Shown here piece after piece: positions 1 to 64,000 of a stretch of DNA of 64,000 nucleotides; within the stretch, counting starts at the first letter, position 1, and each line of letters opens with the position of its first letter. The stretch lies in NCBI RefSeq assembly GCF_005938655.1, contig NZ_VCQT01000034.1:1-64000 (forward strand), given 5' to 3'. The notes under the pieces are model-generated. The model did no database searches. It was given only the letters and a program-made list of their open reading frames with translations, and was not told the DNA's origin. The stretch comes from Alloalcanivorax gelatiniphagus (GTDB lineage Bacteria; Pseudomonadota; Gammaproteobacteria; Pseudomonadales; Alcanivoracaceae). The position numbers and the translations under genes were made by a program.

Positions 1-1
1 C

Positions 2-1696
2 TCCTTCGAAATCTGGTCCCAGTATTCGCCGGCCCTGGCCGACGAGATCATGGCCCTGTGCCCCACCGAGGACGAGATCGGCGATATCACCTGGTGCACC
101 AGCCTGCTGGGGAAAAAACTGGGCAGCATCGATCTGCTGGCGGACAAGGACCGAGTGGAACGGGTGCAAGGCTTCGGCCCCTATCGCATCGCCCATGTGG
201 GCCAGCATCTTCTTATGCCGATCCTGTGGCGGGCGGTGGATTCGGAACCGCTGATCACCTTCCACCGGGACCATAAGCTCAAGGGTTTCCAGAACCAGGG
301 CGACGGCGTCACCGTGGAAGTGACCGGCCCCGACGGCCAGACCACCGCCATCGACAGCCGCTGGCTGATCGGCGCGGACGGCGCCAACAGCGACGTGCGC
401 GACCAGCTTGGCATCCACATGGACGGGCCGGTACTCGCCAACATGGCCAGCATCTTCTTCAAAATGAAGCTGGACGAGGTTTACCCGGCGCCGCGCCCCC
501 TGCTCAGCTGGATCTATAACCCGAAATTCTGCGGCGTGCTGATCAAGCACGACGACGATGACTATATTCTGATGACGCCCTTCATCAGCGCCGAACAGAA
601 AATCGCCAAAGGCGATAGCCGCTACTGGGAAAAGATCATCCCCGCGGCCATCGGCACCCACAAAGTCCCGTTCCAGATTCATACCCATGGCCAGTGGTCG
701 ATGACCGCGCAGCTCGCCTCGACCTTCGGGCGGGGCAGAACGCTGCTGGTCGGCGATGTCGCCCACCGCTTTCCGCACACCGGCGGCTTCGGCCTCAACA
801 GTGGTGTCCAGGACGCCCACAACGTGGCCTGGAAACTGGCGGCGGTGCTGGAAGAACGCGCCACCCCGGAACTGCTGGCCACCTATGAGGCGGAACGCAA
901 ACCGGTGATCCAACGCTTCGCCGACCAGAGCGTGGGCAACCACTTCACCCTGGATAACGTGACGCGCCATGTGGGGCTGCGTAACCAGAACCTGATGGCC
1001 ATGACCAAACGCTTCGCCGCCCGCCCAATCAACCGGCTGCCGAGGATCGCCCATGGCCAACTGGCGGACACCCTGATGCGCCTGGCCTTGATGCCCACCG
1101 GCCTGCTGGAAAACCGCACCTTTGTCGGGCGCCGGTTGCGCGCCACCCTGGGCCGGGAAATCCCCGGGCAGATGGCGCACTTTATCTCCACCGGCCTGGA
1201 GTACGGCTTCGCCTATTCCGCCGGGCTGGTACAGGGGGAGAGCACGCCACAACCGATGATCGAGGACGGCGTCACCGACTACCGCCCCACCACCTGGCCG
1301 GGCAGCCGCCTGCCCCATGCGATGGTGGACCACCAGGGCCGGCCCACGCCGATCCATGACCTGATCGACCGGCGTGCCTTCACCCTGGTCACCGCCGACC
1401 CGGACGGCTGGCGCGACGCCCTGGCCGCCCTTCCCGAACCGATCCAGATGGGCCTGACCCTGGTGGCCCTGGCCACGCCGGACCCGGCGGATCGCCAGGC
1501 GGCCCTGGATCTGTTTGAGGTGGGCGAACAGGGCGCGGTGCTGGTCCGCCCCGACCAGCACGTGGCCTGGCGTACCCGGGAGCCGGCGTCCACGGCGGCG
1601 GCCACCCTGGTGGACGTGGCCAACGGCCTGTTTGCCCCCTATGGACGCCAGCCGGCCGCGCGCAAGCCAGCCCACGCCGAGCCCGAAACCCATTAA
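2..1696 (+). CDS. FAD-dependent aromatic-ring monooxygenase, 5' end cut by window
   Basis: Flavoprotein hydroxylase of the FAD_binding_3 (MhpA/PheA-like) family; such enzymes use NAD(P)H and O2 to hydroxylate a phenolic ring. The frame is open to the window edge and no N-terminal GxGxxG Rossmann motif is present, so the true start lies upstream. The second FAD motif [12 protein letters not shown] is intact about 235 residues after the Met at 50, followed by [17 protein letters not shown], typical of this family. The C-terminal about 130 residues resemble the thioredoxin-like tail of MhpA/phenol hydroxylases. It lies 13 bases before an E2 acyltransferase gene, probably in one operon. Substrate unknown. 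Confidence 0.85.
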
Positions 1697-1709
1697 CGGA
1701 ACCACTGGC

Positions 1710-2981
1710 ATGTCATCGACCCCCATCGACATCGCGGTGCCGGACATCGGCGACTACCAGGACGTTACGGTGGTGGACATCCTGGTGGCACCCGGCGAAA
1801 CGGTGACCGCCGACCAGTCCGTGCTGGTGCTGGAAACCGACAAGGCCGCCCTGGAAGTGCCCGCCGGCAGAAACGGCGTGATCGAAACCCTGGCCGTCAA
1901 AGTGGGCGACACCCTCAGCCAGGGTGACGTCTTCTGCACGCTGGAGCCCAATGTCTCGGACGAGGAAACCCGCGCCGAGCCCGAGCCGACGCAGGCAGCG
2001 CCCCCTGAACAGACCCCGGCGCCGGTCGCCCACGGGCCGGCGGCCACGGCGCCCCTCGGCATGCCGCCTGCCGGGGACGATCCGACGTCCGTTAATGCCG
2101 GGCCGGCGGTGCGTAAGCAGGCCCGGCTACTGGGCGTGGATCTGTCCCGGGTGACCGGCACCGGCAAGGGCGGCCGCGTGCTCAAGGAGGACGTGGAAGC
2201 CTACGTCCGCGACGCGCTCGCCAACCACACCGGGAAACCGGAACCCCAAGCCGGCATCCCGGCCATTCCCGACATCGACTTCAGCCAGTTCGGCGAGATC
2301 AAGCGGCAACCCCTGCAGCGCATCCAACGGCTTTCCTCGGCGCACCTGCACCGCGCCTGGCTGAACGTGCCCCATGTGACGCAGTTTGAATCCGCCGACA
2401 TCACCGACCTGGACGCCTTCCGCAAAAGCGCCGGCGAAGAACAGGGCATCAAGCTCACCCTGCTGCCGTTTCTGATCAAGGCGGTCACCCAAACGCTGGC
2501 CGAGTTCCCAAGGTTCAACGCCTCCCTGGCCGCCAACGGCGAACACCTGATTCTCAAGAAGTACCGGCACATCGGCTTCGCGGCGGATACCGACGCGGGC
2601 CTGGTGGTGCCCGTGGTCCGCGACGCCGACCGCAAAAGCGTGCGTGAACTGGCCGACGAATGCGCCGCCCTGGCCGGCAAGGCCCGGGACGGCAAGCTCG
2701 CGGCGGACGACATGAAAGGCGGCTGTTTCACCATCTCCTCCCTGGGTGGCCTCGGCATCCGTGGTGCCTTCACCCCCATCGTCAACGCGCCGGAAGTCGC
2801 CATTCTCGGCATCTCCCGGGCTACCGTTCAGCCGGTCTGGAATGGCCGGGAGTTTTCGCCGCGGCTGGTGTTGCCGCTGTCCCTGTCCTACGACCACCGC
2901 GTTATCGACGGCGCCCTCGGCGCACGCTTCCTGCTGCATCTGGTAAAGCAGCTGGAAAACCTCAGCCAGCTATTGCTGTAA
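1710..2981 (+). CDS. Dihydrolipoamide acyltransferase (E2) of a 2-oxoacid dehydrogenase complex
   Basis: 423-residue E2. It has one N-terminal lipoyl domain with the lipoylation lysine in ETDKA (K45), an Ala/Pro-rich linker, a peripheral-subunit-binding domain (about 130-165, [20 protein letters not shown]) and a catalytic domain ending in the DHRVIDG motif (His396). An earlier in-frame start at 1515 would run through the hydroxylase gene; the ATG at 1710 begins a normal lipoyl domain and is preferred. No E1 or E3 gene follows it; partners may lie upstream of the window. Between a ring hydroxylase and an FAH-type hydrolase it may oxidise a 2-oxoacid released by ring cleavage. That role is inferred. 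Confidence 0.9.
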
Positions 2982-3034
2982 CCCCCATTAACCCGACCCG
3001 AAAACAGCACCCGACTCGAAAACGGAGACAGACC

Positions 3035-3997
3035 ATGGCCCTTCACCTCGTTCGCTTCGAACACCAGGACCGCACCCGCTGGGGCCTGGTACAGGACGAC
3101 CACATCACGCCCCTGGATATTCCCTGCGGCACCACCGGCGAGCTGCTGTCTCTCGGCTACGCCGGCGTCCGGCAAGCCCCCACCGCCGACGAAACTCTGG
3201 ACATGGACAGCGTCACCCTGATCTCGCCGATCACCGAATCCGCCAAGGTGCTCTGCCAGGGGGCCAACTACCGTGAGCACATGATCGACTCCGGCATGAA
3301 CCCGGACGCCAAAGCGTTCAATCTTTTCTTCACCAAATCCAGCGCCTCGATCACCGGGCCCACCGGCCACATCATCAAGCCCGGCCACGTCAAACTGCTG
3401 GACTACGAAGTGGAGCTGGTGCTGGTGCTCGGCAAGCACACCAACGGCCCGGTCACCGTTACCGCCGACAACTTGCACGACTATGTGGCCGGCATCTGCA
3501 TCGGCAACGACGTCTCCGCGCGGGACGTGCAGCTCCCGCAAATGCAATTTCATAAAGGAAAAAGCTACCGGACCTTCTGCCCCCTGGGCCCGATACTCTG
3601 CCTGCTGGACAAGGACGAAATGCACTACCTGGAACAGATGCAACTGACCCTGAGCGTCAACGGCCAGGTGCGCCAGAACGACAACACCGCCGCCCAGGTG
3701 TTCAAGGCCCCGGAAACCCTGACCGAATACGCCCAGATCGCCGACTTCGCCCCCGGCGACGTACTGATGACCGGCACCCCCAGCGGCTGCGCCCTCGGCG
3801 TGCCGCCGGCCCCGGTGGTTAAGCTCTCCGCCCTGTTGCCGGAGGCAAAAAAATGGGCCATGTTCGTCAAGATGCAGCAACGCCGACCGGAATATCTGAA
3901 GGCCGGCGACCGCATGGAAACCACCATCGTCAGCAGCGATGGCCGCATCGACCTGGGCAAACAACAACATGTCATCAAAGGCGGCACGCCCCAATAA
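3035..3997 (+). CDS. Fumarylacetoacetate hydrolase family protein
   Basis: 320 residues, FAH fold. The metal ligands are visible as D123-Y-E125-V-E127 (DYEVELVLVLGK) followed by IGNDVSARD, the E-E-D triad of the family. Members cleave C-C bonds in acylpyruvates such as fumarylpyruvate, or are 2-oxo-hydratases/decarboxylases of meta-cleavage routes. The start at 3035 has GGAG nearby upstream; a longer in-frame extension overlapping the E2 gene was rejected. It sits 53 bases after the E2 gene and 15 before the DUF2505 gene, so the four plus-strand genes probably form one operon. An insertion around KKWAMFVKMQQRRPEYLKAG near the C-terminus looks lineage-specific. Confidence 0.88.
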   Translation: MALHLVRFEHQDRTRWGLVQDDHITPLDIPCGTTGELLSLGYAGVRQAPTADETLDMDSVTLISPITESAKVLCQGANYREHMIDSGMNPDAKAFNLFFTKSSASITGPTGHIIKPGHVKLLDYEVELVLVLGKHTNGPVTVTADNLHDYVAGICIGNDVSARDVQLPQMQFHKGKSYRTFCPLGPILCLLDKDEMHYLEQMQLTLSVNGQVRQNDNTAAQVFKAPETLTEYAQIADFAPGDVLMTGTPSGCALGVPPAPVVKLSALLPEAKKWAMFVKMQQRRPEYLKAGDRMETTIVSSDGRIDLGKQQHVIKGGTPQ

Positions 3998-4012
3998 CAA
4001 CAAGAGAACTTC

Positions 4013-4516
4013 ATGACATTCAATGAACAGAACCAGTATCCGTTCCCCGCGGACACCGTTATCCAGGTGTTCGCCGACAAGGACTACTTCCTGGAAAAAT
4101 ACCGGCTCAGCGGCGCCAGCAATATTCAACTGCTGGAAGACACCCGCGACGCTGACCACAGCCGTATCGTGACCCAACGGGATGTGGACATTGATATCAA
4201 CGTCCCCGCCTTCGCCCGCAAGTTCGTGCCCGACGTGGTCACCCTGATCCAGACCGACGCCTGGGATCGGAGGCGCAAAACCGGCCAATTGGACATCCGC
4301 TTCAAGGGCGTGCCCGCCGAGGTCCACTGCGACATGACCCTGACAGGCCACGACCACCAATCCACCCTGGACCTGAACTTCTCGGTCCGCGTCGGCGTCC
4401 CCATGATCGGCGACAAGCTCGCCAGCGTGCTGGCCCGGGATCTGAAAACCAAGTTCCAACGGGACGCCCGGCACGCGGAGCAGGTGATGGGACAGATCGC
4501 GGAGCGCTACCGGTAG
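4013..4516 (+). CDS. DUF2505 family protein
   Basis: 167 residues, no signal peptide and no membrane segment. The N-terminus (QYPFPADTVIQVFADKDYFLEKY) and the alternating beta pattern match DUF2505, a helix-grip (SRPBCC-like) family of unknown biochemical role. It is the last gene of the first catabolic run, with AGAG a few bases before the ATG and only 15 bases after the FAH gene. It may bind a hydrophobic intermediate, but nothing in the sequence proves this. Confidence 0.75.
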   Translation: MTFNEQNQYPFPADTVIQVFADKDYFLEKYRLSGASNIQLLEDTRDADHSRIVTQRDVDIDINVPAFARKFVPDVVTLIQTDAWDRRRKTGQLDIRFKGVPAEVHCDMTLTGHDHQSTLDLNFSVRVGVPMIGDKLASVLARDLKTKFQRDARHAEQVMGQIAERYR

Positions 4517-4555
4517 AGCGCCCGACAGCCGGGGAGAGAATGGCGGTGGAGCTGG

Positions 4556-5257
4556 TTAAATACGGCCGGCCGGGTTGTTCGATTCCAGATGATTGGCATG
4601 GTCCAACAAGCGTGCCAAATCGCTGATTTCGATGGACTTATAGCCTTGCTTCAGTAACCCCAACCCTTCCAGCCTGGCCAGCGCGGCATTGATGCTCTGC
4701 CGGGTGCTGCCCATCATTTGCGCCAGGTCCTCCTGAGAAACGCTGAGATGCGGGGACGGACGCTGCGCGCGCGAGCCGAACCCATGTGCCAGCAACCATA
4801 GCCGCCGGGCCAACCGGTGCTGGAGAGCCCCCGGTTCGGCGATCACCTGATAGGCCACCCGAAGCTTGTTGATGCTCAGGCGCGCGATGTCCCGCCAATA
4901 CTGTGGGTTCTGGTCCAGCCACTGGGTGAAGGGTTGCAGCGGCACACAAAGAATCCGGGATTCAACGTCGGCGACCGCGTCGTGAACATAGGGACCGGAA
5001 TCGATCAGAGAGATGTCACCAAACCAGTGACAAGGCTCCAGATAAGCCAGCAAGGACGTCGTGCCATTTTGCAATGAGCTGCATATCCTGACCGCCCCTT
5101 CCACAACGCAGAACAGAGCCTGCTGGGCGAGCTGGCCATCCCGGTATAACACCTCTCCCGGGCCCAATCGTTGCAGCCTGGCACTGCGCAGCAGGCCCTG
5201 TTTCAGCTCCAGCGCGCAGGAGGAAAACCACTCATCCGTGTCCAGGGTGGTCATCAA
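4556..5257 (-). CDS. Crp/Fnr-family transcriptional regulator
   Basis: 233 residues: an N-terminal cyclic-nucleotide-binding-like beta roll (about 20-140) and a C-terminal winged helix (about 170-205, SQEDLAQMMGSTRQSINAAL). It lacks the N-terminal cysteine cluster needed for an FNR [4Fe-4S] centre, so it is Crp-like rather than an oxygen sensor. It is divergent from the SDR gene across about 130 bases that contain a short dyad, so it probably controls the SDR-flavoprotein-EthD operon and perhaps itself. Effector unknown. Confidence 0.88.
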   Translation of the reverse strand: MMTTLDTDEWFSSCALELKQGLLRSARLQRLGPGEVLYRDGQLAQQALFCVVEGAVRICSSLQNGTTSLLAYLEPCHWFGDISLIDSGPYVHDAVADVESRILCVPLQPFTQWLDQNPQYWRDIARLSINKLRVAYQVIAEPGALQHRLARRLWLLAHGFGSRAQRPSPHLSVSQEDLAQMMGSTRQSINAALARLEGLGLLKQGYKSIEISDLARLLDHANHLESNNPAGRI

Positions 5258-5317
5258 CGAACCGGTATCGGAGAGGGGGGTTCATGCAGCAGGTCCGAAT
5301 TTCAAGTTTTTGACAGA

Positions 5318-5332
5318 TTGCCATCTTGGCGA
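5318..5332. promoter_or_regulatory. Candidate operator between the Crp-like regulator and the SDR operon
   Basis: TTGCCA-TCT-TGGCGA forms a short inverted repeat (5 of 6 matched positions) in the divergent gap, just downstream of a TTGACA hexamer at 5310-5315. Crp-family proteins bind two-fold symmetric sites, and this is the only obvious dyad in the gap. The -10 assignment is unclear. Confidence 0.35.
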
Positions 5333-5389
5333 TGCATATCCTAGTCCGCGCCAACAACAAAACGCGATCCACCTAGCGGGAGTAACGGA

Positions 5390-6178
5390 ATGCTGAACCA
5401 GAATGAGTTCCTCGGTAAAAACGTCTTTGTCGCCGGCGGCACCAGCGGCATCAATCTTGGAATTGCGAAGGCCTTTGCCGCGGCAGGCGCCCGTGTTTCG
5501 GTGTTCAGCCGCTCACCGGAACGGGTCGAAAACGCGCTCGCCAGCCTGCGCGAGCTGGGCGCAGAAGCCATCGGCTTCACCGGCGATGTCCGCGACACGG
5601 AAAGTGTCGAGCGCGCCCTGGCCGGCACCTACGAGGCCTTCGGCAGCATTGACGTGCTTTGCTCCGGCGCCGCCGGCAACTTTGTCGCACCGGCGGCGGG
5701 CATGTCGGTGAACGGCTTCAAGAGCGTGGTGGATATCGACCTGCTCGGCAGTTTCCACGTATTGCGCGAGGCCTACCAATACCTCACCAAGCCGGGCGCC
5801 TCGATCATTAATATTTCCGCCCCGCAGGCCTCCACCGCCACGCCCATGCAAGCCCATGTCTGCGCGGCCAAGGCCGGCGTCGACATGCTCACCCGCGTTC
5901 TCGCCATGGAGTGGGGCCCGGAAGGCATCCGCGTCAACTCCATCGTCCCCGGCCCCATCGACGGCACGGAAGGCATGGCCCGCCTGACGCCGACCCAGGA
6001 ATCCCGTGATGCGGTGATTCGCAACCTGCCGCTGCGCCGCTATGGCGACCTCAACTCGGTGGCCAAGGTCGCCGTCATGCTCAGCTCCTCGGTCTGCGAC
6101 TACGTCACCGGCGTTGTTCTGCCCGTGGACGGTGGCGCCTCCCTGGCGGGCCCCGGCCTCTTCGGACCCTCCGCCTGA
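5390..6178 (+). CDS. SDR oxidoreductase, 2,4-dienoyl-CoA reductase-like
   Basis: 262-residue short-chain dehydrogenase. The nucleotide motif is GGTSGINLG near residue 16 and the catalytic lysine is K161. The Tyr of the usual YxxxK is replaced (V157, in AHVCAAKAG). That loss, with the blocks MEWGPEGIRVNSIVPGPI and GTEG, is characteristic of the DECR/PECR branch that reduces 2,4-dienoyl- or 2-enoyl-CoA with NADPH. GGGAG lies 8 bases before the ATG. First gene of an apparent three-gene operon. A CoA-thioester substrate is likely from family; the actual one is unknown. Confidence 0.85.
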   Translation: MLNQNEFLGKNVFVAGGTSGINLGIAKAFAAAGARVSVFSRSPERVENALASLRELGAEAIGFTGDVRDTESVERALAGTYEAFGSIDVLCSGAAGNFVAPAAGMSVNGFKSVVDIDLLGSFHVLREAYQYLTKPGASIINISAPQASTATPMQAHVCAAKAGVDMLTRVLAMEWGPEGIRVNSIVPGPIDGTEGMARLTPTQESRDAVIRNLPLRRYGDLNSVAKVAVMLSSSVCDYVTGVVLPVDGGASLAGPGLFGPSA

Positions 6179-6225
6179 GTACAGGCTTCGTACCCCGTCC
6201 AATCCACCCAACGAGGGCGACAATA

Positions 6226-7833
6226 ATGAAAAGCAGCACTGAAACAAGCTACAAGCGCGCGCTGGCGAACGGCGACCTCGACACCCAATTCGATGCCATT
6301 GTGGTCGGCTCGGGCGCCGGCGGCCTTACCGCCGCGGCACTGATGGCACTCGACGGCAAGAAGGTACTGGTGCTTGAGCGCCACGCGGTCATCGGCGGAT
6401 GCCTGCAGGTATTCAAACGCCCCGGGTTCGAATGGGACGTGGGCCTGCATTACATAGGCGAGGTTCATCGCCCCGGGACGCTGCAGAGCCTGTTCAACAA
6501 GGTCACGCGCGGCGAGCTGAAGTGGCAGAAGATGCCCGAGGTCTACAACAAGATTGCGATTGGCGATGAGGTGTTCGAATACCACGCCGGCAGCGCCGCC
6601 TTCCGCGAGCGGATGAAGCAATACTTCCCCGAAGAGGCCGACGCCATCGACCGCTACATCGAGCTGGTCAACGAAGCGAGCCGGCCCGCCGGTGAATTCC
6701 TGGCCGTCCGGGCGATGCCGGGACCGATTGCGGACCAAGCCTTCGACCAGATCGCGCCGCGCTTCATGCCCCTGGCCGAAAAAACCACACTGGAAGTGCT
6801 CCGCTCCATCACCAGCAACGAGAAGCTGATCGCCGTGCTCTGCGGTCACTTCGGTGACTACGCCAGCCTGCCGAGTGTGGCCTCCTTCTCGGTGCACGCC
6901 GCCGTTATTCGCCACTACCTGGATGGTGCCAGCTATCCCATTGGCGGCGCCCAGGTCATCGCCGACCAGATGTCGGAAACCGTTCGCCAGGCCGGCGGCA
7001 TGGTACTGGCAGGCGCCGACGTGGTTGAGGTGGTCGAACACAACGGCACGGTGGTCGGCGTACGGATGGCCGGCGGCGAAGTGCTCGAAGCGCTACGGGT
7101 CATCAGCGGTATCGGCATCCGGCAGACCCTGAGCATGCTCAAAAGCGAACGCCCGGATGTGGCCAAGGTAAACGCCAAGGCTCAGTCCATGCCCAGTACG
7201 CTACCGGCGGTGGTGCTCAACCTGGGCCTCAACGCCAGCAACGCGGATCTGGATGTCGGACCCGCCAACATCTGGATCCACCAAAGCGCCCATCAGACCG
7301 AAGACTGGCAGCACTATATCCAGGACTCGTCGAACCGCCGGATGCCGCTGCATTTTATCTCGCAGCCTTCCGCAAAAGACCCCACCTGGCCCGAGCGCTA
7401 CCCGGACCGCACCACCATGGATATCTGCAGCTTCACCGACTGGAACCTTTGGAAGCCATTCCAGGGCACCCAGTGGAAGCACCGTGGCGACGAGTACGAA
7501 GCACTCAAAGCGCGGCTCACCGAGGAAATGCTCCAGCAGGTCTACCGGTTCTACCCCAAGGCCGAAGGCCATGTCGCCCACGCCGAACTGGCCACGCCAC
7601 TGAGCTTCAACGACTTCCTGGGCCGCACCCGTGGCGACTTCATGTCGTTCGCCCCCACCCCCGAGCGCTACGAGCAACGCTGGACCCGTGCATTCAGCCC
7701 GGTGAAAGGCCTGCTCTTCACCGGCCAGGATGTGGCCATGGGCGGCGTCAGCGGCGCCATGATCGGCCGGCTGCTGGCCGCCTCCGCGGCACTGGGCCGC
7801 GACCTGTTCCGCGAACTTAACATGCCGGCCTGA
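6226..7833 (+). CDS. FAD-dependent oxidoreductase, RetSat/CrtI-like
   Basis: 535-residue flavoprotein of the phytoene desaturase/retinol saturase superfamily. The dinucleotide motif VVGSGAGGLTAAALM occurs near residue 25, followed by LVLERHAVIGGCLQVFKRPGFEWD-type spacing in which an early Cys and Gly-Gly pair follow the FAD motif. The C-terminal block FTGQDVAMGGVSGAMIGR is the usual second FAD contact. Enzymes of this family saturate or desaturate hydrophobic polyenes. GAGGG precedes the ATG. With a dienoyl-CoA-reductase-like neighbour it probably acts on an unsaturated ring or polyene. Substrate not deducible. Confidence 0.8.
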   Translation: MKSSTETSYKRALANGDLDTQFDAIVVGSGAGGLTAAALMALDGKKVLVLERHAVIGGCLQVFKRPGFEWDVGLHYIGEVHRPGTLQSLFNKVTRGELKWQKMPEVYNKIAIGDEVFEYHAGSAAFRERMKQYFPEEADAIDRYIELVNEASRPAGEFLAVRAMPGPIADQAFDQIAPRFMPLAEKTTLEVLRSITSNEKLIAVLCGHFGDYASLPSVASFSVHAAVIRHYLDGASYPIGGAQVIADQMSETVRQAGGMVLAGADVVEVVEHNGTVVGVRMAGGEVLEALRVISGIGIRQTLSMLKSERPDVAKVNAKAQSMPSTLPAVVLNLGLNASNADLDVGPANIWIHQSAHQTEDWQHYIQDSSNRRMPLHFISQPSAKDPTWPERYPDRTTMDICSFTDWNLWKPFQGTQWKHRGDEYEALKARLTEEMLQQVYRFYPKAEGHVAHAELATPLSFNDFLGRTRGDFMSFAPTPERYEQRWTRAFSPVKGLLFTGQDVAMGGVSGAMIGRLLAASAALGRDLFRELNMPA

Positions 7834-7867
7834 CACCCTTGCACGGACGCCCCCAATGGAGGAAAAC

Positions 7868-8179
7868 ATGATCAGAGTGACCGTATCCTACCCGCCCCAC
7901 GAAGCGTTCCAATTCGACCACGGGTACTACCAAAACACCCACGCCCGCCTGATCCGCGACCGCCTCGGCCCGCATGGGTTGGTCAAGCTGGAAATCGATC
8001 AAGCCCTGCCCGGCGGCAGCGAAAACCCACCCGCCAGCATCGCGGCGGCGCACATGTTCTTCGACGACCTCGGCAGCTTCCAAGCGGCGATGGCCGCCGA
8101 AGGCAAGGCGCTCAGCGCCGACCGCACCAACTACACCGACATTATCCCGGTGGTGGTCATCAGTCAGGTCATTCAGTAA
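7868..8179 (+). CDS. EthD-domain protein
   Basis: 103 residues matching the EthD dimeric ferredoxin-like family (ITVSYP-type first strand, HARLIRD near residue 25, closing strand IPVVVISQVI). The start at 7868 is chosen over an in-frame ATG at 7856 because TGGAGG at 7857-7862 makes an ideal ribosome-binding site for the later one. Small EthD proteins accompany oxidative degradation operons; their role (monooxygenase-like or accessory) is not settled. Third gene of the SDR operon. Confidence 0.8.
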   Translation: MIRVTVSYPPHEAFQFDHGYYQNTHARLIRDRLGPHGLVKLEIDQALPGGSENPPASIAAAHMFFDDLGSFQAAMAAEGKALSADRTNYTDIIPVVVISQVIQ

Positions 8180-8281
8180 TCAACGCCCCGGCTCTGGCGG
8201 AGCATCGAAGCCGCCAGGAAGCTCGGCTCCGGCTGGTGCCACTGGGCTTTCCTGGCTGCGGGAAAGCGGCTGCAACGCCAA

Positions 8282-9397
8282 TTACGCCTCCACCTGGAGT
8301 TCATAGCGGGTGCTACGTCCCCCGGCCGGCAGGCGGCGTAAACAGCCTTTTTCCAGCAGCTCCGCCAGATCGCGGGTGGCGGTGGCCTTGCTCACTTTGG
8401 TCAGGTTTTTGTATTTGCTGGCATTGATACCGTGGAGAAACTCCTCGCCGGCGCCATCCAGCAACCGGTTCAGCACCTTTACCTGACGCTCGTTCAACAC
8501 GGTCTGCGCGTGCCGCTGCCAGAACCGTGCTTTGATCAGCACCCGATCAATGCGATTCAGCGCCTGCTCCAGGGCCTCCTCCAACACCGACAGAAACCAC
8601 CCCAGCCAGCCCGTGATGTCCATCTCGCCTTTCTGGGTACGCTCCAAATGCTCATAATAGGCCGGCCGCCGGGCCATGATGGCAGCGCTCAGGGAATAAA
8701 ACCGGATGGACTGCCGCTCCGCCTGGGCCAGGGCCAGGTCCGTCACCGCGCGAGTTACACGGCCATTGCCATCGTCGAAGGGATGCAGCGTCACCAGCCA
8801 AAGATGGGCGATACCCGCGCGAAGCAGCGGATCGAGCCCTGCCGGTGGATCATTAAACCAACCCAGAAATGCCTCAAGCTCCGGCTCCAGCCGATCCCGG
8901 GGCGGCGCTTCGAAATGCACCCGAGGCCGATCCAGACGCCCGGACACCACCTGCATGGTCTGCTCACCGCGTAACTCACCGATCCGAATACGGGAGAACA
9001 GCTCCGGGCCCTCGGGAAACAGCGCCGCCTGCCAGCGGCACAATTGGTCCAGCGTCAGCACGCCGTCCGGCTTCCGGGTAGCCTCCACCAGCAGACCCAC
9101 CAGCGCCTCGGACCGCTCCGTCGCCCGATCCGCCATGCCCGCCCGCTCAAGCCCCAAATGACGGGCAACGGAAGAACGCACCGACCCCACATCCAGATGC
9201 TCGCCCTCGATCTCACTGGTGCGGATGGCATTCTGGATCAGCGCGTCCATCTCCACCTCGAGATCCGCCGCCTGCGACTCCGCATCGGTACGCCCGAGCA
9301 AGCGCCCCTGCAGCAGGCGCACTCTGTCCAAACACCCGCGCAACGCCGCTTCATCCCAGCGAAAACGGGGCCAATCGGACTGTTCCCAGATCATCAT
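8282..9397 (-). CDS. Fic family protein (AMPylase-type) with DUF4172 N-terminus
   Basis: 371 residues. An N-terminal DUF4172 segment (IWEQSDWPRFRWD...LLGR) precedes a Fic core with the canonical HPFDDGNGR motif beginning at His205. Fic enzymes transfer AMP or another nucleotide moiety to target proteins. An inhibitory motif (S/T)xxxE(G/N) is visible as T60-SEI-E-G, placing it in the self-inhibited class with an N-terminal inhibitory helix. The C-terminal about 90 residues look like a winged helix (ITKVSKATATRDLAELLEKG-like), suggesting DNA binding and autoregulation. Starts at 9397 or the adjacent ATG at 9394; GAGGTG lies upstream. First element of the island. Confidence 0.88.
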   Translation of the reverse strand: MMIWEQSDWPRFRWDEAALRGCLDRVRLLQGRLLGRTDAESQAADLEVEMDALIQNAIRTSEIEGEHLDVGSVRSSVARHLGLERAGMADRATERSEALVGLLVEATRKPDGVLTLDQLCRWQAALFPEGPELFSRIRIGELRGEQTMQVVSGRLDRPRVHFEAPPRDRLEPELEAFLGWFNDPPAGLDPLLRAGIAHLWLVTLHPFDDGNGRVTRAVTDLALAQAERQSIRFYSLSAAIMARRPAYYEHLERTQKGEMDITGWLGWFLSVLEEALEQALNRIDRVLIKARFWQRHAQTVLNERQVKVLNRLLDGAGEEFLHGINASKYKNLTKVSKATATRDLAELLEKGCLRRLPAGGRSTRYELQVEA

Positions 9398-9458
9398 GAG
9401 CCGAATAGCACCTCTAATCGAATCAATTAATGAGCCGATTATGGCAATTATTCGGCTC
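9398..9458. promoter_or_regulatory. Inverted and direct GAGCCGAAT repeats between fic and the tacA remnant
   Basis: GAGCCGAATA (9398-9407) is a perfect inverted match to TATTCGGCTC (9449-9458), and a near direct copy GAGCCGATTA occurs at 9432-9441. The AT-rich segment lies immediately upstream of the Fic start and of the divergent antitoxin remnant. The Fic protein's C-terminal winged helix or the former TacA-type antitoxin could bind here. Confidence 0.5.
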
Positions 9459-9670
9459 AAGGCCAAGTTAAGGCGGTGCTGTTACGGCGAGCGGCCAACG
9501 TCCGTGGCCTGGCTTTAGGGGAGTGTATTCATGACAGCGCCAAGGTGCGGACTCAGCACCTACTCAACCAGAGAACAACCACCCGCGTTAGCAACGACGA
9601 GTTCTGTCAGGTGTTGGACGCCATTGAGCCCCCGGCACCCACCAAAGACCTCGTCGGCGCGCTGCGGTAG
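9441..9670 (+). pseudogene. tacA-type (DUF1778) antitoxin remnant
   Basis: The frame ending at 9670 reads LLRRAANVRGLALGECIHDS and then VSNDEFCQVLDAIEPPAPTK, which follows the DUF1778/TacA pattern (RAA...G.tL.eFi..SA, then an LDAPxAP-like tail). The likely N-terminus, MAIIRLKAKL from the ATG at 9441, is in another frame, so the gene seems broken by a frameshift near 9470. No GNAT (TacT) toxin gene follows. It is divergent from fic. The family assignment is by pattern only. Confidence 0.5.
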
Positions 9671-9893
9671 GCAGCCATTTCAACGTCTGGGAAACAGACC
9701 AACCCCGGCACACGAATACACGGTTACTGCTGCTACCTCTGAGCCTGGTGGCGTTCACGGCTTGTAGTTGCGCACGGGGAGGCTGGTAGATGAAGCCGGG
9801 ACGGGGGAATCGAGAAATCACCACTAGGAAAAGGGAAAGGCAGAAGCTACCGAAGATCCGGCCTCTCCCCGCATTCTTCAGACTGGCTATGGG
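9671..9893. other. Gene-poor spacer after the antitoxin remnant
   Basis: No convincing gene. One frame contains LLLLPLSLVAFTACS followed by Cys-Ala, resembling a short lipoprotein signal, but it has no start codon; a following ATG opens a 36-codon frame of basic composition. This may be decayed toxin or prophage sequence. Confidence 0.3.
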
Positions 9894-11003
9894 CTAAATC
9901 GCTGTTGGCGGAAAAGGAAGCACATTGCTCGTCAACTGCCATTGGTCATCCGCCAAAACATCCTGTGAGTCCGTAAGAACTCCAACGATATCTCGGGATA
10001 TTCCTAATCTTTCGAAAACCCCTCCGAAATTCGACCCAAAGGTCTCGCCCAATAGCTGAAAGGCATTCCTAAGCAACTCCGGCTTTTCACGAACAACCGA
10101 ATCATCGAGTTCCTCACTTCGAGAGCCCTTCTTGCTCAGAGTAATATTGGCCGTGCGATACTGACTGGGAGTTATCAAGTTGGCTTGGCGCAGCCGAAAA
10201 ACCACTGCCCGCATACTCACACCCCACCTGACCTTGAGCTGCTTGATGCACTGCCAATTAACACGGTTACCGGGTCTATAGCTCGCTAATAGTGCCTCCT
10301 GTGGCAGCAAGAAGTAGCTCGCAAATTGATCGGCTTGAGATTCAGTATCCTTGCAGCCGGATTCAACACCTTTATGCATAACCATGTGGCCGAGTTCATG
10401 GGCCAGATCGAACCGCAGCCTCGGCGCGCTTTTGGTACTGTTGATAATGATGACCGGTCGCTCTCTATGGACCGACAAAGCATCCACCTTCTCCGATATA
10501 TCGCCCAGCGACGTTATCACGCCACCAGAGTATTCAATTACCCTCGCAACGCTTTCTATAGGCCCGTTTCCGAGTCCCCAGTATTGTCGACACTTCTTAG
10601 CCGCCATGGCGGCGTCACGGCCTGACTCGATTGGCCCGAAATCCGGAAAATTCACCGACGGCAAATCGAGATACTGAGAAAGCACCTCAACAACCTTATG
10701 AACCAGGGTTATACGAGCTGTGCACTCTCGCACGGAATACATTGGCACTGAGGACAGTTTCCTAAAATGGCATTCCTCGTCCTTCACTGTATTGCCGACT
10801 GGTTTTCCAAAAAACTGAGTGGTGACCCCTAGCTCATAACTAAGAGCCTCCAGTAGATCGGGGGATGGCTTCTTATCGGTTGTCTCAAGCTGACTCAGGT
10901 ACTGCCGAGTTGTCCCAACTCGTTCTCCTAGCTCTTGTAAAGAAAGGCCCGACGTAAGCCGGGCAATTCGTAAGTTATCTCCAAAAAAGTCGGGAGCATT
11001 CAT
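9894..11003 (-). CDS. XRE-type HTH fused to ImmA/IrrE metallopeptidase
   Basis: 369 residues. An N-terminal helix-turn-helix (about 8-65, SGLSLQELGERVGTTRQYLS) is joined to an ImmA/IrrE zinc peptidase with HELGH (H202, E203, H206) and the third ligand in ESQADQFA (E221). ImmA-type proteases cleave or inactivate repressors; HTH-ImmA fusions are found as antitoxins or regulators in toxin-antitoxin and anti-phage modules. The gene starts 6 bases after the end of the 213-residue partner, so the two are co-transcribed. The C-terminal about 100 residues have no recognised domain. Confidence 0.88.
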   Translation of the reverse strand: MNAPDFFGDNLRIARLTSGLSLQELGERVGTTRQYLSQLETTDKKPSPDLLEALSYELGVTTQFFGKPVGNTVKDEECHFRKLSSVPMYSVRECTARITLVHKVVEVLSQYLDLPSVNFPDFGPIESGRDAAMAAKKCRQYWGLGNGPIESVARVIEYSGGVITSLGDISEKVDALSVHRERPVIIINSTKSAPRLRFDLAHELGHMVMHKGVESGCKDTESQADQFASYFLLPQEALLASYRPGNRVNWQCIKQLKVRWGVSMRAVVFRLRQANLITPSQYRTANITLSKKGSRSEELDDSVVREKPELLRNAFQLLGETFGSNFGGVFERLGISRDIVGVLTDSQDVLADDQWQLTSNVLPFPPTAI

Positions 11004-11009
11004 TTATTG

Positions 11010-11651
11010 TCAGCCTCCAGAATCTTCAATCCCCTCCGAACCGCGACTTTCCGCCTGTTCCTCTCCAGTCTCCGTCTTCGGAGTCCGCCGAACAGTAACA
11101 GGGGCAGCCGGCAGTGAAACCGGTTCATAATCTTCAGCAGCCACACCAGCAATAGGAGCAAGCATGCCGTCAATCGGCACCTCACGCTGAGCGACGACCT
11201 GGCCATAGTCGGTAAGCCCTACAAACTGAAGGGAGACAACCTCCCCTTCAGGACCTGTTTCCAATGCGTAGGACCAGACCAAATTCGGGATACCTTCTAG
11301 ATCCTCGAAAAGACCTAACTGCTGAAGCTCAGGATAGGAGACCGCGCGAGAAAGAATATTTTTCTTCGGCTTTCCTGTGGTCCCATGAAACATATTCACA
11401 GGCGTGTCGCCGATGGCGAAAATGAACTTCAGGGACCCGTCTATCAATGACAGCCAAGGTAACTCGCTGCGTTCGACAGCCTGTACGATTCTGCCCATTC
11501 TCCAAGTATGGGATCTCGTACCGATGCTCCAGCCGTTATCGAATGGCTCTTCCCGCTCGATTACACCGTTGTGCGCCTCGACAAGAAGTCGACCCACAGC
11601 GTCGATGCGGTCGTCAGTCAGTTGATCATTGATTTCCGAGGGTTCATGCAT
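11010..11651 (-). CDS. Uncharacterised partner of the XRE-ImmA gene
   Basis: 213 residues, soluble, no family recognised with confidence. The first about 150 residues look like a compact alpha/beta domain (WRMGRIVQAVERSELPWLSL, VNMFHGTTGKPKKNIL); the last about 60 are Pro-, Glu- and Thr-rich and probably disordered. An ATG at 11666 is possible, but the ATG at 11651 has GGAG about 9 bases upstream, whereas the earlier one lacks a Shine-Dalgarno site. It precedes the HTH-ImmA gene in a tight two-gene operon, the usual toxin/antitoxin layout. Function unknown. Confidence 0.75.
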   Translation of the reverse strand: MHEPSEINDQLTDDRIDAVGRLLVEAHNGVIEREEPFDNGWSIGTRSHTWRMGRIVQAVERSELPWLSLIDGSLKFIFAIGDTPVNMFHGTTGKPKKNILSRAVSYPELQQLGLFEDLEGIPNLVWSYALETGPEGEVVSLQFVGLTDYGQVVAQREVPIDGMLAPIAGVAAEDYEPVSLPAAPVTVRRTPKTETGEEQAESRGSEGIEDSGG

Positions 11652-11683
11652 CCCGCTTTGCTCCATGCCGGTTACGCACCCAA

Positions 11684-11730
11684 ATTATAGGCAATTTCTA
11701 TTTCTGTCAACTAACCTGAAAAGTGTCAAC
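11684..11730 (-). promoter_or_regulatory. Promoter with TGTCAAC direct repeats for the ImmA module
   Basis: On the minus strand TTGACA (complement of 11705-11710) is followed after 15 bases by a perfect TATAAT (complement of 11684-11689). The GTTGACA heptamer that contains the -35 box recurs at 11724-11730, 19 bases upstream, about two helical turns away. The spacing suggests a two-site operator for the HTH protein. The 15-base spacer is shorter than ideal. Confidence 0.55.
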
Positions 11731-11813
11731 CTCTATGGAAATTGTAAACCAGCAATCAGCGGAGCAGCCCCCGCTCATGGGCATGGAAAGCGCCTGAAAT
11801 CGGTACAGCATTG

Positions 11814-12114
11814 CTAAAGCATCTCATAGTGCTGCGCACGGCCAACCCAATGGCCATCACCTCCAGGACCTTGCCCGGCAAGGTAAGACGCCGTGACGTC
11901 CTCACCCACGAACGCCTTGATGGCGTAGGGAATCAAACGCCATCAGTGTGATGAACTCCACCTCGTCGGCGTGCTCACGGCGCAGCAATTGAATACTGCG
12001 GTAGCCGGGCACCTGCTTGGCTTCGATGCCGGGGAAGATTTCTTCTTTGAGTAGTGCTTCGTAGCGGTCGGCGTTGGCGTGGGTGGTCCAGCCGTGCCAG
12101 ATGCGTTTGATCAT
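11814..12114 (-). pseudogene. Frameshifted antibiotic-biosynthesis-monooxygenase-like (ABM) gene
   Basis: The frame from the ATG at 12114 encodes KRIWHGWTTHANADRYEALL and QVPGYRSIQLLRR, a typical ABM-like dimeric ferredoxin fold, but stops after about 70 residues. The expected continuation (YAIKAFVGEDVTASYLAG) is found in another frame immediately after FDSL, and the usual ending AQHYE occurs just before a stop at 11814. The sequence GATTCCCTACGCC looks like loss of two bases near 11,933; a second shift may follow. A relic rather than a working gene. Confidence 0.65.
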
Positions 12115-12148
12115 GGTGCTCTCCTCAACCGGGGGCCCGACGGAATCA

Positions 12149-13084
12149 TTATGGCTCCACGGTACTGGCTGACAAGAGACGGAGCACCTCCTCCAGACGG
12201 GCCACCGCCGCCGCCCGTTTCTCCGGAGTCATCGCATTGATATTGCGAAGTTTCCACTGCACAGCGGGCAGCGATTCGGCTTTCGGTACCGGACACCGTT
12301 GCCAATCGGGCTCGCCGCGTTTGAAGGAAAGGAGGAACTCAATGTCTGCGTCGGTAAGGTGGGCAGCCAGGGCTTTGAGTAAGGCATCACCAACAGCTTG
12401 CAGCGTCACGGCGGAGACGGCCTCCCGGCTCATGCCGGCAAACTCATCGGCGTGTACCTGAGCCAGGGCCTTCCAGCGAGGAGCGAGCAGCTCCGCCATC
12501 GGCCGGGGGTGGCTCATCAGATAGACCAGAAAGCCCTCGAAGAGCGACCGGTCAATGCCTTCGTTTTCCAGTAACAGGTGAACATCGAAAAGATCACGGG
12601 GGTGCTGGCGATCCAGGGCCGCACACAGCTTGCCGCCATACAAATCCGGCAGCGCCAGCACCGACGCTGATGCGAAACCGAACTGATCTTCCACGGCCTC
12701 GCTGACGTCACGTTCTTCCGGGACGTGCAACGAGCCACGGACGACCGGGTTCACCTCCACTTTGACCTGAACCCGCCCCTGACGAACGATCAGCTTGAGA
12801 TCGTCATCCCCTCGGTTGTGTTGAAGGCAGCTAACCCCGGGCAATTGGGTTTTGATGCGCCCTTGTATCCGGGTCAGGGCCTCCCGGGAGCGTCGCAGAG
12901 CGTCGTCGCGCCCGTGGTCCGGCAGGTACGCCAGGTCAATGTCCACGGACAGCCGCGGCATATCGCGGACGAAGAGATTAATGGCTGTGCCGCCCTTCAG
13001 GGCAAAGTCTTTCTCTTCCGCCACGAGCGGCAGAACCCGCAGCAGCAGCCGCACCTGATCCGCATAGCGTGCATCAAACGTCAT
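12149..13084 (-). CDS. abiEii: AbiEii/AbiGii-type nucleotidyltransferase toxin
   Basis: 311 residues of the type IV AbiE toxin family, a DNA polymerase-beta-like nucleotidyltransferase. Catalytic motifs are LKGGTAINLF (G31-G32, N36) and SVDIDL (D48, D50), with the downstream HPRDLFDVHLL block. Members inhibit growth by modifying tRNA or by GTP-dependent nucleotide transfer. The first codons overlap the end of the antitoxin gene by 11 bases, so translation is coupled. Intact by length and motifs. Confidence 0.88.
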   Translation of the reverse strand: MTFDARYADQVRLLLRVLPLVAEEKDFALKGGTAINLFVRDMPRLSVDIDLAYLPDHGRDDALRRSREALTRIQGRIKTQLPGVSCLQHNRGDDDLKLIVRQGRVQVKVEVNPVVRGSLHVPEERDVSEAVEDQFGFASASVLALPDLYGGKLCAALDRQHPRDLFDVHLLLENEGIDRSLFEGFLVYLMSHPRPMAELLAPRWKALAQVHADEFAGMSREAVSAVTLQAVGDALLKALAAHLTDADIEFLLSFKRGEPDWQRCPVPKAESLPAVQWKLRNINAMTPEKRAAAVARLEEVLRLLSASTVEP

Positions 13085-13850
13085 CCCCCCACTCCCTGGG
13101 TATCGTTACCTGAAGGTCCCTGTCCAGCCGCCCGCCCGGATACAACTGGCGCTTACCCGCGCCCAAGTTGATACGCCCCGTGTCCAGGCGCCGATACCAA
13201 GCATGACCGTGATGGCGGGCCAGCAACAAGAAAGCCCGCTTCACTTTGACCGAGCGACACGCCTCCAGCAATACCTGCAACCGGCGGGGGCGCAGCGTCA
13301 CCAGCCCGCCGAACGTCTCCGACACCAGACTGCCAAAGAACGCCTCGCCGGACAGCGCATAGAACCACTCCAACGCCGCGCGCTCTGGCGTCGCCGCCTG
13401 GATATCGAAATCCCGCCCCGGCGGCGTATAAGGCTGGATACTGTCCGCAGGCGCCCGGTCGAACAACGCGTACTGCTGATAGCTCACCCTCACATCCCAG
13501 TCGTACCCGGCGAACCAGCGCGGCAGCCGCCGGCCGGGCTCACCCCAGAGAGTGAGCGCTTCCTCACCAAAGCGCAGGAAATGGCTACCTTCACTGAGCT
13601 CCAGCGCCGACAACCCGCCCAACCAGAACGCAGGCCCCTCCCCCAGCGGCTGCTGCAAGCCGTACAGCCCTCCCTGCCAATTCACCTTGTCACCTGCCCG
13701 CCGGTAGGCGCCGTGCCCCACGCGCGCCAACCAGCCCTCCCGCGCCCAACGCCCGGCGGCCACGCTGGAGACACCATGCGCCGTCAGCCAGGGCTGGGAG
13801 AGGACCGCACCAGCGGGCCATTGCTGGAGGAGCTGGTTTACATTTTTCAC
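13074..13850 (-). CDS. abiEi: AbiEi-family antitoxin / transcriptional regulator
   Basis: 258 residues. The N-terminal winged helix (NQLLQQWPAGAVLSQPWLTA...GVSSVAAGRWAREGWL) and the following domain (YRRAGDKVNWQGGLYGLQ) match AbiEi antitoxins with the AntitoxAbiEi_3-like C-terminal domain. In type IV systems the antitoxin does not bind the toxin but represses the operon and counteracts the toxin's effect. It lies directly upstream of and overlaps the toxin gene. A perfect inverted repeat stands upstream of its start. Confidence 0.87.
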   Translation of the reverse strand: MKNVNQLLQQWPAGAVLSQPWLTAHGVSSVAAGRWAREGWLARVGHGAYRRAGDKVNWQGGLYGLQQPLGEGPAFWLGGLSALELSEGSHFLRFGEEALTLWGEPGRRLPRWFAGYDWDVRVSYQQYALFDRAPADSIQPYTPPGRDFDIQAATPERAALEWFYALSGEAFFGSLVSETFGGLVTLRPRRLQVLLEACRSVKVKRAFLLLARHHGHAWYRRLDTGRINLGAGKRQLYPGGRLDRDLQVTIPREWGDDV

Positions 13851-13881
13851 TGATATGAACCCATGAAGAACATATTAAGCC

Positions 13882-13911
13882 ATAAATTAAACCATCGGCA
13901 GTTTAATTTAT
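13882..13911. promoter_or_regulatory. Perfect 11-base inverted repeat upstream of abiEi
   Basis: ATAAATTAAAC (13882-13892) and GTTTAATTTAT (13901-13911) are exact inverted copies separated by 8 bases, about 30 bases before the antitoxin start in an AT-rich segment. AbiEi proteins are known to repress their operon through inverted repeats in the promoter, so this is the likely operator. Confidence 0.65.
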
Positions 13912-14010
13912 AGTCCAAAATATCCCATAAATGCACATATCGGCTTATTTTTTAAACTAACCGCAGGGATTTCACCGGAGATGCAGAGCAACGACCGTGC
14001 CCTGCCTCGT

Positions 14011-14847
14011 TCAATATCCAGCCCACAAAGCGGCCTCGGCGGCTTTCGCCACCTCTACCAACTGAGTATTAAAACGCGCGGCATCTTTAGCGTAGTGCGC
14101 GCGCCGGTGACAATTGGGGCACAGAGCGATCACGTTCTCTGGGTGATCCGGGCCACCGTCGGCCACACGATGAAGGTGGTGGCATTCCAAATAGGGACCT
14201 TGTGAAGAGAAGAACGGCGCCGGCTGGGTACAGCCCTCGCAATAGCCATTGGCACGCGCCAACGCATAGCGGCGAATGGCCTCGGCCCGGTAGTAGGCAA
14301 CTCGCATTCGAGTCTGTGGCTCGGCGGTACTAACGGCCTTCGGAAGCGCCGCCTCTCGAAGCTGCGTCAGCGAATAGCGCTTCAGCCTATTTGTATCACC
14401 CGGGTCGTAGAGCGGCCGCGCCTCCCGCACCAACGTGGAAGGAGGCGACGAATTCACATCGAGACGAAAGACCAAGGCCTGACGCAGCTCGCCATCCCGA
14501 TCAGGTCGCTCTTCTTGGTGGTAACCAATACAGTCCGCCTGCCCAACATAGCGGACGTAACCACGGCGCGTGTATTCGAAGAGGTGCAGCGCTTTGCCAT
14601 CTTGCTGATGGTGGGCAATGGCCCGATTGCCGCCGGCGAGCGCCATGTCCCCGACTTGCCCCGCCCCGGTGTAGAAGAATACGCCGTCTTTAAATTCATC
14701 GGTATAACCGTGCCGCCCACCGGTCTCTGAGACGAACAGGAACACATAGGGTGCGTTCTTTGGCGTGGAGATACCGCCTTGCTGCTGCCCGCCATACACT
14801 TCATGGATCTGCGAACGGCGGTGATATTCTTTCCCCACTTCAAACAC
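14011..14847 (-). CDS. HNH endonuclease with N-terminal ScoMcrA-like SRA domain
   Basis: 278 residues. The N-terminal half begins with GKEYHRRSQIHEVYGGQQQG and GISTPKNAPYVFLF, the pattern of the SRA-like domain in ScoMcrA-type modification-dependent restriction enzymes. The C-terminal half is a zinc-bound HNH nuclease: YCEGC (C203, C206), ECHHLHRVADGG (catalytic H223/H224 region), and CPNCHRRAH (C243, C246, H247). Members cut DNA carrying modified bases or phosphorothioates. It appears complete and single-gene, upstream of the AbiE pair in the same orientation but separated by a promoter region. The modification recognised cannot be read from sequence. Confidence 0.8.
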   Translation of the reverse strand: MFEVGKEYHRRSQIHEVYGGQQQGGISTPKNAPYVFLFVSETGGRHGYTDEFKDGVFFYTGAGQVGDMALAGGNRAIAHHQQDGKALHLFEYTRRGYVRYVGQADCIGYHQEERPDRDGELRQALVFRLDVNSSPPSTLVREARPLYDPGDTNRLKRYSLTQLREAALPKAVSTAEPQTRMRVAYYRAEAIRRYALARANGYCEGCTQPAPFFSSQGPYLECHHLHRVADGGPDHPENVIALCPNCHRRAHYAKDAARFNTQLVEVAKAAEAALWAGY

Positions 14848-15118
14848 TGCGCTTCCCCGAGCCGACAGGCCTAACTAGACGCTGAGGCCAGAGCCAGAGC
14901 GTCAACGACTATTGTTCGTCAGGGATCATAGCGGGTATGTGCTCTTGGTTGCAGCCCCGCAAAAGGAAGAAAGCAATGAATAAATCTATGGGTACGGAAA
15001 ACAGGAAAGCCTTAAAACGGCCGTAAAGCGAGGCGGGTCTCTGAGCGACCCTTCACTAGCGCATAAGGGAAGTAGGCCACGAAGCGGCCCGCCTCCTCCG
15101 TTCAGGCCTATACAAACT
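14848..15118. other. Intergenic region with several small dyads
   Basis: No gene is supported. GACGCT (14878-14883) pairs with AGCGTC (14898-14903). Farther on AGGCGGG (about 15031) pairs with CCCGCCT (about 15088), enclosing CCCTT...AAGGG, which could fold as a nested hairpin below higA, possibly its terminator. A 15-codon frame from 14976 has AAGGAAG upstream but nothing else in its favour. Confidence 0.3.
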
Positions 15119-15436
15119 TCAAGCAGCAACCAATGGGCGGGCCACATCGAGCTTAGCCGCCAGTATCTCGCTATGCTTGGCCAGCCACATGTCGTTGAGT
15201 AGCTGCAAGTTGAGCCAGAACTCCGGCGTGGTCCCCAGTACTTTGGCAAGCAGGAAAGCCGTTTCGGCGGTGACGCCGCGGCGGTTACCACAGAGCTCGT
15301 TAACTGTTTTCCGGCCCACGCCCATTGCCTTAGCGAGCTCGCCTTGGGTAACCCCCAGGGGTTCAAGAAACTCTTCTTTGAGCATCAAACCAACACTCGT
15401 GGGTTGATGCGCCGGAATTCTCAATGCCTCAGCCAT
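15119..15436 (-). CDS. higA: HigA-type HTH antitoxin
   Basis: 105 residues. HTH at about 28-60 (GVTQGELAKAMGVGRKTVNE), followed by the HigA signature GNRRGVTAETAFLLAKVLGT and TPEFWLNLQ. It neutralises HigB and represses the operon. Start chosen at 15436 because GAGG lies about 7 bases before it; the earlier ATG at 15448 and a longer frame into higB have weaker sites. The order toxin-then-antitoxin is the reverse of most TA pairs and typical of higBA. Confidence 0.9.
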   Translation of the reverse strand: MAEALRIPAHQPTSVGLMLKEEFLEPLGVTQGELAKAMGVGRKTVNELCGNRRGVTAETAFLLAKVLGTTPEFWLNLQLLNDMWLAKHSEILAAKLDVARPLVAA

Positions 15437-15455
15437 AACGCACCTCATTTTCTCA

Positions 15456-15746
15456 TCAACGGTAGGTGTGTGGGTCCAGATAGAGACCTCGGGCCTCACC
15501 GTGGTTCCACTGAAAGACCAGGCGGTATTGCTTGTTCACCCTAATTGAGCACCAACCCTTTAGCTTGCCCTTCAGATGCTCGAACTTATTGCCAAGAGGA
15601 ACCATAAGATCCTTCTCCTCCTCAGCAGCATGAATGATTTGAAGCTTTCGCCTTAACGCACTCTCTAAGTTGCTAGGAATATGCCGTGTTGGTTGGCCAC
15701 CAAAGTAATAGTCATCCAGCCATTGGTCTCGAAAGTCACTAATCAC
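15456..15746 (-). CDS. higB: HigB-type mRNA interferase toxin (RelE/ParE superfamily)
   Basis: 96 residues with a GTG start at 15746. The beginning VISDFRDQWLDDYYFGG, then ALRRKLQIIHAAE, and the end IRVNKQYRLVFQW plus DPHTYR are the standard HigB blocks; these toxins cleave mRNA on the ribosome. It lies 19 bases before higA. The start codon abuts a strong dyad and promoter, so expression is probably tightly autorepressed. Confidence 0.9.
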   Translation of the reverse strand: MISDFRDQWLDDYYFGGQPTRHIPSNLESALRRKLQIIHAAEEEKDLMVPLGNKFEHLKGKLKGWCSIRVNKQYRLVFQWNHGEARGLYLDPHTYR

Positions 15747-15749
15747 AAG

Positions 15750-15779
15750 AATTGTACCCTGTATCGATACACGCTACAA
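15750..15779 (-). promoter_or_regulatory. higBA promoter overlapping a 28-base dyad operator
   Basis: The perfect palindrome TGTATCGATACA (15760-15771) is flanked at 3 bases on each side by TTGTA (15752-15756) and TACAA (15775-15779), a 28-base interrupted dyad. On the minus strand TTGTAG and TACAAT are separated by exactly 17 bases, so the palindrome fills the promoter spacer. The -10 box ends only 3 bases before the higB GTG, implying a leaderless or very short leader transcript if this is the promoter used. Confidence 0.6.
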
Positions 15780-15954
15780 GCCAGGGCATCCTTTACTCAT
15801 TGGCCAATCCCTGGCTCCCCAAAGGTTCACAACCTATTGCTTCCAAAGCATTTATTGGCGACGGCATTAAACCCCAATCGCTAGCCCAGCAGAACATACG
15901 GGCCAATAAACGCAACCCTCAAAGGGGCCCCAAGAGCACAGCTCAGGGAGGACA

Positions 15955-15978
15955 GCCGCCGCCCGGCAAGGCGGCGGC
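15955..15978. terminator. GC-rich hairpin after symE
   Basis: GCCGCCGCC (15955-15963) pairs perfectly with GGCGGCGGC (15970-15978) around a 6-base loop, just past the symE stop. No T-tract follows, so it may pause or stabilise RNA rather than terminate by itself. Confidence 0.35.
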
Positions 15979-15989
15979 GCGGGCGGCGG

Positions 15990-16283
15990 TCAGGCGCCGG
16001 AGGGCTCGGGGGCCGCCGAGATCACCAGGCGGCCTTCGCTGACTTCCACCTCCAGCGGCGTGCCGATGGCGAAACCGGCCTCAGCGAGCCAATAGCCCTT
16101 CACGTGGACCCAGGGCACGGGCGGCTTGGGCGGGCGGCTTAGCTGGACGTGGAGCGGGACGCCGTACGAATAGTACTGGCCGGGGTGGACCTTGAGGTGG
16201 CGAATATAGGGAAATTCGCGGTTGGATTTGGGGGTTTCGCTTTTACCCACGCGGGCGCGTGGCTTATGATTGCGAGCAGCCAT
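15990..16283 (-). CDS. symE: SymE family toxin
   Basis: 97 residues, basic N-terminus then a SymE/AbrB-like core: PWVHVKGYWLAEAGFAIGTP and VEVSEGRLVI, the conserved '(I/V)xLxGxWLxxAGF' block. E. coli SymE is an SOS-induced protein acting on RNA or condensing the nucleoid and is repressed by the antisense RNA SymR. An antisense RNA cannot be confirmed here. It lies upstream of higB in the same direction, with 243 bases between them. Confidence 0.8.
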   Translation of the reverse strand: MAARNHKPRARVGKSETPKSNREFPYIRHLKVHPGQYYSYGVPLHVQLSRPPKPPVPWVHVKGYWLAEAGFAIGTPLEVEVSEGRLVISAAPEPSGA

Positions 16284-16393
16284 GATGGACTCCTGTTCAG
16301 TCTGTTGTGGTTAGCTGCCTTCGGGTGTTGCCGCACCCGGAGGCAGTGCTTTTATTTTATAAATAAATCAAATATCAAACAATCCCCGCCACC

Positions 16394-17392
16394 TCAAAAT
16401 AACCCAATACTATTGATGCAGTTAGCAACCAACCCAGCCACCACACTAAAAACCCAAGACGCAACAACTAACCCCCACCTATAAGACATTCGCCTCTTAG
16501 CCCTTTTTCTCCTTTTAACGTCTTGCTCTGACAAAACAATAAAAGACCTCAGAGGGAGATACATAGAAAATTCTGACACTCTATATATCCAGTTCAAAAA
16601 AAGCACAAGAATCGACAAGACCGCCCCACCCACCAATAACTCTTTAAAGCAACTGGCCACTCCATCTGAAAGATTTCTGCTCGCCGACAAATAACTGGGG
16701 ATATCTTTATAGAAATCGACACAGAAAAACAATATCGAGAACATCGCCACAAGGGAGCAAATGGTCAACAAAATCACATCCGAATGATCTCTCAACCATC
16801 TTTTAATTCCAGAAGTTTTTTCTACAAATGTTTCGCCATGATTTTTCAACAAACTTCCGACATCCGTAGCCCATGTCCGGTTTGTATAATCTATTTTGTA
16901 CTCAAAAACACCATCAACAAAGCGTCGGCTGCCATTTCTACTATCCCCCTCAGCTATTACAGCCACCTCAATTTCTTGCTTTTTAGGAACTGTTTCAGCT
17001 GGGAATTTTATTAAATAAGTAAAATTCAGAACCACCTCAAAAGGATGACAAGAATCGACAGGGCTATAACTTCTAAACTTACTAACATCATTGTGCGTAA
17101 TCGAGGTTCCATTACTATAATGGACAGTAATAGAGAAATGGACCAAACTCCCCTCGTTTTGCTCACCAACTCGAGTGTTGACCAGATGAAACACATTCTC
17201 TATTTCATTAGAGGTTACATCAAAAACGCCATCAACAATCCCTTTTAAAACTTGGGTTTTTCCTAGCAGACCTGATACAAATCCGCCGAACTGTGAAGGC
17301 TCACAAGGAAGAACCACATAGTGACCTTCATCCCCTCTCAGAACAGCAGCGGACAATGCAGCAGCATTATCACCTTCGCTTTCTCCAGACAT
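16394..17392 (-). CDS. AT-rich gene for an uncharacterised membrane protein
   Basis: 332 residues (341 if the TTG at 17419 is used). The first about 205 residues are soluble and beta-rich (VHFSITVHYSNGTSITHND, HPFEVVLNFTYLI), then three hydrophobic helices at about 213-233, 255-275 and 310-332 with a basic loop (KRRKRAKRRMSYR) before the last. No family recognised. Base composition is far more AT-rich than its neighbours, including A-rich codons, indicating recent transfer. A promoter and a terminator flank it, so it is probably transcribed alone. An effector or immunity role in a defence module is possible but unproven. Confidence 0.75.
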   Translation of the reverse strand: MSGESEGDNAAALSAAVLRGDEGHYVVLPCEPSQFGGFVSGLLGKTQVLKGIVDGVFDVTSNEIENVFHLVNTRVGEQNEGSLVHFSITVHYSNGTSITHNDVSKFRSYSPVDSCHPFEVVLNFTYLIKFPAETVPKKQEIEVAVIAEGDSRNGSRRFVDGVFEYKIDYTNRTWATDVGSLLKNHGETFVEKTSGIKRWLRDHSDVILLTICSLVAMFSILFFCVDFYKDIPSYLSASRNLSDGVASCFKELLVGGAVLSILVLFLNWIYRVSEFSMYLPLRSFIVLSEQDVKRRKRAKRRMSYRWGLVVASWVFSVVAGLVANCINSIGLF

Positions 17393-17431
17393 ATTCCCAA
17401 CCCCAAAATGCAACCACAAAACGATAACTAG

Positions 17432-17459
17432 ATTATATTTTTCTTTTATCTTCCTGCAA
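17432..17459 (-). promoter_or_regulatory. Promoter of the AT-rich membrane protein gene
   Basis: On the minus strand TTGCAG (complement of 17454-17459) and a perfect TATAAT (complement of 17432-17437) are 16 bases apart, about 40 bases before the ATG at 17392. It abuts the T-tract of the paaZ terminator, so read-through from paa could also reach the gene. Confidence 0.5.
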
Positions 17460-17488
17460 CAAAAAAGGCCGCCCCAAAAGGAGCGGCC
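17460..17488 (-). terminator. Rho-independent terminator of the paa operon
   Basis: On the minus strand GGCCGCTCC and GGGGCGGCC form a 9-base stem with one mismatch and a TTTT loop, followed by TTTTTTG. It lies about 55 bases past the paaZ stop. Confidence 0.8.
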
Positions 17489-17541
17489 ATCACCAAGGAA
17501 GCCTGGGATTAAAGAGTAAGGACTAACTCACCACATGGCGG

Positions 17542-19593
17542 TTAGGCGTCCCCTTTCTTCTTCGCCACCAGCGTCAGGATGTCGTAGCTGGCGACGAGTT
17601 CGTCGTCCTGGTTTTTGACCTGCACGTCCCAGACCACCACGCCTTGGGGGGTGCCGTCGGGGGCGGCTTTGCCTTGGTCGATTTTGCGTTTGCAGGTGAG
17701 GCGGGCGCGGATGGTGTCGCCGGCGCCGACGGGGGTGATGAAGCGGAGGGTGTCGAGGCCGTAGTTGGCGAGGACGGGGCCGGGGGCCGGGGAGACGAAG
17801 AGGCCGGCGGCGGCGGAGAGGAGGAAGTAGCCGTGGGCGATGCGTTTGCCGAATTGGGAGTCCTTGGCGGCGATTTCGTCGAAGTGCATGTAGAAGTGGT
17901 CGCCGGAGAGGCAGCCGAAGTTGACGATGTCGGCTTCGGTGACGGTGCGGCGGTGGGTGAGCAGGGATTCGCCGATGGCGAGGTCGTCGAAGTGGCGGCG
18001 GAAGGGGTGCACTTCGGTTTCGAGTACTTCGGCGCCGCGCACGTATTCGCCGGTGACGGCGGCGAGCATGGTGGGGGAGCCTTGGATGGCGGTGCGCTGG
18101 AGGTAGTGGCGCACGGCGCGGATGCCGCCGAGTTCTTCACCGCCGCCGGCGCGGCCGGGGCCGCCGTGTTTGAGCATGGGGAGCGGCGCGCCGTGGCCAG
18201 TGGATTCCTTGGCGGATTCGGCGTTGAGCACTTGCAGACGGCCGTGGCGGGCGGCGAGGACCGGGATGACGCGGGCGGCGTTTTTGGGGTCCTTGGTGGC
18301 GAAGGTGGTGACCAGGCTGCCTTTGCCTTTGTCGGCGAGGGCGATGGCTTCGTCGAGGTCGCCGTAGCCCATGAGGGTGCTGACCGGGCCGAAGGCTTCG
18401 ATGTCGTGGGCGCCGCCGTTGGCGTGGGGGTCGGTGCTGCGCAGCAGGCGCGGGCCGAAGAAGGCGCCTTTGTCGGTGCCTTGGCCGATGGGCTGCGGGT
18501 CGCCGTTGCCGCCGAAGATACATTCACTGGTGTTGAGCAGGTCGTTGACGGCGGCGGCCACGTCTTCTTTCTGGTCGAGGGAGGCGAGCGCGCCCATGCG
18601 CACGCCTTCTTCGTCCGGGTCACCGAGGGTGATTTTTTCCAGGCGTTGGATCAGGCGTTCGCCGAAGGCGTCCAGGTGTTGTTGGGGCACCAGGATGCGG
18701 CGGATGGCGGTGCATTTCTGGCCGGCTTTGACGGTCATTTCGCGGACCACTTCCTTGGCCAGCAGGTCGAATTCCTCGTCGTCGGGGGTGACGTCCGGGG
18801 CGAGGATGGCGCTGTTGAGGGAATCCGCTTCGGCGTTGAAGGGGATGGAGCGGTTGATGATGTTGGGGTGCGCGCGCAGTTTGCGGGCGGTGCTGGCCGA
18901 GCCGGTGAAGGTGACCATGTCCTGTTCGTCGAGTTGGTCCAGCAGGTCGCCGGTGCCGCCGATGATCAGTTGCAGGGCGCCTTCCGGCAGTGCGCCGGAG
19001 TCTTGCATCAGGCGCACGCAGGCGGCGGTGAGGTAGCTGGTGGCGGTGGCCGGTTTGACGATGCACGGCATGCCGGCGAGGAAGTTGCCGGCGAATTTTT
19101 CCAGCATGCCCCAGACCGGGAAGTTGAAGGCGTTGATGTGCACGGCGACGCCCCGGCGCGGCACCAGGATGTGGGTGGCGGCGAAGTGGTTTTCTTTACC
19201 CAGGGGGATCACCGGGCCTTCGTGGAGGACGTTGCCGGAGGGCAGTTCCTTGCGGCCCATGCTGGCGTAGGCGAACAGGGTGCCGAAGCCGCCGTCGATG
19301 TCGAAGGCGTTGTCGCCTTTGGTGGCGCCGGTGTGGCGCGAGAGTGTGTAGAGCTCTTTTTTGTGTTCCTGGAGGTAGAGCGCCATGGCCTTGAGGCGGG
19401 CGGCCCGTTCCTGGAAGTCGAGCTTGAGCAGTTCGCGGGTGCCGGTGGTGCGGGCGTAGTCCACGGCGGCGGCGAAGTCGGGGGCGTCGTCGTGGGTGTG
19501 GGCGACGATTTCACCGTTGATGGCGCTGGCCAGGGGTTTGGCGGCCTGGCTGCCGAACCATTGGCCGGCGAGGTAGCTTTGGAGGACGGTCAT
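17542..19593 (-). CDS. paaZ: Bifunctional PaaZ: oxepin-CoA hydrolase / 3-oxo-5,6-dehydrosuberyl-CoA semialdehyde dehydrogenase
   Basis: 683 residues, the usual PaaZ length. The N-terminal about 520 residues are an aldehyde dehydrogenase domain with catalytic Cys in [13 protein letters not shown] and NAD-binding GSASTARKL; the C-terminal about 150 are a MaoC hot-dog hydratase ([28 protein letters not shown]). It opens the oxepin ring made from phenylacetyl-CoA and oxidises the aldehyde with NADP+. Last gene of the paa operon, 185 bases after paaE with a REP pair between them and a terminator after it. Confidence 0.95.
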
Positions 19594-19690
19594 GGCGTGG
19601 CTCCTTGTTTTGTCTGCGTATGGGCGCGGCTTCTTGGGGCCGCGGCCTGTGTTTTTTCCCGGGCCGCCGTGGTTGCGGCAGGCTTGGGAA

Positions 19691-19762
19691 TCGCGACTGA
19701 AGTCGCTCCTACAGTCAGGAATCTAGCGCCGGGATTTTTGTAGGAGCGGCTTCAGCCGCGAT
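19691..19762. repeat. REP pair between paaE and paaZ
   Basis: CGCGACTGAAGTCGCTCCTA (from 19692) and AGGAGCGGCTTCAGCCGC (from 19742) face each other about 30 bases apart. The first is the 'GACTGAAGTC' variant and the second the 'GGCTTCAGCC' variant, a mixed BIME-like pair. Confidence 0.85.
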
Positions 19763-19778
19763 CAATCTCCGTCTGCAC

Positions 19779-20867
19779 TTAGGGCTGGTCGAAGTCGAGC
19801 ACGACCTTGTCCGTGACCGGGTAGCTCTGGCAGGAGAGCACGTAGCCGGCGGCGACTTCGTAGTCTTCCAGGGCGAAGTTGTTGTCCATTTCCACTTCGC
19901 CTTCCACTACCTTGCAGCGGCAGGTGGAGCAGACGCCGGCCTTGCAGGAGAACGGCAGGTCGGCGCCGTTTTCGTTGGCGGCGTCGAGGATGTTCTTGGA
20001 GTCCCGGGGCAGTTCGACCTGCACCTGGCGGCCGTCGGCGATGATGGTGACCTGGGTTTTGGTTTCGTCGGTGGCGATTTCTTCCGGGCGGCGTTCGCGG
20101 CCCTTTCTTTGTGAAGAGATCTCTCCTTCCACGCCGAACAGTTCGAAGTGCACGCGGCTTTTGTCCAGGCCGTTGGCGACGAGGCGGTCGCGGACGGTTT
20201 CGGTCATGGATTGCGGGCCGCACAGGAAGGCGGCGTGCAGGTTCGGGGTGTCGAGCCAGCGGGAGAAGATGGCGTCGCATTTGTCGGCATCGATACGGCC
20301 GTTGTAGAGGTCCACGTCCTGTTGTTCGCGGCTGAACAGGTAGATCACGTTGAAGCGGCCCAGGTAGGCGTTCTTGAGGTCGCTGAGGGCTTCGCGGAAC
20401 AGGGTGGAGTTGCTGGAGCGGTTGCCGTAGAGCAGCGTGAACTGGCTGTTGGGCTCGGCTTCCAGGGTGGTTTTGATAATGGAGAGAATCGGCGTGATGC
20501 CGCTGCCGGCGGCCACGGCCAGGTAGTGGGCCTGGCGTTGCGGGTCCAGCTCGATAAAGAAGTGGCCGCTGGGGGGCATCACTTCCAGGGTGTCACCTTC
20601 TTTCAGCTGGCCGTTGGCGAAGCCGGAGAAGCGGCCACCGGGGACTTTTTTCACCGCCACGCGCAGGTCGCCGTCGTTGACGCCGGTGCAGATGGAATAG
20701 GAGCGGCGTACTTCTTCGCCGTCCATGTGGGTGCGCACGATCAGGTGCTGGCCCTGGGTGAAGCGGAAGGTGTCGCTGAGTTCCGGCGGAATGTCGAAAG
20801 CGATGGAGACGGCTTCCCGGGTCTCGGGGCGCACTTCACGAATTGTCAGCGAGTGGAATTGGCTCAT
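19779..20867 (-). CDS. paaE: Phenylacetyl-CoA epoxidase reductase subunit PaaE
   Basis: 362 residues: FAD-binding ferredoxin-reductase domain (RRSYSIC near residue 55), NAD-binding domain (AAGSGITPILSIIKT), and a C-terminal plant-type [2Fe-2S] domain with CKAGVCSTCRCKV plus a later Cys in LSCQS. It passes electrons from NADPH to the PaaA di-iron centre. It follows paaD by 77 bases. Confidence 0.95.
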   Translation of the reverse strand: MSQFHSLTIREVRPETREAVSIAFDIPPELSDTFRFTQGQHLIVRTHMDGEEVRRSYSICTGVNDGDLRVAVKKVPGGRFSGFANGQLKEGDTLEVMPPSGHFFIELDPQRQAHYLAVAAGSGITPILSIIKTTLEAEPNSQFTLLYGNRSSNSTLFREALSDLKNAYLGRFNVIYLFSREQQDVDLYNGRIDADKCDAIFSRWLDTPNLHAAFLCGPQSMTETVRDRLVANGLDKSRVHFELFGVEGEISSQRKGRERRPEEIATDETKTQVTIIADGRQVQVELPRDSKNILDAANENGADLPFSCKAGVCSTCRCKVVEGEVEMDNNFALEDYEVAAGYVLSCQSYPVTDKVVLDFDQP

Positions 20868-20944
20868 GGCGCGAACTCTTCACGGTGGTTGGCGGACGCC
20901 GCGTTGTGGTCGGACGGCGGCCGGCTTGCGTTAACGGTGCCGGC

Positions 20945-21484
20945 TTACAGGCACTTGAAGTAATCGAACGGCTCCAGGCAGTCGCGGCACTTGTAGAGTG
21001 CCTTGCAGGCGGTGGAGCCGAATTCACTGACCTGGACGGTGTCGGTGCTGCCGCAGTGCGGGCATTCCGCCGGGCCCGGGTCCGCCAGGGTGGCCCTGCC
21101 CTGCCCTTTGGGCGGCGGCGCGATGCCGTAGGCCTTGAGCGCGTGGCGACCCTGGTCGGTGATCCAGTCGGTGGTCCAGGCCGGGGCCAGCACCCGTTCT
21201 ATGCGCGGGTTGCGGAAGCCGATGTCTTCCAGGGCTTCTTGCACGTCGCGCTCGATCACCTCGGTGGCCGGGCAGCCGGAATAGGTGGGCGAGACCTTGA
21301 CCTTGAGACGGTCGCCGTCCCATTCCACCGCGCGGATCATGCCGAGATCGACCACGCTGACCACCGGCACTTCCGGGTCCATGACCTCGGCCAGGCACTC
21401 CCAGGCGCGGGGCAGGTCGGCGTCGCTGAGCGGTTGGCCTTGGTAGGCTTTGCGCTCGCGGTAGATCAGATCACCAGGTTGCAT
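20945..21484 (-). CDS. paaD: Phenylacetyl-CoA epoxidase subunit PaaD
   Basis: 179 residues from the ATG at 21484; the open frame extends further upstream but only inside paaC. An N-terminal DUF59/MIP18-like domain (DPEVPVVSVVDLGMIR) is followed by a C-terminal cysteine domain (CPHCGSTDTVQVSEFG then CRDCLEPFDYFKC). PaaD is probably a maturation factor for the epoxidase iron centres. It overlaps the end of paaC by 14 bases, implying coupled translation. Confidence 0.94.
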   Translation of the reverse strand: MQPGDLIYRERKAYQGQPLSDADLPRAWECLAEVMDPEVPVVSVVDLGMIRAVEWDGDRLKVKVSPTYSGCPATEVIERDVQEALEDIGFRNPRIERVLAPAWTTDWITDQGRHALKAYGIAPPPKGQGRATLADPGPAECPHCGSTDTVQVSEFGSTACKALYKCRDCLEPFDYFKCL

Positions 21485-22241
21485 CGGGGTAGGCCCGCGG
21501 CAGGTACTGCATCTCGGCGAGCAAGAAACCCAGATGCTCGGTGTGCTTGCCGTTCTTGCCGTCCATGTAGAAGTGGCGCGCCGGTTCCGGCAGCTCCAGG
21601 CCGGCTTCGGCGAACACCCGGGCCACTTCGGCGCGCCAGGCGTCGCCCACATTGCCGGCGCCGATGCCGGCCTCGGCGAGCTGGTCCTCGACGTCATCGG
21701 TGTCGGCGAGCTCGTAGGTGAAGCGCCACAGGTTTTCCACGGCGTCGGCGAGACGGCGGTGACTCTCGTCGGTGCCCTGCCCCAGGCGCAGCATCCATTC
21801 GGTGGAGCGGCGGCGGTGGTAGGTGACTTCCTTGAGGGCCTTGGCGGCGATGCCGGCGATGCGTTCGTCGCTGGATTCGGTCAGGCGCGTGAGCACCAGG
21901 TGGTGCCAGACGTCGAAGAAGAACTGCTTGACGGTGGTTACCGCGTAGTCGCCACGGGGTTGTTCGGCGATCAGCAGGTTGCGGTATTCGCGCTCGTTGC
22001 GGCGGAACGCCAGGTGATCGGCGTCGCGGCCGTCGTCGAGCAGCTCGGCGGCGTAGTCGTACCAGTTGCGCGCCTGGCCGATCAGATCCAGGCCGGCGTT
22101 GAGCATCGCCATTTCTTCTTCCAGCGCCGGGGCGTTGCCGCACCATTCGCAGAAGCGCTGGGCGAGCACCATGTCGGTGTCGGCCAGGCGAAGCAGGTAT
22201 TCAATGAGTGCTTGGTCGTTCTTCATCACCACCATCCTCAC
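21471..22241 (-). CDS. paaC: Phenylacetyl-CoA epoxidase structural subunit PaaC
   Basis: 256 residues, ferritin-like four-helix fold related to PaaA but lacking the full di-iron ligand set. Family blocks include LADTDMVLAQRFCEWCGNAP and DEYRNLLIAEQPRGDYA-like sequence. It forms the structural scaffold of the PaaABC(D)E monooxygenase. It overlaps paaB by 4 bases. Confidence 0.95.
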   Translation of the reverse strand: MRMVVMKNDQALIEYLLRLADTDMVLAQRFCEWCGNAPALEEEMAMLNAGLDLIGQARNWYDYAAELLDDGRDADHLAFRRNEREYRNLLIAEQPRGDYAVTTVKQFFFDVWHHLVLTRLTESSDERIAGIAAKALKEVTYHRRRSTEWMLRLGQGTDESHRRLADAVENLWRFTYELADTDDVEDQLAEAGIGAGNVGDAWRAEVARVFAEAGLELPEPARHFYMDGKNGKHTEHLGFLLAEMQYLPRAYPDATW

Positions 22242-22519
22242 ATCTGGTCCACTTCCGGGGGCAGCTTGTAGAAGCTGGCGTGGCGGTAAACCTTGTCGTC
22301 GGCGGGGTCGAAGAAGGGTTCTTTTTCGTCGCCGGCGCTGGCGGTGATTTGCTCGGCGGGCACCACCCAGAGGCTCACGCCTTCGCTTCTACGGGTGTAG
22401 AGCTCGCGGGCGTTTTCCAGGGCCATGGTGGCGTCGGCGGCGTGCACGCTGCCCACGTGTTTGTGGTTGAGGCCGTGCTTGCTGCGCACGAAGACTTCGA
22501 AGAGGGTCCAGTCTGCCAT
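22238..22519 (-). CDS. paaB: Phenylacetyl-CoA epoxidase subunit PaaB
   Basis: 93 residues, typical PaaB size. It begins WTLFEVFVRSKHGLNHKHVG and contains HAADATMALENARELYTRR, the conserved PaaB blocks. It bridges PaaAC heterodimers in the epoxidase complex. It is separated from paaA by a REP pair but has the same orientation. Confidence 0.94.
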   Translation of the reverse strand: MADWTLFEVFVRSKHGLNHKHVGSVHAADATMALENARELYTRRSEGVSLWVVPAEQITASAGDEKEPFFDPADDKVYRHASFYKLPPEVDQM

Positions 22520-22568
22520 TGTTGTGTTCCGGTTCGTTGATTCGGTTGCGGCGGCAGGGCCGCCGGTT

Positions 22569-22629
22569 CGCGGCTGAAGCCGCTCCTACGGGGTGCTATC
22601 CACCTGCTGTAGGAGCGGCTTCAGCCGCG
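22569..22629. repeat. REP pair between paaA and paaB
   Basis: CGCGGCTGAAGCCGCTCCTA (from 22569) and its inverted copy AGGAGCGGCTTCAGCCGCG (to 22629) face each other with a 19-base gap. Placed inside the paa operon it could form a strong RNA hairpin altering the paaA:paaB ratio; that effect is inferred. Confidence 0.9.
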
Positions 22630-22639
22630 ATTGCCGCCT

Positions 22640-23629
22640 TCAGGCGGCGTCGTTCGCTTTCTGCTTCTCGGCATAAGCCACGGCGGCGTCGCGTACCCAC
22701 TGGCCGTCGTCGATGGCTTTTTTGCGCTGTTGGATGCGCTCGATGCCGCAGGGGCTGTGGCCCTTGAGGACGTCGAAGAATTCCTGCCAGTTGATCTCGC
22801 CGAAGTCGTAGTGGCCGGTTTCCTCGTTCCATTTCAGGTCCGGGTCCGGGGCGGTGCAGCCGAGGAATTCCAGCTGCGGCACGGTCTGGTCGAGGAAGCG
22901 CTGGCGCAGCTCGTCGTTGCTGTGGCGCTTGATCTTCCAGGCCATGGATTGGGCGGAGTTCGGCGAGTTGGTGTCGGACGGGCCGAACATCATCAGCGAC
23001 GGCCACCAGAAGCGGTTGATGGCGTCCTGCACCATCTCTTTCTGCTCGTCGGTGCCTTCGCGCATCATGGTCAGCAGGATTTCGTAACCCTGGCGCTGGT
23101 GGAAGCTCTCTTCCTTGCAGACGCGGATCATTGCCCGGGCGTAGGGGCCGTAAGAGCAGCGCTGCAGCGGCACCTGGTTAACGATGGCGGCGCCGTCCAC
23201 CAGCCAGCCGATGGCGCCCATGTCCGCCCAGCTGAGCGTCGGGTAGGTAAAGATGGAGGAGAACTTCACTTCGCCGCGATGCAGCTTCTCGATTTCCTCG
23301 TCCCGGTCGGCGCCCAGGGTTTCCATGGCGCTGTACAGGTACAGGCCGTGGCCGGCCTCGTCCTGGATCTTGGCCATCAGCTGCAGTTTCCGTTTCAGCG
23401 AAGGCGCCCGGGTCAGCCAGTTGCCTTCCGGCAGCATGCCGACGATTTCCGAGTGGGCGTGCTGGGAGATCTGGCGGATCAGCGTTTTGCGGTAGCCGTC
23501 GGGCATCCAGTTCTTGGGCTCGATGCGGACTTCCGCGTCCACCTTCTCCTGGAAGTGGCGTTCTTCCGGGCTCATATCGTCCAGGCTCTTCAGGCCCTTG
23601 CTGCCGGTGTCCACCTGTTGTGCGTACAT
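22640..23629 (-). CDS. paaA: Phenylacetyl-CoA epoxidase catalytic subunit PaaA
   Basis: 329 residues, ferritin-like di-iron oxygenase. Ligand-bearing helices are visible in [11 protein letters not shown] and [14 protein letters not shown]. It catalyses the O2-dependent 1,2-epoxidation of the ring of phenylacetyl-CoA. The start at 23629 is preceded by GGAGG. First structural gene of paaABCDE-Z; other pathway genes (paaK, paaG, paaF, paaJ, the usual regulator) are not in the window. Confidence 0.96.
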
Positions 23630-23638
23630 GGGTGCCTC

Positions 23639-23686
23639 CTAAATGCGTGCGCGGAAGGCCCGGAGCGCGCCCGGGGTTTCCGCCAT
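23639..23686 (-). CDS. Possible 15-residue leader peptide upstream of paaA
   Basis: From the ATG at 23686 the message reads MAETPGALRAFRARI and stops with a TAG whose bases lie next to the paaA ribosome-binding site. AGGAGG stands at an ideal distance before the ATG. A GC-rich inverted segment (CCCGGGCGCGCTCCGGG) lies inside it. It could couple translation into paaA or act as an attenuator, or be a chance frame in the leader. Confidence 0.35.
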   Translation of the reverse strand: MAETPGALRAFRARI

Positions 23687-23699
23687 GAATGGCCTCCTT

Positions 23700-23726
23700 T
23701 TTATACGACACATAATTTAGTGTCAA
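23700..23726 (-). promoter_or_regulatory. paa operon promoter and candidate operator
   Basis: On the minus strand a perfect TTGACA (complement of 23721-23726) precedes TATAAA (complement of 23700-23705) by 15 bases. The dyad GACAC-N8-GTGTC (23707-23711 and 23720-23724) fills the spacer, so a repressor bound there would block RNA polymerase. A PaaX- or PaaR-type regulator is expected by analogy, but none is encoded in the window. Confidence 0.6.
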
Positions 23727-23740
23727 TATTCAATTTGCGT

Positions 23741-24015
23741 ATCATTTAATAAGGCATTGCGTTTCCAGCCAGCCAAAACCATTATAAATCACTGTTTATA
23801 AAGGAATTAAATATGGCAATAAGACTGCCTAAAAAGCCGTAGCGGGTGCCGTTATACCTCCTTCATCACGACAATCCGATACAGATTTCCTTCTCCACCC
23901 CCGCCGACGCGCGGTAGGAAACAAATCCGCAACGCTTTGATACCTGCATAAGCGGCGGCGGCGATGGGCTTTTGCTAACCTTTGCACGGGCTGCGTATTG
24001 ACGGGATGGGGTGGT
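23741..24015. other. Divergent gap between the paa promoter and the diguanylate cyclase
   Basis: AT-rich next to the paa promoter (ATCATTTAATAAGG, TAAATCACTGTTTATAAAGG), then GC-rich. No gene supported. It should contain the upstream promoter of the cyclase, but no convincing -35/-10 pair was found. Confidence 0.4.
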
Positions 24016-25281
24016 ATGCCGAATGAAATAGTGGTGGCCGGGCTGGCTGGCTCGGGCGTGGACACCTGGGCGCTATGGGTGAAAATCATGGCCGTGGGGG
24101 CCACCGCTACCCTTTCCACCCTGATGCTGGTGTTCACCATCACGCTGTATCGCAATGGCGACCATGAAGCCCCGGTGGCCCTGCATTTCAGCATGGCCAA
24201 CCTTTGTGCCACCGCCTATGTGGCCGGCGATATCGGGGTCCGCATCTGCCTGCTCGCCGGCACCCTGGACAATGTGATGATTCCCTACCGGGTGTCGCTC
24301 AGCGCGGTGCCCATGGCCCTGGCCTCCCTGCTCGCTTTGCGGCAGGTGCTGGCACACCGGGCTACCTCACGGCGGCGGTTATTGGGCACCTATCTGGTCG
24401 GCACCCTGGTCGCCGGCCTGCTCTGGGTGGATAGCCCAGCGCTGATCATCGCGTCGGAGCGCTATCGAATCACGCCGGTGGGCGTATTCGCGGACTACGG
24501 CGCCCTGGCGGCGCCGTTCTTCCTGGCTTGCCTGGCCACGCTGCTGGCGCTGTCCGTGGGCATGTTGCGGTTGGCGTTCCAGGCTTCCGGCCGACTGTTG
24601 CGGCGGATGACCCTGTTCGGCTTCGCGGTATTCTTTTGCGCCGGGCTGCACGACACCCTCCGCGAGCTGGGCATGGAGCTGCTGCCGTTCAGCGGCCTGA
24701 CCCTGGGCTGCGCGGTGTTCCAGATCGGCGCCTTCGGCACCATGGTGCTGCACTACTCCCATACCCTGCGCGAGCGCGCCCAACACGATCACCAGTTGCG
24801 GCGCCTGGAGGATCGGGTGATCCGCGACCCGCTGTCCGGCCTGTTCAACCGCGCCCATCTGGAGCAGCGACTGGATCACCTGCCGCCCGGAGTGGGCGGC
24901 AGCCTGCTGTTCATCGATCTGGATCACTTCAAGGGCGTCAACGACCGCTTCGGCCACGACCACGGCGACCAGCTGATCCGCGCGGTGGCGGACGCCATTC
25001 GCGGCACGGTGCGCGAGCAGGACATTGCCTGCCGTTGGGGCGGCGACGAGTTCGTGGTGTATCTGGCGGATGCGGACGAGGCGGCGTCCCGGGTGGTGGT
25101 GGAGCGATTGCTGCGTGCCTTCCGGCATTTGCAGCTGGACGGCACGCCCAGCCTGGACGTGGGCGCCAGCATCGGCCTCGCCACCTTGCGCGACGAGGAC
25201 TGGCGCACCACGCTGCAGCGCGCCGATCAGGCCCTGTATCAGGCCAAGGCGGAGGGCCGCAACCGGCTGGCGGTGGGCTGA
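24016..25281 (+). CDS. Membrane-bound diguanylate cyclase (GGDEF)
   Basis: 421 residues from the ATG at 24016; a start 18 bases earlier is also open. The N-terminal about 245 residues contain about seven hydrophobic helices (7TM-like sensor), then a short coiled segment and a GGDEF domain. The active site is WGGDEF (G342-F346) and the product-inhibition I-site RxxD (R333-EQ-D336) is intact, so it should make c-di-GMP from GTP and be feedback-inhibited. Its last 43 bases overlap the convergent ribD gene. The sensed signal is unknown. Confidence 0.9.
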   Translation: MPNEIVVAGLAGSGVDTWALWVKIMAVGATATLSTLMLVFTITLYRNGDHEAPVALHFSMANLCATAYVAGDIGVRICLLAGTLDNVMIPYRVSLSAVPMALASLLALRQVLAHRATSRRRLLGTYLVGTLVAGLLWVDSPALIIASERYRITPVGVFADYGALAAPFFLACLATLLALSVGMLRLAFQASGRLLRRMTLFGFAVFFCAGLHDTLRELGMELLPFSGLTLGCAVFQIGAFGTMVLHYSHTLRERAQHDHQLRRLEDRVIRDPLSGLFNRAHLEQRLDHLPPGVGGSLLFIDLDHFKGVNDRFGHDHGDQLIRAVADAIRGTVREQDIACRWGGDEFVVYLADADEAASRVVVERLLRAFRHLQLDGTPSLDVGASIGLATLRDEDWRTTLQRADQALYQAKAEGRNRLAVG

Positions 25282-26396
25282 AGCGTCAGCCGCAGGTCGT
25301 CGCCGACCCGGCGCACGTCCTGCCATTGCAGCGGGATCTTCTCGGCCATGCGCGCCAACGGCAGGGCCAGCAAACCCCGGGCGTCGGTGCCCAGCAGCGC
25401 CGGCGCCAGGTAGACGATCAGTTCGTCGAACAGGCCTTCCTGAACGAAGGCGCCGGCCAGGGTGGCGCCGCATTCCACCAGGATTTCGTTGCATTCCCGG
25501 CGGGCCAGCTCGGCGAGCAGCGCCTGAAGGTCGATTCCCGACCCGGAGGCCGACAGGTGGATCACTTCGGCACCGGCGGCTTGCAAAACACTTTGCCGTT
25601 CCGGGTGGGCTTCGCCGCCGACGATCAGGCATTCGCCCTCGGCGGTGACCACCGGCACATCCACCGGCGTGCGCAGGTCACGGTCGAGGATCACCCGCAG
25701 CGGCGGGCGCACCCAATCACTGCCGTAATCCGCCCGGGTCCATTGTTCCGGGCGCACCGTATACGAGGGCCGGTCCGCCAGCACCGTGCCGATGCCGGTG
25801 ATAATGGCACTGCTGCGCGCACGCAGGCGCTGCACGTCCTCGCGGGCGGCGGCGCCGGTGATCCACTGGGATTCGCCGCTGGCCATGGCGGTGCGGCCGT
25901 CCAAGCTGGCGGCGGCCTTGATGCGGATATAGGGCCGCTGGCCGCCCATGCGCCGGATAAAGCCCGGGTTGAGCGCCCGGGCGTCCTGCTCCTGCAACCC
26001 CACTTCCACCTCGATGCCAGCATCGCGCAGCTTGCGCAGGCCCCTGCCGGCGACTTGGGGATTGGGGTCTTCCATGGCCACCACCACCCGTGCCACGCCG
26101 GCCGCCACCAGGGCGTCGGCGCAGGGGCCGGTGCGGCCGGTGTGCGAGCAGGGTTCCAGGGTGACATAGGCGGTGGCGCCACGGGCCCGGTCGCCGGCGG
26201 CGGCCAGGGCATGGCGTTCGGCGTGGGGCTCGCCGGCGCGGGCGTGGAAGCCCTCGGCGATAATCTCGCCGTGCCGGGCGATCACGCAGCCCACCCGGGG
26301 GTTGGGGTCGGTGGTGTAAAGGCCACGGCGGGCCAGCTCCAGCGCCCGCAGCATGCAGCGCTGGTCAAAGTCGGAGAAGGGGGTGGCGCCGCTCAC
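25239..26396 (-). CDS. ribD: Bifunctional riboflavin deaminase/reductase RibD
   Basis: 385 residues. The N-terminal deaminase domain carries the zinc motifs HAERHAL and [15 protein letters not shown]; the C-terminal reductase domain follows ([19 protein letters not shown]). It performs two successive steps of riboflavin synthesis using NADPH. Its start overlaps the nrdR stop by 4 bases. The 3' end overlaps the diguanylate cyclase gene in antisense. Confidence 0.95.
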
Positions 26397-26875
26397 GCGT
26401 CGCCTTTTTTGCCGCTTTTCTTGCCACCCTGGCGCAGGCGGTCCACCTCGGCGGCGAACTCGGAGATGTCCTGGAAACTGCGGTACACGGAGGCGAAGCG
26501 CACATAGGCCACGTCATCCAGTTCCTGCAGGGCTTCCATGACGAACTCGCCCATTTCCCGGGCCGGCACTTCCCGCTCGCCGGTGGCGCGCAGCCGGTGG
26601 CAGATGCGACTGATCGCCGCCTCCAGGTCCTCCACGCTCACCGGGCGTTTTTCCAGCGCCCGCTGCATGCCGGCGCGCAGCTTGTTCTCGTCGAACGGCT
26701 CGCGGGTGCCATCGGACTTGATCACCCGGGGCATCACCAGCTCGGCGGTCTCGAAGGTGGTGAAGCGCTCCGTGCAGCTCAGGCACTCACGGCGACGCCG
26801 CACCTGACCGCCGTCGGCGACCAGGCGGGAATCGATGACCTTGGTGTCCTGGGCTCCACAGAACGGGCAATACAT
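26393..26875 (-). CDS. nrdR: Ribonucleotide reductase repressor NrdR
   Basis: 160 residues. N-terminal zinc ribbon ([17 protein letters not shown], then [12 protein letters not shown]) and ATP-cone domain ([16 protein letters not shown]). It senses ATP/dATP and represses nrd operons. It lies between glyA and ribD, a common gammaproteobacterial order. The lysine-rich tail KKSGKKGDA is unremarkable. Confidence 0.96.
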
Positions 26876-26898
26876 GGCGGCCTCCGGCCGAAACGAAC

Positions 26899-27055
26899 AA
26901 GTTGAAAGTGAAAAGTTAAAAGTTGAAACGCGGGCGAAAACGCTCTCTTGTTCGGCGCTTCAGGCCGCGCTCAAGCAAAAGGCGCGGCGACCAGCGTCAA
27001 ATATCATGACGAGGGCCGCGCGCGCCTTCAACTTTTAACTTTCAACTTTTAACGC
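26899..27055. repeat. MITE-like element with 25-30 base terminal inverted repeats
   Basis: The left end GTTGAAAGTGAAAAGTTAAA (from 26901) and the right end TTCAACTTTTAACTTTCAAC (from 27028) are imperfect inverted copies built of AGTTAAA/AGTTGAA units, with about 90 bases of GC-rich, non-coding DNA between them. It occupies the gap between nrdR and glyA. No flanking target duplication was recognised. Confidence 0.55.
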
Positions 27056-27061
27056 GCTTGC

Positions 27062-28318
27062 TCAGCGCTCATATACCGGCAGCCGGGCACAGATCTCGCT
27101 GACCTTGCCGCGCACCGCGTCGATCACGGACTCGTCACCCATGTTGTCGAGGATGTCGCAGATCCAGCCGGCCAGGTCGGTGGCGTCCTGTTCGTTGAAG
27201 CCACGGCGGGTGATCGACGGGGAGCCGATGCGCAGGCCGGAGGTGACGAACGGGGAACGCGGGTCGTTGGGCACGGCGTTCTTATTGACGGTGATGTGGG
27301 CGCGACCCAGGGCGGCGTCCGCATCCTTACCGGTGATGTCCTGCTTGATCAGGCTGAGCAGGAACAGGTGGTTCTCGGTGCCGTTGGAAACCACATCAAA
27401 ACCACGGTCGATGAACACCTTGGCCATGGCCTTGGCGTTCTTCACCACGTTCTGCTGGTAGGTCTTGAAGGACGGGTCCATGGCTTCCTTGAAGCAGATC
27501 GCCTTGGCGGCGATGACGTGCTCCAGGGGGCCACCCTGGCCGCCGGGGAAGACCGCGGAGTTGATCTTCTTCTGCAGGTCTTCGTTGGCCTTGCCCATGA
27601 TCAGGCCGCCGCGCGGGCCGCCGATGGTCTTGTGGGTGGTGGTGGTGGTGATGTCGGCGATGCCCACCGGGCTCGGGTAGACCCCGGCGGCGACCAGACC
27701 GGCCACGTGGGCCATGTCCACCAGCAGGATGGCGCCCACTTCGTCGGCGATGTCACGGAAGCGCTGCCAATCCACCACCTGGGAGTAGGCGGAGAAGCCG
27801 GCCACGATCATCTTCGGCTTGTGCTCGCGGGCCAGTTTTTCCACCTGGTCGTAGTCGATCAGGCCGGTTTCGTTGTCCAGGCCGTACTGCACGGCGTTGT
27901 ACATCTTGCCGGAGAAGTTGGGCTTGGCGCCGTGGGTCAGGTGACCGCCGGCGTCCAGGCTCATGCCCAGCACGGTGTCGCCGGGCTTGAGCACCGCCAT
28001 GTACACGGCGGCGTTGGCCTGGGAACCGGAGTGCGGCTGCACGTTGGCCCAGGCGGCGCCGAACAGTTCACAGGCGCGGTCGATGGCCAGCTGCTCGACC
28101 ACGTCCACGTGCTCGCAACCACCGTAGTAGCGCTTGCCCGGGTAGCCCTCGGCGTACTTGTTGGTGAGTACGGAGCCCTGGGCTTCCATCACCCGGGGCG
28201 AGGCGTAGTTCTCGGAGGCGATCAGCTCAATGTGCTGCTCCTGGCGCTCGCGCTCGGCGTCGATGGCGGCCTGGATTTCCGGGTCGAACTCAGCGATGGA
28301 CATGGATTTCGGGAACAT
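27062..28318 (-). CDS. glyA: Serine hydroxymethyltransferase
   Basis: 418 residues, standard length. The PLP-lysine motif is [15 protein letters not shown], and [14 protein letters not shown] precedes it. It converts serine and tetrahydrofolate to glycine and methylene-THF. Upstream of nrdR-ribD in the same direction, but separated by the MITE-like repeat, so co-transcription is uncertain. Confidence 0.97.
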
Positions 28319-28436
28319 GCGCTACCTGTACCTGGGTGGTGGGTTTCGGGGCGCGTATTCTAACCAAAACCCGGCCCTTTGGCACATGAAAGCCCCTCAT
28401 TCCCACATTGAGCCGGCCTCACGGGGCGCCACCGGG

Positions 28437-30074
28437 TCAGGCCGCCAGCTCCGGGGCAAAGGCGTCCTCCTGGTCCGGCGACTCGAGAACCGCCGGCGCG
28501 TCCGCGCCCTGGTGCTGGTCGCTGAGCCGGAAACCGGCGATCAGGGCGGTCAGTTCTTGCGCCTGCCGGCGCATGGATTCGGCGGCGCCACTGCTCTCTT
28601 CCACCAGGGACGCGTTGTGCTGGGTCATGGCGTCCAGCTCGCTGACCGCCGTGTTTACCTGGCCGATGCCCTGGCTCTGCTCCCGGGCCCCGGTGCTGAT
28701 ACCGCCGATCACCCCGGTGACCTGCTCGATGCCGGCGACAATCTCGTCCATGGTGCGGCCGGCGTCACGCACCAGATCCACGCCACCCCGGGTGCTGCTC
28801 GCCGAGCGCTCCACCAGATCGCGGATGTCCCGGGAGGCATCCCCGGAGCGGGCGGCCAGAATGCGTACCTCCTCGGCCACCACGGCGAAACCGCGCCCGT
28901 GTTCGCCGGCCCGGGCCGCCTCCACCGAGGCGTTCAGCGCCAGGATGTTGGTCTGGAAGGCGATGCCGTCGATCAGCGCGACGATCTCATTGATGCGCGA
29001 GGAGGCGGCGTTGATCTCGTCCATGGTGGTCTCCACCTTGTGCATCGCGGTGCGCCCACGGCGGGCCACCGCCGCCGTCTGCTGGGCCAGCCCGTCCGCT
29101 TCGCCGGCGGCCTCGGCGGTGTGGCGCACGGTGGTGGTGATCTGCTCGATGGAGGCGGAGGTCTGCTGCAGATTGGCGGCGGATTGCTCGGTGCGGCCGG
29201 CCAGCTCCTGGCCGCCGAGGGCGATTTCGTCGGCGGCCCGGTGCACGCCAAGGGCGTTGTCGCGGACCGCCTGGAAGGTGCTGTCGATGCGTTCGATAAA
29301 GGCGTCGAACGCCCGCGCCAGGTCGCCGATTTCGTCGCCGCGCGGGCTGTTCACGCGGGCGGTCAGATCCCCATCGCCGTCGGTAATGTCGCGGATGCGC
29401 CCGGTGATGCCACCAATCGCGCGGGCCATCAGATGCGGCCCCACCAGCGCCACGGCCATGGCGACCAACCCCACCACCCCGGCGAACAGGCCCACGATCA
29501 GGCGCTGCCGGGCGATCTTGCCGGCGGTTTCCGCCGCCAGTTGGTCGGTGCGGGTGTCCACCGCCTGGCTGGCCCGGCCAAGCAAGGCCCCCAGCGCCTC
29601 GAAGGTGTCCAGGGAGGCCCGGTCGATCTGCTGGGTGGCACGCACCACGTTCTGATCGTCGTAATAGTCGAAGGTGGCCTGGGACGCCTGCCGCCAGGCG
29701 GCGAAGCTGTCCTCGAAGCCCTGGGCGCGGGCCAGCACTTCCGGATAGTCCGCCATCGCCACCCGAAAACTGGCCAGCGCCTGCTGCGCCTGGTCCGCCA
29801 TCGCCAGGTAGCTGGCCTTGGCGGCCTTGGATTCCGGCATGCCGGGGATATAGCGCAGGTATTCGTTTTCCGCCGAGCGGGCCTGGTAGAGGTCGCGTTG
29901 GGCGCCCATCACCGCCACCGTGGCCTGGTGGAACGGGCCACTGAAGGCGTCCAGCCGGTCGCGCAGCGAGTTGACCAGCAGCGCGTCCGCCAGCACCACC
30001 AGCCACAGAGACAGGGCCACGCCGACAAAGGTCAGTGCGTATTTGACGTTGATGCGGTTGAGGGAGTGAAGCAT
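28437..30074 (-). CDS. Methyl-accepting chemotaxis protein (first of a tandem pair)
   Basis: 545 residues from the ATG at 30074, chosen because AGGAGG directly precedes it. One N-terminal membrane helix, a periplasmic four-helix-bundle-like sensor, a second helix near 190-215, HAMP, then a signalling domain with the hairpin tip [16 protein letters not shown] and the conserved [20 protein letters not shown]. No C-terminal NWETF-type tether. It shares order, domain and much sequence with the next receptor. Confidence 0.92.
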
Positions 30075-30225
30075 GGGGCCTCCTGGGCGAGCCTGATAAA
30101 CAGCGACCCGGAGAGGTTGACCAACCCCCATTGCAAATTAGTGAATCGTGCCGCGAAAAATCACCATAAAGCGGCGATTATCTCCCATCATGCCCCTAAG
30201 TCATCTTTCCTTCAGACACACGAAA

Positions 30226-30252
30226 GCACGGACCGGCGACACCGGTCCGTGC
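30226..30252 (-). terminator. Hairpin terminator of the second receptor gene
   Basis: GCACGGACCGG (30226-30236) and CCGGTCCGTGC (30242-30252) are perfect inverted copies with a 5-base loop, 20 bases past the receptor stop. On the minus strand TTTCGTG follows, a weak T-tract. Confidence 0.65.
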
Positions 30253-30271
30253 GGGTCGGGCCGGCCGAGGA

Positions 30272-31915
30272 TCAGGCGGCGCGCTCTTGCTCCCCGTGAT
30301 CGCGCACCGCGCGCAGGACCGGCCCCTGTTCCTGCTCGGCGTCCGCTTCCCCGTCACCGTCGCTGAGCCGGAAGCCGGCGATCAGCCGGGCCAGGGCCGC
30401 GGCCTGCTGCCGCATGGACTCGGCGGCGGCACTGCTCTCTTCCACCAGGGCGGCGTTGTGCTGGGTCATGGAGTCCAGTTCGCTGACCGCCGTGTTGACC
30501 TGGCCGATGCCCTGGCTTTGCTCGCTGGCGCCGGAACTGATCTCGCCGATCACCCGGGTGACCTGCTCGATGCTGTCGACGATCTCCTCCATGGTGCGCC
30601 CGGCGTTCTTGACCATATCCGCGCCGCTGCGGGTGCTGCTCACGGAGCGGTCCACCAGGGCGCGGATCTCCCGGGAGGCGTCGCCGGAGCGGCCGGCCAG
30701 GGTGCGCACTTCCTCGGCCACCACGGCGAAACCCTTGCCGTGCTCGCCGGCCCGGGCCGCTTCCACCGAGGCGTTCAGCGCCAGGATATTGGTCTGGAAG
30801 GCGATGCCATCGATCAGGGCGATGATTTCGTTGATCTTGGCCGAGGAGGCGCTGATTTCCTCCATGGTGCTTTCCACCTCGCTCATGGCCTGCTGGCCGC
30901 GCCGTGCCACGTCCACGGTGGTGTGCGCCAGCCGGTCCGCCTCGCCGGCGGAGTCGGAGGTGTTGCGCACCGTGGTGGTGATCTGCTCCATGGAGGCGGA
31001 GGTCTGCTGCAGGTTGGCAGCGGACTGCTCGGTGCGCGAGGCCAGTTCCTGGCTGCCCTTGGCGATCTCGTCGGAGGCCCGGTGCACGCCCATGGCGTTG
31101 TGGCGTACCGACTGCAGGGTGGTGTCGATGCGCTCGATAAAGGCGTTGAACTGATCGGCCAGATCACCGATCTCGTCCCGGCGGGTGCTTGCGATACGGG
31201 CGGTCAGGTCGCCGTCCCCTTCGGTGATTTCCTGGATGCGCGCGGACACCTGGCGAATCGCCTTGGACATCAGGTGCGGGCCGATCAGCGCCACCGCCAC
31301 CGCCATCAGGCCCACCACCAGGGCGAAGCCGATCACCAGGGTCTGCTGGCGCGCCACCTGGGCCAGGGTATCCGCCTGCAGGGCCTGGACGCGGTCATCC
31401 ACCGACTGGCCGGTCTCGTCGTAGAAGCCGCGCAGCGCCTCGAACGCCGCCATGGAGGCGCCGTCCAGCTGATCCATGGCGCCACCGATGTCCTGGTCGT
31501 CATAGAGGGTGAACACCTTGCTGGCGTCCTCACGCCAGGTGCCATACAGCGTCTGAAAACGCTGCAGCTGTTCCTCGGTATCGGTGTAAGGGGCGAGCAG
31601 CTCCGCCACCCGCTTAAGGCGGTCGCGGGCCTGATCCGCGTTTTCCTCGAAGGTCGCCCGGCTGGCCTTCGCCTCGGGCGTGTTCGGCACCGTGGCCAGA
31701 TAGGACATTTCCGCCACCCTGGCCTGGTACAGGTCACGGTCGGCGTTGAGCGTCAGCGACAGGGCCTGGTTAAACACCTCCGCCACTTCCACCATGCGGT
31801 TCTTGACGGTATTGACCAGCACCGCGTTGGCGGTGACCACCAGGGCCAGAGCCAGCGCCACGCCAATAAAGGCGGCGCCGTACTTCACATTGATACGGTT
31901 TAATTTAGCGAACAC
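30272..31915 (-). CDS. Methyl-accepting chemotaxis protein (second of a tandem pair)
   Basis: 547 residues. Starts [20 protein letters not shown], almost the same N-terminus as its neighbour ([14 protein letters not shown]). Two membrane helices bracket a 150-residue sensor rich in helices; HAMP (about 215-265) and a signalling domain with [20 protein letters not shown]-type tip follow. A local duplication with divergence in the sensor half is the simplest reading. It is upstream of the first receptor, with a terminator between them. Confidence 0.92.
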
Positions 31916-32111
31916 AACCAGACTCCCGTTCCGTTGCGGACAAAAGGCCCGCTTTTTTTATTTCCCCCTTCCGCTATCGGCAGCCGCCCCGGGAACTTTA
32001 GGCGCGCCCGGCACGGGCTTTCATCCCGGGCCGGGTTCGGTTAGTTTAGGCGCCATTCCGCCCGCCCCCGTATGACGGGCCTTTCACAGTGATTTCAGGC
32101 AGTTCCTTACT

Positions 32112-33779
<1,668 letters not shown>

Positions 33780-33800
33780 GTCCGCCCGGATGCTGGATGA

Positions 33801-33858
33801 TCGCGGCTGAAGCCGCTCCTACATAACAGAACAGTTGTAGGAGCGGCTTCAGCCGCGA
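33801..33858. repeat. REP pair after ettA
   Basis: CGCGGCTGAAGCCGCTCCTA (from 33802) faces AGGAGCGGCTTCAGCCGCG (to 33857) with a 14-base gap. The perfect pair follows ettA and may serve as its 3' hairpin. Confidence 0.9.
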
Positions 33859-34036
33859 TGCCCGCCTGTCAGCCTGCACCCGGCCCACCACCACAGCCCA
33901 AAACCCTCCCAGCGGTCAACGCCAAGCTCAAGAAGCATCCGACATCGGCCGATAGGCATTGGTTATTTGGACGGCGCCCGCAAAGCGCCTATCCTTTGGC
34001 CGAGAACCGCAGACGCCAACCGCAAGAGGCACCGGC

Positions 34037-34870
34037 ATGACCTCCCCGCCCCGGCACGAGGCCGGGCATGATCCCGCAGAGACACCGCTGAACGATCCGT
34101 CGCCCCGTTTCGCCTATCGGGAATACGGCGCCGATGACGCCGTTGGTGAACAGGCGCTGGCCGCCGAGGTGGCGGTGGCGATCAGCTACAACGGCATCAA
34201 TCACGCGGTGATGATGGCCACTCCGGAACACTTGGAAGACTTCGTCACCGGTTTCACCCTGACCGCCGGTCTGGTGGATGACGCCCGCGCCCTCTACGAC
34301 ATCGAGCTGACGGTCCTGGAGGACGCGGTGGAGGTGGCGGTGACGCTGAGCAGCCGCGCCTTCGCCGGCTTCAAGCAGCAGCGGCGAGGCCAGGCCGGCA
34401 CCGGCGGCTGCGGACTGTGCGGCGTGGAAGCGCTGGATCAGGCACTGCCGCCGTTGCCGGTGCGCCCCCGGGCCCCGTTGCCGCCGCCGGAGCACCTGGA
34501 GGCGCTGCGCGAGCGCTTCCAGGCCACCCAGCGGCTGGCGCGGCACAGCGGCGCCATGCACGCGGCGATTTACGTGGACGGCAACGGCGAAACGCGGCTT
34601 TGCCGTGAGGACATCGGTCGGCACAACGCCCTGGATAAGCTGATCGGCGCCTGCGTCCGCCAGGGCCTGGACCCGGCGGACGGCTTTCTGGCGATCACCA
34701 GCCGCTGTGGTCTGGAGCTGATCCACAAGGCGGTGCGCGCCGGCGCCGGCACCCTGGTGAGCCTGTCCGCGCCGTCCTCGCTGAGCGTGCGCCAGGCACG
34801 ACGCAGTGCTCTGAATCTGATTCACCAGCCGCGGCAGGGCGCGCCGCGGCTGTACAGCCCGACCCCCTGA
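34037..34870 (+). CDS. fdhD: Formate dehydrogenase accessory sulfurtransferase FdhD
   Basis: 277 residues from the ATG at 34037, which has AGAGG upstream; a longer frame reaching 33959 lacks one. Motif TGGCGLCGVEAL carries the persulfide-transferring cysteines; CREDIGRHNALDKLIG and ITSRCGLELIHKA are FdhD blocks. It transfers sulfur from IscS to the Mo-cofactor of formate dehydrogenases. It precedes a YdeP-type molybdoenzyme by 37 bases, consistent with serving it. Confidence 0.94.
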   Translation: MTSPPRHEAGHDPAETPLNDPSPRFAYREYGADDAVGEQALAAEVAVAISYNGINHAVMMATPEHLEDFVTGFTLTAGLVDDARALYDIELTVLEDAVEVAVTLSSRAFAGFKQQRRGQAGTGGCGLCGVEALDQALPPLPVRPRAPLPPPEHLEALRERFQATQRLARHSGAMHAAIYVDGNGETRLCREDIGRHNALDKLIGACVRQGLDPADGFLAITSRCGLELIHKAVRAGAGTLVSLSAPSSLSVRQARRSALNLIHQPRQGAPRLYSPTP

Positions 34871-34907
34871 CTCCCGGAATACGGGCCCGGGAACATGGAG
34901 ACCCCCA

Positions 34908-37235
<2,328 letters not shown>

Positions 37236-37253
37236 CCACGGAGGGCCACGCCG

Positions 37254-37862
37254 GTGAGCGGCTTCCTGGCACTGGGTCTGGCGGGTCTGCTGGCGGCACT
37301 GGTGACCCTGGCGGTACTGGACCTGCGCCATTGCCGCCACGGCCACGCCCATCCACAGCAGGGCGCGGGCGGCGACAGGGTGGTCGGCCAGTTGCGCGTG
37401 ATGCTTTGCCTGGCGGTGGGCTTTCTGATCCCCACCGCGGGCATGGATATCGCCACGGTGTTGTACGCGGATAAAGGCAAGGCCCTGCGCACCGGCACGG
37501 TCTCGGCGCTGGCCGGCTGCCACCGGGACCCTTTGTTGCTGTGGCTCGGCCATCGCTGTGAGGTGCGCGTCGCCTGGCCGGGTCCGGGCCCGACGCGGCT
37601 CAAGGTGCAAAGCCCGACGCCGGTGGCCAGCGGCGACCGTATTGGCGCTTATCTGCAACGGTTCAGCCGCCGCCCCGGCGCCGCCACGCACTATTTACCG
37701 GTGACCAGTGGCACGGCGGGGATCGATCTCGCCGGATGGCGGCCGGCGCTCACCGCCGGCGGTCTGTTGCTGGGCCTGGTCAGCGGAATCGGTTGGGAAC
37801 GCCGCTGGCGCCGGCACCGATCCCCCGGTGGCGCCTCCCCGACGGCCCAGGGCCGGTCATAA
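37254..37862 (+). CDS. Uncharacterised small membrane protein with GTG start
   Basis: 202 residues. Hydrophobic helices at about 3-23, 47-68 and 165-182; the middle region is soluble and Pro/Arg-rich (VRVAWPGPGPTRLK). The GTG at 37254 has GGAGGG 8 bases upstream. It begins 18 bases after the YdeP-type gene, suggesting one operon fdhD-ydeP-this gene. Not recognised as a cytochrome subunit: no paired haem histidines in helices. Function unknown. Confidence 0.7.
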   Translation: MSGFLALGLAGLLAALVTLAVLDLRHCRHGHAHPQQGAGGDRVVGQLRVMLCLAVGFLIPTAGMDIATVLYADKGKALRTGTVSALAGCHRDPLLLWLGHRCEVRVAWPGPGPTRLKVQSPTPVASGDRIGAYLQRFSRRPGAATHYLPVTSGTAGIDLAGWRPALTAGGLLLGLVSGIGWERRWRRHRSPGGASPTAQGRS

Positions 37863-37960
37863 GCCTTGGGGCCGGGGCGCGTCGGGCTGCAAGGAGCTGT
37901 ATATTGACTTTGGCGGGCACGGCCCTAGCCTACCGCCCTCATTTTCCGTCTGGACTGGCC

Positions 37961-39196
37961 ATGGGTGATGACAGCCTGATTGCCCCCCTGATCGCCGCCG
38001 ATCCCGGTATCGGCGCGGGGCACGACATCGCGGATATTCAGCATATTCTCACCACGCTCAGAACCCACCTGGGCATGGACGTAGCCTTTATTGCTGAATT
38101 TCTGGAAGGGCGACGGGTGATCCGGTACGTGGATACCCGGCGACATTCCACCGCCCTGCGACCCGGCGATTCCCATGCGCTGCCGGACAGCTATTGCCAC
38201 TACATCGCCAGCGGCGAACTGGAAGGCATCGTGCCGGACACCCGCCAGCATGACATGACGCGGACCATGCCGGTCACCGATGCATTGGACATCGCCAACT
38301 ATATCGGCGTGCCGGTGCATCTACCCGATGGTTCCCTGTTCGGCAGTTTCTGCTGCTTCGACCATCAAGCCGGCAGCAAGCTGGACCAGAGAGACCTGGA
38401 TCTGCTCAGCGCCTTCGCCGACTTCGCCGGTCGTCTGATCGGCAAACAACTGCAACAGCAGGATCAGGATCGCCCGATCCGCGAACGGGTGCTGGATACC
38501 CTCGAACACAAACGGTTGCACACCCTGTTCCAGCCTATTTTCCACATGGAAAAACGGCGGGTGGTGGGCTTCGAGGCGTTGACCCGGTTCACCACCGAAC
38601 CCTACCGGCCGCCGGATCAGTGGTTCGCCGATGCCCATGCCGTCGGGCTGGGGCTGGCCCTGGAAAAGCTGGCGGCGGACACCGCGCTGAAAACCGCCGC
38701 GCCCCTGCCGGACTCCGTTTACCTGTCGTTGAACGTGTCGCCGGAGCATTTGCTCGATGGCGGCTTTCTCGCCGGCCTGGAGCAATGGCCCGCCCATCGA
38801 GTGTTGCTGGAAATCACTGAACACGCCCGCATCGACGACTATACGGCGTTGCGCGAAGCGCTGGCGCCGTTACGGGAGAAGGGCGTCGATATCGCCGTCG
38901 ACGACGCCGGCGCCGGCTACGCCAGCTTCCAGCATGTGCTGGAACTGAAGGCGGACATCATCAAGCTGGATCTCACCCTGATTCGCGGCATTCACCGCGA
39001 CCAGGGCCGCCAGGCGCTGGCCGCCGCCCTGATCCGCTTCGCGGAAGTCATGGACGTCCGGGTGATCGCCGAAGGGGTGGAAACCCAGGCCGAACTGGAT
39101 ACGCTGCGGCGCCTGGGCGTGACCAAGGTGCAGGGCTACCTGATCGGCAAACCGATGTCCCTGGAAGCCGCTCTCCGGCTGGACAACCTGGACTGA
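37961..39196 (+). CDS. GAF-EAL cyclic-di-GMP phosphodiesterase
   Basis: 411 residues: an N-terminal GAF domain (about 15-165) and an EAL domain (about 175-405). The catalytic residues look complete: FEALTRF, LNVSPEHLL, EITEHA, DDAGAGYAS (a variant of DDFGTGYSS keeping both Asp), KLDLTLI, AEGVET and VQGYLIGKP. It probably hydrolyses c-di-GMP under GAF control. An upstream in-frame extension to 37736 would read through the preceding gene and is rejected. Confidence 0.88.
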   Translation: MGDDSLIAPLIAADPGIGAGHDIADIQHILTTLRTHLGMDVAFIAEFLEGRRVIRYVDTRRHSTALRPGDSHALPDSYCHYIASGELEGIVPDTRQHDMTRTMPVTDALDIANYIGVPVHLPDGSLFGSFCCFDHQAGSKLDQRDLDLLSAFADFAGRLIGKQLQQQDQDRPIRERVLDTLEHKRLHTLFQPIFHMEKRRVVGFEALTRFTTEPYRPPDQWFADAHAVGLGLALEKLAADTALKTAAPLPDSVYLSLNVSPEHLLDGGFLAGLEQWPAHRVLLEITEHARIDDYTALREALAPLREKGVDIAVDDAGAGYASFQHVLELKADIIKLDLTLIRGIHRDQGRQALAAALIRFAEVMDVRVIAEGVETQAELDTLRRLGVTKVQGYLIGKPMSLEAALRLDNLD

Positions 39197-39381
39197 CCCC
39201 GCCTTCCCGCTTACTTTCTTCATGGCAGCCTTCACGGCGGGCGCCGTAACGCGCTGCTAACGTCGGAACCCTACCGGGTTCGCACCCCTTCCACAGTGAG
39301 GGCGCCGGATCCGGCTCGTCACAAACGTAACAGTGGTTGCCAATCGCCGGGCAAAAACGTCCCAGTGGATAAGGGTGAATT

Positions 39382-41526
39382 ATGAGCATTAAGAAGATGA
39401 CGTTGCTGCTGGTGATCGTGGCGCTGGTGGCGGGCTACTTCTTTTTCGATGTGGGGCAGTACCTGAGCCTGGATTACCTGAAGCAACAGCAGGGGGCATT
39501 TCAGACCCTGGCCAGCGAGCATCCGGTGGCGGTGCTGGGCGGCTTCTTCGCGCTGTATGTGCTGGTCACGGCCCTGAGTTTGCCGGGGGCGGCGATCATG
39601 ACCCTGGCGGCGGGGGCGCTGTTCGGGTTCTGGGTGGCACTGCTGCTGGTGTCGTTCGCCTCCAGCCTGGGCGCCACCCTGGCGTTTCTGGCGGCCCGGT
39701 TTCTGTTCAAGGACGCGGTGCAGGAGCGCTTCGGCGAGCGGCTGAAAAAGATCAATGCCGGCGTGGAGAAGGACGGCGCCTTTTATCTCTTCACCTTGCG
39801 TTTGATTCCCGCCTTTCCGTTTTTCGTGATCAATCTGCTGATGGCGTTGACGCCCCTGAAGACCTGGACCTTTTACTGGGTCAGCCAGGTGGGCATGCTG
39901 GCCGGCACCGCTGTGTACGTGAACGCGGGCACCCAGTTGGGCGAACTGTCGTCGTTGTCCGGCTTGCTGTCGCCCGGCTTGCTGGGGGCGTTCGTGTTGC
40001 TGGGGCTGTTCCCCTGGCTGGCCAAGGCGGCGCTGGCGCTGGTGCAGCGCCGCAAGATGTATCGGGGATACCAAAAGCCCAAGCATTTTGATCGCAACCT
40101 GATCGTGATCGGCGCCGGTTCCGCCGGCCTGGTGAGCGCCTACATCGGCGCCACGGTAAAAGCCCGGGTGTCGCTGATCGAGGCGGAAAAGATGGGCGGC
40201 GATTGCCTGAACACCGGCTGCGTGCCCTCCAAGGCACTGATCAAAAGCGCCTCCCTGGCGCATCTGCCGAAGGTGTCGGAGCGATACGGATTCAAGCGCA
40301 TTACCACGGAGTTCGACTTCGCCGATATCCAGGCGCGCATCCAGCGGGTGATCGGCCGCATCGAGCCCCACGATTCGGTGGAGCGCTACCAGGCCCTGGG
40401 CGTGGATTGCATCCAGGGGCGGGCGCGGCTGGTGTCGCCCTGGGAAGTGGCCGTCGAGACCGCCGACGGTGAACGGCGCCTGAGCGCCCGGGCGATCATC
40501 ATCGCCACCGGCGCCCGCCCGTGGCTGCCGCCGATTCCCGGCATTGATCAGGTGCGCGTGCTGACCTCGGAAACGCTGTGGCAAATCGATCAACTGCCGC
40601 CTCGCCTGCTGGTGTTGGGCGGCGGCCCCATCGGCTGCGAACTGGCACAGAGTTTTGCCCGGCTCGGCAGCCGGGTGACCCAGCTGGAGAAAGGTCCGCG
40701 CCTGCTGCCCCGTGAAGACGACGACGCGGCCGAGGCGGTGGCCACGGCGCTGGGCGAGGACGGGGTGGAATTGCTCACCGGCCACCAGGCGGTCCGCTTC
40801 ACCGTCGAGGACGGCGAACAGTGTGTTGTTACGGACAGCGAACAGGGGCCGCGACGAATTCCCTTCGACGCGGTACTGGTGGCGGTGGGCCGGCGCGCCA
40901 ACACCGCCGGCCTGGGCCTGGAGGAGCTGGGCATCGCCACCGGCGACAACGGCACCCTGGATCTGGATGAGCGGCTGCGCACCCGCTTCCCCAATATTTA
41001 CGGCTGCGGCGATGTGGCCGGCCCCTACCAATTCACCCATGTGGCCGCCCACCAGGCCTGGTACGCCGCGGTCAACGCCCTGTTCGGCATCCTGAAGACT
41101 TTCAAGGCCGACTACCGGGTGATTCCCTGGGCCACCTTTACCGCGCCGGAGGTGGCGCGGGTGGGACTGAACGAAAACGAGGCCCGGGAAAAAGGCATCG
41201 AGGTGGAGGTGACCCGCTACGGCATCGACGATCTGGACCGGGCCATCGCCGACGGCAGCGACCGGGGTTTCGTCAAGGTGCTCACGCCGCCGGGCAAGGA
41301 CCGCATTCTCGGCGTGACCATCGTCGGCGAGGCGGCCTCGGACCTGATCAGCGAATACGTGCTGGCCATGAAGCACGGCCTTGGCCTCAACAAGATTCTC
41401 GGCACCATCCACATCTACCCCACGCGCGCCGAAGCCAACAAGTTCGCCGCCGGCGAATGGAAGAAGGCGCACAAGCCGGAGAAACTGCTCCGCTGGGTGC
41501 AACGGTTTCACGATGCGAGACGATAG
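39382..41526 (+). CDS. Fusion of TVP38/TMEM64 (DedA-like) membrane domain and pyridine nucleotide-disulfide oxidoreductase
   Basis: 714 residues. Residues about 1-230 are a VTT/SNARE-associated membrane domain with the GxxxG-rich ALSLPGAAIMTLAAGALFG block; residues about 235-714 are a mercuric-reductase-like flavoprotein. The redox pair is GGDCLNTGCVPSK (C275, C280) and FAD motifs IGAGSAGLVSAYIG and CGDVAGPYQF are present. The usual active-site HPT near the C-terminus reads HIYPT, with Tyr in place of the catalytic His. There is no MerA-type N-terminal metal-binding domain and no C-terminal Cys pair. Substrate unknown. Confidence 0.9.
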   Translation: MSIKKMTLLLVIVALVAGYFFFDVGQYLSLDYLKQQQGAFQTLASEHPVAVLGGFFALYVLVTALSLPGAAIMTLAAGALFGFWVALLLVSFASSLGATLAFLAARFLFKDAVQERFGERLKKINAGVEKDGAFYLFTLRLIPAFPFFVINLLMALTPLKTWTFYWVSQVGMLAGTAVYVNAGTQLGELSSLSGLLSPGLLGAFVLLGLFPWLAKAALALVQRRKMYRGYQKPKHFDRNLIVIGAGSAGLVSAYIGATVKARVSLIEAEKMGGDCLNTGCVPSKALIKSASLAHLPKVSERYGFKRITTEFDFADIQARIQRVIGRIEPHDSVERYQALGVDCIQGRARLVSPWEVAVETADGERRLSARAIIIATGARPWLPPIPGIDQVRVLTSETLWQIDQLPPRLLVLGGGPIGCELAQSFARLGSRVTQLEKGPRLLPREDDDAAEAVATALGEDGVELLTGHQAVRFTVEDGEQCVVTDSEQGPRRIPFDAVLVAVGRRANTAGLGLEELGIATGDNGTLDLDERLRTRFPNIYGCGDVAGPYQFTHVAAHQAWYAAVNALFGILKTFKADYRVIPWATFTAPEVARVGLNENEAREKGIEVEVTRYGIDDLDRAIADGSDRGFVKVLTPPGKDRILGVTIVGEAASDLISEYVLAMKHGLGLNKILGTIHIYPTRAEANKFAAGEWKKAHKPEKLLRWVQRFHDARR

Positions 41527-41692
41527 CGTGAAGGATCAAAGCTGTTACAGAAAATATATGCAAGCTGTTAACTACTGCTGAGCCGCGCCGATAGAGCATG
41601 GGACACGGACGCCATTGTACCAAGCGGCAGGACTAAAACGTCCGTCGGGAAAGCCGCACCGACACTGAAACATCCATACAAGGCTCCTTCCT

Positions 41693-43285
41693 ATGCTGCT
41701 CAACAGAAGCGTCAAACTAAGGCTTTCCCTAAGCCTGGGTCTTTGCATCGTGCTGCTCATCATTATTGGCGTGATGGGTATCATCAGCACCAGTTCCGTG
41801 AGAGAAAACCTGGAACAAACGTACAATCAGAACCTGATCACCTTGCTGGACCTGGCCACGGTGCACGAGTCACTGATGGACACCCGCATCATCATCACCG
41901 CTGCCCAGCGGGACCGCGATGTCAGCCTGGCCAGAAAAATGGAGGATGAGGTCAAGGAAAACGACCTGAAAATCGATCAGTACTGGGCGGATTATTTTCC
42001 TCAGCGGATCAGCGGAGACCAGGAACGGGCCATCGCCGAGCGCTTCCAGGAAAGCTTGAAAGCGCTGCGCGCCAACCTCGATGAGCTTAAAGCTCTGATG
42101 ATCGCCGGCGACTTCGATCAAGCCAACCTGCTGGCCAATGGAGCAGTGGGCGAAGGCTACACGCAAACGCAGGACTTGATCGGCGCCCTGGTAACGCGCA
42201 ACCGGGAACAGGCCGATACCCATTACAACCGGGCACTGACCAACTATAAGGCGTCCCGCAATGTGGTCATCGGTCTGATGGTGGTTTCCGTATTGGTGGC
42301 GCTGGGGCTGACCTTCTGGCTGGTGCGCGGCATCATGACGCCGCTGGGCAAGGCCCGCCATGTGGCACGTGCCATGGCGGAAGGTCGACTGGACGACGAC
42401 ATCGATGTGACCTGCAAGGACGAATTCGGTGACATGCTCCGTGATCTGGTGACCATGCAGGAGAAACTCTCCGACGTGGTGCTCTCGGTGCGCGACAACG
42501 CCGAATCGGTGAGCATCGCCTCCACCGAAATCTCCCAGGGCACCGACGATTTGAGCCGGCGCACCCAGGACCAGGCCGCCAGCCTGGAAGAGACCGCCGC
42601 GTCCATGGACGAGATTACCTCCACCGTGCGCCAGAACGCGGACAACGCCAACGAGGCCGACGGGCTGGCGCAACGTGTCAGCGGCCAGGCCAGACAGGGC
42701 AGCGACATCGCCCGGGAAGCGATCTCCGCCATGGCGGAAATCAGCAGCTCCAGCCGCAAGATCACCAGCATCGTTTCGTTGATCGACGAGATCGCCTTCC
42801 AGACCAACCTGCTGGCGCTGAACGCCTCGGTGGAAGCGGCCCGGGCCGGCGAACAGGGCCGTGGCTTCGCGGTGGTGGCCGGCGAGGTACGCAGCCTGGC
42901 CGGACGCAGCGCCGAGGCGGCCCGCGAAATCAAGACGCTGGTCGACGAAAGCGTGGACCGGGTGGACACCGGCACTGCCCTGGTGGACAAGGCCGCCGAA
43001 ACCCTCGGGGAAATCGCCAAGGGCGTGGATCAGGTCACCGCGCTGGTGGGCGAGATCGCCGTGGCCAGCCGCGAACAGACCCAGGGCATCGAGCAAGTGA
43101 ATCTGGCGGTGTCGCAGATGGACGCGGCGATCCAGCAGAACGCCAGCATGGTGGAACAATCCAGCGCCGCCAGCCGGTCGCTGCAGGACCAGGCCAACGA
43201 TCTGCTGCGGCAAATGAGGTTCTTCCGTGCCTCCGACGCCGAGTCCGATCAAGCGCTCACTCCAACGCTACACCGAAGCGAGTAA
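41693..43285 (+). CDS. Methyl-accepting chemotaxis protein with four-helix-bundle sensor
   Basis: 530 residues. Membrane helices at about 10-32 and 190-212 bracket a 4HB_MCP periplasmic sensor; HAMP follows, then the signalling domain ([39 protein letters not shown]). A different subclass from the tandem pair. No tethering pentapeptide. Preceded by about 165 bases without a gene. Confidence 0.93.
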
Positions 43286-43317
43286 GCTGGCTGTCCCTGT
43301 TATCGCGGAGAGCCGTC

Positions 43318-44139
43318 ATGGTTTATGTTCAACGCGGGTTGCTGGGGCTGCTGCTCCTGGCCCTGAGCGTGTCGCCGGCCCTGGCCGAGCGACCGTTCGA
43401 TCACGGCGCCTGGGACACCCTGCTGCGGGACCACGTTACGTGGCAGCGGCAGGGGCGCACCTCCACCGTGGACTATGACGGCTTCGCCACGGACCGGCAG
43501 GCCCTGCACGCCTATCTGGAGCGGCTCTCGGCGGTCAGCGCGGAGCGGTTTCAGCAGTGGCCCCGGGACGCCCGGCTGGCGTTTCTGATCAACGCCTACA
43601 ATGCCTTTACCGTGGAACTGATTCTGCGCCAGAACCCAAGGCCGGATTCCATCCGCGACATCGGCTCGATCTTCCGTGGTCCCTGGAAACAGCGCTTCTT
43701 CACCCTGCTGGGTAAGGAGCGCACCCTGGACGACGTGGAGCACGGCCTGATCCGGGACAACCCGGCCCTGATGGACGCGCGCATTCATTTCGCCGTCAAT
43801 TGCGCCTCGGTGGGCTGCCCGGCCCTGCGCCCGGAAGCCTACACCGCCGGCGCTCTTGACCGGCAATTGGACGACGCCACCGGACGTTTTCTCTCCGACC
43901 GCCAGCGCAACCGGTACCGCGACGGGGTGCTGGAAGTGTCTTCCATCTTCGATTGGTATCAGGAGGATTTCGAGGCCGCCGCCGGCAGCCTGGGCGCCTG
44001 GCTGGCGGACCAGGGCGACGCCCTGGCACTGCCCGGCGACGCCCGCCAACGGCTGCGCGCCGGCGACCTGGAGATCGATTTTCTGGACTACGACTGGTCC
44101 CTGAACGGGGACCCCGCCGGCCAGTCCACCTCACCCTGA
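43318..44139 (+). CDS. DUF547 domain periplasmic protein
   Basis: 273 residues with a cleavable signal peptide (LLGLLLLALSVSPALA, cleavage after residue 23 or so). The DUF547 core has FLINAYNAFTVELIL and HFAVNCASVGCPAL. Biochemical role not established. It starts 32 bases after the chemotaxis receptor. Confidence 0.85.
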   Translation: MVYVQRGLLGLLLLALSVSPALAERPFDHGAWDTLLRDHVTWQRQGRTSTVDYDGFATDRQALHAYLERLSAVSAERFQQWPRDARLAFLINAYNAFTVELILRQNPRPDSIRDIGSIFRGPWKQRFFTLLGKERTLDDVEHGLIRDNPALMDARIHFAVNCASVGCPALRPEAYTAGALDRQLDDATGRFLSDRQRNRYRDGVLEVSSIFDWYQEDFEAAAGSLGAWLADQGDALALPGDARQRLRAGDLEIDFLDYDWSLNGDPAGQSTSP

Positions 44140-44342
44140 GCCCGCACCGGCGGCCGGCAGCGGGGAAAAAGGCGACATAAGTGGCACCGGTGCAACGCCG
44201 GCGCTTGAAAGCGAAGGTCGCCACCACCATCTTGACGCCGTCGAGCATCAGACCGTGATTTCCAGGGCGCGGCGCTCACCGGCCGGGACACCGCCTGAAG
44301 CGGAATGCCGGCCTCGCCGAACCGACGCATCACGAGGGCCGC
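44140..44342. other. Spacer without a gene
   Basis: 203 GC-rich bases. No frame, repeat or terminator with a T-tract was found. Confidence 0.4.
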
Positions 44343-44774
44343 ATGAGTCATATCGAACGCCTGGACCGCATCCAGAATTCCTACCGCCGCCTGCCACTGT
44401 GGATGCGTCTGTGGATCATGCTGGTGTTGATTCCGGTGAACGCCGCCGGCTTTTTCATGCTGCACACCGCCAGTGGCCACGCGGTGGCCTGGGCCAGCGC
44501 TTTCGTAATGGCCGCCAACGGCCTCACCCTGTGGCGGTATGCCTCCCTGAACCGGGCGCTGGCCCTGCCCCATCTTCTCGCCTGGGTACCGCTGCAGGCG
44601 GCGCTGGTGGCGCGGCTGATCGGGGGCTGGGGCCCGGACGCCATGGCGTGGGATGAGTGGCTGCTGGCGGTGATGGTGGTGATGGTCAATTCCGTGGCGC
44701 TGTTCTTCGACACCGTGGCGTCCTGGCGCTGGTGGCGGGACCGGCGCCTGAACCTGGCCGCCGACGGCCTCTGA
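44343..44774 (+). CDS. Uncharacterised four-helix membrane protein
   Basis: 143 residues. Hydrophobic helices at about 22-42, 46-64, 74-94 and 103-122. GAGGGCCGC precedes the ATG. It converges tail-to-tail with the potassium-transport operon, 6 bases apart. No domain recognised. Confidence 0.75.
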   Translation: MSHIERLDRIQNSYRRLPLWMRLWIMLVLIPVNAAGFFMLHTASGHAVAWASAFVMAANGLTLWRYASLNRALALPHLLAWVPLQAALVARLIGGWGPDAMAWDEWLLAVMVVMVNSVALFFDTVASWRWWRDRRLNLAADGL

Positions 44775-44780
44775 CCGCCT

Positions 44781-46151
44781 TCAACCGATCTGCACATCGG
44801 CCTCGGTGTAATGCACCCGGGCAGGATTCGGCCTCGCCAGCGCATAGGCGAACGCCAGCGGCCCGATGCGGCCGACGAACATCAGCAACATCAGAATGCC
44901 CTGCCCCGGCGCGCCCAACTCGGCGGTAATCCCCCGGGACAACCCCACGGTACCGAACGCGGAAAAGCTCTCGAACAGCAGATCCAGGGGCTTCATCTGC
45001 GGCTGCAGGATCACCAGCACGAAGGCCGCCAGCATCAGCAGCATGACGCTGAGCATGACCACCGCGTAGGCCCGAAACACCGCCGCCACCGCCACCGCCC
45101 GGCGGAACAGGCGCGGCTGCTGTTCGCCGCGCAGGATCGCCCAGGTGGACAGCAGCACCACCATGAAGGTGGACACCTTGATGCCCGAGGCGGTGGAGTT
45201 GCTGCCGCCACCGATAAACATCAGCAGCATGGTCAGCAGCGTGGCCGGCATGCCCAGGGCGCCGGTGTCGATGCTGTTGAAGCCGGCGGTGCGCGGCGTC
45301 ACCGCCGCGAACCAGGCCGCCCAGAACCGGTCCGCCACCGGCAGCCCGCCCAGGGTGCCCGGGTTGTGCCACTCGAAGCCCAGCATCAACAGCCAGCCGC
45401 CCAACGCCAGAATGGCGGTGCCGGCGAGCGTCAGCTTGCTGTGCAGGGTAAGGCGGGCCAGGCGCCGCCGGCGCCAGAGATCCAGGATCACCGTGAACCC
45501 CAGGCCGCCGATGATGAACAGCGCGGTGATCACGGTGTTGACCAGGGGCTGCCCGGCCCACGACATCAGGCTGTCCGGGCGCAGGCCGAAGCCCGCATTG
45601 TTGAAGGCGGAAACCGCATGGAACAGGCTGAACCAGAGACCACCGCCCCAGCCCATTTCCGGCACCCACACCAGGGCCAGCAGCAGAGTACCGAGCAGTT
45701 CCAGGGACAGCGCCAGAATGGCGATGTGGCCGACCAGCACCAGCACGTCACCGGGGTCGGTCTGATCCAGCGCCTCGCGCACCAGCCGCCGCCCGCCAAG
45801 GCCGAGCCGGCCGCCCAGGGCAAGAATGGTCAGCCCGGCGAAGGTCATCAGGCCCAGGCCGCCCAGCTGGATCAGCACCAGCACCACGGCCTGGCCGAAG
45901 CCGGTGAGCACACTGCCGGTGTCCACCACCACCAGACCGGTAACGGTGACCGCCGAGCAGGCGGTGAACATCGCCTGGCCCAGCCCCAGCCCACCGTGGC
46001 TGGCCATCGGCAGCCACAGCAGCAGACCACCAATCAGGATCAGCGTCAGAAAACTCAGCGCCAGCAACGCCGGCGGGCTGAACCGCCAGGGCCGGCGCAG
46101 TTGCGCCCGCAGGGTAAGACGGCCGCTGACGCGGGGCTGCCAGCTTTTCAT
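44781..46151 (-). CDS. KtrB/TrkH-family K+ transporter membrane subunit, second paralogue
   Basis: 456 residues from the ATG at 46151; a longer frame to 46181 would overlap the upstream gene. Four selectivity-filter repeats are visible: TVTGLVVVD, AFNNAGFGL, RTAGFNSID and AFGTVGLSRG, with the intramembrane gate GGGSNSTASGIKVST. The filter glycines are all kept. It differs from its neighbour in the fourth filter (TVGLS versus NAGMT). Third gene of the ktr operon. Confidence 0.9.
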   Translation of the reverse strand: MKSWQPRVSGRLTLRAQLRRPWRFSPPALLALSFLTLILIGGLLLWLPMASHGGLGLGQAMFTACSAVTVTGLVVVDTGSVLTGFGQAVVLVLIQLGGLGLMTFAGLTILALGGRLGLGGRRLVREALDQTDPGDVLVLVGHIAILALSLELLGTLLLALVWVPEMGWGGGLWFSLFHAVSAFNNAGFGLRPDSLMSWAGQPLVNTVITALFIIGGLGFTVILDLWRRRRLARLTLHSKLTLAGTAILALGGWLLMLGFEWHNPGTLGGLPVADRFWAAWFAAVTPRTAGFNSIDTGALGMPATLLTMLLMFIGGGSNSTASGIKVSTFMVVLLSTWAILRGEQQPRLFRRAVAVAAVFRAYAVVMLSVMLLMLAAFVLVILQPQMKPLDLLFESFSAFGTVGLSRGITAELGAPGQGILMLLMFVGRIGPLAFAYALARPNPARVHYTEADVQIG

Positions 46152-46161
46152 CGCGCGCCGC

Positions 46162-47532
46162 TCACCCGATTTGCACCTCATCCTCCGCGTAGCGCAGCCG
46201 CACCGGTCGCGGCCGGGCCAGGGAGAAGGCCAGCGCCAGGGGGCCGATGCGGCCCACGAACATCAACACCATGACCACCGCCTGGCTGGCCATGGACATG
46301 TGGGCGGTGATGCCCCGGGTCATGCCGGCGTTGCCGAACGCGGAAAAACCTTCGAAGAGCACGTCCATGGGCCGCATTTCCGGTTCCAGGATGACCAGGA
46401 AGAAACACCCCAGCATCACCATCAGCAAGCTCAGCACCACCACGGTATAGGCGCGAAACACGGATTTCAGCGACACCATGCGGGTAAAGGCGGTGGGGCG
46501 CTGGCGGCCGGTGAGAAACGCCCGGGTGGCCAGAATCACCACCATGAAGGTGCTCACCTTGATACCGGAAGCGGTGGAGTTGCTGCCGCCGCCGATAAAG
46601 ATCAGGAACATGGTCAGCAGCACCGTGGGCGCATAGGCGACGCTGATGTCCACCACCGCGAAGCCGGCGCTGCGCGGCACCACCGCCATGAACCAGGCCA
46701 GCCAGGGCCGCTGCTCCGGGGCCAGGGCGGCCAGGGTATTGCCGTTGTTCCATTCAAACCCCATCACCATGAGCCAGGCGGAGACGGCCAGAATCAGGGT
46801 GCCGGTGAGAGTCAGCTTGCTGTGCAGGCTGAGGCGCCCGAAGCGGCGCTCATGCCACAGATCATTGATCACCGTGAAACCCAGCCCGCCGACGATAAAC
46901 AGCCCGGTGATGACGATGGTGGTCAGGGGCGTGGCGGCCCAGGGCGCCAGGCCACCGGGAAGAATCGACACCCCGGCGTTGTTGAACGCGGAGGCGGCAT
47001 GGAAAAAGCTCATCCAAAGCCCCCGGGCCCAGCCCATCTCCGGCACCCAGGCGGTGGCCAGCACCGCCGCGCCGGCCAGCTCCAGGGTCAGCGCCAGCAG
47101 CGCCACCTGCCGCACCAGCACCACCACGTCGCCGGGGGAGGTCTGGTTCATCGCCTCGCGGACCAGCCGCTGGCCGCCCAGCCCCAGGCGGCCGCCCAGG
47201 GCCAGCACGGTGAGCACGGCGAAGGTCATCAGGCCGAGACCGCCGATATGGAACAGCACCATCACCACGACCTGACCGAACAGGGTCAGGTCCCGGGCCG
47301 GGTCCACCAGCGACAGGCCGGTGACGGTGATCGAGGCGGTGGCGGTGAACAGCGCCTGCCACAGCGACAGCCCCTCGTGGCTGGCGAACGGCAGCCAGAA
47401 CAGCAGCGTGCCGATCAGGATGAAGACCGCGAAGCCGCCGGCCAGCAAGGCCGGCGGACTGAGCCGCCAGGCCCGACGCATGCGCGCGCGCAGGGTGACG
47501 CGGCCGCGCAACCGGGGCAGCCAGCTTCTCAT
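46162..47532 (-). CDS. KtrB/TrkH-family K+ transporter membrane subunit, first paralogue
   Basis: 456 residues, eight hairpin helices expected. Filter loops are TVTGLSLVD, AFNNAGVSI, RSAGFAVVD and AFGNAGMTRG; gate loop GGGSNSTASGIKVST is identical to the second copy. It overlaps the regulatory subunit gene by 4 bases. Translocates K+ (often with Na+) across the inner membrane. Confidence 0.9.
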   Translation of the reverse strand: MRSWLPRLRGRVTLRARMRRAWRLSPPALLAGGFAVFILIGTLLFWLPFASHEGLSLWQALFTATASITVTGLSLVDPARDLTLFGQVVVMVLFHIGGLGLMTFAVLTVLALGGRLGLGGQRLVREAMNQTSPGDVVVLVRQVALLALTLELAGAAVLATAWVPEMGWARGLWMSFFHAASAFNNAGVSILPGGLAPWAATPLTTIVITGLFIVGGLGFTVINDLWHERRFGRLSLHSKLTLTGTLILAVSAWLMVMGFEWNNGNTLAALAPEQRPWLAWFMAVVPRSAGFAVVDISVAYAPTVLLTMFLIFIGGGSNSTASGIKVSTFMVVILATRAFLTGRQRPTAFTRMVSLKSVFRAYTVVVLSLLMVMLGCFFLVILEPEMRPMDVLFEGFSAFGNAGMTRGITAHMSMASQAVVMVLMFVGRIGPLALAFSLARPRPVRLRYAEDEVQIG

Positions 47533-48179
47533 AGGCTGGAGGTGAACTCGCGCAGGGCCTTCTCGTCGCCCAGCAGTATCAGGTGATCGTTACGCCGCAG
47601 GCGGTAGTCCGGAACCGGATCGAAGGTCACGCTGTTGCCGTGCTTGATGGCCAGCAGCCGCACCTTGTCCGGATCGATCTTCAGTTCCGAGAACGGCTTG
47701 TCGTCGAGCACCTCGCCGGGGCGTACCTCGATCACGAAGTAGTTATCGCCCAGCGCCAGATAATCGAGCATGTTGGGGTGCGCCATGGTCTGCGCCACCC
47801 GCAGCCCCATTTCGTACTCCGGATGGAAAATACGTTCGGCGCCCAGCTTTTCGACAATCTTGTGGTGGGTGGGCGTGATCGCCTTGACCCACACTTCCTT
47901 GGCCTTCAGCGATTCCAGGTGCATGGTGCACAGGATGCTGGCTTCGATGTTCTCGCCGATGGCCACCAGCACCGCGTCGAAGCGCTCCAGTTTCAGTTCC
48001 TTGAGCGAGGCCTCGTCGGTGGCGTCGGCGATCACCACCTGGGTGAGCTTGTCGGCGAGCTGATTGGCCTTGGCCTCGTCGGAGTCCACGCCCAGGACCT
48101 CGTGACCGAGCCGCACCAGTTCCACGCCCACGGCTTCCCCGAAGCCGCCCAGCCCCATGATCGCGAATTGCTTTTTCAT
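47529..48179 (-). CDS. ktrA: KtrA-type RCK regulatory subunit of K+ uptake
   Basis: 216 residues: one RCK-N domain (IMGLGGFGEAVGVELVRLGH, nucleotide-binding) and one RCK-C domain (about 140-216). A single RCK unit marks it as KtrA-like rather than the double-domain TrkA. It forms the nucleotide- and c-di-AMP-class gating ring under KtrB. The ATG at 48179 has AAGGAGC upstream. First gene of an operon with two membrane subunits. Confidence 0.92.
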   Translation of the reverse strand: MKKQFAIMGLGGFGEAVGVELVRLGHEVLGVDSDEAKANQLADKLTQVVIADATDEASLKELKLERFDAVLVAIGENIEASILCTMHLESLKAKEVWVKAITPTHHKIVEKLGAERIFHPEYEMGLRVAQTMAHPNMLDYLALGDNYFVIEVRPGEVLDDKPFSELKIDPDKVRLLAIKHGNSVTFDPVPDYRLRRNDHLILLGDEKALREFTSSL

Positions 48180-48199
48180 CCTTGCTCCTTCGATTTTTC

Positions 48200-48266
48200 G
48201 TAGGAGCGGCTTCAGCCGCGAATGAGCCGCGAATAATGCCCGGTTCGCGGCTGAAGCCGCTCCTAC
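48200..48266. repeat. REP pair between radA and ktrA
   Basis: AGGAGCGGCTTCAGCCGCG (from 48202) and CGCGGCTGAAGCCGCTCCTA (to 48265) face each other with about 21 bases between. The right-hand copy contributes the TAG stop codon of radA (48263-48265). Confidence 0.9.
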
Positions 48267-49627
48267 AATTGTTCCAGGGCCTCGGCCAGGGTGGCCACCG
48301 CCACCACTTCGACACCCTCCGGCAATTGCCGGGGCCGGTTGGCCTTGGGAATGATGGCCCTTTTGAAGCCGTGTTTCACTGCCTCGTGGAGCCGTTCCTG
48401 GCCCTGGGGCACCGGGCGGATTTCGCCGGACAGGCCGATCTCGCCGAACACCACCAGGTCCCGACCCAGGGGCCGGTCCCGGAAGCTGGAGACGATGGAC
48501 AGCACCAGCGCCAGGTCGGCGGCGGTTTCCGCCACCTTGACGCCGCCCACCACGTTGGCGAACACGTCCTGGTCACCCACCTGGATGCCGCCATGACGGT
48601 GCAGCACCGCCAGCAACATGGCCAGCCGGTTGGCCTCCAGGCCCACGCACACCCGCCGGGGGTTGCCGAAATGGCTGGCGTCCACCAGCGCCTGCAGCTC
48701 CACCAGCAGCGGCCGGGTGCCTTCCCAGACCACCGTGACCAGGGAGCCGGCGGCGATCTCATCGGCGCGATTCAGGAAGATCGCCGAGGGGTTTTTCACT
48801 TCCTTCAGGCCTTCGCCGGTCATCGCGAACACGCCCAGTTCATTGACCGCGCCGAACCGGTTCTTGAGCCCGCGCAGGGTGCGGAAACGGGAGTCCGTGG
48901 AGCCTTCCAGCATCAGCGAGCAGTCGATCATGTGTTCCAGCACCTTGGGCCCGGCCAGGGTGCCGTCCTTGGTCACGTGGCCCACCAGCAGCAATACGGT
49001 ACCGGTTTGCTTGGCGAAACGCGTCAAGGCGGCGGCGCATTCGCGCACCTGGGCCACCGAGCCCGGCGCCGACTGCAGCCCGGACAGGTACATCACCTGG
49101 ATGGAGTCCACCACCAGCAGGCGCGGGCGCTCCTTGCGGGCCAGGTCGAGAATCTGCTCCACGTCGGTTTCCGCCGCCAGGCGCAATTTTTCCTTGGGCA
49201 GCTTGAGGCGATCGGCGCGCATCGCCACCTGGGACAGGGATTCCTCGCCGGTGACGTACAGGCACGACTCGGTGTCCGCCAGCCGGCACATGACCTGCAG
49301 CAGCAAGGTGGATTTACCGGCCCCCGGGTGCCCGCCGATCAGGATCGCCGAGCCCGGCACCAGGCCACCGCCCAGCACCCGGTCCAGCTCGCCCATGCCG
49401 GTGCCGATGCGCGGCGTTTCCTCCAGCACGATCTCGTTGAGGTTGCGCACCTCGGTGAGCTCGCCGCTGTAGCCGGTGCGCTCGGCGCCACGACTTTTCG
49501 GCGTGGCCGGGTCCACCACGAATTCCTGCAGGGTATTCCAGGCACCGCAGGCCGGGCATTGGCCCTGCCATTTGGGGAAATCCGCACCGCAGTCGGTGCA
49601 TACGAAGGCGGTTTTCTTTTTGGCCAA
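48263..49627 (-). CDS. radA: DNA repair protein RadA
   Basis: 454 residues. N-terminal zinc finger (CTDCGADFPKWQGQCPACG), RecA-like ATPase with Walker A GHPGAGKSTLL, the RadA KNRFGAVNELG motif and a C-terminal LonC-like domain. It processes recombination intermediates. The stop codon lies inside a REP element. Confidence 0.96.
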   Translation of the reverse strand: MAKKKTAFVCTDCGADFPKWQGQCPACGAWNTLQEFVVDPATPKSRGAERTGYSGELTEVRNLNEIVLEETPRIGTGMGELDRVLGGGLVPGSAILIGGHPGAGKSTLLLQVMCRLADTESCLYVTGEESLSQVAMRADRLKLPKEKLRLAAETDVEQILDLARKERPRLLVVDSIQVMYLSGLQSAPGSVAQVRECAAALTRFAKQTGTVLLLVGHVTKDGTLAGPKVLEHMIDCSLMLEGSTDSRFRTLRGLKNRFGAVNELGVFAMTGEGLKEVKNPSAIFLNRADEIAAGSLVTVVWEGTRPLLVELQALVDASHFGNPRRVCVGLEANRLAMLLAVLHRHGGIQVGDQDVFANVVGGVKVAETAADLALVLSIVSSFRDRPLGRDLVVFGEIGLSGEIRPVPQGQERLHEAVKHGFKRAIIPKANRPRQLPEGVEVVAVATLAEALEQL

Positions 49628-49651
49628 GGGAGCTCCTTATTGCTACGTACC

Positions 49652-49721
49652 GTGGGAGCGGCCGGGCGGCGCTCCGCTTCAGCCGCGATTGGGCCGTCAT
49701 CGCGACTAAAGTCGCTCCTAC
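49652..49721. repeat. Degenerate REP pair between alr and radA
   Basis: GGGAGCGG...CTCCGCTTCAGCCGCGA (to 49688) contains an insertion relative to the others, and CGCGACTAAAGTCGCTCCTA (from 49701) belongs to the 'GACTGAAGTC' variant with one change. Confidence 0.75.
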
Positions 49722-49731
49722 ATCGGTATCG

Positions 49732-50799
49732 TTATTCGGTGATCACGCGTACCGGGCGCGCGGTGACCTGACAGAACAATTCATAGCTGATGGTGCCGCA
49801 GGCGGCGGCCACTTCGTCGGCGCTGACCACATCACCCCACAGTTCCACCTCGTCGCCGACCCGGGCGTCGATGCCGTTCAGGTCCACGGTGATCATGTCC
49901 ATGGAGACGCGGCCGGCCAGCCGGGTGCGGTGGCCGTTCACCGCCACCGGGGTGCCGTTGGGGGCGTGGCGCGGATAGCCGTCGCCGTAGCCCACCGCCA
50001 CCACCCCGACCCGGCCGGGGCCGGGGGCGGTCCAGGTGGCCCCGTAGCCGACGCTGTCGCCGGCCTGCACCGGGTTGATGGCGATCAGGCGGGCGCTGAA
50101 CCGCTGGGTGGGGCGCAGGTCCAGGTCGGCGGCGGCGCGCCAGGCGAACGGGGAAGAGCCGTACAGCATGATGCCCGGCCGCACCCGCTCGGCGCGGGCT
50201 TCCGGATAGCGGATCAGGGCGGCGGAGTTGGCGGCGCTGAGCGGCACGTCCAGCTCTCCGGCCAGGGTGCGGGCCCGGGCCAGTTGGGCGGCGCTGAGGG
50301 TGTCCTCGGCCAGGTCGGCGCAGGCGAAGTGGCTCATCACGCCGAGCAGCTTGACCCCTTTCAGGCCACGCAGCCGGGCGGCCTGGGCCCGGGCCAGATC
50401 CGGCGCCATGCCCAGCCGGTTCATGCCGGTGTTGACCTTGAGCCAGACTCCCACCGGCCGGGGGCGGGCCACCAGCAGGTCCACCTGCCAGGGGGAATGC
50501 ACCACCACCTCGGCGTGCAGGCGGGCGGCCAGCGCCAGTTCTTCGTCGTCGAAGAAGCCCTCGGCCACCAGCAGCGGATGGGCCAGCCCCAGGTGCCGCA
50601 GCGCCTGGGCTTCTTCCATCAGCGCCACGCCCAGGCCGTCCACCTGGTGGGCCAGGGCGCGGGCCGCCAGCCCCAGGCCGTGGCCGTAGCCATTGGCTTT
50701 GACCATGGCGAACACCCGGGCGCCGCCGGCCAGGGCACGGGCGCGGCGGGCGTTATGGGCCAGGGCTCCGGGTCGCAATTCCAGCCGTGTACCACGCAT
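49732..50799 (-). CDS. alr: Alanine racemase
   Basis: 355 residues. PLP lysine in MVKANGYGHGL (K33 region) and the catalytic Tyr in SVGYGATWTAPG. It makes D-alanine for peptidoglycan. It starts 7 bases after dnaB in the same direction. Whether it is Alr or DadX cannot be told without dad neighbours; none are present. Confidence 0.95.
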   Translation of the reverse strand: MRGTRLELRPGALAHNARRARALAGGARVFAMVKANGYGHGLGLAARALAHQVDGLGVALMEEAQALRHLGLAHPLLVAEGFFDDEELALAARLHAEVVVHSPWQVDLLVARPRPVGVWLKVNTGMNRLGMAPDLARAQAARLRGLKGVKLLGVMSHFACADLAEDTLSAAQLARARTLAGELDVPLSAANSAALIRYPEARAERVRPGIMLYGSSPFAWRAAADLDLRPTQRFSARLIAINPVQAGDSVGYGATWTAPGPGRVGVVAVGYGDGYPRHAPNGTPVAVNGHRTRLAGRVSMDMITVDLNGIDARVGDEVELWGDVVSADEVAAACGTISYELFCQVTARPVRVITE

Positions 50800-50806
50800 G
50801 GGCGCG

Positions 50807-52198
50807 CTACTCGTCGCTTCTGTATTGCTGGTAGTACTCCGGCGCCAGGTCGTCGAAGCGGGTGAATTCGCCCCGGAACGCCAGACGCACGGTACCGATG
50901 GGGCCGTTCCGCTGCTTGCCGATGATCACCTCGGCGATGCCCTTCTCCGTGGTTTCCTGGTTATAGACCTCGTCCCGGTACAGGAACATGATCAAGTCGG
51001 CGTCCTGCTCGATGGCCCCGGATTCCCGCAGATCCGACATCACCGGCCGCTTGTTGGGGCGTTGCTCCAGGGAGCGGTTGAGCTGGGAAAGCGCGATCAG
51101 CGGGCAGTGCAGTTCCTTGGCCAGACCCTTCAGCGAGCGCGAGATCTCGGAGATCTCGTTGACCCGGCTGTCGGCGCCGGGCACCTGCATCAGCTGCAGG
51201 TAATCGACCATGATCATGCCCAGCTCGCCGCCGCATTCCCGCGCCACCCGGCGGGCGCGGGCGCGCATCTCCAGCGGGCTCAGCGCCGGCGTGTCATCGA
51301 TATAGAATTTCTGCTCGCTGAGCATCTGGATCGCCGAAGTGATGCGCGGCCAGTCGTCCTGCTCCAGGCGGCCGGAACGGATCGCCCCCTGGTTGATGCG
51401 CCCCAGGGACGACAGCATCCGCATGACGATGGAGTCGGCGGGCATTTCCATCGAGAACACCAGCACCGGCTTGTGCGCCTTGAGCGCCACGTTCTCGCAC
51501 AGGTTCATGGCGAAGGTGGTTTTCCCCATGGAGGGCCGGCCGGCCACCACCACCATGTCGGCGGGCTGCAGGCCGGCGGTCATCTTGTCCAGCTCCTCGA
51601 AGCCGGTGGTCAGGCCGGTCAGCGAGTTCTTGTTCTTGTACAGTTCGTCGATGCGGTCCACCGCCTTCTTGAGCACCGACTTGATGTCCTGGGGCCCGGA
51701 GCCCTTTTTCTGCTGCTCGGCGATCTCGAAGATCGACGATTCCGCGTGGTCGAGAATCTCCAGGGACGGGCGGCCCTTGGGATTGAACGACTGGTCGGCG
51801 ATGTCGTGGGACACCTGGATCAGCTGGCGCAGGATGCTGCGCTCGCGGACGATGTCCGAATAGGCGGTGATGTTGGCGGCGCTGGGCGTGTTACGGGCCA
51901 GCTCCGACAGGTAGGTCATGCCGCCCACGTCGTCCAGTTGCCCCAGATGGGTGAGCGCCTGGGACACGGTAACCAGGTCGCAGGGCTTTTCCTCTTCCAC
52001 CAGCTGGCCGATCACCTTGAAGATCAGCCGGTGTTCCTTGCGGTAGAAGTCCTTGGCGCCGACCCGCTCGGCCACATCGTCCCAGGCCTCGTTATTGAGC
52101 AACAGCCCCCCCAGTACCGCCTGTTCCGCCTCCAGGGAGTTGGGGGGCAGGCGCAGGTTGTCCGGCAGATGGTTGTCCAGGCTCAGGGGTTCGTTCAT
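50807..52198 (-). CDS. dnaB: Replicative DNA helicase DnaB
   Basis: 463 residues from the ATG at 52198; an open extension to 52297 runs through the rplI terminator and is rejected. N-terminal DnaG-binding domain (PPNSLEAEQAVLGGLLL) and RecA-like domain with Walker A GRPSMGKTTFAMNL and VDYLQLMQ. No intein. Confidence 0.97.
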   Translation of the reverse strand: MNEPLSLDNHLPDNLRLPPNSLEAEQAVLGGLLLNNEAWDDVAERVGAKDFYRKEHRLIFKVIGQLVEEEKPCDLVTVSQALTHLGQLDDVGGMTYLSELARNTPSAANITAYSDIVRERSILRQLIQVSHDIADQSFNPKGRPSLEILDHAESSIFEIAEQQKKGSGPQDIKSVLKKAVDRIDELYKNKNSLTGLTTGFEELDKMTAGLQPADMVVVAGRPSMGKTTFAMNLCENVALKAHKPVLVFSMEMPADSIVMRMLSSLGRINQGAIRSGRLEQDDWPRITSAIQMLSEQKFYIDDTPALSPLEMRARARRVARECGGELGMIMVDYLQLMQVPGADSRVNEISEISRSLKGLAKELHCPLIALSQLNRSLEQRPNKRPVMSDLRESGAIEQDADLIMFLYRDEVYNQETTEKGIAEVIIGKQRNGPIGTVRLAFRGEFTRFDDLAPEYYQQYRSDE

Positions 52199-52228
52199 GG
52201 CGGGTCCGCGTGGCGAATCGGGTGTCTG

Positions 52229-52264
52229 AAAAGAAAAAGGCACCGTCCGATACCGGACGGTGCC
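52229..52264 (-). terminator. Rho-independent terminator of the rpsF-priB-rpsR-rplI operon
   Basis: GGCACCGTCCG (52239-52249) and CGGACGGTGCC (52254-52264) are perfect inverted copies with a 4-base loop; on the minus strand TTTTTCTTTT follows. It separates rplI from dnaB. Confidence 0.93.
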
Positions 52265-52325
52265 CTTGATTCTGTCACCGCGCCCGACCAGGGGCAAACG
52301 GCGACCGACCGGGTGCCGGGAGTAA

Positions 52326-52778
52326 TTACTCCTGGGGCACCACGACCAACTTAATGGTCACGGTCACGTCGGCGTGCAGCGCCAGGTCGATGTCGTACTC
52401 GCCGGTCTGGCGGATAGCGCCATAGGGCAGTTTGACTTCGGCCTTGGCCACTTCCACACCGCTTTGCTCGGTGATGGCATCGGCGATGTTGGCGGTGCCC
52501 ACGGAGCCGAACAGCTTGCCTTCGTCACCGGACTTGGCGGCCACGGTGATGCTCGCTTCGGCCAGCTTCTCGGCACGGCCTTCGGCGGCGCTGAGTTGCT
52601 CGGCGGCTTGTTTTTCCAGTTCCGCGCGGCGGGTTTCCACCTCGGCCAGGTTGTCCTTGGTCGCCGGCAGGGCTTTGCCTTGCGGGATCAGGAAGTTACG
52701 GCCGTAACCGGGGCGAACGTCCACCACGGAGCCCAGGTCACCCAGGTTCTTGATGGTTTCCAGCAGGATCACTTGCAT
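52326..52778 (-). CDS. rplI: 50S ribosomal protein bL9
   Basis: 150 residues. [16 protein letters not shown] and [18 protein letters not shown] are the bL9 N-terminal RNA-binding signature; a long central helix and a C-terminal domain follow. Last gene of the rpsF operon. Confidence 0.98.
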
Positions 52779-52793
52779 GACGGTCCCCTCGGC

Positions 52794-53024
52794 TTAATTG
52801 TCGTGGCTGTCGGAGTACGGCAGCAGCGCCAGAAAGCGGGCCTGCTTGACAGCGGAGGCCAGCTGACGCTGATAGCGCGCCTTGGTGCCGGTGATGCGGC
52901 TGGGCACGATCTTGCCGGTTTCGGTGATGTAGGCTTTCAGGGTGTCGAGGTCCTTGTAATCAATGAACTCAACACCTTCCGCGGTGAAGCGGCAGAACTT
53001 GCGACGGCGATAAAAACGGGCCAT
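52794..53024 (-). CDS. rpsR: 30S ribosomal protein bS18
   Basis: 76 residues. [31 protein letters not shown] and [20 protein letters not shown] are standard bS18 blocks. With bS6 it may autoregulate the operon through the leader hairpin at 53720-53743. It lies between priB and rplI. Confidence 0.98.
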
Positions 53025-53044
53025 GGATAATCTCCTCTCGATTC

Positions 53045-53356
53045 CTAGTCCAGGGGCTCCAGTGTTTCCGCAATCAACTGCACCCGGTCGCGGGCTTCGC
53101 CCTTGTAACCGGCCCGGCTGAGAAACCCCGCCACCCTCACGTTCTGTCCTTCCTTCAGACCCTGGATCAGTTCGGCTTTGCGGCCGACCAGAACCACGGC
53201 GAGGCGTACCTGGACTTCACGGGGATGACCGTCTTCCTCCTGCCGGGATCGGTGTTCCAGCCAGAAACGCTGGCGGGGTACACCGGCCGGTGTGATCGCT
53301 GTCTTTTCGAGACGAACGACGACGCCGGTCAACTGGCAGTGATTGCCGTCGGAAAT
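53045..53356 (-). CDS. priB: Primosomal replication protein PriB, probable non-AUG start
   Basis: OB-fold ssDNA-binding protein of replication restart. The first canonical-type codon is TTG at 53332, giving 95 residues and cutting into the first strand. The sequence [19 protein letters not shown] aligns with E. coli LSGTVCRTPLRKVSPSGIP, where 6 more residues precede it. In frame upstream lie ATT (53356) and CTG (53359), 10 and 7 bases after a strong AAGGAGGAGG, overlapping the rpsF TGA stop. From ATT the protein is 103 residues, close to E. coli's 104. I prefer ATT (or CTG); TTG is the fallback. Confidence 0.7.
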
Positions 53357-53697
53357 CAGCTGGTGGCCTCCTCCTTCTCGTTGGATTTCGCCAGCGGCGA
53401 GGGCTCGGTGATGGCCCGGTGACGGCGAACCACGAGGTGACGGATTACGGCATCGTTGAACCGGAAGGTGTTTTCCAGTTCGGCGAGGGTGTCGCCGTCA
53501 CATTCGATGTTCAGCAGCACGTAGTGTGCTTTGTGGATCTTGTTGATCGGGTAGGCCAGCTGGCGGCGGCCCCAATCTTCCTGGCGGTGGATAATACCGT
53601 TGCCGTCGGTGATCACGGCGCTGTAGCGCTCCACCATGGCGGGTACCTGTTCACTCTGGTCCGGGTGGACCAGGAACACGACTTCGTAATGACGCAT
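53356..53697 (-). CDS. rpsF: 30S ribosomal protein bS6
   Basis: 113 residues. [19 protein letters not shown] and [15 protein letters not shown] are the bS6 signature. First gene of the rpsF-priB-rpsR-rplI operon. Its last codons contain the AAGGAGGAGG site for priB. Confidence 0.98.
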
Positions 53698-53719
53698 TGT
53701 GGCTCCTTACGGATTGGCA

Positions 53720-53743
53720 GCCTCCCGCATTATGCGGTGAGGC
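53720..53743 (-). promoter_or_regulatory. Candidate S6:S18 autoregulatory leader hairpin
   Basis: In the rpsF leader GCCTC-A-CCGCA / TGCGG-GAGGC forms two stacked 5-base helices with a single bulged A next to CCG and a 3-base loop. S6:S18-responsive leaders of rpsF operons carry a bulged hairpin exposing a CCG, imitating the 16S rRNA site. The resemblance is by eye. Confidence 0.4.
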
Positions 53744-53788
53744 AAGGAGACCGCCTCCCCGGCGGGCCGGGAAAGCGGAAGGGCGGGG

Positions 53789-53817
53789 ATTCTAGCCCAG
53801 ACCGGCCGCAGGCTCAA
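53789..53817 (-). promoter_or_regulatory. Promoter of the rpsF operon
   Basis: On the minus strand TTGAGC (complement of 53812-53817) and TAGAAT (complement of 53789-53794) are 17 bases apart, giving a leader of about 85 bases that contains the candidate hairpin. A GC-rich stretch follows the -10, as is usual for growth-controlled promoters. Confidence 0.65.
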
Positions 53818-53822
53818 GCCGG

Positions 53823-53887
53823 ATCGCGGCTGAAGCCGCTCCTACCGAGGCCCGCCCGGGGCGTGCAGGAGCGGCTTCAGCCGCGAT
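53823..53887. repeat. REP pair at the end of rlmB
   Basis: CGCGGCTGAAGCCGCTCCTA (from 53825) and AGGAGCGGCTTCAGCCGCG (to 53885) face each other across about 22 bases. The second copy encodes the last residues and TGA stop of rlmB (53877-53879), and the element lies just upstream of the rpsF promoter. Confidence 0.9.
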
Positions 53888-54647
53888 CCCTCCGTGCGGC
53901 AACCAGATGAAACAACACCACCCCGGTGGCCACCGACACATTCAGGCTCTGCACATAACCGGCCATGGGAATCGCCAGCAGGTCGTCGCAGCGTTCCAGG
54001 GTCAGGCGCCGCAGGCCCTCGCCCTCGGCGCCCATGATCAGCGCCAGGCCCGCCGGCGGCTGGTACTCGAACAGGGACGTGCTGCTCTCGTGGAGCGCGG
54101 TGCCGGCGACCCGGATGTCGCGCTCCTGGAGGCGTTCCAGCAGCCGCGCCAGGTTGCCCACCTCGAAGTACGGCAGCGACTCGGCGGCGCCGGCGGCGCT
54201 GCGGCAGGCCACCGGGGTGAGGCCGGCGGCGTGGCGGCGCGGCACGATCACCGCGTCGACCCCGGCGGCATCGGCGCTGCGCAGGCAGGCCCCCAGGTTG
54301 TGGGGGTCGGTGACGCCTTCCAGAATCAGCAGCAACGGCGGCCGGCCGAGGCGGTCCAGGTGGTTGTCCAGGGCCACGTCGTCACCGGGCCGGCGCGGCC
54401 GGGCGCGGGCCGCCACCCCCTGGTTCTGGGGGCCGGCCAGCTTGTCCAGGGATTCCCGGCGCGCCATCTGCACGGCGATGCCCTGGTCCCGGGCGGCGAT
54501 GATCAGCGTCTCCAGGCGGGCGTCGCCACGCTTCGCCCGGGCATCCAGCACGAACAGCTCCAGCACCGCTTCCGGGCGGTGCCGCAACAGCGACTCCACC
54601 GCGTGGATACCGGAGTACATCAGCGGCTTGGGCTGACCCTTGCTCAT
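53877..54647 (-). CDS. rlmB: 23S rRNA (guanosine-2'-O-)-methyltransferase RlmB
   Basis: 256 residues, SpoU/TrmH family: an L30e-like N-terminal domain and a knotted SAM domain with NLGACLRSADAAGVDAVIVP, LIMGAEGEGLRR and SLNVSVATGVVLF. It methylates G2251 of 23S rRNA. It overlaps rnr by 4 bases. The final Asp-Arg-Gly-stop is encoded by the REP element. Confidence 0.95.
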   Translation of the reverse strand: MSKGQPKPLMYSGIHAVESLLRHRPEAVLELFVLDARAKRGDARLETLIIAARDQGIAVQMARRESLDKLAGPQNQGVAARARPRRPGDDVALDNHLDRLGRPPLLLILEGVTDPHNLGACLRSADAAGVDAVIVPRRHAAGLTPVACRSAAGAAESLPYFEVGNLARLLERLQERDIRVAGTALHESSTSLFEYQPPAGLALIMGAEGEGLRRLTLERCDDLLAIPMAGYVQSLNVSVATGVVLFHLVAARRDRG

Positions 54648-57043
54648 CGACGGCGGCGTCCCTTGCGGGCGCCGCTTTTCTTGGCGGCGGCCTTCTTGGG
54701 CAGGTCGCCCCGGGCCAGCTTCTCGCGCTCGGAGCCGCCTTTCCCGGCCTTGCCACCGGAACCGCCGCCCTTACGACCACCACGGGGCTTTTTCGACGGG
54801 GTGCTGCTGATCAGCTCCAGGTCGATCTTGCGCTCGTCGGTGTGCACGCCGGCCACCTTCACACGCACGCCGTCGCCGAGGCTGAAGCGGCGTCCGGAGG
54901 ACTCGCCCACCAGCGCCATATTGACGTCGTCGAAGTGGTAGTAGTCGCTGTCCAGGTTGGCCACATGCACCAGGCCGTCGATGTTCAGGTCCTGGATCTG
55001 CACGAACAGGCCGAAGGCGGCCACGCCGCTGACCACGCCGTCGAATTCCTCGCCCAGGCGCTCTTCCATGAACTGACACTTGAGCCACTGCACCACGTCG
55101 CGGGTGGCCTCATCGGCGCGCCGCTCGGTCATCGAGCAGTGCTCGCCCATGGTGACCATGTCGCCCTGGCTGTAGGGCACGATGTGATCCCGGGGGATGG
55201 CCGGCAGTTCGCCGGGGTTGTCCGCGTGGGGCGTTTCGCCGCCGCCCCGGATCAGGAAACGGATGGCGCGGTGCACCAGCAGGTCCGGATAACGGCGGAT
55301 CGGCGAGGTGAAGTGGGTGTAGGCGTTATAGGCCAGACCAAAGTGGCCCTTCACCTCCGCCTCGTACTTCGCCTGGGACATGGTGCGCAGCATCATGGTC
55401 TGGATCACCTGGCGGTCCGGGCGCTCGGCGATGGTCTCGGCGAGCTGCTGGAACACCTGCGGCCCGATAGGACCTTCCGACCAGGGAATGCTCAGCCCCA
55501 ACCCACCTAGAAACTGCTGCAGGTTGGTCAGGCGCTCTTCCTTGGGCGGCTCGTGGTTGCGGTACAGCGCCGGCACCTCGGCCTTCTCCAGCAGGCGGGC
55601 GGCGCAGATATTGGCCGCCAGCATGGCCTCCTCGATCATCACGTGGGCCACGTTGCGGTGCACCGGCACGATGTCGCGAATCTTCTTGTTCTCGTCGTAG
55701 AGCATGCGACTTTCGTCGCTCTCGAAGTCGATGGCGCCACGCAGCTCCCGGCGCCGGCGCAGGGCGCCGTACATCTCGTGGAACGCCCAGATTGAATCCA
55801 GGGATTCGTCGTCCAGGCTCTCCACGGTCTCGATCGCCAGCTGCGATTCCGGTTCCTCGATCACCGCGCCCACCTTGGTATAGGTGAGGCGGTGGCGGGA
55901 GCGCATCACGCCTTCGCGGAACACGAAGCGCGACACCCGGCCGTTGGCGGACACCAGCATGTCGCAGTACAGGCACAGCCGGTCCACATGGGGGTTCAGG
56001 GAGCACAGGCCATTGGACAGGGCCTCCGGCAGCATCGGCACCACCCGGTTGGGGAAGTACACGGAGTTGCCGCGCTTGTGGGCTTCGTTGTCCAGGGCAC
56101 TGCCCGGGTGCACATAGTGGCTGACGTCGGCGATCGCCACGATCAGCCGCCAGCCGCCGCGCTTGCGGCGCTCCACATAGACGGCGTCGTCGAAGTCGCG
56201 GGCGTCCTCGCCGTCGATGGTGACCAGCGGCAGGTCGCGCAGATCCACCCGGTGGGCCTTGGCGGGATGGGGCACCTCGGCGCCGAAACGCTCGGCTTCC
56301 TGCTCCACGCCTTCCGGCCATTGGTGGGGAATCTCGAAGCGGCGCAGGGCCACGTCCACTTCCATGCCCGGCTGCTCCGGGGTGGCGATGACTTCTTCCA
56401 GCCGCACCAGCACGTTATGGTCCCGGGACGGGTATTGGGTGATCTCGGCGCGCACATGGTCGCCGGCGCCCGGCTTCAGGCCGTTGTGGTCCTCGACCAG
56501 CACTTCCTTGGTGATGCGCCGGTTTTCCGGATCGATAAAGGCCACGCCGGCCTCTTTGCGGTAGCGGCCGACGATTTCGGTGACCGCCCGCTCGGCGATC
56601 TCGACGATGCGCGCCTCTTCCTTGCCGAAGCGGTTGAAGCCGGCCACGCTGACCAGCACCCGGTCGCCGTCCATAACCTTCTGCATCTGGCGCGGCGCCA
56701 GAAACAGGTCCTTACGGTCGGCGTCGTCGGCGATCAGAAAGCCGAATCCGTCCCGGTGGGCCTGCACGCGACCGGCGATCAGGTCCATGCGCGAAGCGAT
56801 GCCGACCTTGCCGTTGCGGTTTTCCACCAACTGGCCATCGCGCAGCATGGCGCGGAGACGGCGCTCCAGACCCACCTCTCCGTCTTCGCCCACCTCCAGG
56901 ATGTCGGCGAGCTCATGCTTGCCGAGCGGCTTTCCCTGGTCGTCGAGGACCTTAAGGATCAGCTCACGGCTGGGAACCGGATTCTCGTACTTTTCCGCTT
57001 CCCGATCCGCGTGGGGATCCTCGTAGCGTTTCCTGGATGACAT
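54644..57043 (-). CDS. rnr: Ribonuclease R
   Basis: 799 residues. An N-terminal winged helix, two cold-shock domains, the RNB catalytic domain with the acidic cluster DGEDARDFDDAVYVE, an S1 domain (about 640-720) and a basic Lys/Arg tail (KKAAAKKSGARKGRRRR). A 3'-5' exoribonuclease that unwinds structured RNA. First gene of rnr-rlmB. Confidence 0.97.
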   Translation of the reverse strand: MSSRKRYEDPHADREAEKYENPVPSRELILKVLDDQGKPLGKHELADILEVGEDGEVGLERRLRAMLRDGQLVENRNGKVGIASRMDLIAGRVQAHRDGFGFLIADDADRKDLFLAPRQMQKVMDGDRVLVSVAGFNRFGKEEARIVEIAERAVTEIVGRYRKEAGVAFIDPENRRITKEVLVEDHNGLKPGAGDHVRAEITQYPSRDHNVLVRLEEVIATPEQPGMEVDVALRRFEIPHQWPEGVEQEAERFGAEVPHPAKAHRVDLRDLPLVTIDGEDARDFDDAVYVERRKRGGWRLIVAIADVSHYVHPGSALDNEAHKRGNSVYFPNRVVPMLPEALSNGLCSLNPHVDRLCLYCDMLVSANGRVSRFVFREGVMRSRHRLTYTKVGAVIEEPESQLAIETVESLDDESLDSIWAFHEMYGALRRRRELRGAIDFESDESRMLYDENKKIRDIVPVHRNVAHVMIEEAMLAANICAARLLEKAEVPALYRNHEPPKEERLTNLQQFLGGLGLSIPWSEGPIGPQVFQQLAETIAERPDRQVIQTMMLRTMSQAKYEAEVKGHFGLAYNAYTHFTSPIRRYPDLLVHRAIRFLIRGGGETPHADNPGELPAIPRDHIVPYSQGDMVTMGEHCSMTERRADEATRDVVQWLKCQFMEERLGEEFDGVVSGVAAFGLFVQIQDLNIDGLVHVANLDSDYYHFDDVNMALVGESSGRRFSLGDGVRVKVAGVHTDERKIDLELISSTPSKKPRGGRKGGGSGGKAGKGGSEREKLARGDLPKKAAAKKSGARKGRRRR

Positions 57044-57162
57044 TCAAAAACCTCTATGAAAATACATGTATGACACCTCTTATCGGGCGCCGCCGGCGGC
57101 ACTTTGAACGGCGCTGGCGGTGGCTACCTTAACGCAGCGGAGAAAAGAGAGGAAATCAACCG

Positions 57163-57190
57163 TTGACATCCGGCCATCATATACTAGAAT
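57163..57190 (+). promoter_or_regulatory. Promoter of tRNA-Leu
   Basis: TTGACA (57163-57168) and TAGAAT (57185-57190) are 16 bases apart, followed by a GC-rich discriminator and about 40 bases of leader before the tRNA. A stable-RNA type promoter. Confidence 0.75.
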
Positions 57191-57234
57191 GCACGCGCTT
57201 TCGCGATACAGGCCCAACGGGCTGGTATCGATAA

Positions 57235-57321
57235 GCCGAGGTGGTGAAATTGGTAGACACGCTAGCTTCAGGTGCTAGTGGGGGCAACCCCGTGGAGGTT
57301 CAAGTCCTCTCCTCGGCACCA
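57235..57321 (+). tRNA. tRNA-Leu (CAG)
   Basis: 87 bases, class II with a long variable arm. The acceptor GCCGAGG pairs with CCTCGGC, discriminator A and encoded CCA end. Anticodon arm CTAGC-TTCAGGT-GCTAG gives anticodon CAG, reading CUG, the favoured leucine codon in this GC-rich genome. TTCAAGTC is the T-loop. A hairpin terminator follows. Confidence 0.97.
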
Positions 57322-57355
57322 ATTCAGGATGAGCTCCAGAAGCTCACCGCCAAAA

Positions 57356-57379
57356 GGGCTCCCTCTGGGAGCCCTTTTT
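57356..57379 (+). terminator. Rho-independent terminator of tRNA-Leu
   Basis: GGGCTCCC (57356-57363) and GGGAGCCC (57367-57374) form a perfect 8-base stem with a 3-base loop followed by TTTTTGTTT. Confidence 0.93.
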
Positions 57380-57429
57380 GTTTCCGCCTCCCCGGCGGTC
57401 CTCTTCTTCAACGACAAAGGCCTGACACC

Positions 57430-57648
57430 ATGCGCCTTTTTCTCGCCACTCTGGTCCTGGCCATGGGCCTGGGACTGACGCCGCCCGCCCCCGCCCAGGA
57501 CAACGGCGCGGTTCATCCGGAAATCCAGAAGGCCAACGCCCAGCGCGAAAAGATCGAGCGCCGCGAGCGGCTGCTGATGCTGTTTCCCGCCGGCGTGCTG
57601 GGGCTGACCATCGCCCTGGTCATCATCACCCGCCGGCGCAAAAAATAA
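57430..57648 (+). CDS. Small membrane protein with signal peptide
   Basis: 72 residues from the ATG at 57430; the open frame continues back through the tRNA and cannot be coding there. A signal peptide (LFLATLVLAMGLGLTPPAPAQ) is followed by a short charged helix (KANAQREKIERRERLL) and one membrane helix ending in a RRRKK stop-transfer anchor. Predicted single-span inner-membrane protein. No family recognised. Confidence 0.65.
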   Translation: MRLFLATLVLAMGLGLTPPAPAQDNGAVHPEIQKANAQREKIERRERLLMLFPAGVLGLTIALVIITRRRKK

Positions 57649-57756
57649 CGCCGTCGCCGGCCGGCGACGGCCGGTACACCGAATTGACATATTTCTCCGC
57701 CAGGCTTGAGCCCCATCCCAAGCTCAATGCCCTTCTTATAAGACGGAGAACAATTC

Positions 57757-59508
57757 ATGCATTCCAGGAACGACGCCCGTTTTAAACTGAGCGCGCTGGC
57801 CATCGCCACCTCGCTCGCCCTGACCGCCTGCGGCGGCGACAGCGACCATAACGACGTGGGCGGCGGTGAAACCCCGCAGATGCAACGCCTGACCCGCATC
57901 GCCACCCTGCCCCTGGGCTCCGAAGCCACCGGCCTGTTCCTCAAGGACGACGGCGAGGTGTTCACCAATATCCAGCACCCCTCCGACGCCAACACCACCG
58001 TTGATGCGGAAGGCAACATCTACAAGTTCGCCACCGTGGGCGTGATCGAAGGCGCCGACGTGCGCAAGCCCTTTACCGCCGTGTCCGTGCCGGAAACCCC
58101 GGAAGAGAAGCAGGTGATGCGCGTGGCCCTGGGCCGCTATAACGTGCTCGGCCAGCAGGGCGACGCCTGGGCCGGCGCGCCCCAGCCCAGCCTGGGCGGC
58201 ATCGCCGTGGCGAACGGCCAGGCCCTGATCAAGGTTTCCAACGATCCCGATTTCAACGGCTGGGTGCCGGTGAGCGAGGACGAAGGCTACCTGTTCACCA
58301 ACTGGGAAGACCGCCCCGGCGGCATGAGCCGCCTGCACCTGATCCGTGACGGCGAAGGCCGCTGGGTGGTACGCGATAACGACGCCACCATGGTGGACTT
58401 CTCCAGCGTCAACGGCACCTGGGTGAACTGCTTCGGCACCGTGTCCCCGTGGAACACGCCGCTGACCTCCGAGGAGTTGTACTTCGACGACACCATCGAG
58501 TGGAACTCCCCCGGCGAAGGCGGTGTTCAGGATCTGGCGGACTACCTGGCCGGCGAGATCAACAGCGACTACGACGCCGCCTATCCGAACCCCTACGACT
58601 ACGGCTACATCGTCGAGATCACCGACCCCACCGGCACCCCGACCCCGGTGAAACACTTCAGCCTGGGCCGTTACTCCCACGAAAACTCCGTGGTGATGCC
58701 CGACCAGAAAACCGTCTACATGAGCGATGACGGTAGCGGCGTGATTCTCTTCAAGTTTATCGCCGACACCGCCGGCGACCTGAGCAGCGGCACCCTGTAC
58801 GCCGCCAAGGTGAAACAGGACACCGTTCCCATGGACGCCGCCCAAGTCGGCTTCGACATCGAGTGGGTGGAGCTGGCCAGCGGCAACAATGCCGAGATCC
58901 AGAGCTGGGTGGACGAGTACGACGGCATCACCGCCGCCGACTACGTGGAAGGCGAAAACAGCTACATCTCCGAGCAGCAGATCAACGACTGGGCGGAAGC
59001 CAAGCTGAACCAGGACCTGGACAACAGCGGCAGCGTGGCCGCCAACCCCTTCGGCGATGATCGGGTGGCCTTCCTGGAGTCCCGCAAGGCCGCCGTGAAG
59101 CTCGGCGCCACCGGCGAGTTCAACAAAATGGAAGGGATCAACATCAACCTCAAGCGCGCCCGCAACGGCGTGGAGGGCGACGGCCCACAGGCCTACGTCT
59201 ACGTAGCCATGTCCGACATCAGCGGCAAGATGACCGACAGCAACGGCCTGGTGCAGCTGACCAACGAAGACACCCATTGCGGCGGCGTCTTCCGCATGCC
59301 GCTGGAAGCCGGCTACAACGTCTCCCGCCTGGAGATGGTGGAGCTGGGTGGCCCCTACAAGCCCGATGACGCCGCCAACACCTGCAGCGTGGAAGGCTTG
59401 GCGAGCCCGGATAACGTGGCGGTGATGGAAGACGGCCGTGTGCTGATCGGCGAGGACACCAGCCACCACGAGAACAACATGGTATGGCTGCTGGACCCGA
59501 ACGGCTGA
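57757..59508 (+). CDS. PhoX/DUF839-family lipoprotein
   Basis: 583 residues. A lipoprotein signal ends in the lipobox LTAC (C25), so it is Sec-exported and lipid-anchored, unlike typical Tat-exported PhoX. The beta-propeller-like body has DUF839 blocks (LFTNWEDRPGGMSRL, YSHENSVVMPDQKTVYMSDD, LASPDNVAVMEDGRVLIGED). PhoX phosphatases use Ca2+ and Fe3+ at the propeller core; phosphatase activity is likely from family but unproven here. It precedes the dihaem lipoprotein by 94 bases on the same strand, so they may be co-expressed. Confidence 0.8.
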   Translation: MHSRNDARFKLSALAIATSLALTACGGDSDHNDVGGGETPQMQRLTRIATLPLGSEATGLFLKDDGEVFTNIQHPSDANTTVDAEGNIYKFATVGVIEGADVRKPFTAVSVPETPEEKQVMRVALGRYNVLGQQGDAWAGAPQPSLGGIAVANGQALIKVSNDPDFNGWVPVSEDEGYLFTNWEDRPGGMSRLHLIRDGEGRWVVRDNDATMVDFSSVNGTWVNCFGTVSPWNTPLTSEELYFDDTIEWNSPGEGGVQDLADYLAGEINSDYDAAYPNPYDYGYIVEITDPTGTPTPVKHFSLGRYSHENSVVMPDQKTVYMSDDGSGVILFKFIADTAGDLSSGTLYAAKVKQDTVPMDAAQVGFDIEWVELASGNNAEIQSWVDEYDGITAADYVEGENSYISEQQINDWAEAKLNQDLDNSGSVAANPFGDDRVAFLESRKAAVKLGATGEFNKMEGININLKRARNGVEGDGPQAYVYVAMSDISGKMTDSNGLVQLTNEDTHCGGVFRMPLEAGYNVSRLEMVELGGPYKPDDAANTCSVEGLASPDNVAVMEDGRVLIGEDTSHHENNMVWLLDPNG

Positions 59509-59602
59509 TCAGGTCCTTCGTTTCCGGTTTCGGGGAGGAGCGCCAGGCGCCCTCCCCGTTTTCCGTTGTGACGCCTCCATTCCATCAACCGGTTATCCGA
59601 CC

Positions 59603-61243
<1,641 letters not shown>

Positions 61244-61257
61244 AGAGGGAATAAATA

Positions 61258-61314
61258 TCGCGACTGAAGTCGCTCCTACCGCGAAATTCGATGTAGGAGC
61301 GACTTCAGTCGCGA
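61258..61314. repeat. REP pair between the cytochrome gene and purA
   Basis: CGCGACTGAAGTCGCTCCTA (from 61259) and AGGAGCGACTTCAGTCGCGA (to 61314) are perfect inverted copies of the 'GACTGAAGTC' variant with a 13-base gap. They lie in the tail-to-tail gap of two convergent genes, where a bidirectional hairpin would be useful. Confidence 0.9.
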
Positions 61315-61322
61315 TAAGGCGC

Positions 61323-62633
<1,311 letters not shown>

Positions 62634-63812
62634 TCAGAAGGAAATGGGTTGAAGAGTCCAGCCCCCGTCGGCGACCACCAGTTCGCGGTCGCAGCCGAGT
62701 TCGGCCGGATCGTTGTCGGCGCCGTCCAGGGCCAGCAGTACGCGCTCGCCCTGTGCGCGCAGTTGCGCGACCCGCTCGCGGAAGTCCGGGTCGTCGAGGC
62801 CGCCGCGGGCCAGAATGCCTGCACCGCGGGGCACCGGCGTCAGCGACGCCAGTTTCTTGAGATCGGCGCTGAAGCCGGTGGCCGGACGGGCGCGACCGAA
62901 CACTTCGCCGATATGGTCGTAGCGGCCGCCCTTGGCCAGCGGCTCGCTGTCGCCGGGCAGGTAGGCGGCGAACACACAGCCGGTGTGGTAGTGATAACCG
63001 CGCAGCTCGCCCAGGTCCAGGTGCACCCGGGCGCCGCGCCCTTCCAGCACCGTGGCCAGCCGTTCCAGCTCCGCCAGCGCCTCGATGGCCGCCGGGAAAT
63101 CCGCCAGCAGCTCACCGGCCTGGGGGAACACGCCGCCGTCGCCGTCCAGGAACGGCAGCGCCGCCAGGGCGCGCGCCGCGTTGGCCGGCAGGGTGCGCTC
63201 GGCCAGGAAACGGTCCAGTTCGGTGCGCGCCTTGCGCAGATAGATGTCTTCCAGGGTGCCCTGCTCGGCGGGGGCCAGGTCACTGGCTTCCAGCAGCGCG
63301 CGGAAGATGCCCACATGGCCCAGATCCAGCACCACGCGCTCACCGGCGCCGGCCAGCTCCAGGGTCTCGAGCAGCAACAGCACCACCTCCAGGTCGCTGT
63401 CGGCGCCGGCGTGGCCGAACAGCTCGACGCCGAGCTGATAGGGCAGCCGGGTGCCGCCGGCCTGGGCCGGCCGGGCGCGCAGCGCGGTGGAGCAATAGCA
63501 GAGCCGGGTGGGGCCGTTACGGCGCAGGCCGTGGGCGTCGATGCGCGCCACCTGCGGGGTCATGTCGGCGCGCACGCCCATCAGACGGCCGGTCAGTTGA
63601 TCGGTGATCTTGAAGGTGTCCCGTTCCAGATCACGACCGGCGCCATTGAGGAGGGATTCGAGAAATTCGATCAGCGGCGGATAGACCAGTTCGTAACCCC
63701 AGGATCGATACAGATCCAGAGCCCGCCGGCGCAGTTGTTCGATGGCCCGGGCGCGTTCGGGGAGTACTTCCTCGACGCCGTCGGGCAGCAGCCACTGTTC
63801 TTCCTGATTCAT
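62634..63812 (-). CDS. hisZ: ATP phosphoribosyltransferase regulatory subunit HisZ
   Basis: 392 residues from the ATG at 63812; a start 15 bases earlier is also open. A HisRS-like catalytic-fold protein without the aminoacylation C-terminal anticodon domain: WLLPDGVEEVLPERA, then FKITDQLTGRLMGVRADMTP and a YGGRYD-like KGGRYDHIGEVFG. It activates HisG, which is not in the window. Co-directional with purA. Confidence 0.95.
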   Translation of the reverse strand: MNQEEQWLLPDGVEEVLPERARAIEQLRRRALDLYRSWGYELVYPPLIEFLESLLNGAGRDLERDTFKITDQLTGRLMGVRADMTPQVARIDAHGLRRNGPTRLCYCSTALRARPAQAGGTRLPYQLGVELFGHAGADSDLEVVLLLLETLELAGAGERVVLDLGHVGIFRALLEASDLAPAEQGTLEDIYLRKARTELDRFLAERTLPANAARALAALPFLDGDGGVFPQAGELLADFPAAIEALAELERLATVLEGRGARVHLDLGELRGYHYHTGCVFAAYLPGDSEPLAKGGRYDHIGEVFGRARPATGFSADLKKLASLTPVPRGAGILARGGLDDPDFRERVAQLRAQGERVLLALDGADNDPAELGCDRELVVADGGWTLQPISF

Positions 63813-64000
63813 CCGGGACCGTACCAACAGCAGGAGGCCGACGTGATGACAACGCCGGCCCGATGAGTCTCAGTCTGCGGTCATCGGGAGTGGGCTCACC
63901 CTCCGACGGCCACAAAAAAACCGGGTCCTTCGGGCCCGGTTGCGGGAGTCTAACACGTCCGCCCAGCAGCAGGTACCTTCCGCCGGGCGCTTCAATCCGG
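63813..64000. other. Gap upstream of hisZ and window edge
   Basis: Contains a terminator (next entry) and the end of the window. A minus-strand stop near 63,992-63,994 could end the upstream gene (commonly hflC or a DUF2065 gene), but too little is present to identify it. Confidence 0.4.
63913..63941 (-). terminator. Rho-independent terminator upstream of hisZ
   Basis: On the minus strand AACCGGGCCC and GGACCCGGTT pair around GAA, followed by TTTTTTG. It should end the operon upstream of hisZ. Confidence 0.85.

Follow-up and report, generated by a model that had tools for sequence, protein, structure and literature searches.

RosmerTA systems were reportedly first described by Millman et al. 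in 2022. In published accounts, the RosmerTA pair carried by Gordonia phage Kita is both toxic and anti-phage, its antitoxin neutralizes the toxin incompletely, and its RmrT (D5) is predicted to be membrane-located and depolarizes membranes (PMC10440598); RosmerTA of S. thermophilus has narrow anti-phage activity, with two homologues being inefficient against most phages (PMC12322248). Related arrangements include CapH and CapP, two proteins that regulate a CBASS operon, the PprI(IrrE)/DdrO and ImmA/ImmR pairs, in which a protease of the M78 fold with an HExxH site acts on a separate HTH repressor, and the COG2856-Xre fusions, which together with PIN or RelE partners form predicted toxin-antitoxin operons (Makarova et al. 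2009, PMC2701414).

A gene pair with similarities to all of these is present in the window (the whole 64,000-nucleotide stretch of Alloalcanivorax gelatiniphagus DNA analysed here). The minus strand encodes rmrT first and then, after a gap of 6 bases, rmrA, confirming the order and spacing given in an earlier sequence-only reading, which described an unknown gene followed by an HTH-metallopeptidase gene. The features are:

11010..11651, minus strand: rmrT, 213 aa; PADLOC RmrT PDLC03929 (1.2e-19) and phrog_5786 (1.1e-15); model pLDDT 85.7
9894..11003, minus strand: rmrA, 369 aa; PADLOC RmrA PDLC03943 (9.6e-100), Pfam HTH_3 and Peptidase_M78; model pLDDT 92.7
11705..11749, minus strand: likely operator, three GTTKACA direct repeats with a period of 19 bp
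11684..11711, minus strand: likely promoter read from the sequence, TTGACA and TATAAT (11684-11689) with a 15-nt spacer

Because both proteins match the PADLOC models, each nearly full length, we assign the pair on profile similarity: it is a member of RosmerTA, a known toxin-antitoxin and anti-phage system, with which it shares two adjacent genes encoding a partner and an HTH-ImmA/M78 protein. The sequence-only reading had named RosmerTA as a possible relative and asked whether the partner belongs to such a system, and the placement of the pair in a known defense family answers that question. Its description of the partner as unrecognised and of the module as undescribed has to be abandoned, because all 89 partner sequences of the non-redundant set match PDLC03929. 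There are clear departures from the other arrangements. CapH and CapP are two proteins, whereas RmrA is a single chain encoded next to one partner gene; PprI and ImmA act on separate repressors, whereas RmrA fuses HTH and protease and is preceded by a conserved partner gene; and although the HTH-protease fusion is shared with COG2856-Xre, Pfam gives no PIN or RelE match for the partner. PADLOC also identifies AbiE, SoFic and mREase_IV-like genes near the pair, a neighborhood that is no more than suggestive of an anti-phage role.

RmrA is composed of an HTH domain (residues 11-64; HTH_3, 1.4e-9), an M78/ImmA metallopeptidase domain (residues 170-271; Peptidase_M78, 7.1e-20) and a helical C-terminus, and the PDLC03943 match spans residues 6-355 of 369. 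The HELGH motif is at residues 202-206, E221 is also a zinc-site residue, and the site as a whole (H202, E203, H206 and E221) is invariant in 89/89 RmrA sequences. R195, present in 86 of the 89, is 7 residues ahead of the first zinc histidine, just as the ssDNA-binding Arg85 of PprI precedes its His92 by 7 (PMC10904395). The RmrA model matches CapP (Z 13.2, 159 aligned, rmsd 3.1), the CapH N-terminal domain (Z 11.8) and PprI-ssDNA (Z 11.7), and as modelled it resembles CapH plus CapP/PprI joined in one chain. The HTH and CapP-like protease folds and the intact zinc site are features of a CapHP-type switch, and RmrA is predicted to be both antitoxin and autorepressor.

The rmrT frame extends from its first ATG over 11010-11666 (218 aa), and an internal ATG at 11651, favored by the N-termini of relatives, gives the 213-aa protein; the PDLC03929 match covers residues 7-197 of the longer form. 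No Pfam or NCBIfam family is over cut-off, and a housekeeping family, named by the sequence-only reading as a match that would count against it, was rejected, as the 213-aa protein lacks any Pfam match at E<=0.1 and the 89 homologues yield single weak matches only. Single-protein RmrT scans of genome contigs and of viral contigs found nothing and a subfamily scan with A7 found no relatives; RmrT seems too divergent for single-protein scanning. Averaged over blocks of ten residues, the pLDDT is 92-98 in residues 1-90, 61-86 in 91-120, 89-96 in 121-160, and 58-84 beyond 160 (highest, 75-84, at residues 171-190), broadly in keeping with the folded N-terminal part and disordered tail described earlier. 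R15, D38, R86, R127 and E131 are well-conserved polar residues, and three well-conserved residues are altered in the window's own subclade (R86N, R127S and W156R). Among the 89 homologues the tail is poorly conserved except for a short stretch near residues 178-187, a moderately conserved V-x-L-P-x-P-x-V (V178 in 57/89, L/I180 in 76/89) that precedes the charged end. Unlike Kita RmrT, the window protein has no hydrophobic segment or membrane-located C-terminal region in a simple Kyte-Doolittle scan, with a maximum 19-residue mean of 1.1 (the highest among the 89 homologues is 1.73), and it is predicted to be soluble and to be the toxin of the pair.

On the gene strand the repeats are GTTTACA (11743-11749), GTTGACA (11724-11730) and GTTGACA (11705-11711), each 19 bp apart. 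The TGTCAAC repeats 19 bases apart noted previously are thus real but were under-counted, with three copies and not two, and the single promoter proposed for both genes agrees with the one likely promoter, TTGACA/TATAAT, whose -35 TTGACA sits inside the gene-proximal repeat. Its 15-nt spacer is shorter than the usual 16-18, and this pair of boxes is not among the results of a consensus promoter scan that covered spacers of 16-18 nt. Two copies at this 19-bp spacing occur in the 4.2-Mb genome at just two sites, which overlap and both belong to this array, and a reversed control pattern has zero matches. Among 86 non-redundant paired loci, at least one exact GTTKACA copy is present upstream of rmrT in 67 and at least two in 49, and the exact motif is absent in 19. 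This enrichment is not due to chance, because the 86 loci carry 124 exact copies within 150 bp upstream of rmrT, whereas 200 rounds of mononucleotide shuffling gave 1.7 on average and 5 at most, and because 85 loci contain 121 copies where the remaining sequence of those loci predicts 0.66. The array is likely an operator and a putative RmrA target, and its conservation predicts the place of RmrA binding.

Conservation of the two genes as neighbors, a check suggested by the sequence-only reading, is borne out across genomes with the exception of one solitary clade (see below). The best RmrA relatives comprise 80 of 220 genome loci and 80 of 91 viral loci. In 152 of these 160, RmrT is encoded on the same strand just upstream, and in 147 of the 152 it is one normal-length frame, with gaps of -35 to +66 nt. 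Many of the viral loci are near-identical, and the 160 loci reduce to 76 at 85% identity, 73 of which are paired. In the RmrT-first set a near-full-length RmrA is present in 43 of 45 loci; of the two exceptions, L247 stops at a contig end, and L254 lacks RmrA and its RmrT is also broken. RmrA is intact and RmrT lost or broken in Photorhabdus (L079, L089, L092, L098 and L099) and Providencia (L077/L121/L137), cases that are few and partly clonal, and no intact RmrT without RmrA was seen in the paired lineages (45 RmrT-first loci, with L247 undecidable at its contig end). RmrT and RmrA distances are strongly correlated (Mantel r 0.921, n=84, without L045 and L141; maximum of 999 permutations 0.117), to which shared descent contributes. 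An L146-type pair is absent from E. coli genomes at 'near' sensitivity. Left out of the sets were the window's own copies (L001, L002, L005 and L018), sequences more than 85% (RmrT) or 90% (RmrA) identical, and 2 of 13 plasmid/phage matches (H5 and H9, second strains of species already taken); the split or short RmrT loci L067, L077, L121, L137 and L141 were kept out of alignment A4.

Among 150 genomes from a single family, probably the Acetobacteraceae, 26 matched: 23 carry solitary RmrT homologues, one is the paired G900, and two have weak matches unconfirmed by profile. There are up to 4 near-full-length RmrT copies per genome, and no relative of RmrA reaches E<=1e-10 anywhere in 19 of the 23; for those extra copies outside the set of loci, the check for RmrA was this genome-wide one. 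The repeat motif is absent upstream of RmrT at the 31 listed solitary-clade loci (some of them duplicates), but is present at the paired L207 from the same family-wide search. In 11 hand-picked pairs dN/dS is 0.05-0.37, and 4 of the 23 best matches (L192, L196, L198 and L204) have one stop inside the matched stretch. The tree omits L190, L205 and L211. A mobile element behind the extra copies was considered and rejected, as no neighbor in the 1.5-kb flanks is common across the clade; neighbors are common only within small groups, e.g. L009/L184/L186, L185/L190, L192/L193, L203/L212 and L210/L213. The clade has been kept without RmrA, and therefore either toxicity is not obligatory for RmrT-like proteins or the clade has been detoxified.

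We consider it probable that the window pair acts as a RosmerTA module in which RmrA is autorepressor and antitoxin, and its self-cleaving protease frees a growth-stopping RmrT. The RmrA HTH would bind the GTTKACA array, in which one of the three repeats overlaps the -35 box, and bound RmrA would repress the rmrT-rmrA operon; RmrA would also neutralize the RmrT protein. The zinc protease would most plausibly be triggered, like CapP and PprI, by ssDNA, here arising from phage or damage, upon which RmrA would be inactivated by self-cleavage near or in its HTH part. Loss of RmrA would derepress the operon and release RmrT, and growth of the infected cell would stop, with phage defense as the presumed outcome. 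In the literature accessible to us we found no report of the protease substrate in RosmerTA, be it RmrA itself, RmrT, or both.

Several other readings bear on the same observations. VIA-align of the RmrT model gives R.SwaI (Z 6.2, 129 aligned, rmsd 3.8) together with DrdV, RecU, HincII, Holliday resolvases, DXO and tRNA splicing endonuclease, all of which we take to share a PD-(D/E)XK-like fold, and RmrT could thus be a nuclease toxin of this type. However, only R.SwaI exceeds Z 5.0, the unrelated Rep15 (5.0) and PAP phosphatases (4.8) rank just below, and Z under 8 is common by the tool's own warning; solved structures provide no credible counterpart, Foldseek against PDB and BFVD has zero matches at E<=0.001, and the D...(D/E)xK catalytic constellation is not conserved on the predicted strands. 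A profile search of the 213-residue protein, as the sequence-only reading had advised, identified RmrT, whereas structure prediction and fold search reached Z 6.2 at most, for which reason we keep the nuclease fold just as a rival and regard it as quite unlikely. The solitary clade, mostly intact, sometimes multi-copy, with low dN/dS in the tested pairs and with neither RmrA nor repeats, is consistent with RmrT being a regulated effector or co-factor (e.g. a phage-signal sensor) and not a toxin, within a CapH-CapP-like inducible switch where RmrA represses transcription only, without protein neutralization; CapH plus CapP, which RmrA resembles, is such a transcriptional switch (PMC10904395). 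This is nonetheless unlikely, with RmrA repeatedly found without intact RmrT in the paired lineages and the reverse never seen (L247 undecidable), and with Kita RmrT being toxic (PMC10440598).

The sequence-only reading had suggested that a protease could cut the disordered tail of the partner, and the tail is indeed predicted to be flexible, with its moderately conserved 178-187 stretch; such a cut could activate or destroy RmrT, or the tail could be an RmrA docking site. There is little support for this, as the remainder of the tail is poorly conserved, the solitary homologues L009, L012 and L013 retain a tail with part of the stretch while having no RmrA, and the precedent substrates of related proteases are HTH repressors (PMC10904395 and PMC10440598), and we find it very improbable.

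Returning to the toxin-antitoxin module, we offer tentatively, and with considerable doubt, a broader proposal: that this RmrT branch is a new class of soluble effector, possibly built on a PD-(D/E)XK-like scaffold with altered catalysis, under the control of an ssDNA-sensing, self-cutting, one-chain CapH-CapP, and that in one family a single event separated the effector from its antitoxin and operator, after which it was retained as a solitary gene, sometimes in multiple copies. The solitary clade offers a natural comparison for what makes RmrT toxic or harmless. If the proposal is true, RosmerTA toxins would be a source of domesticated cellular proteins, and if RmrA is ssDNA-gated, RosmerTA would be the third system with that trigger, after CapHP and PprI-DdrO.

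The gene pair in the window is a member of the known RosmerTA system, with the features that can be checked by sequence present and with putative toxicity and defence functions. The order and positions described in the sequence-only reading are correct, with the partner gene (rmrT) first and the HTH-metallopeptidase gene (rmrA) second, 6 bases apart on the minus strand, and the pair sits within a cluster of defence/TA-type genes (8282-15746, minus strand):

8282-9466, minus strand, Fic protein (SoFic model)
9894-11003, minus strand, rmrA, HTH-metallopeptidase gene, second of the pair
11010-11651 (or -11666), minus strand, rmrT, partner gene, first of the pair
11684-11689, minus strand, TATAAT, 15 nt from a -35-like TTGACA that lies within the gene-nearest repeat
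11705-11749, minus strand, three direct repeats, GTTTACA, GTTGACA and GTTGACA, with an exact 19-bp period
11902-12114, minus strand, short ORF between rmrT and AbiEii, which we take to resemble a truncated small monooxygenase-type protein
12149-13850, minus strand, AbiEii and AbiEi
14011-14847, minus strand, HNH protein matching a type IV (modification-dependent) restriction model
15119-15746, minus strand, HigBA-like pair, a HigB-like toxin and an HTH antitoxin

The rmrT start giving 213 residues (11651) looks the better one, since the closest relatives begin at the aligned position. RmrA matches Pfam HTH_3 (1.4e-9) and Peptidase_M78 (7.1e-20), and scores 145 bits against the related NCBIfam spr1629 repressor/antitoxin model, below its cut-off of 335. 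The sequence-only reading took the partner to be unrecognised and the module undescribed, and neither holds: PADLOC assigns the second protein as RmrA (9.6e-100) and the partner as RmrT (1.2e-19, covering residues 7-197), bearing out the relationship to RosmerTA that the same reading had raised. The profile search it proposed finds no Pfam or NCBIfam family above cut-off for the window RmrT. The PADLOC RmrT model PDLC03929 recognises every one of the 89 non-redundant partner sequences, and a second RmrT model recognises four of them as well; the partner is therefore already catalogued as RmrT.

That toxins and adjacent Xre-COG2856 fusion proteins make up TA-like systems was a 2009 prediction of Makarova et al. 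(PMC2701414). In Ernits et al. (2023) the ImmA proteins are RmrA antitoxins, their RmrT partners are diverse, and the toxin gene is first in 58% (PMC10440598). The phage-encoded RosmerTA tested in that study is toxic, membrane-depolarising and only partly neutralised, and protects against a few coliphages. In two further papers, RosmerTA of Streptococcus thermophilus is narrow, with two distant homologues inefficient against most phages (PMC12322248), and Acinetobacter baumannii prophages carry the system (PMC12421847).

Among 160 loci collected by searching with RmrA (80 of 220 genome loci and 80 of 91 viral-contig loci, the best in each case), RmrT lies directly upstream on the same strand in 152, in one normal-length frame in 147 of these, with gaps between -35 and +66 nt. 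After reduction to 85% non-redundancy, 73 of 76 loci are paired. The conservation of the pair across genomes, which had been proposed as a check, is seen in this set. The eight loci without an upstream RmrT are five from Photorhabdus, L177, where the contig ends too early, and the distantly related L180 and L181. Distance matrices of RmrT and RmrA are correlated (r=0.921, n=84 non-redundant pairs; maximum of 999 permutations 0.117), to which shared species history contributes. Within the genus, RmrA above 30% identity is present only in the window's own genome (1/13), and the partner in two of 94 genomes of relatives, one being the window's own, so the pair is accessory. Beyond this subfamily, relatives of RmrA greatly outnumber those of this RmrT: 436 plasmid records match RmrA and 12 match RmrT.

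The pattern of gene decay bears on which protein is the toxin. In the five Photorhabdus loci RmrA is intact and RmrT missing or broken, with remnants in L079, L098 and L099 and none detected in L089 and L092. Providencia alcalifaciens-type loci have an intact RmrA and a broken RmrT with one split frame common to all; the frame is also split in a MAG (L067), possibly through a sequencing error. Of RmrT, L141 retains a short piece only. A search with RmrT recovered 45 loci (8 of 198 genomes of the Klebsiella oxytoca family and 37 viral contigs, many already seen in other scans), 43 of which have a near-full-length RmrA, two of these being split Providencia-type loci. Of the remainder, L247 runs into a contig end, so that RmrA presence cannot be judged, and L254 has lost RmrA, its RmrT having stops and a frame change. 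Earlier RmrT-first matches comprised 12 fetched paired loci and four solitary ones. At the loci of paired lineages from these searches, no intact RmrT proved to be without RmrA, and such lopsided losses, few as the events are, are the expected mark of a toxin (RmrT) and its antitoxin (RmrA).

The TGTCAAC repeats noted in the sequence-only reading (GTTGACA on the gene strand) are real and correctly spaced, but there are three units. Two units 19 bp apart occur nowhere else in the 4.2-Mb genome, and a control search with the pattern reversed has no hits. Over the 150 bp preceding rmrT at 86 non-redundant paired loci, the window included, GTTKACA occurs in exact form 124 times on the gene strand and once on the other; mononucleotide shuffles give a mean of 1.7 and at most 5 in 200. 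From the remaining sequence of these loci, 0.66 copies would be expected for 85 loci, where 121 are observed. At least one exact copy is present in 67 of the 86 loci and at least two in 49; several of the 19 with none carry near-variants such as GCTTGACA or GTTGACG. Because TTGACA is the -35 consensus, a single copy per promoter is unremarkable alone, and it is the extra copies and their spacing that are remarkable: 19 (27 pairs), 38 (14), 33 or 34 (23) and 37 (1). GTTKACA is missing upstream of all 31 listed loci (some duplicates) of a clade of solitary RmrT homologues, and is present twice, 19 bp apart, at a paired locus (L207) from the same family-wide search; the motif is therefore linked to RmrA, which we infer binds the repeats. 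In the open-access literature searched, no description of a comparable operator for RosmerTA was found. Enteric and viral-contig relatives (L061, L062, L103, L108, L111 and L120) have another upstream array, GTTGACAAA then TTTGCAC or similar, in two units 34 bp apart.

The AlphaFold2 model of RmrA is confident (pLDDT 92.7, pTM 0.90). The best structural match of the protease part is CapP (Z 13.2, 159 residues, rmsd 3.1), followed by PprI in complex with ssDNA (Z 11.7); that of the HTH is the CapH N-terminal domain (Z 11.8), other HTH repressors being nearly tied. As modelled, RmrA therefore resembles a single-chain combination of CapH and CapP. H202, E203, H206, H210 and E221 are identical in all 89 non-redundant RmrA proteins. 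In PprI the ssDNA-binding Arg85 lies 7 residues ahead of the first zinc histidine, and the cleavage-site loop of DdrO, which has a hydrophobic-Arg step, is modelled in the same paper as a strand docked on the protease (PMC10904395). RmrA has R195 at the Arg85-equivalent place (86/89), and a similar hydrophobic-Arg step, F80-R81, is invariant (89/89) in the linker that follows the HTH, where the model places a short strand at residues 78-80. By analogy, our guess is that self-cleavage might occur at this linker.

RmrT is modelled less confidently (pLDDT 85.7, pTM 0.72) as two long helices, three strands, two helices, three strands and a tail, mostly of low confidence from about residue 160. Foldseek found no match at E<=0.001 in PDB or BFVD. 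The VIA-align list contains many PD-(D/E)XK-like nucleases with R.SwaI on top, at a Z of 6.2 in the tool's warning range (under 8), and the unrelated Rep15 and PAP phosphatases just below (Z 4.8-5.0); PD-(D/E)XK catalytic residues are not conserved in RmrT homologues. A hydropathy scan finds no membrane segment in the window RmrT, in contrast to the RmrT of Gordonia phage Kita, which depolarises membranes (PMC10440598). The window RmrT groups with those of Marinobacter salinexigens, an Alcanivorax MAG, Marinimicrobium and a Kiritimatiellae MAG (support 100/99), and this subclade (L003, L022, L023, L030 and the window) shows joint replacement of three well-conserved residues, R86 by N/S, R127 by S/A/T and W156 by R; as a result one predicted strand loses an Arg and another acquires one.

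G+C over the pair is 51-53%, with at least 60% in 17 of the 22 other kilobases of the first 24 kb, a pattern compatible with horizontal acquisition, though no proof of it. There is a second dip (48-59%) at 14-18 kb; within its 16-18 kb part (48-53%) lies the gene for a 341-residue protein (16394-17419, minus strand) with apparent hydrophobic segments and no Pfam match at E<=0.001.

RmrT homologues without RmrA form one clade (28 rows, support 100/99); the solitary loci are L184-L206, L210-L213, L009, L012, L013 and L019. In one bacterial family, probably the Acetobacteraceae since the clade includes plasmids assigned by name to Roseomonas and Pseudoroseomonas, 26 of 150 genomes have an RmrT match: 23 hold solitary homologues, G900 holds a pair, and two have weak matches that the profile did not confirm. 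No RmrA relative is found anywhere at E<=1e-10 in 19 of the 23 solitary-kind genomes, and the other four have only distant ones (32-37% identity). One genome (G868) has six RmrT matches, some of them fragments, and another (G918) four near-full-length copies. A single stop interrupts the matched stretch in four of the 23 best solitary matches; dN/dS is 0.05-0.37 in eleven hand-picked pairs, which suggests that selection maintains these genes, and the conserved RmrT residues are retained in all four solitary homologues checked. Either toxicity was lost in this clade or RmrT has none of its own. On account of this clade we consider the full RosmerTA mechanism probable and no more than that: RmrT would act as the toxin, and RmrA as its antitoxin, autorepressor and protease.
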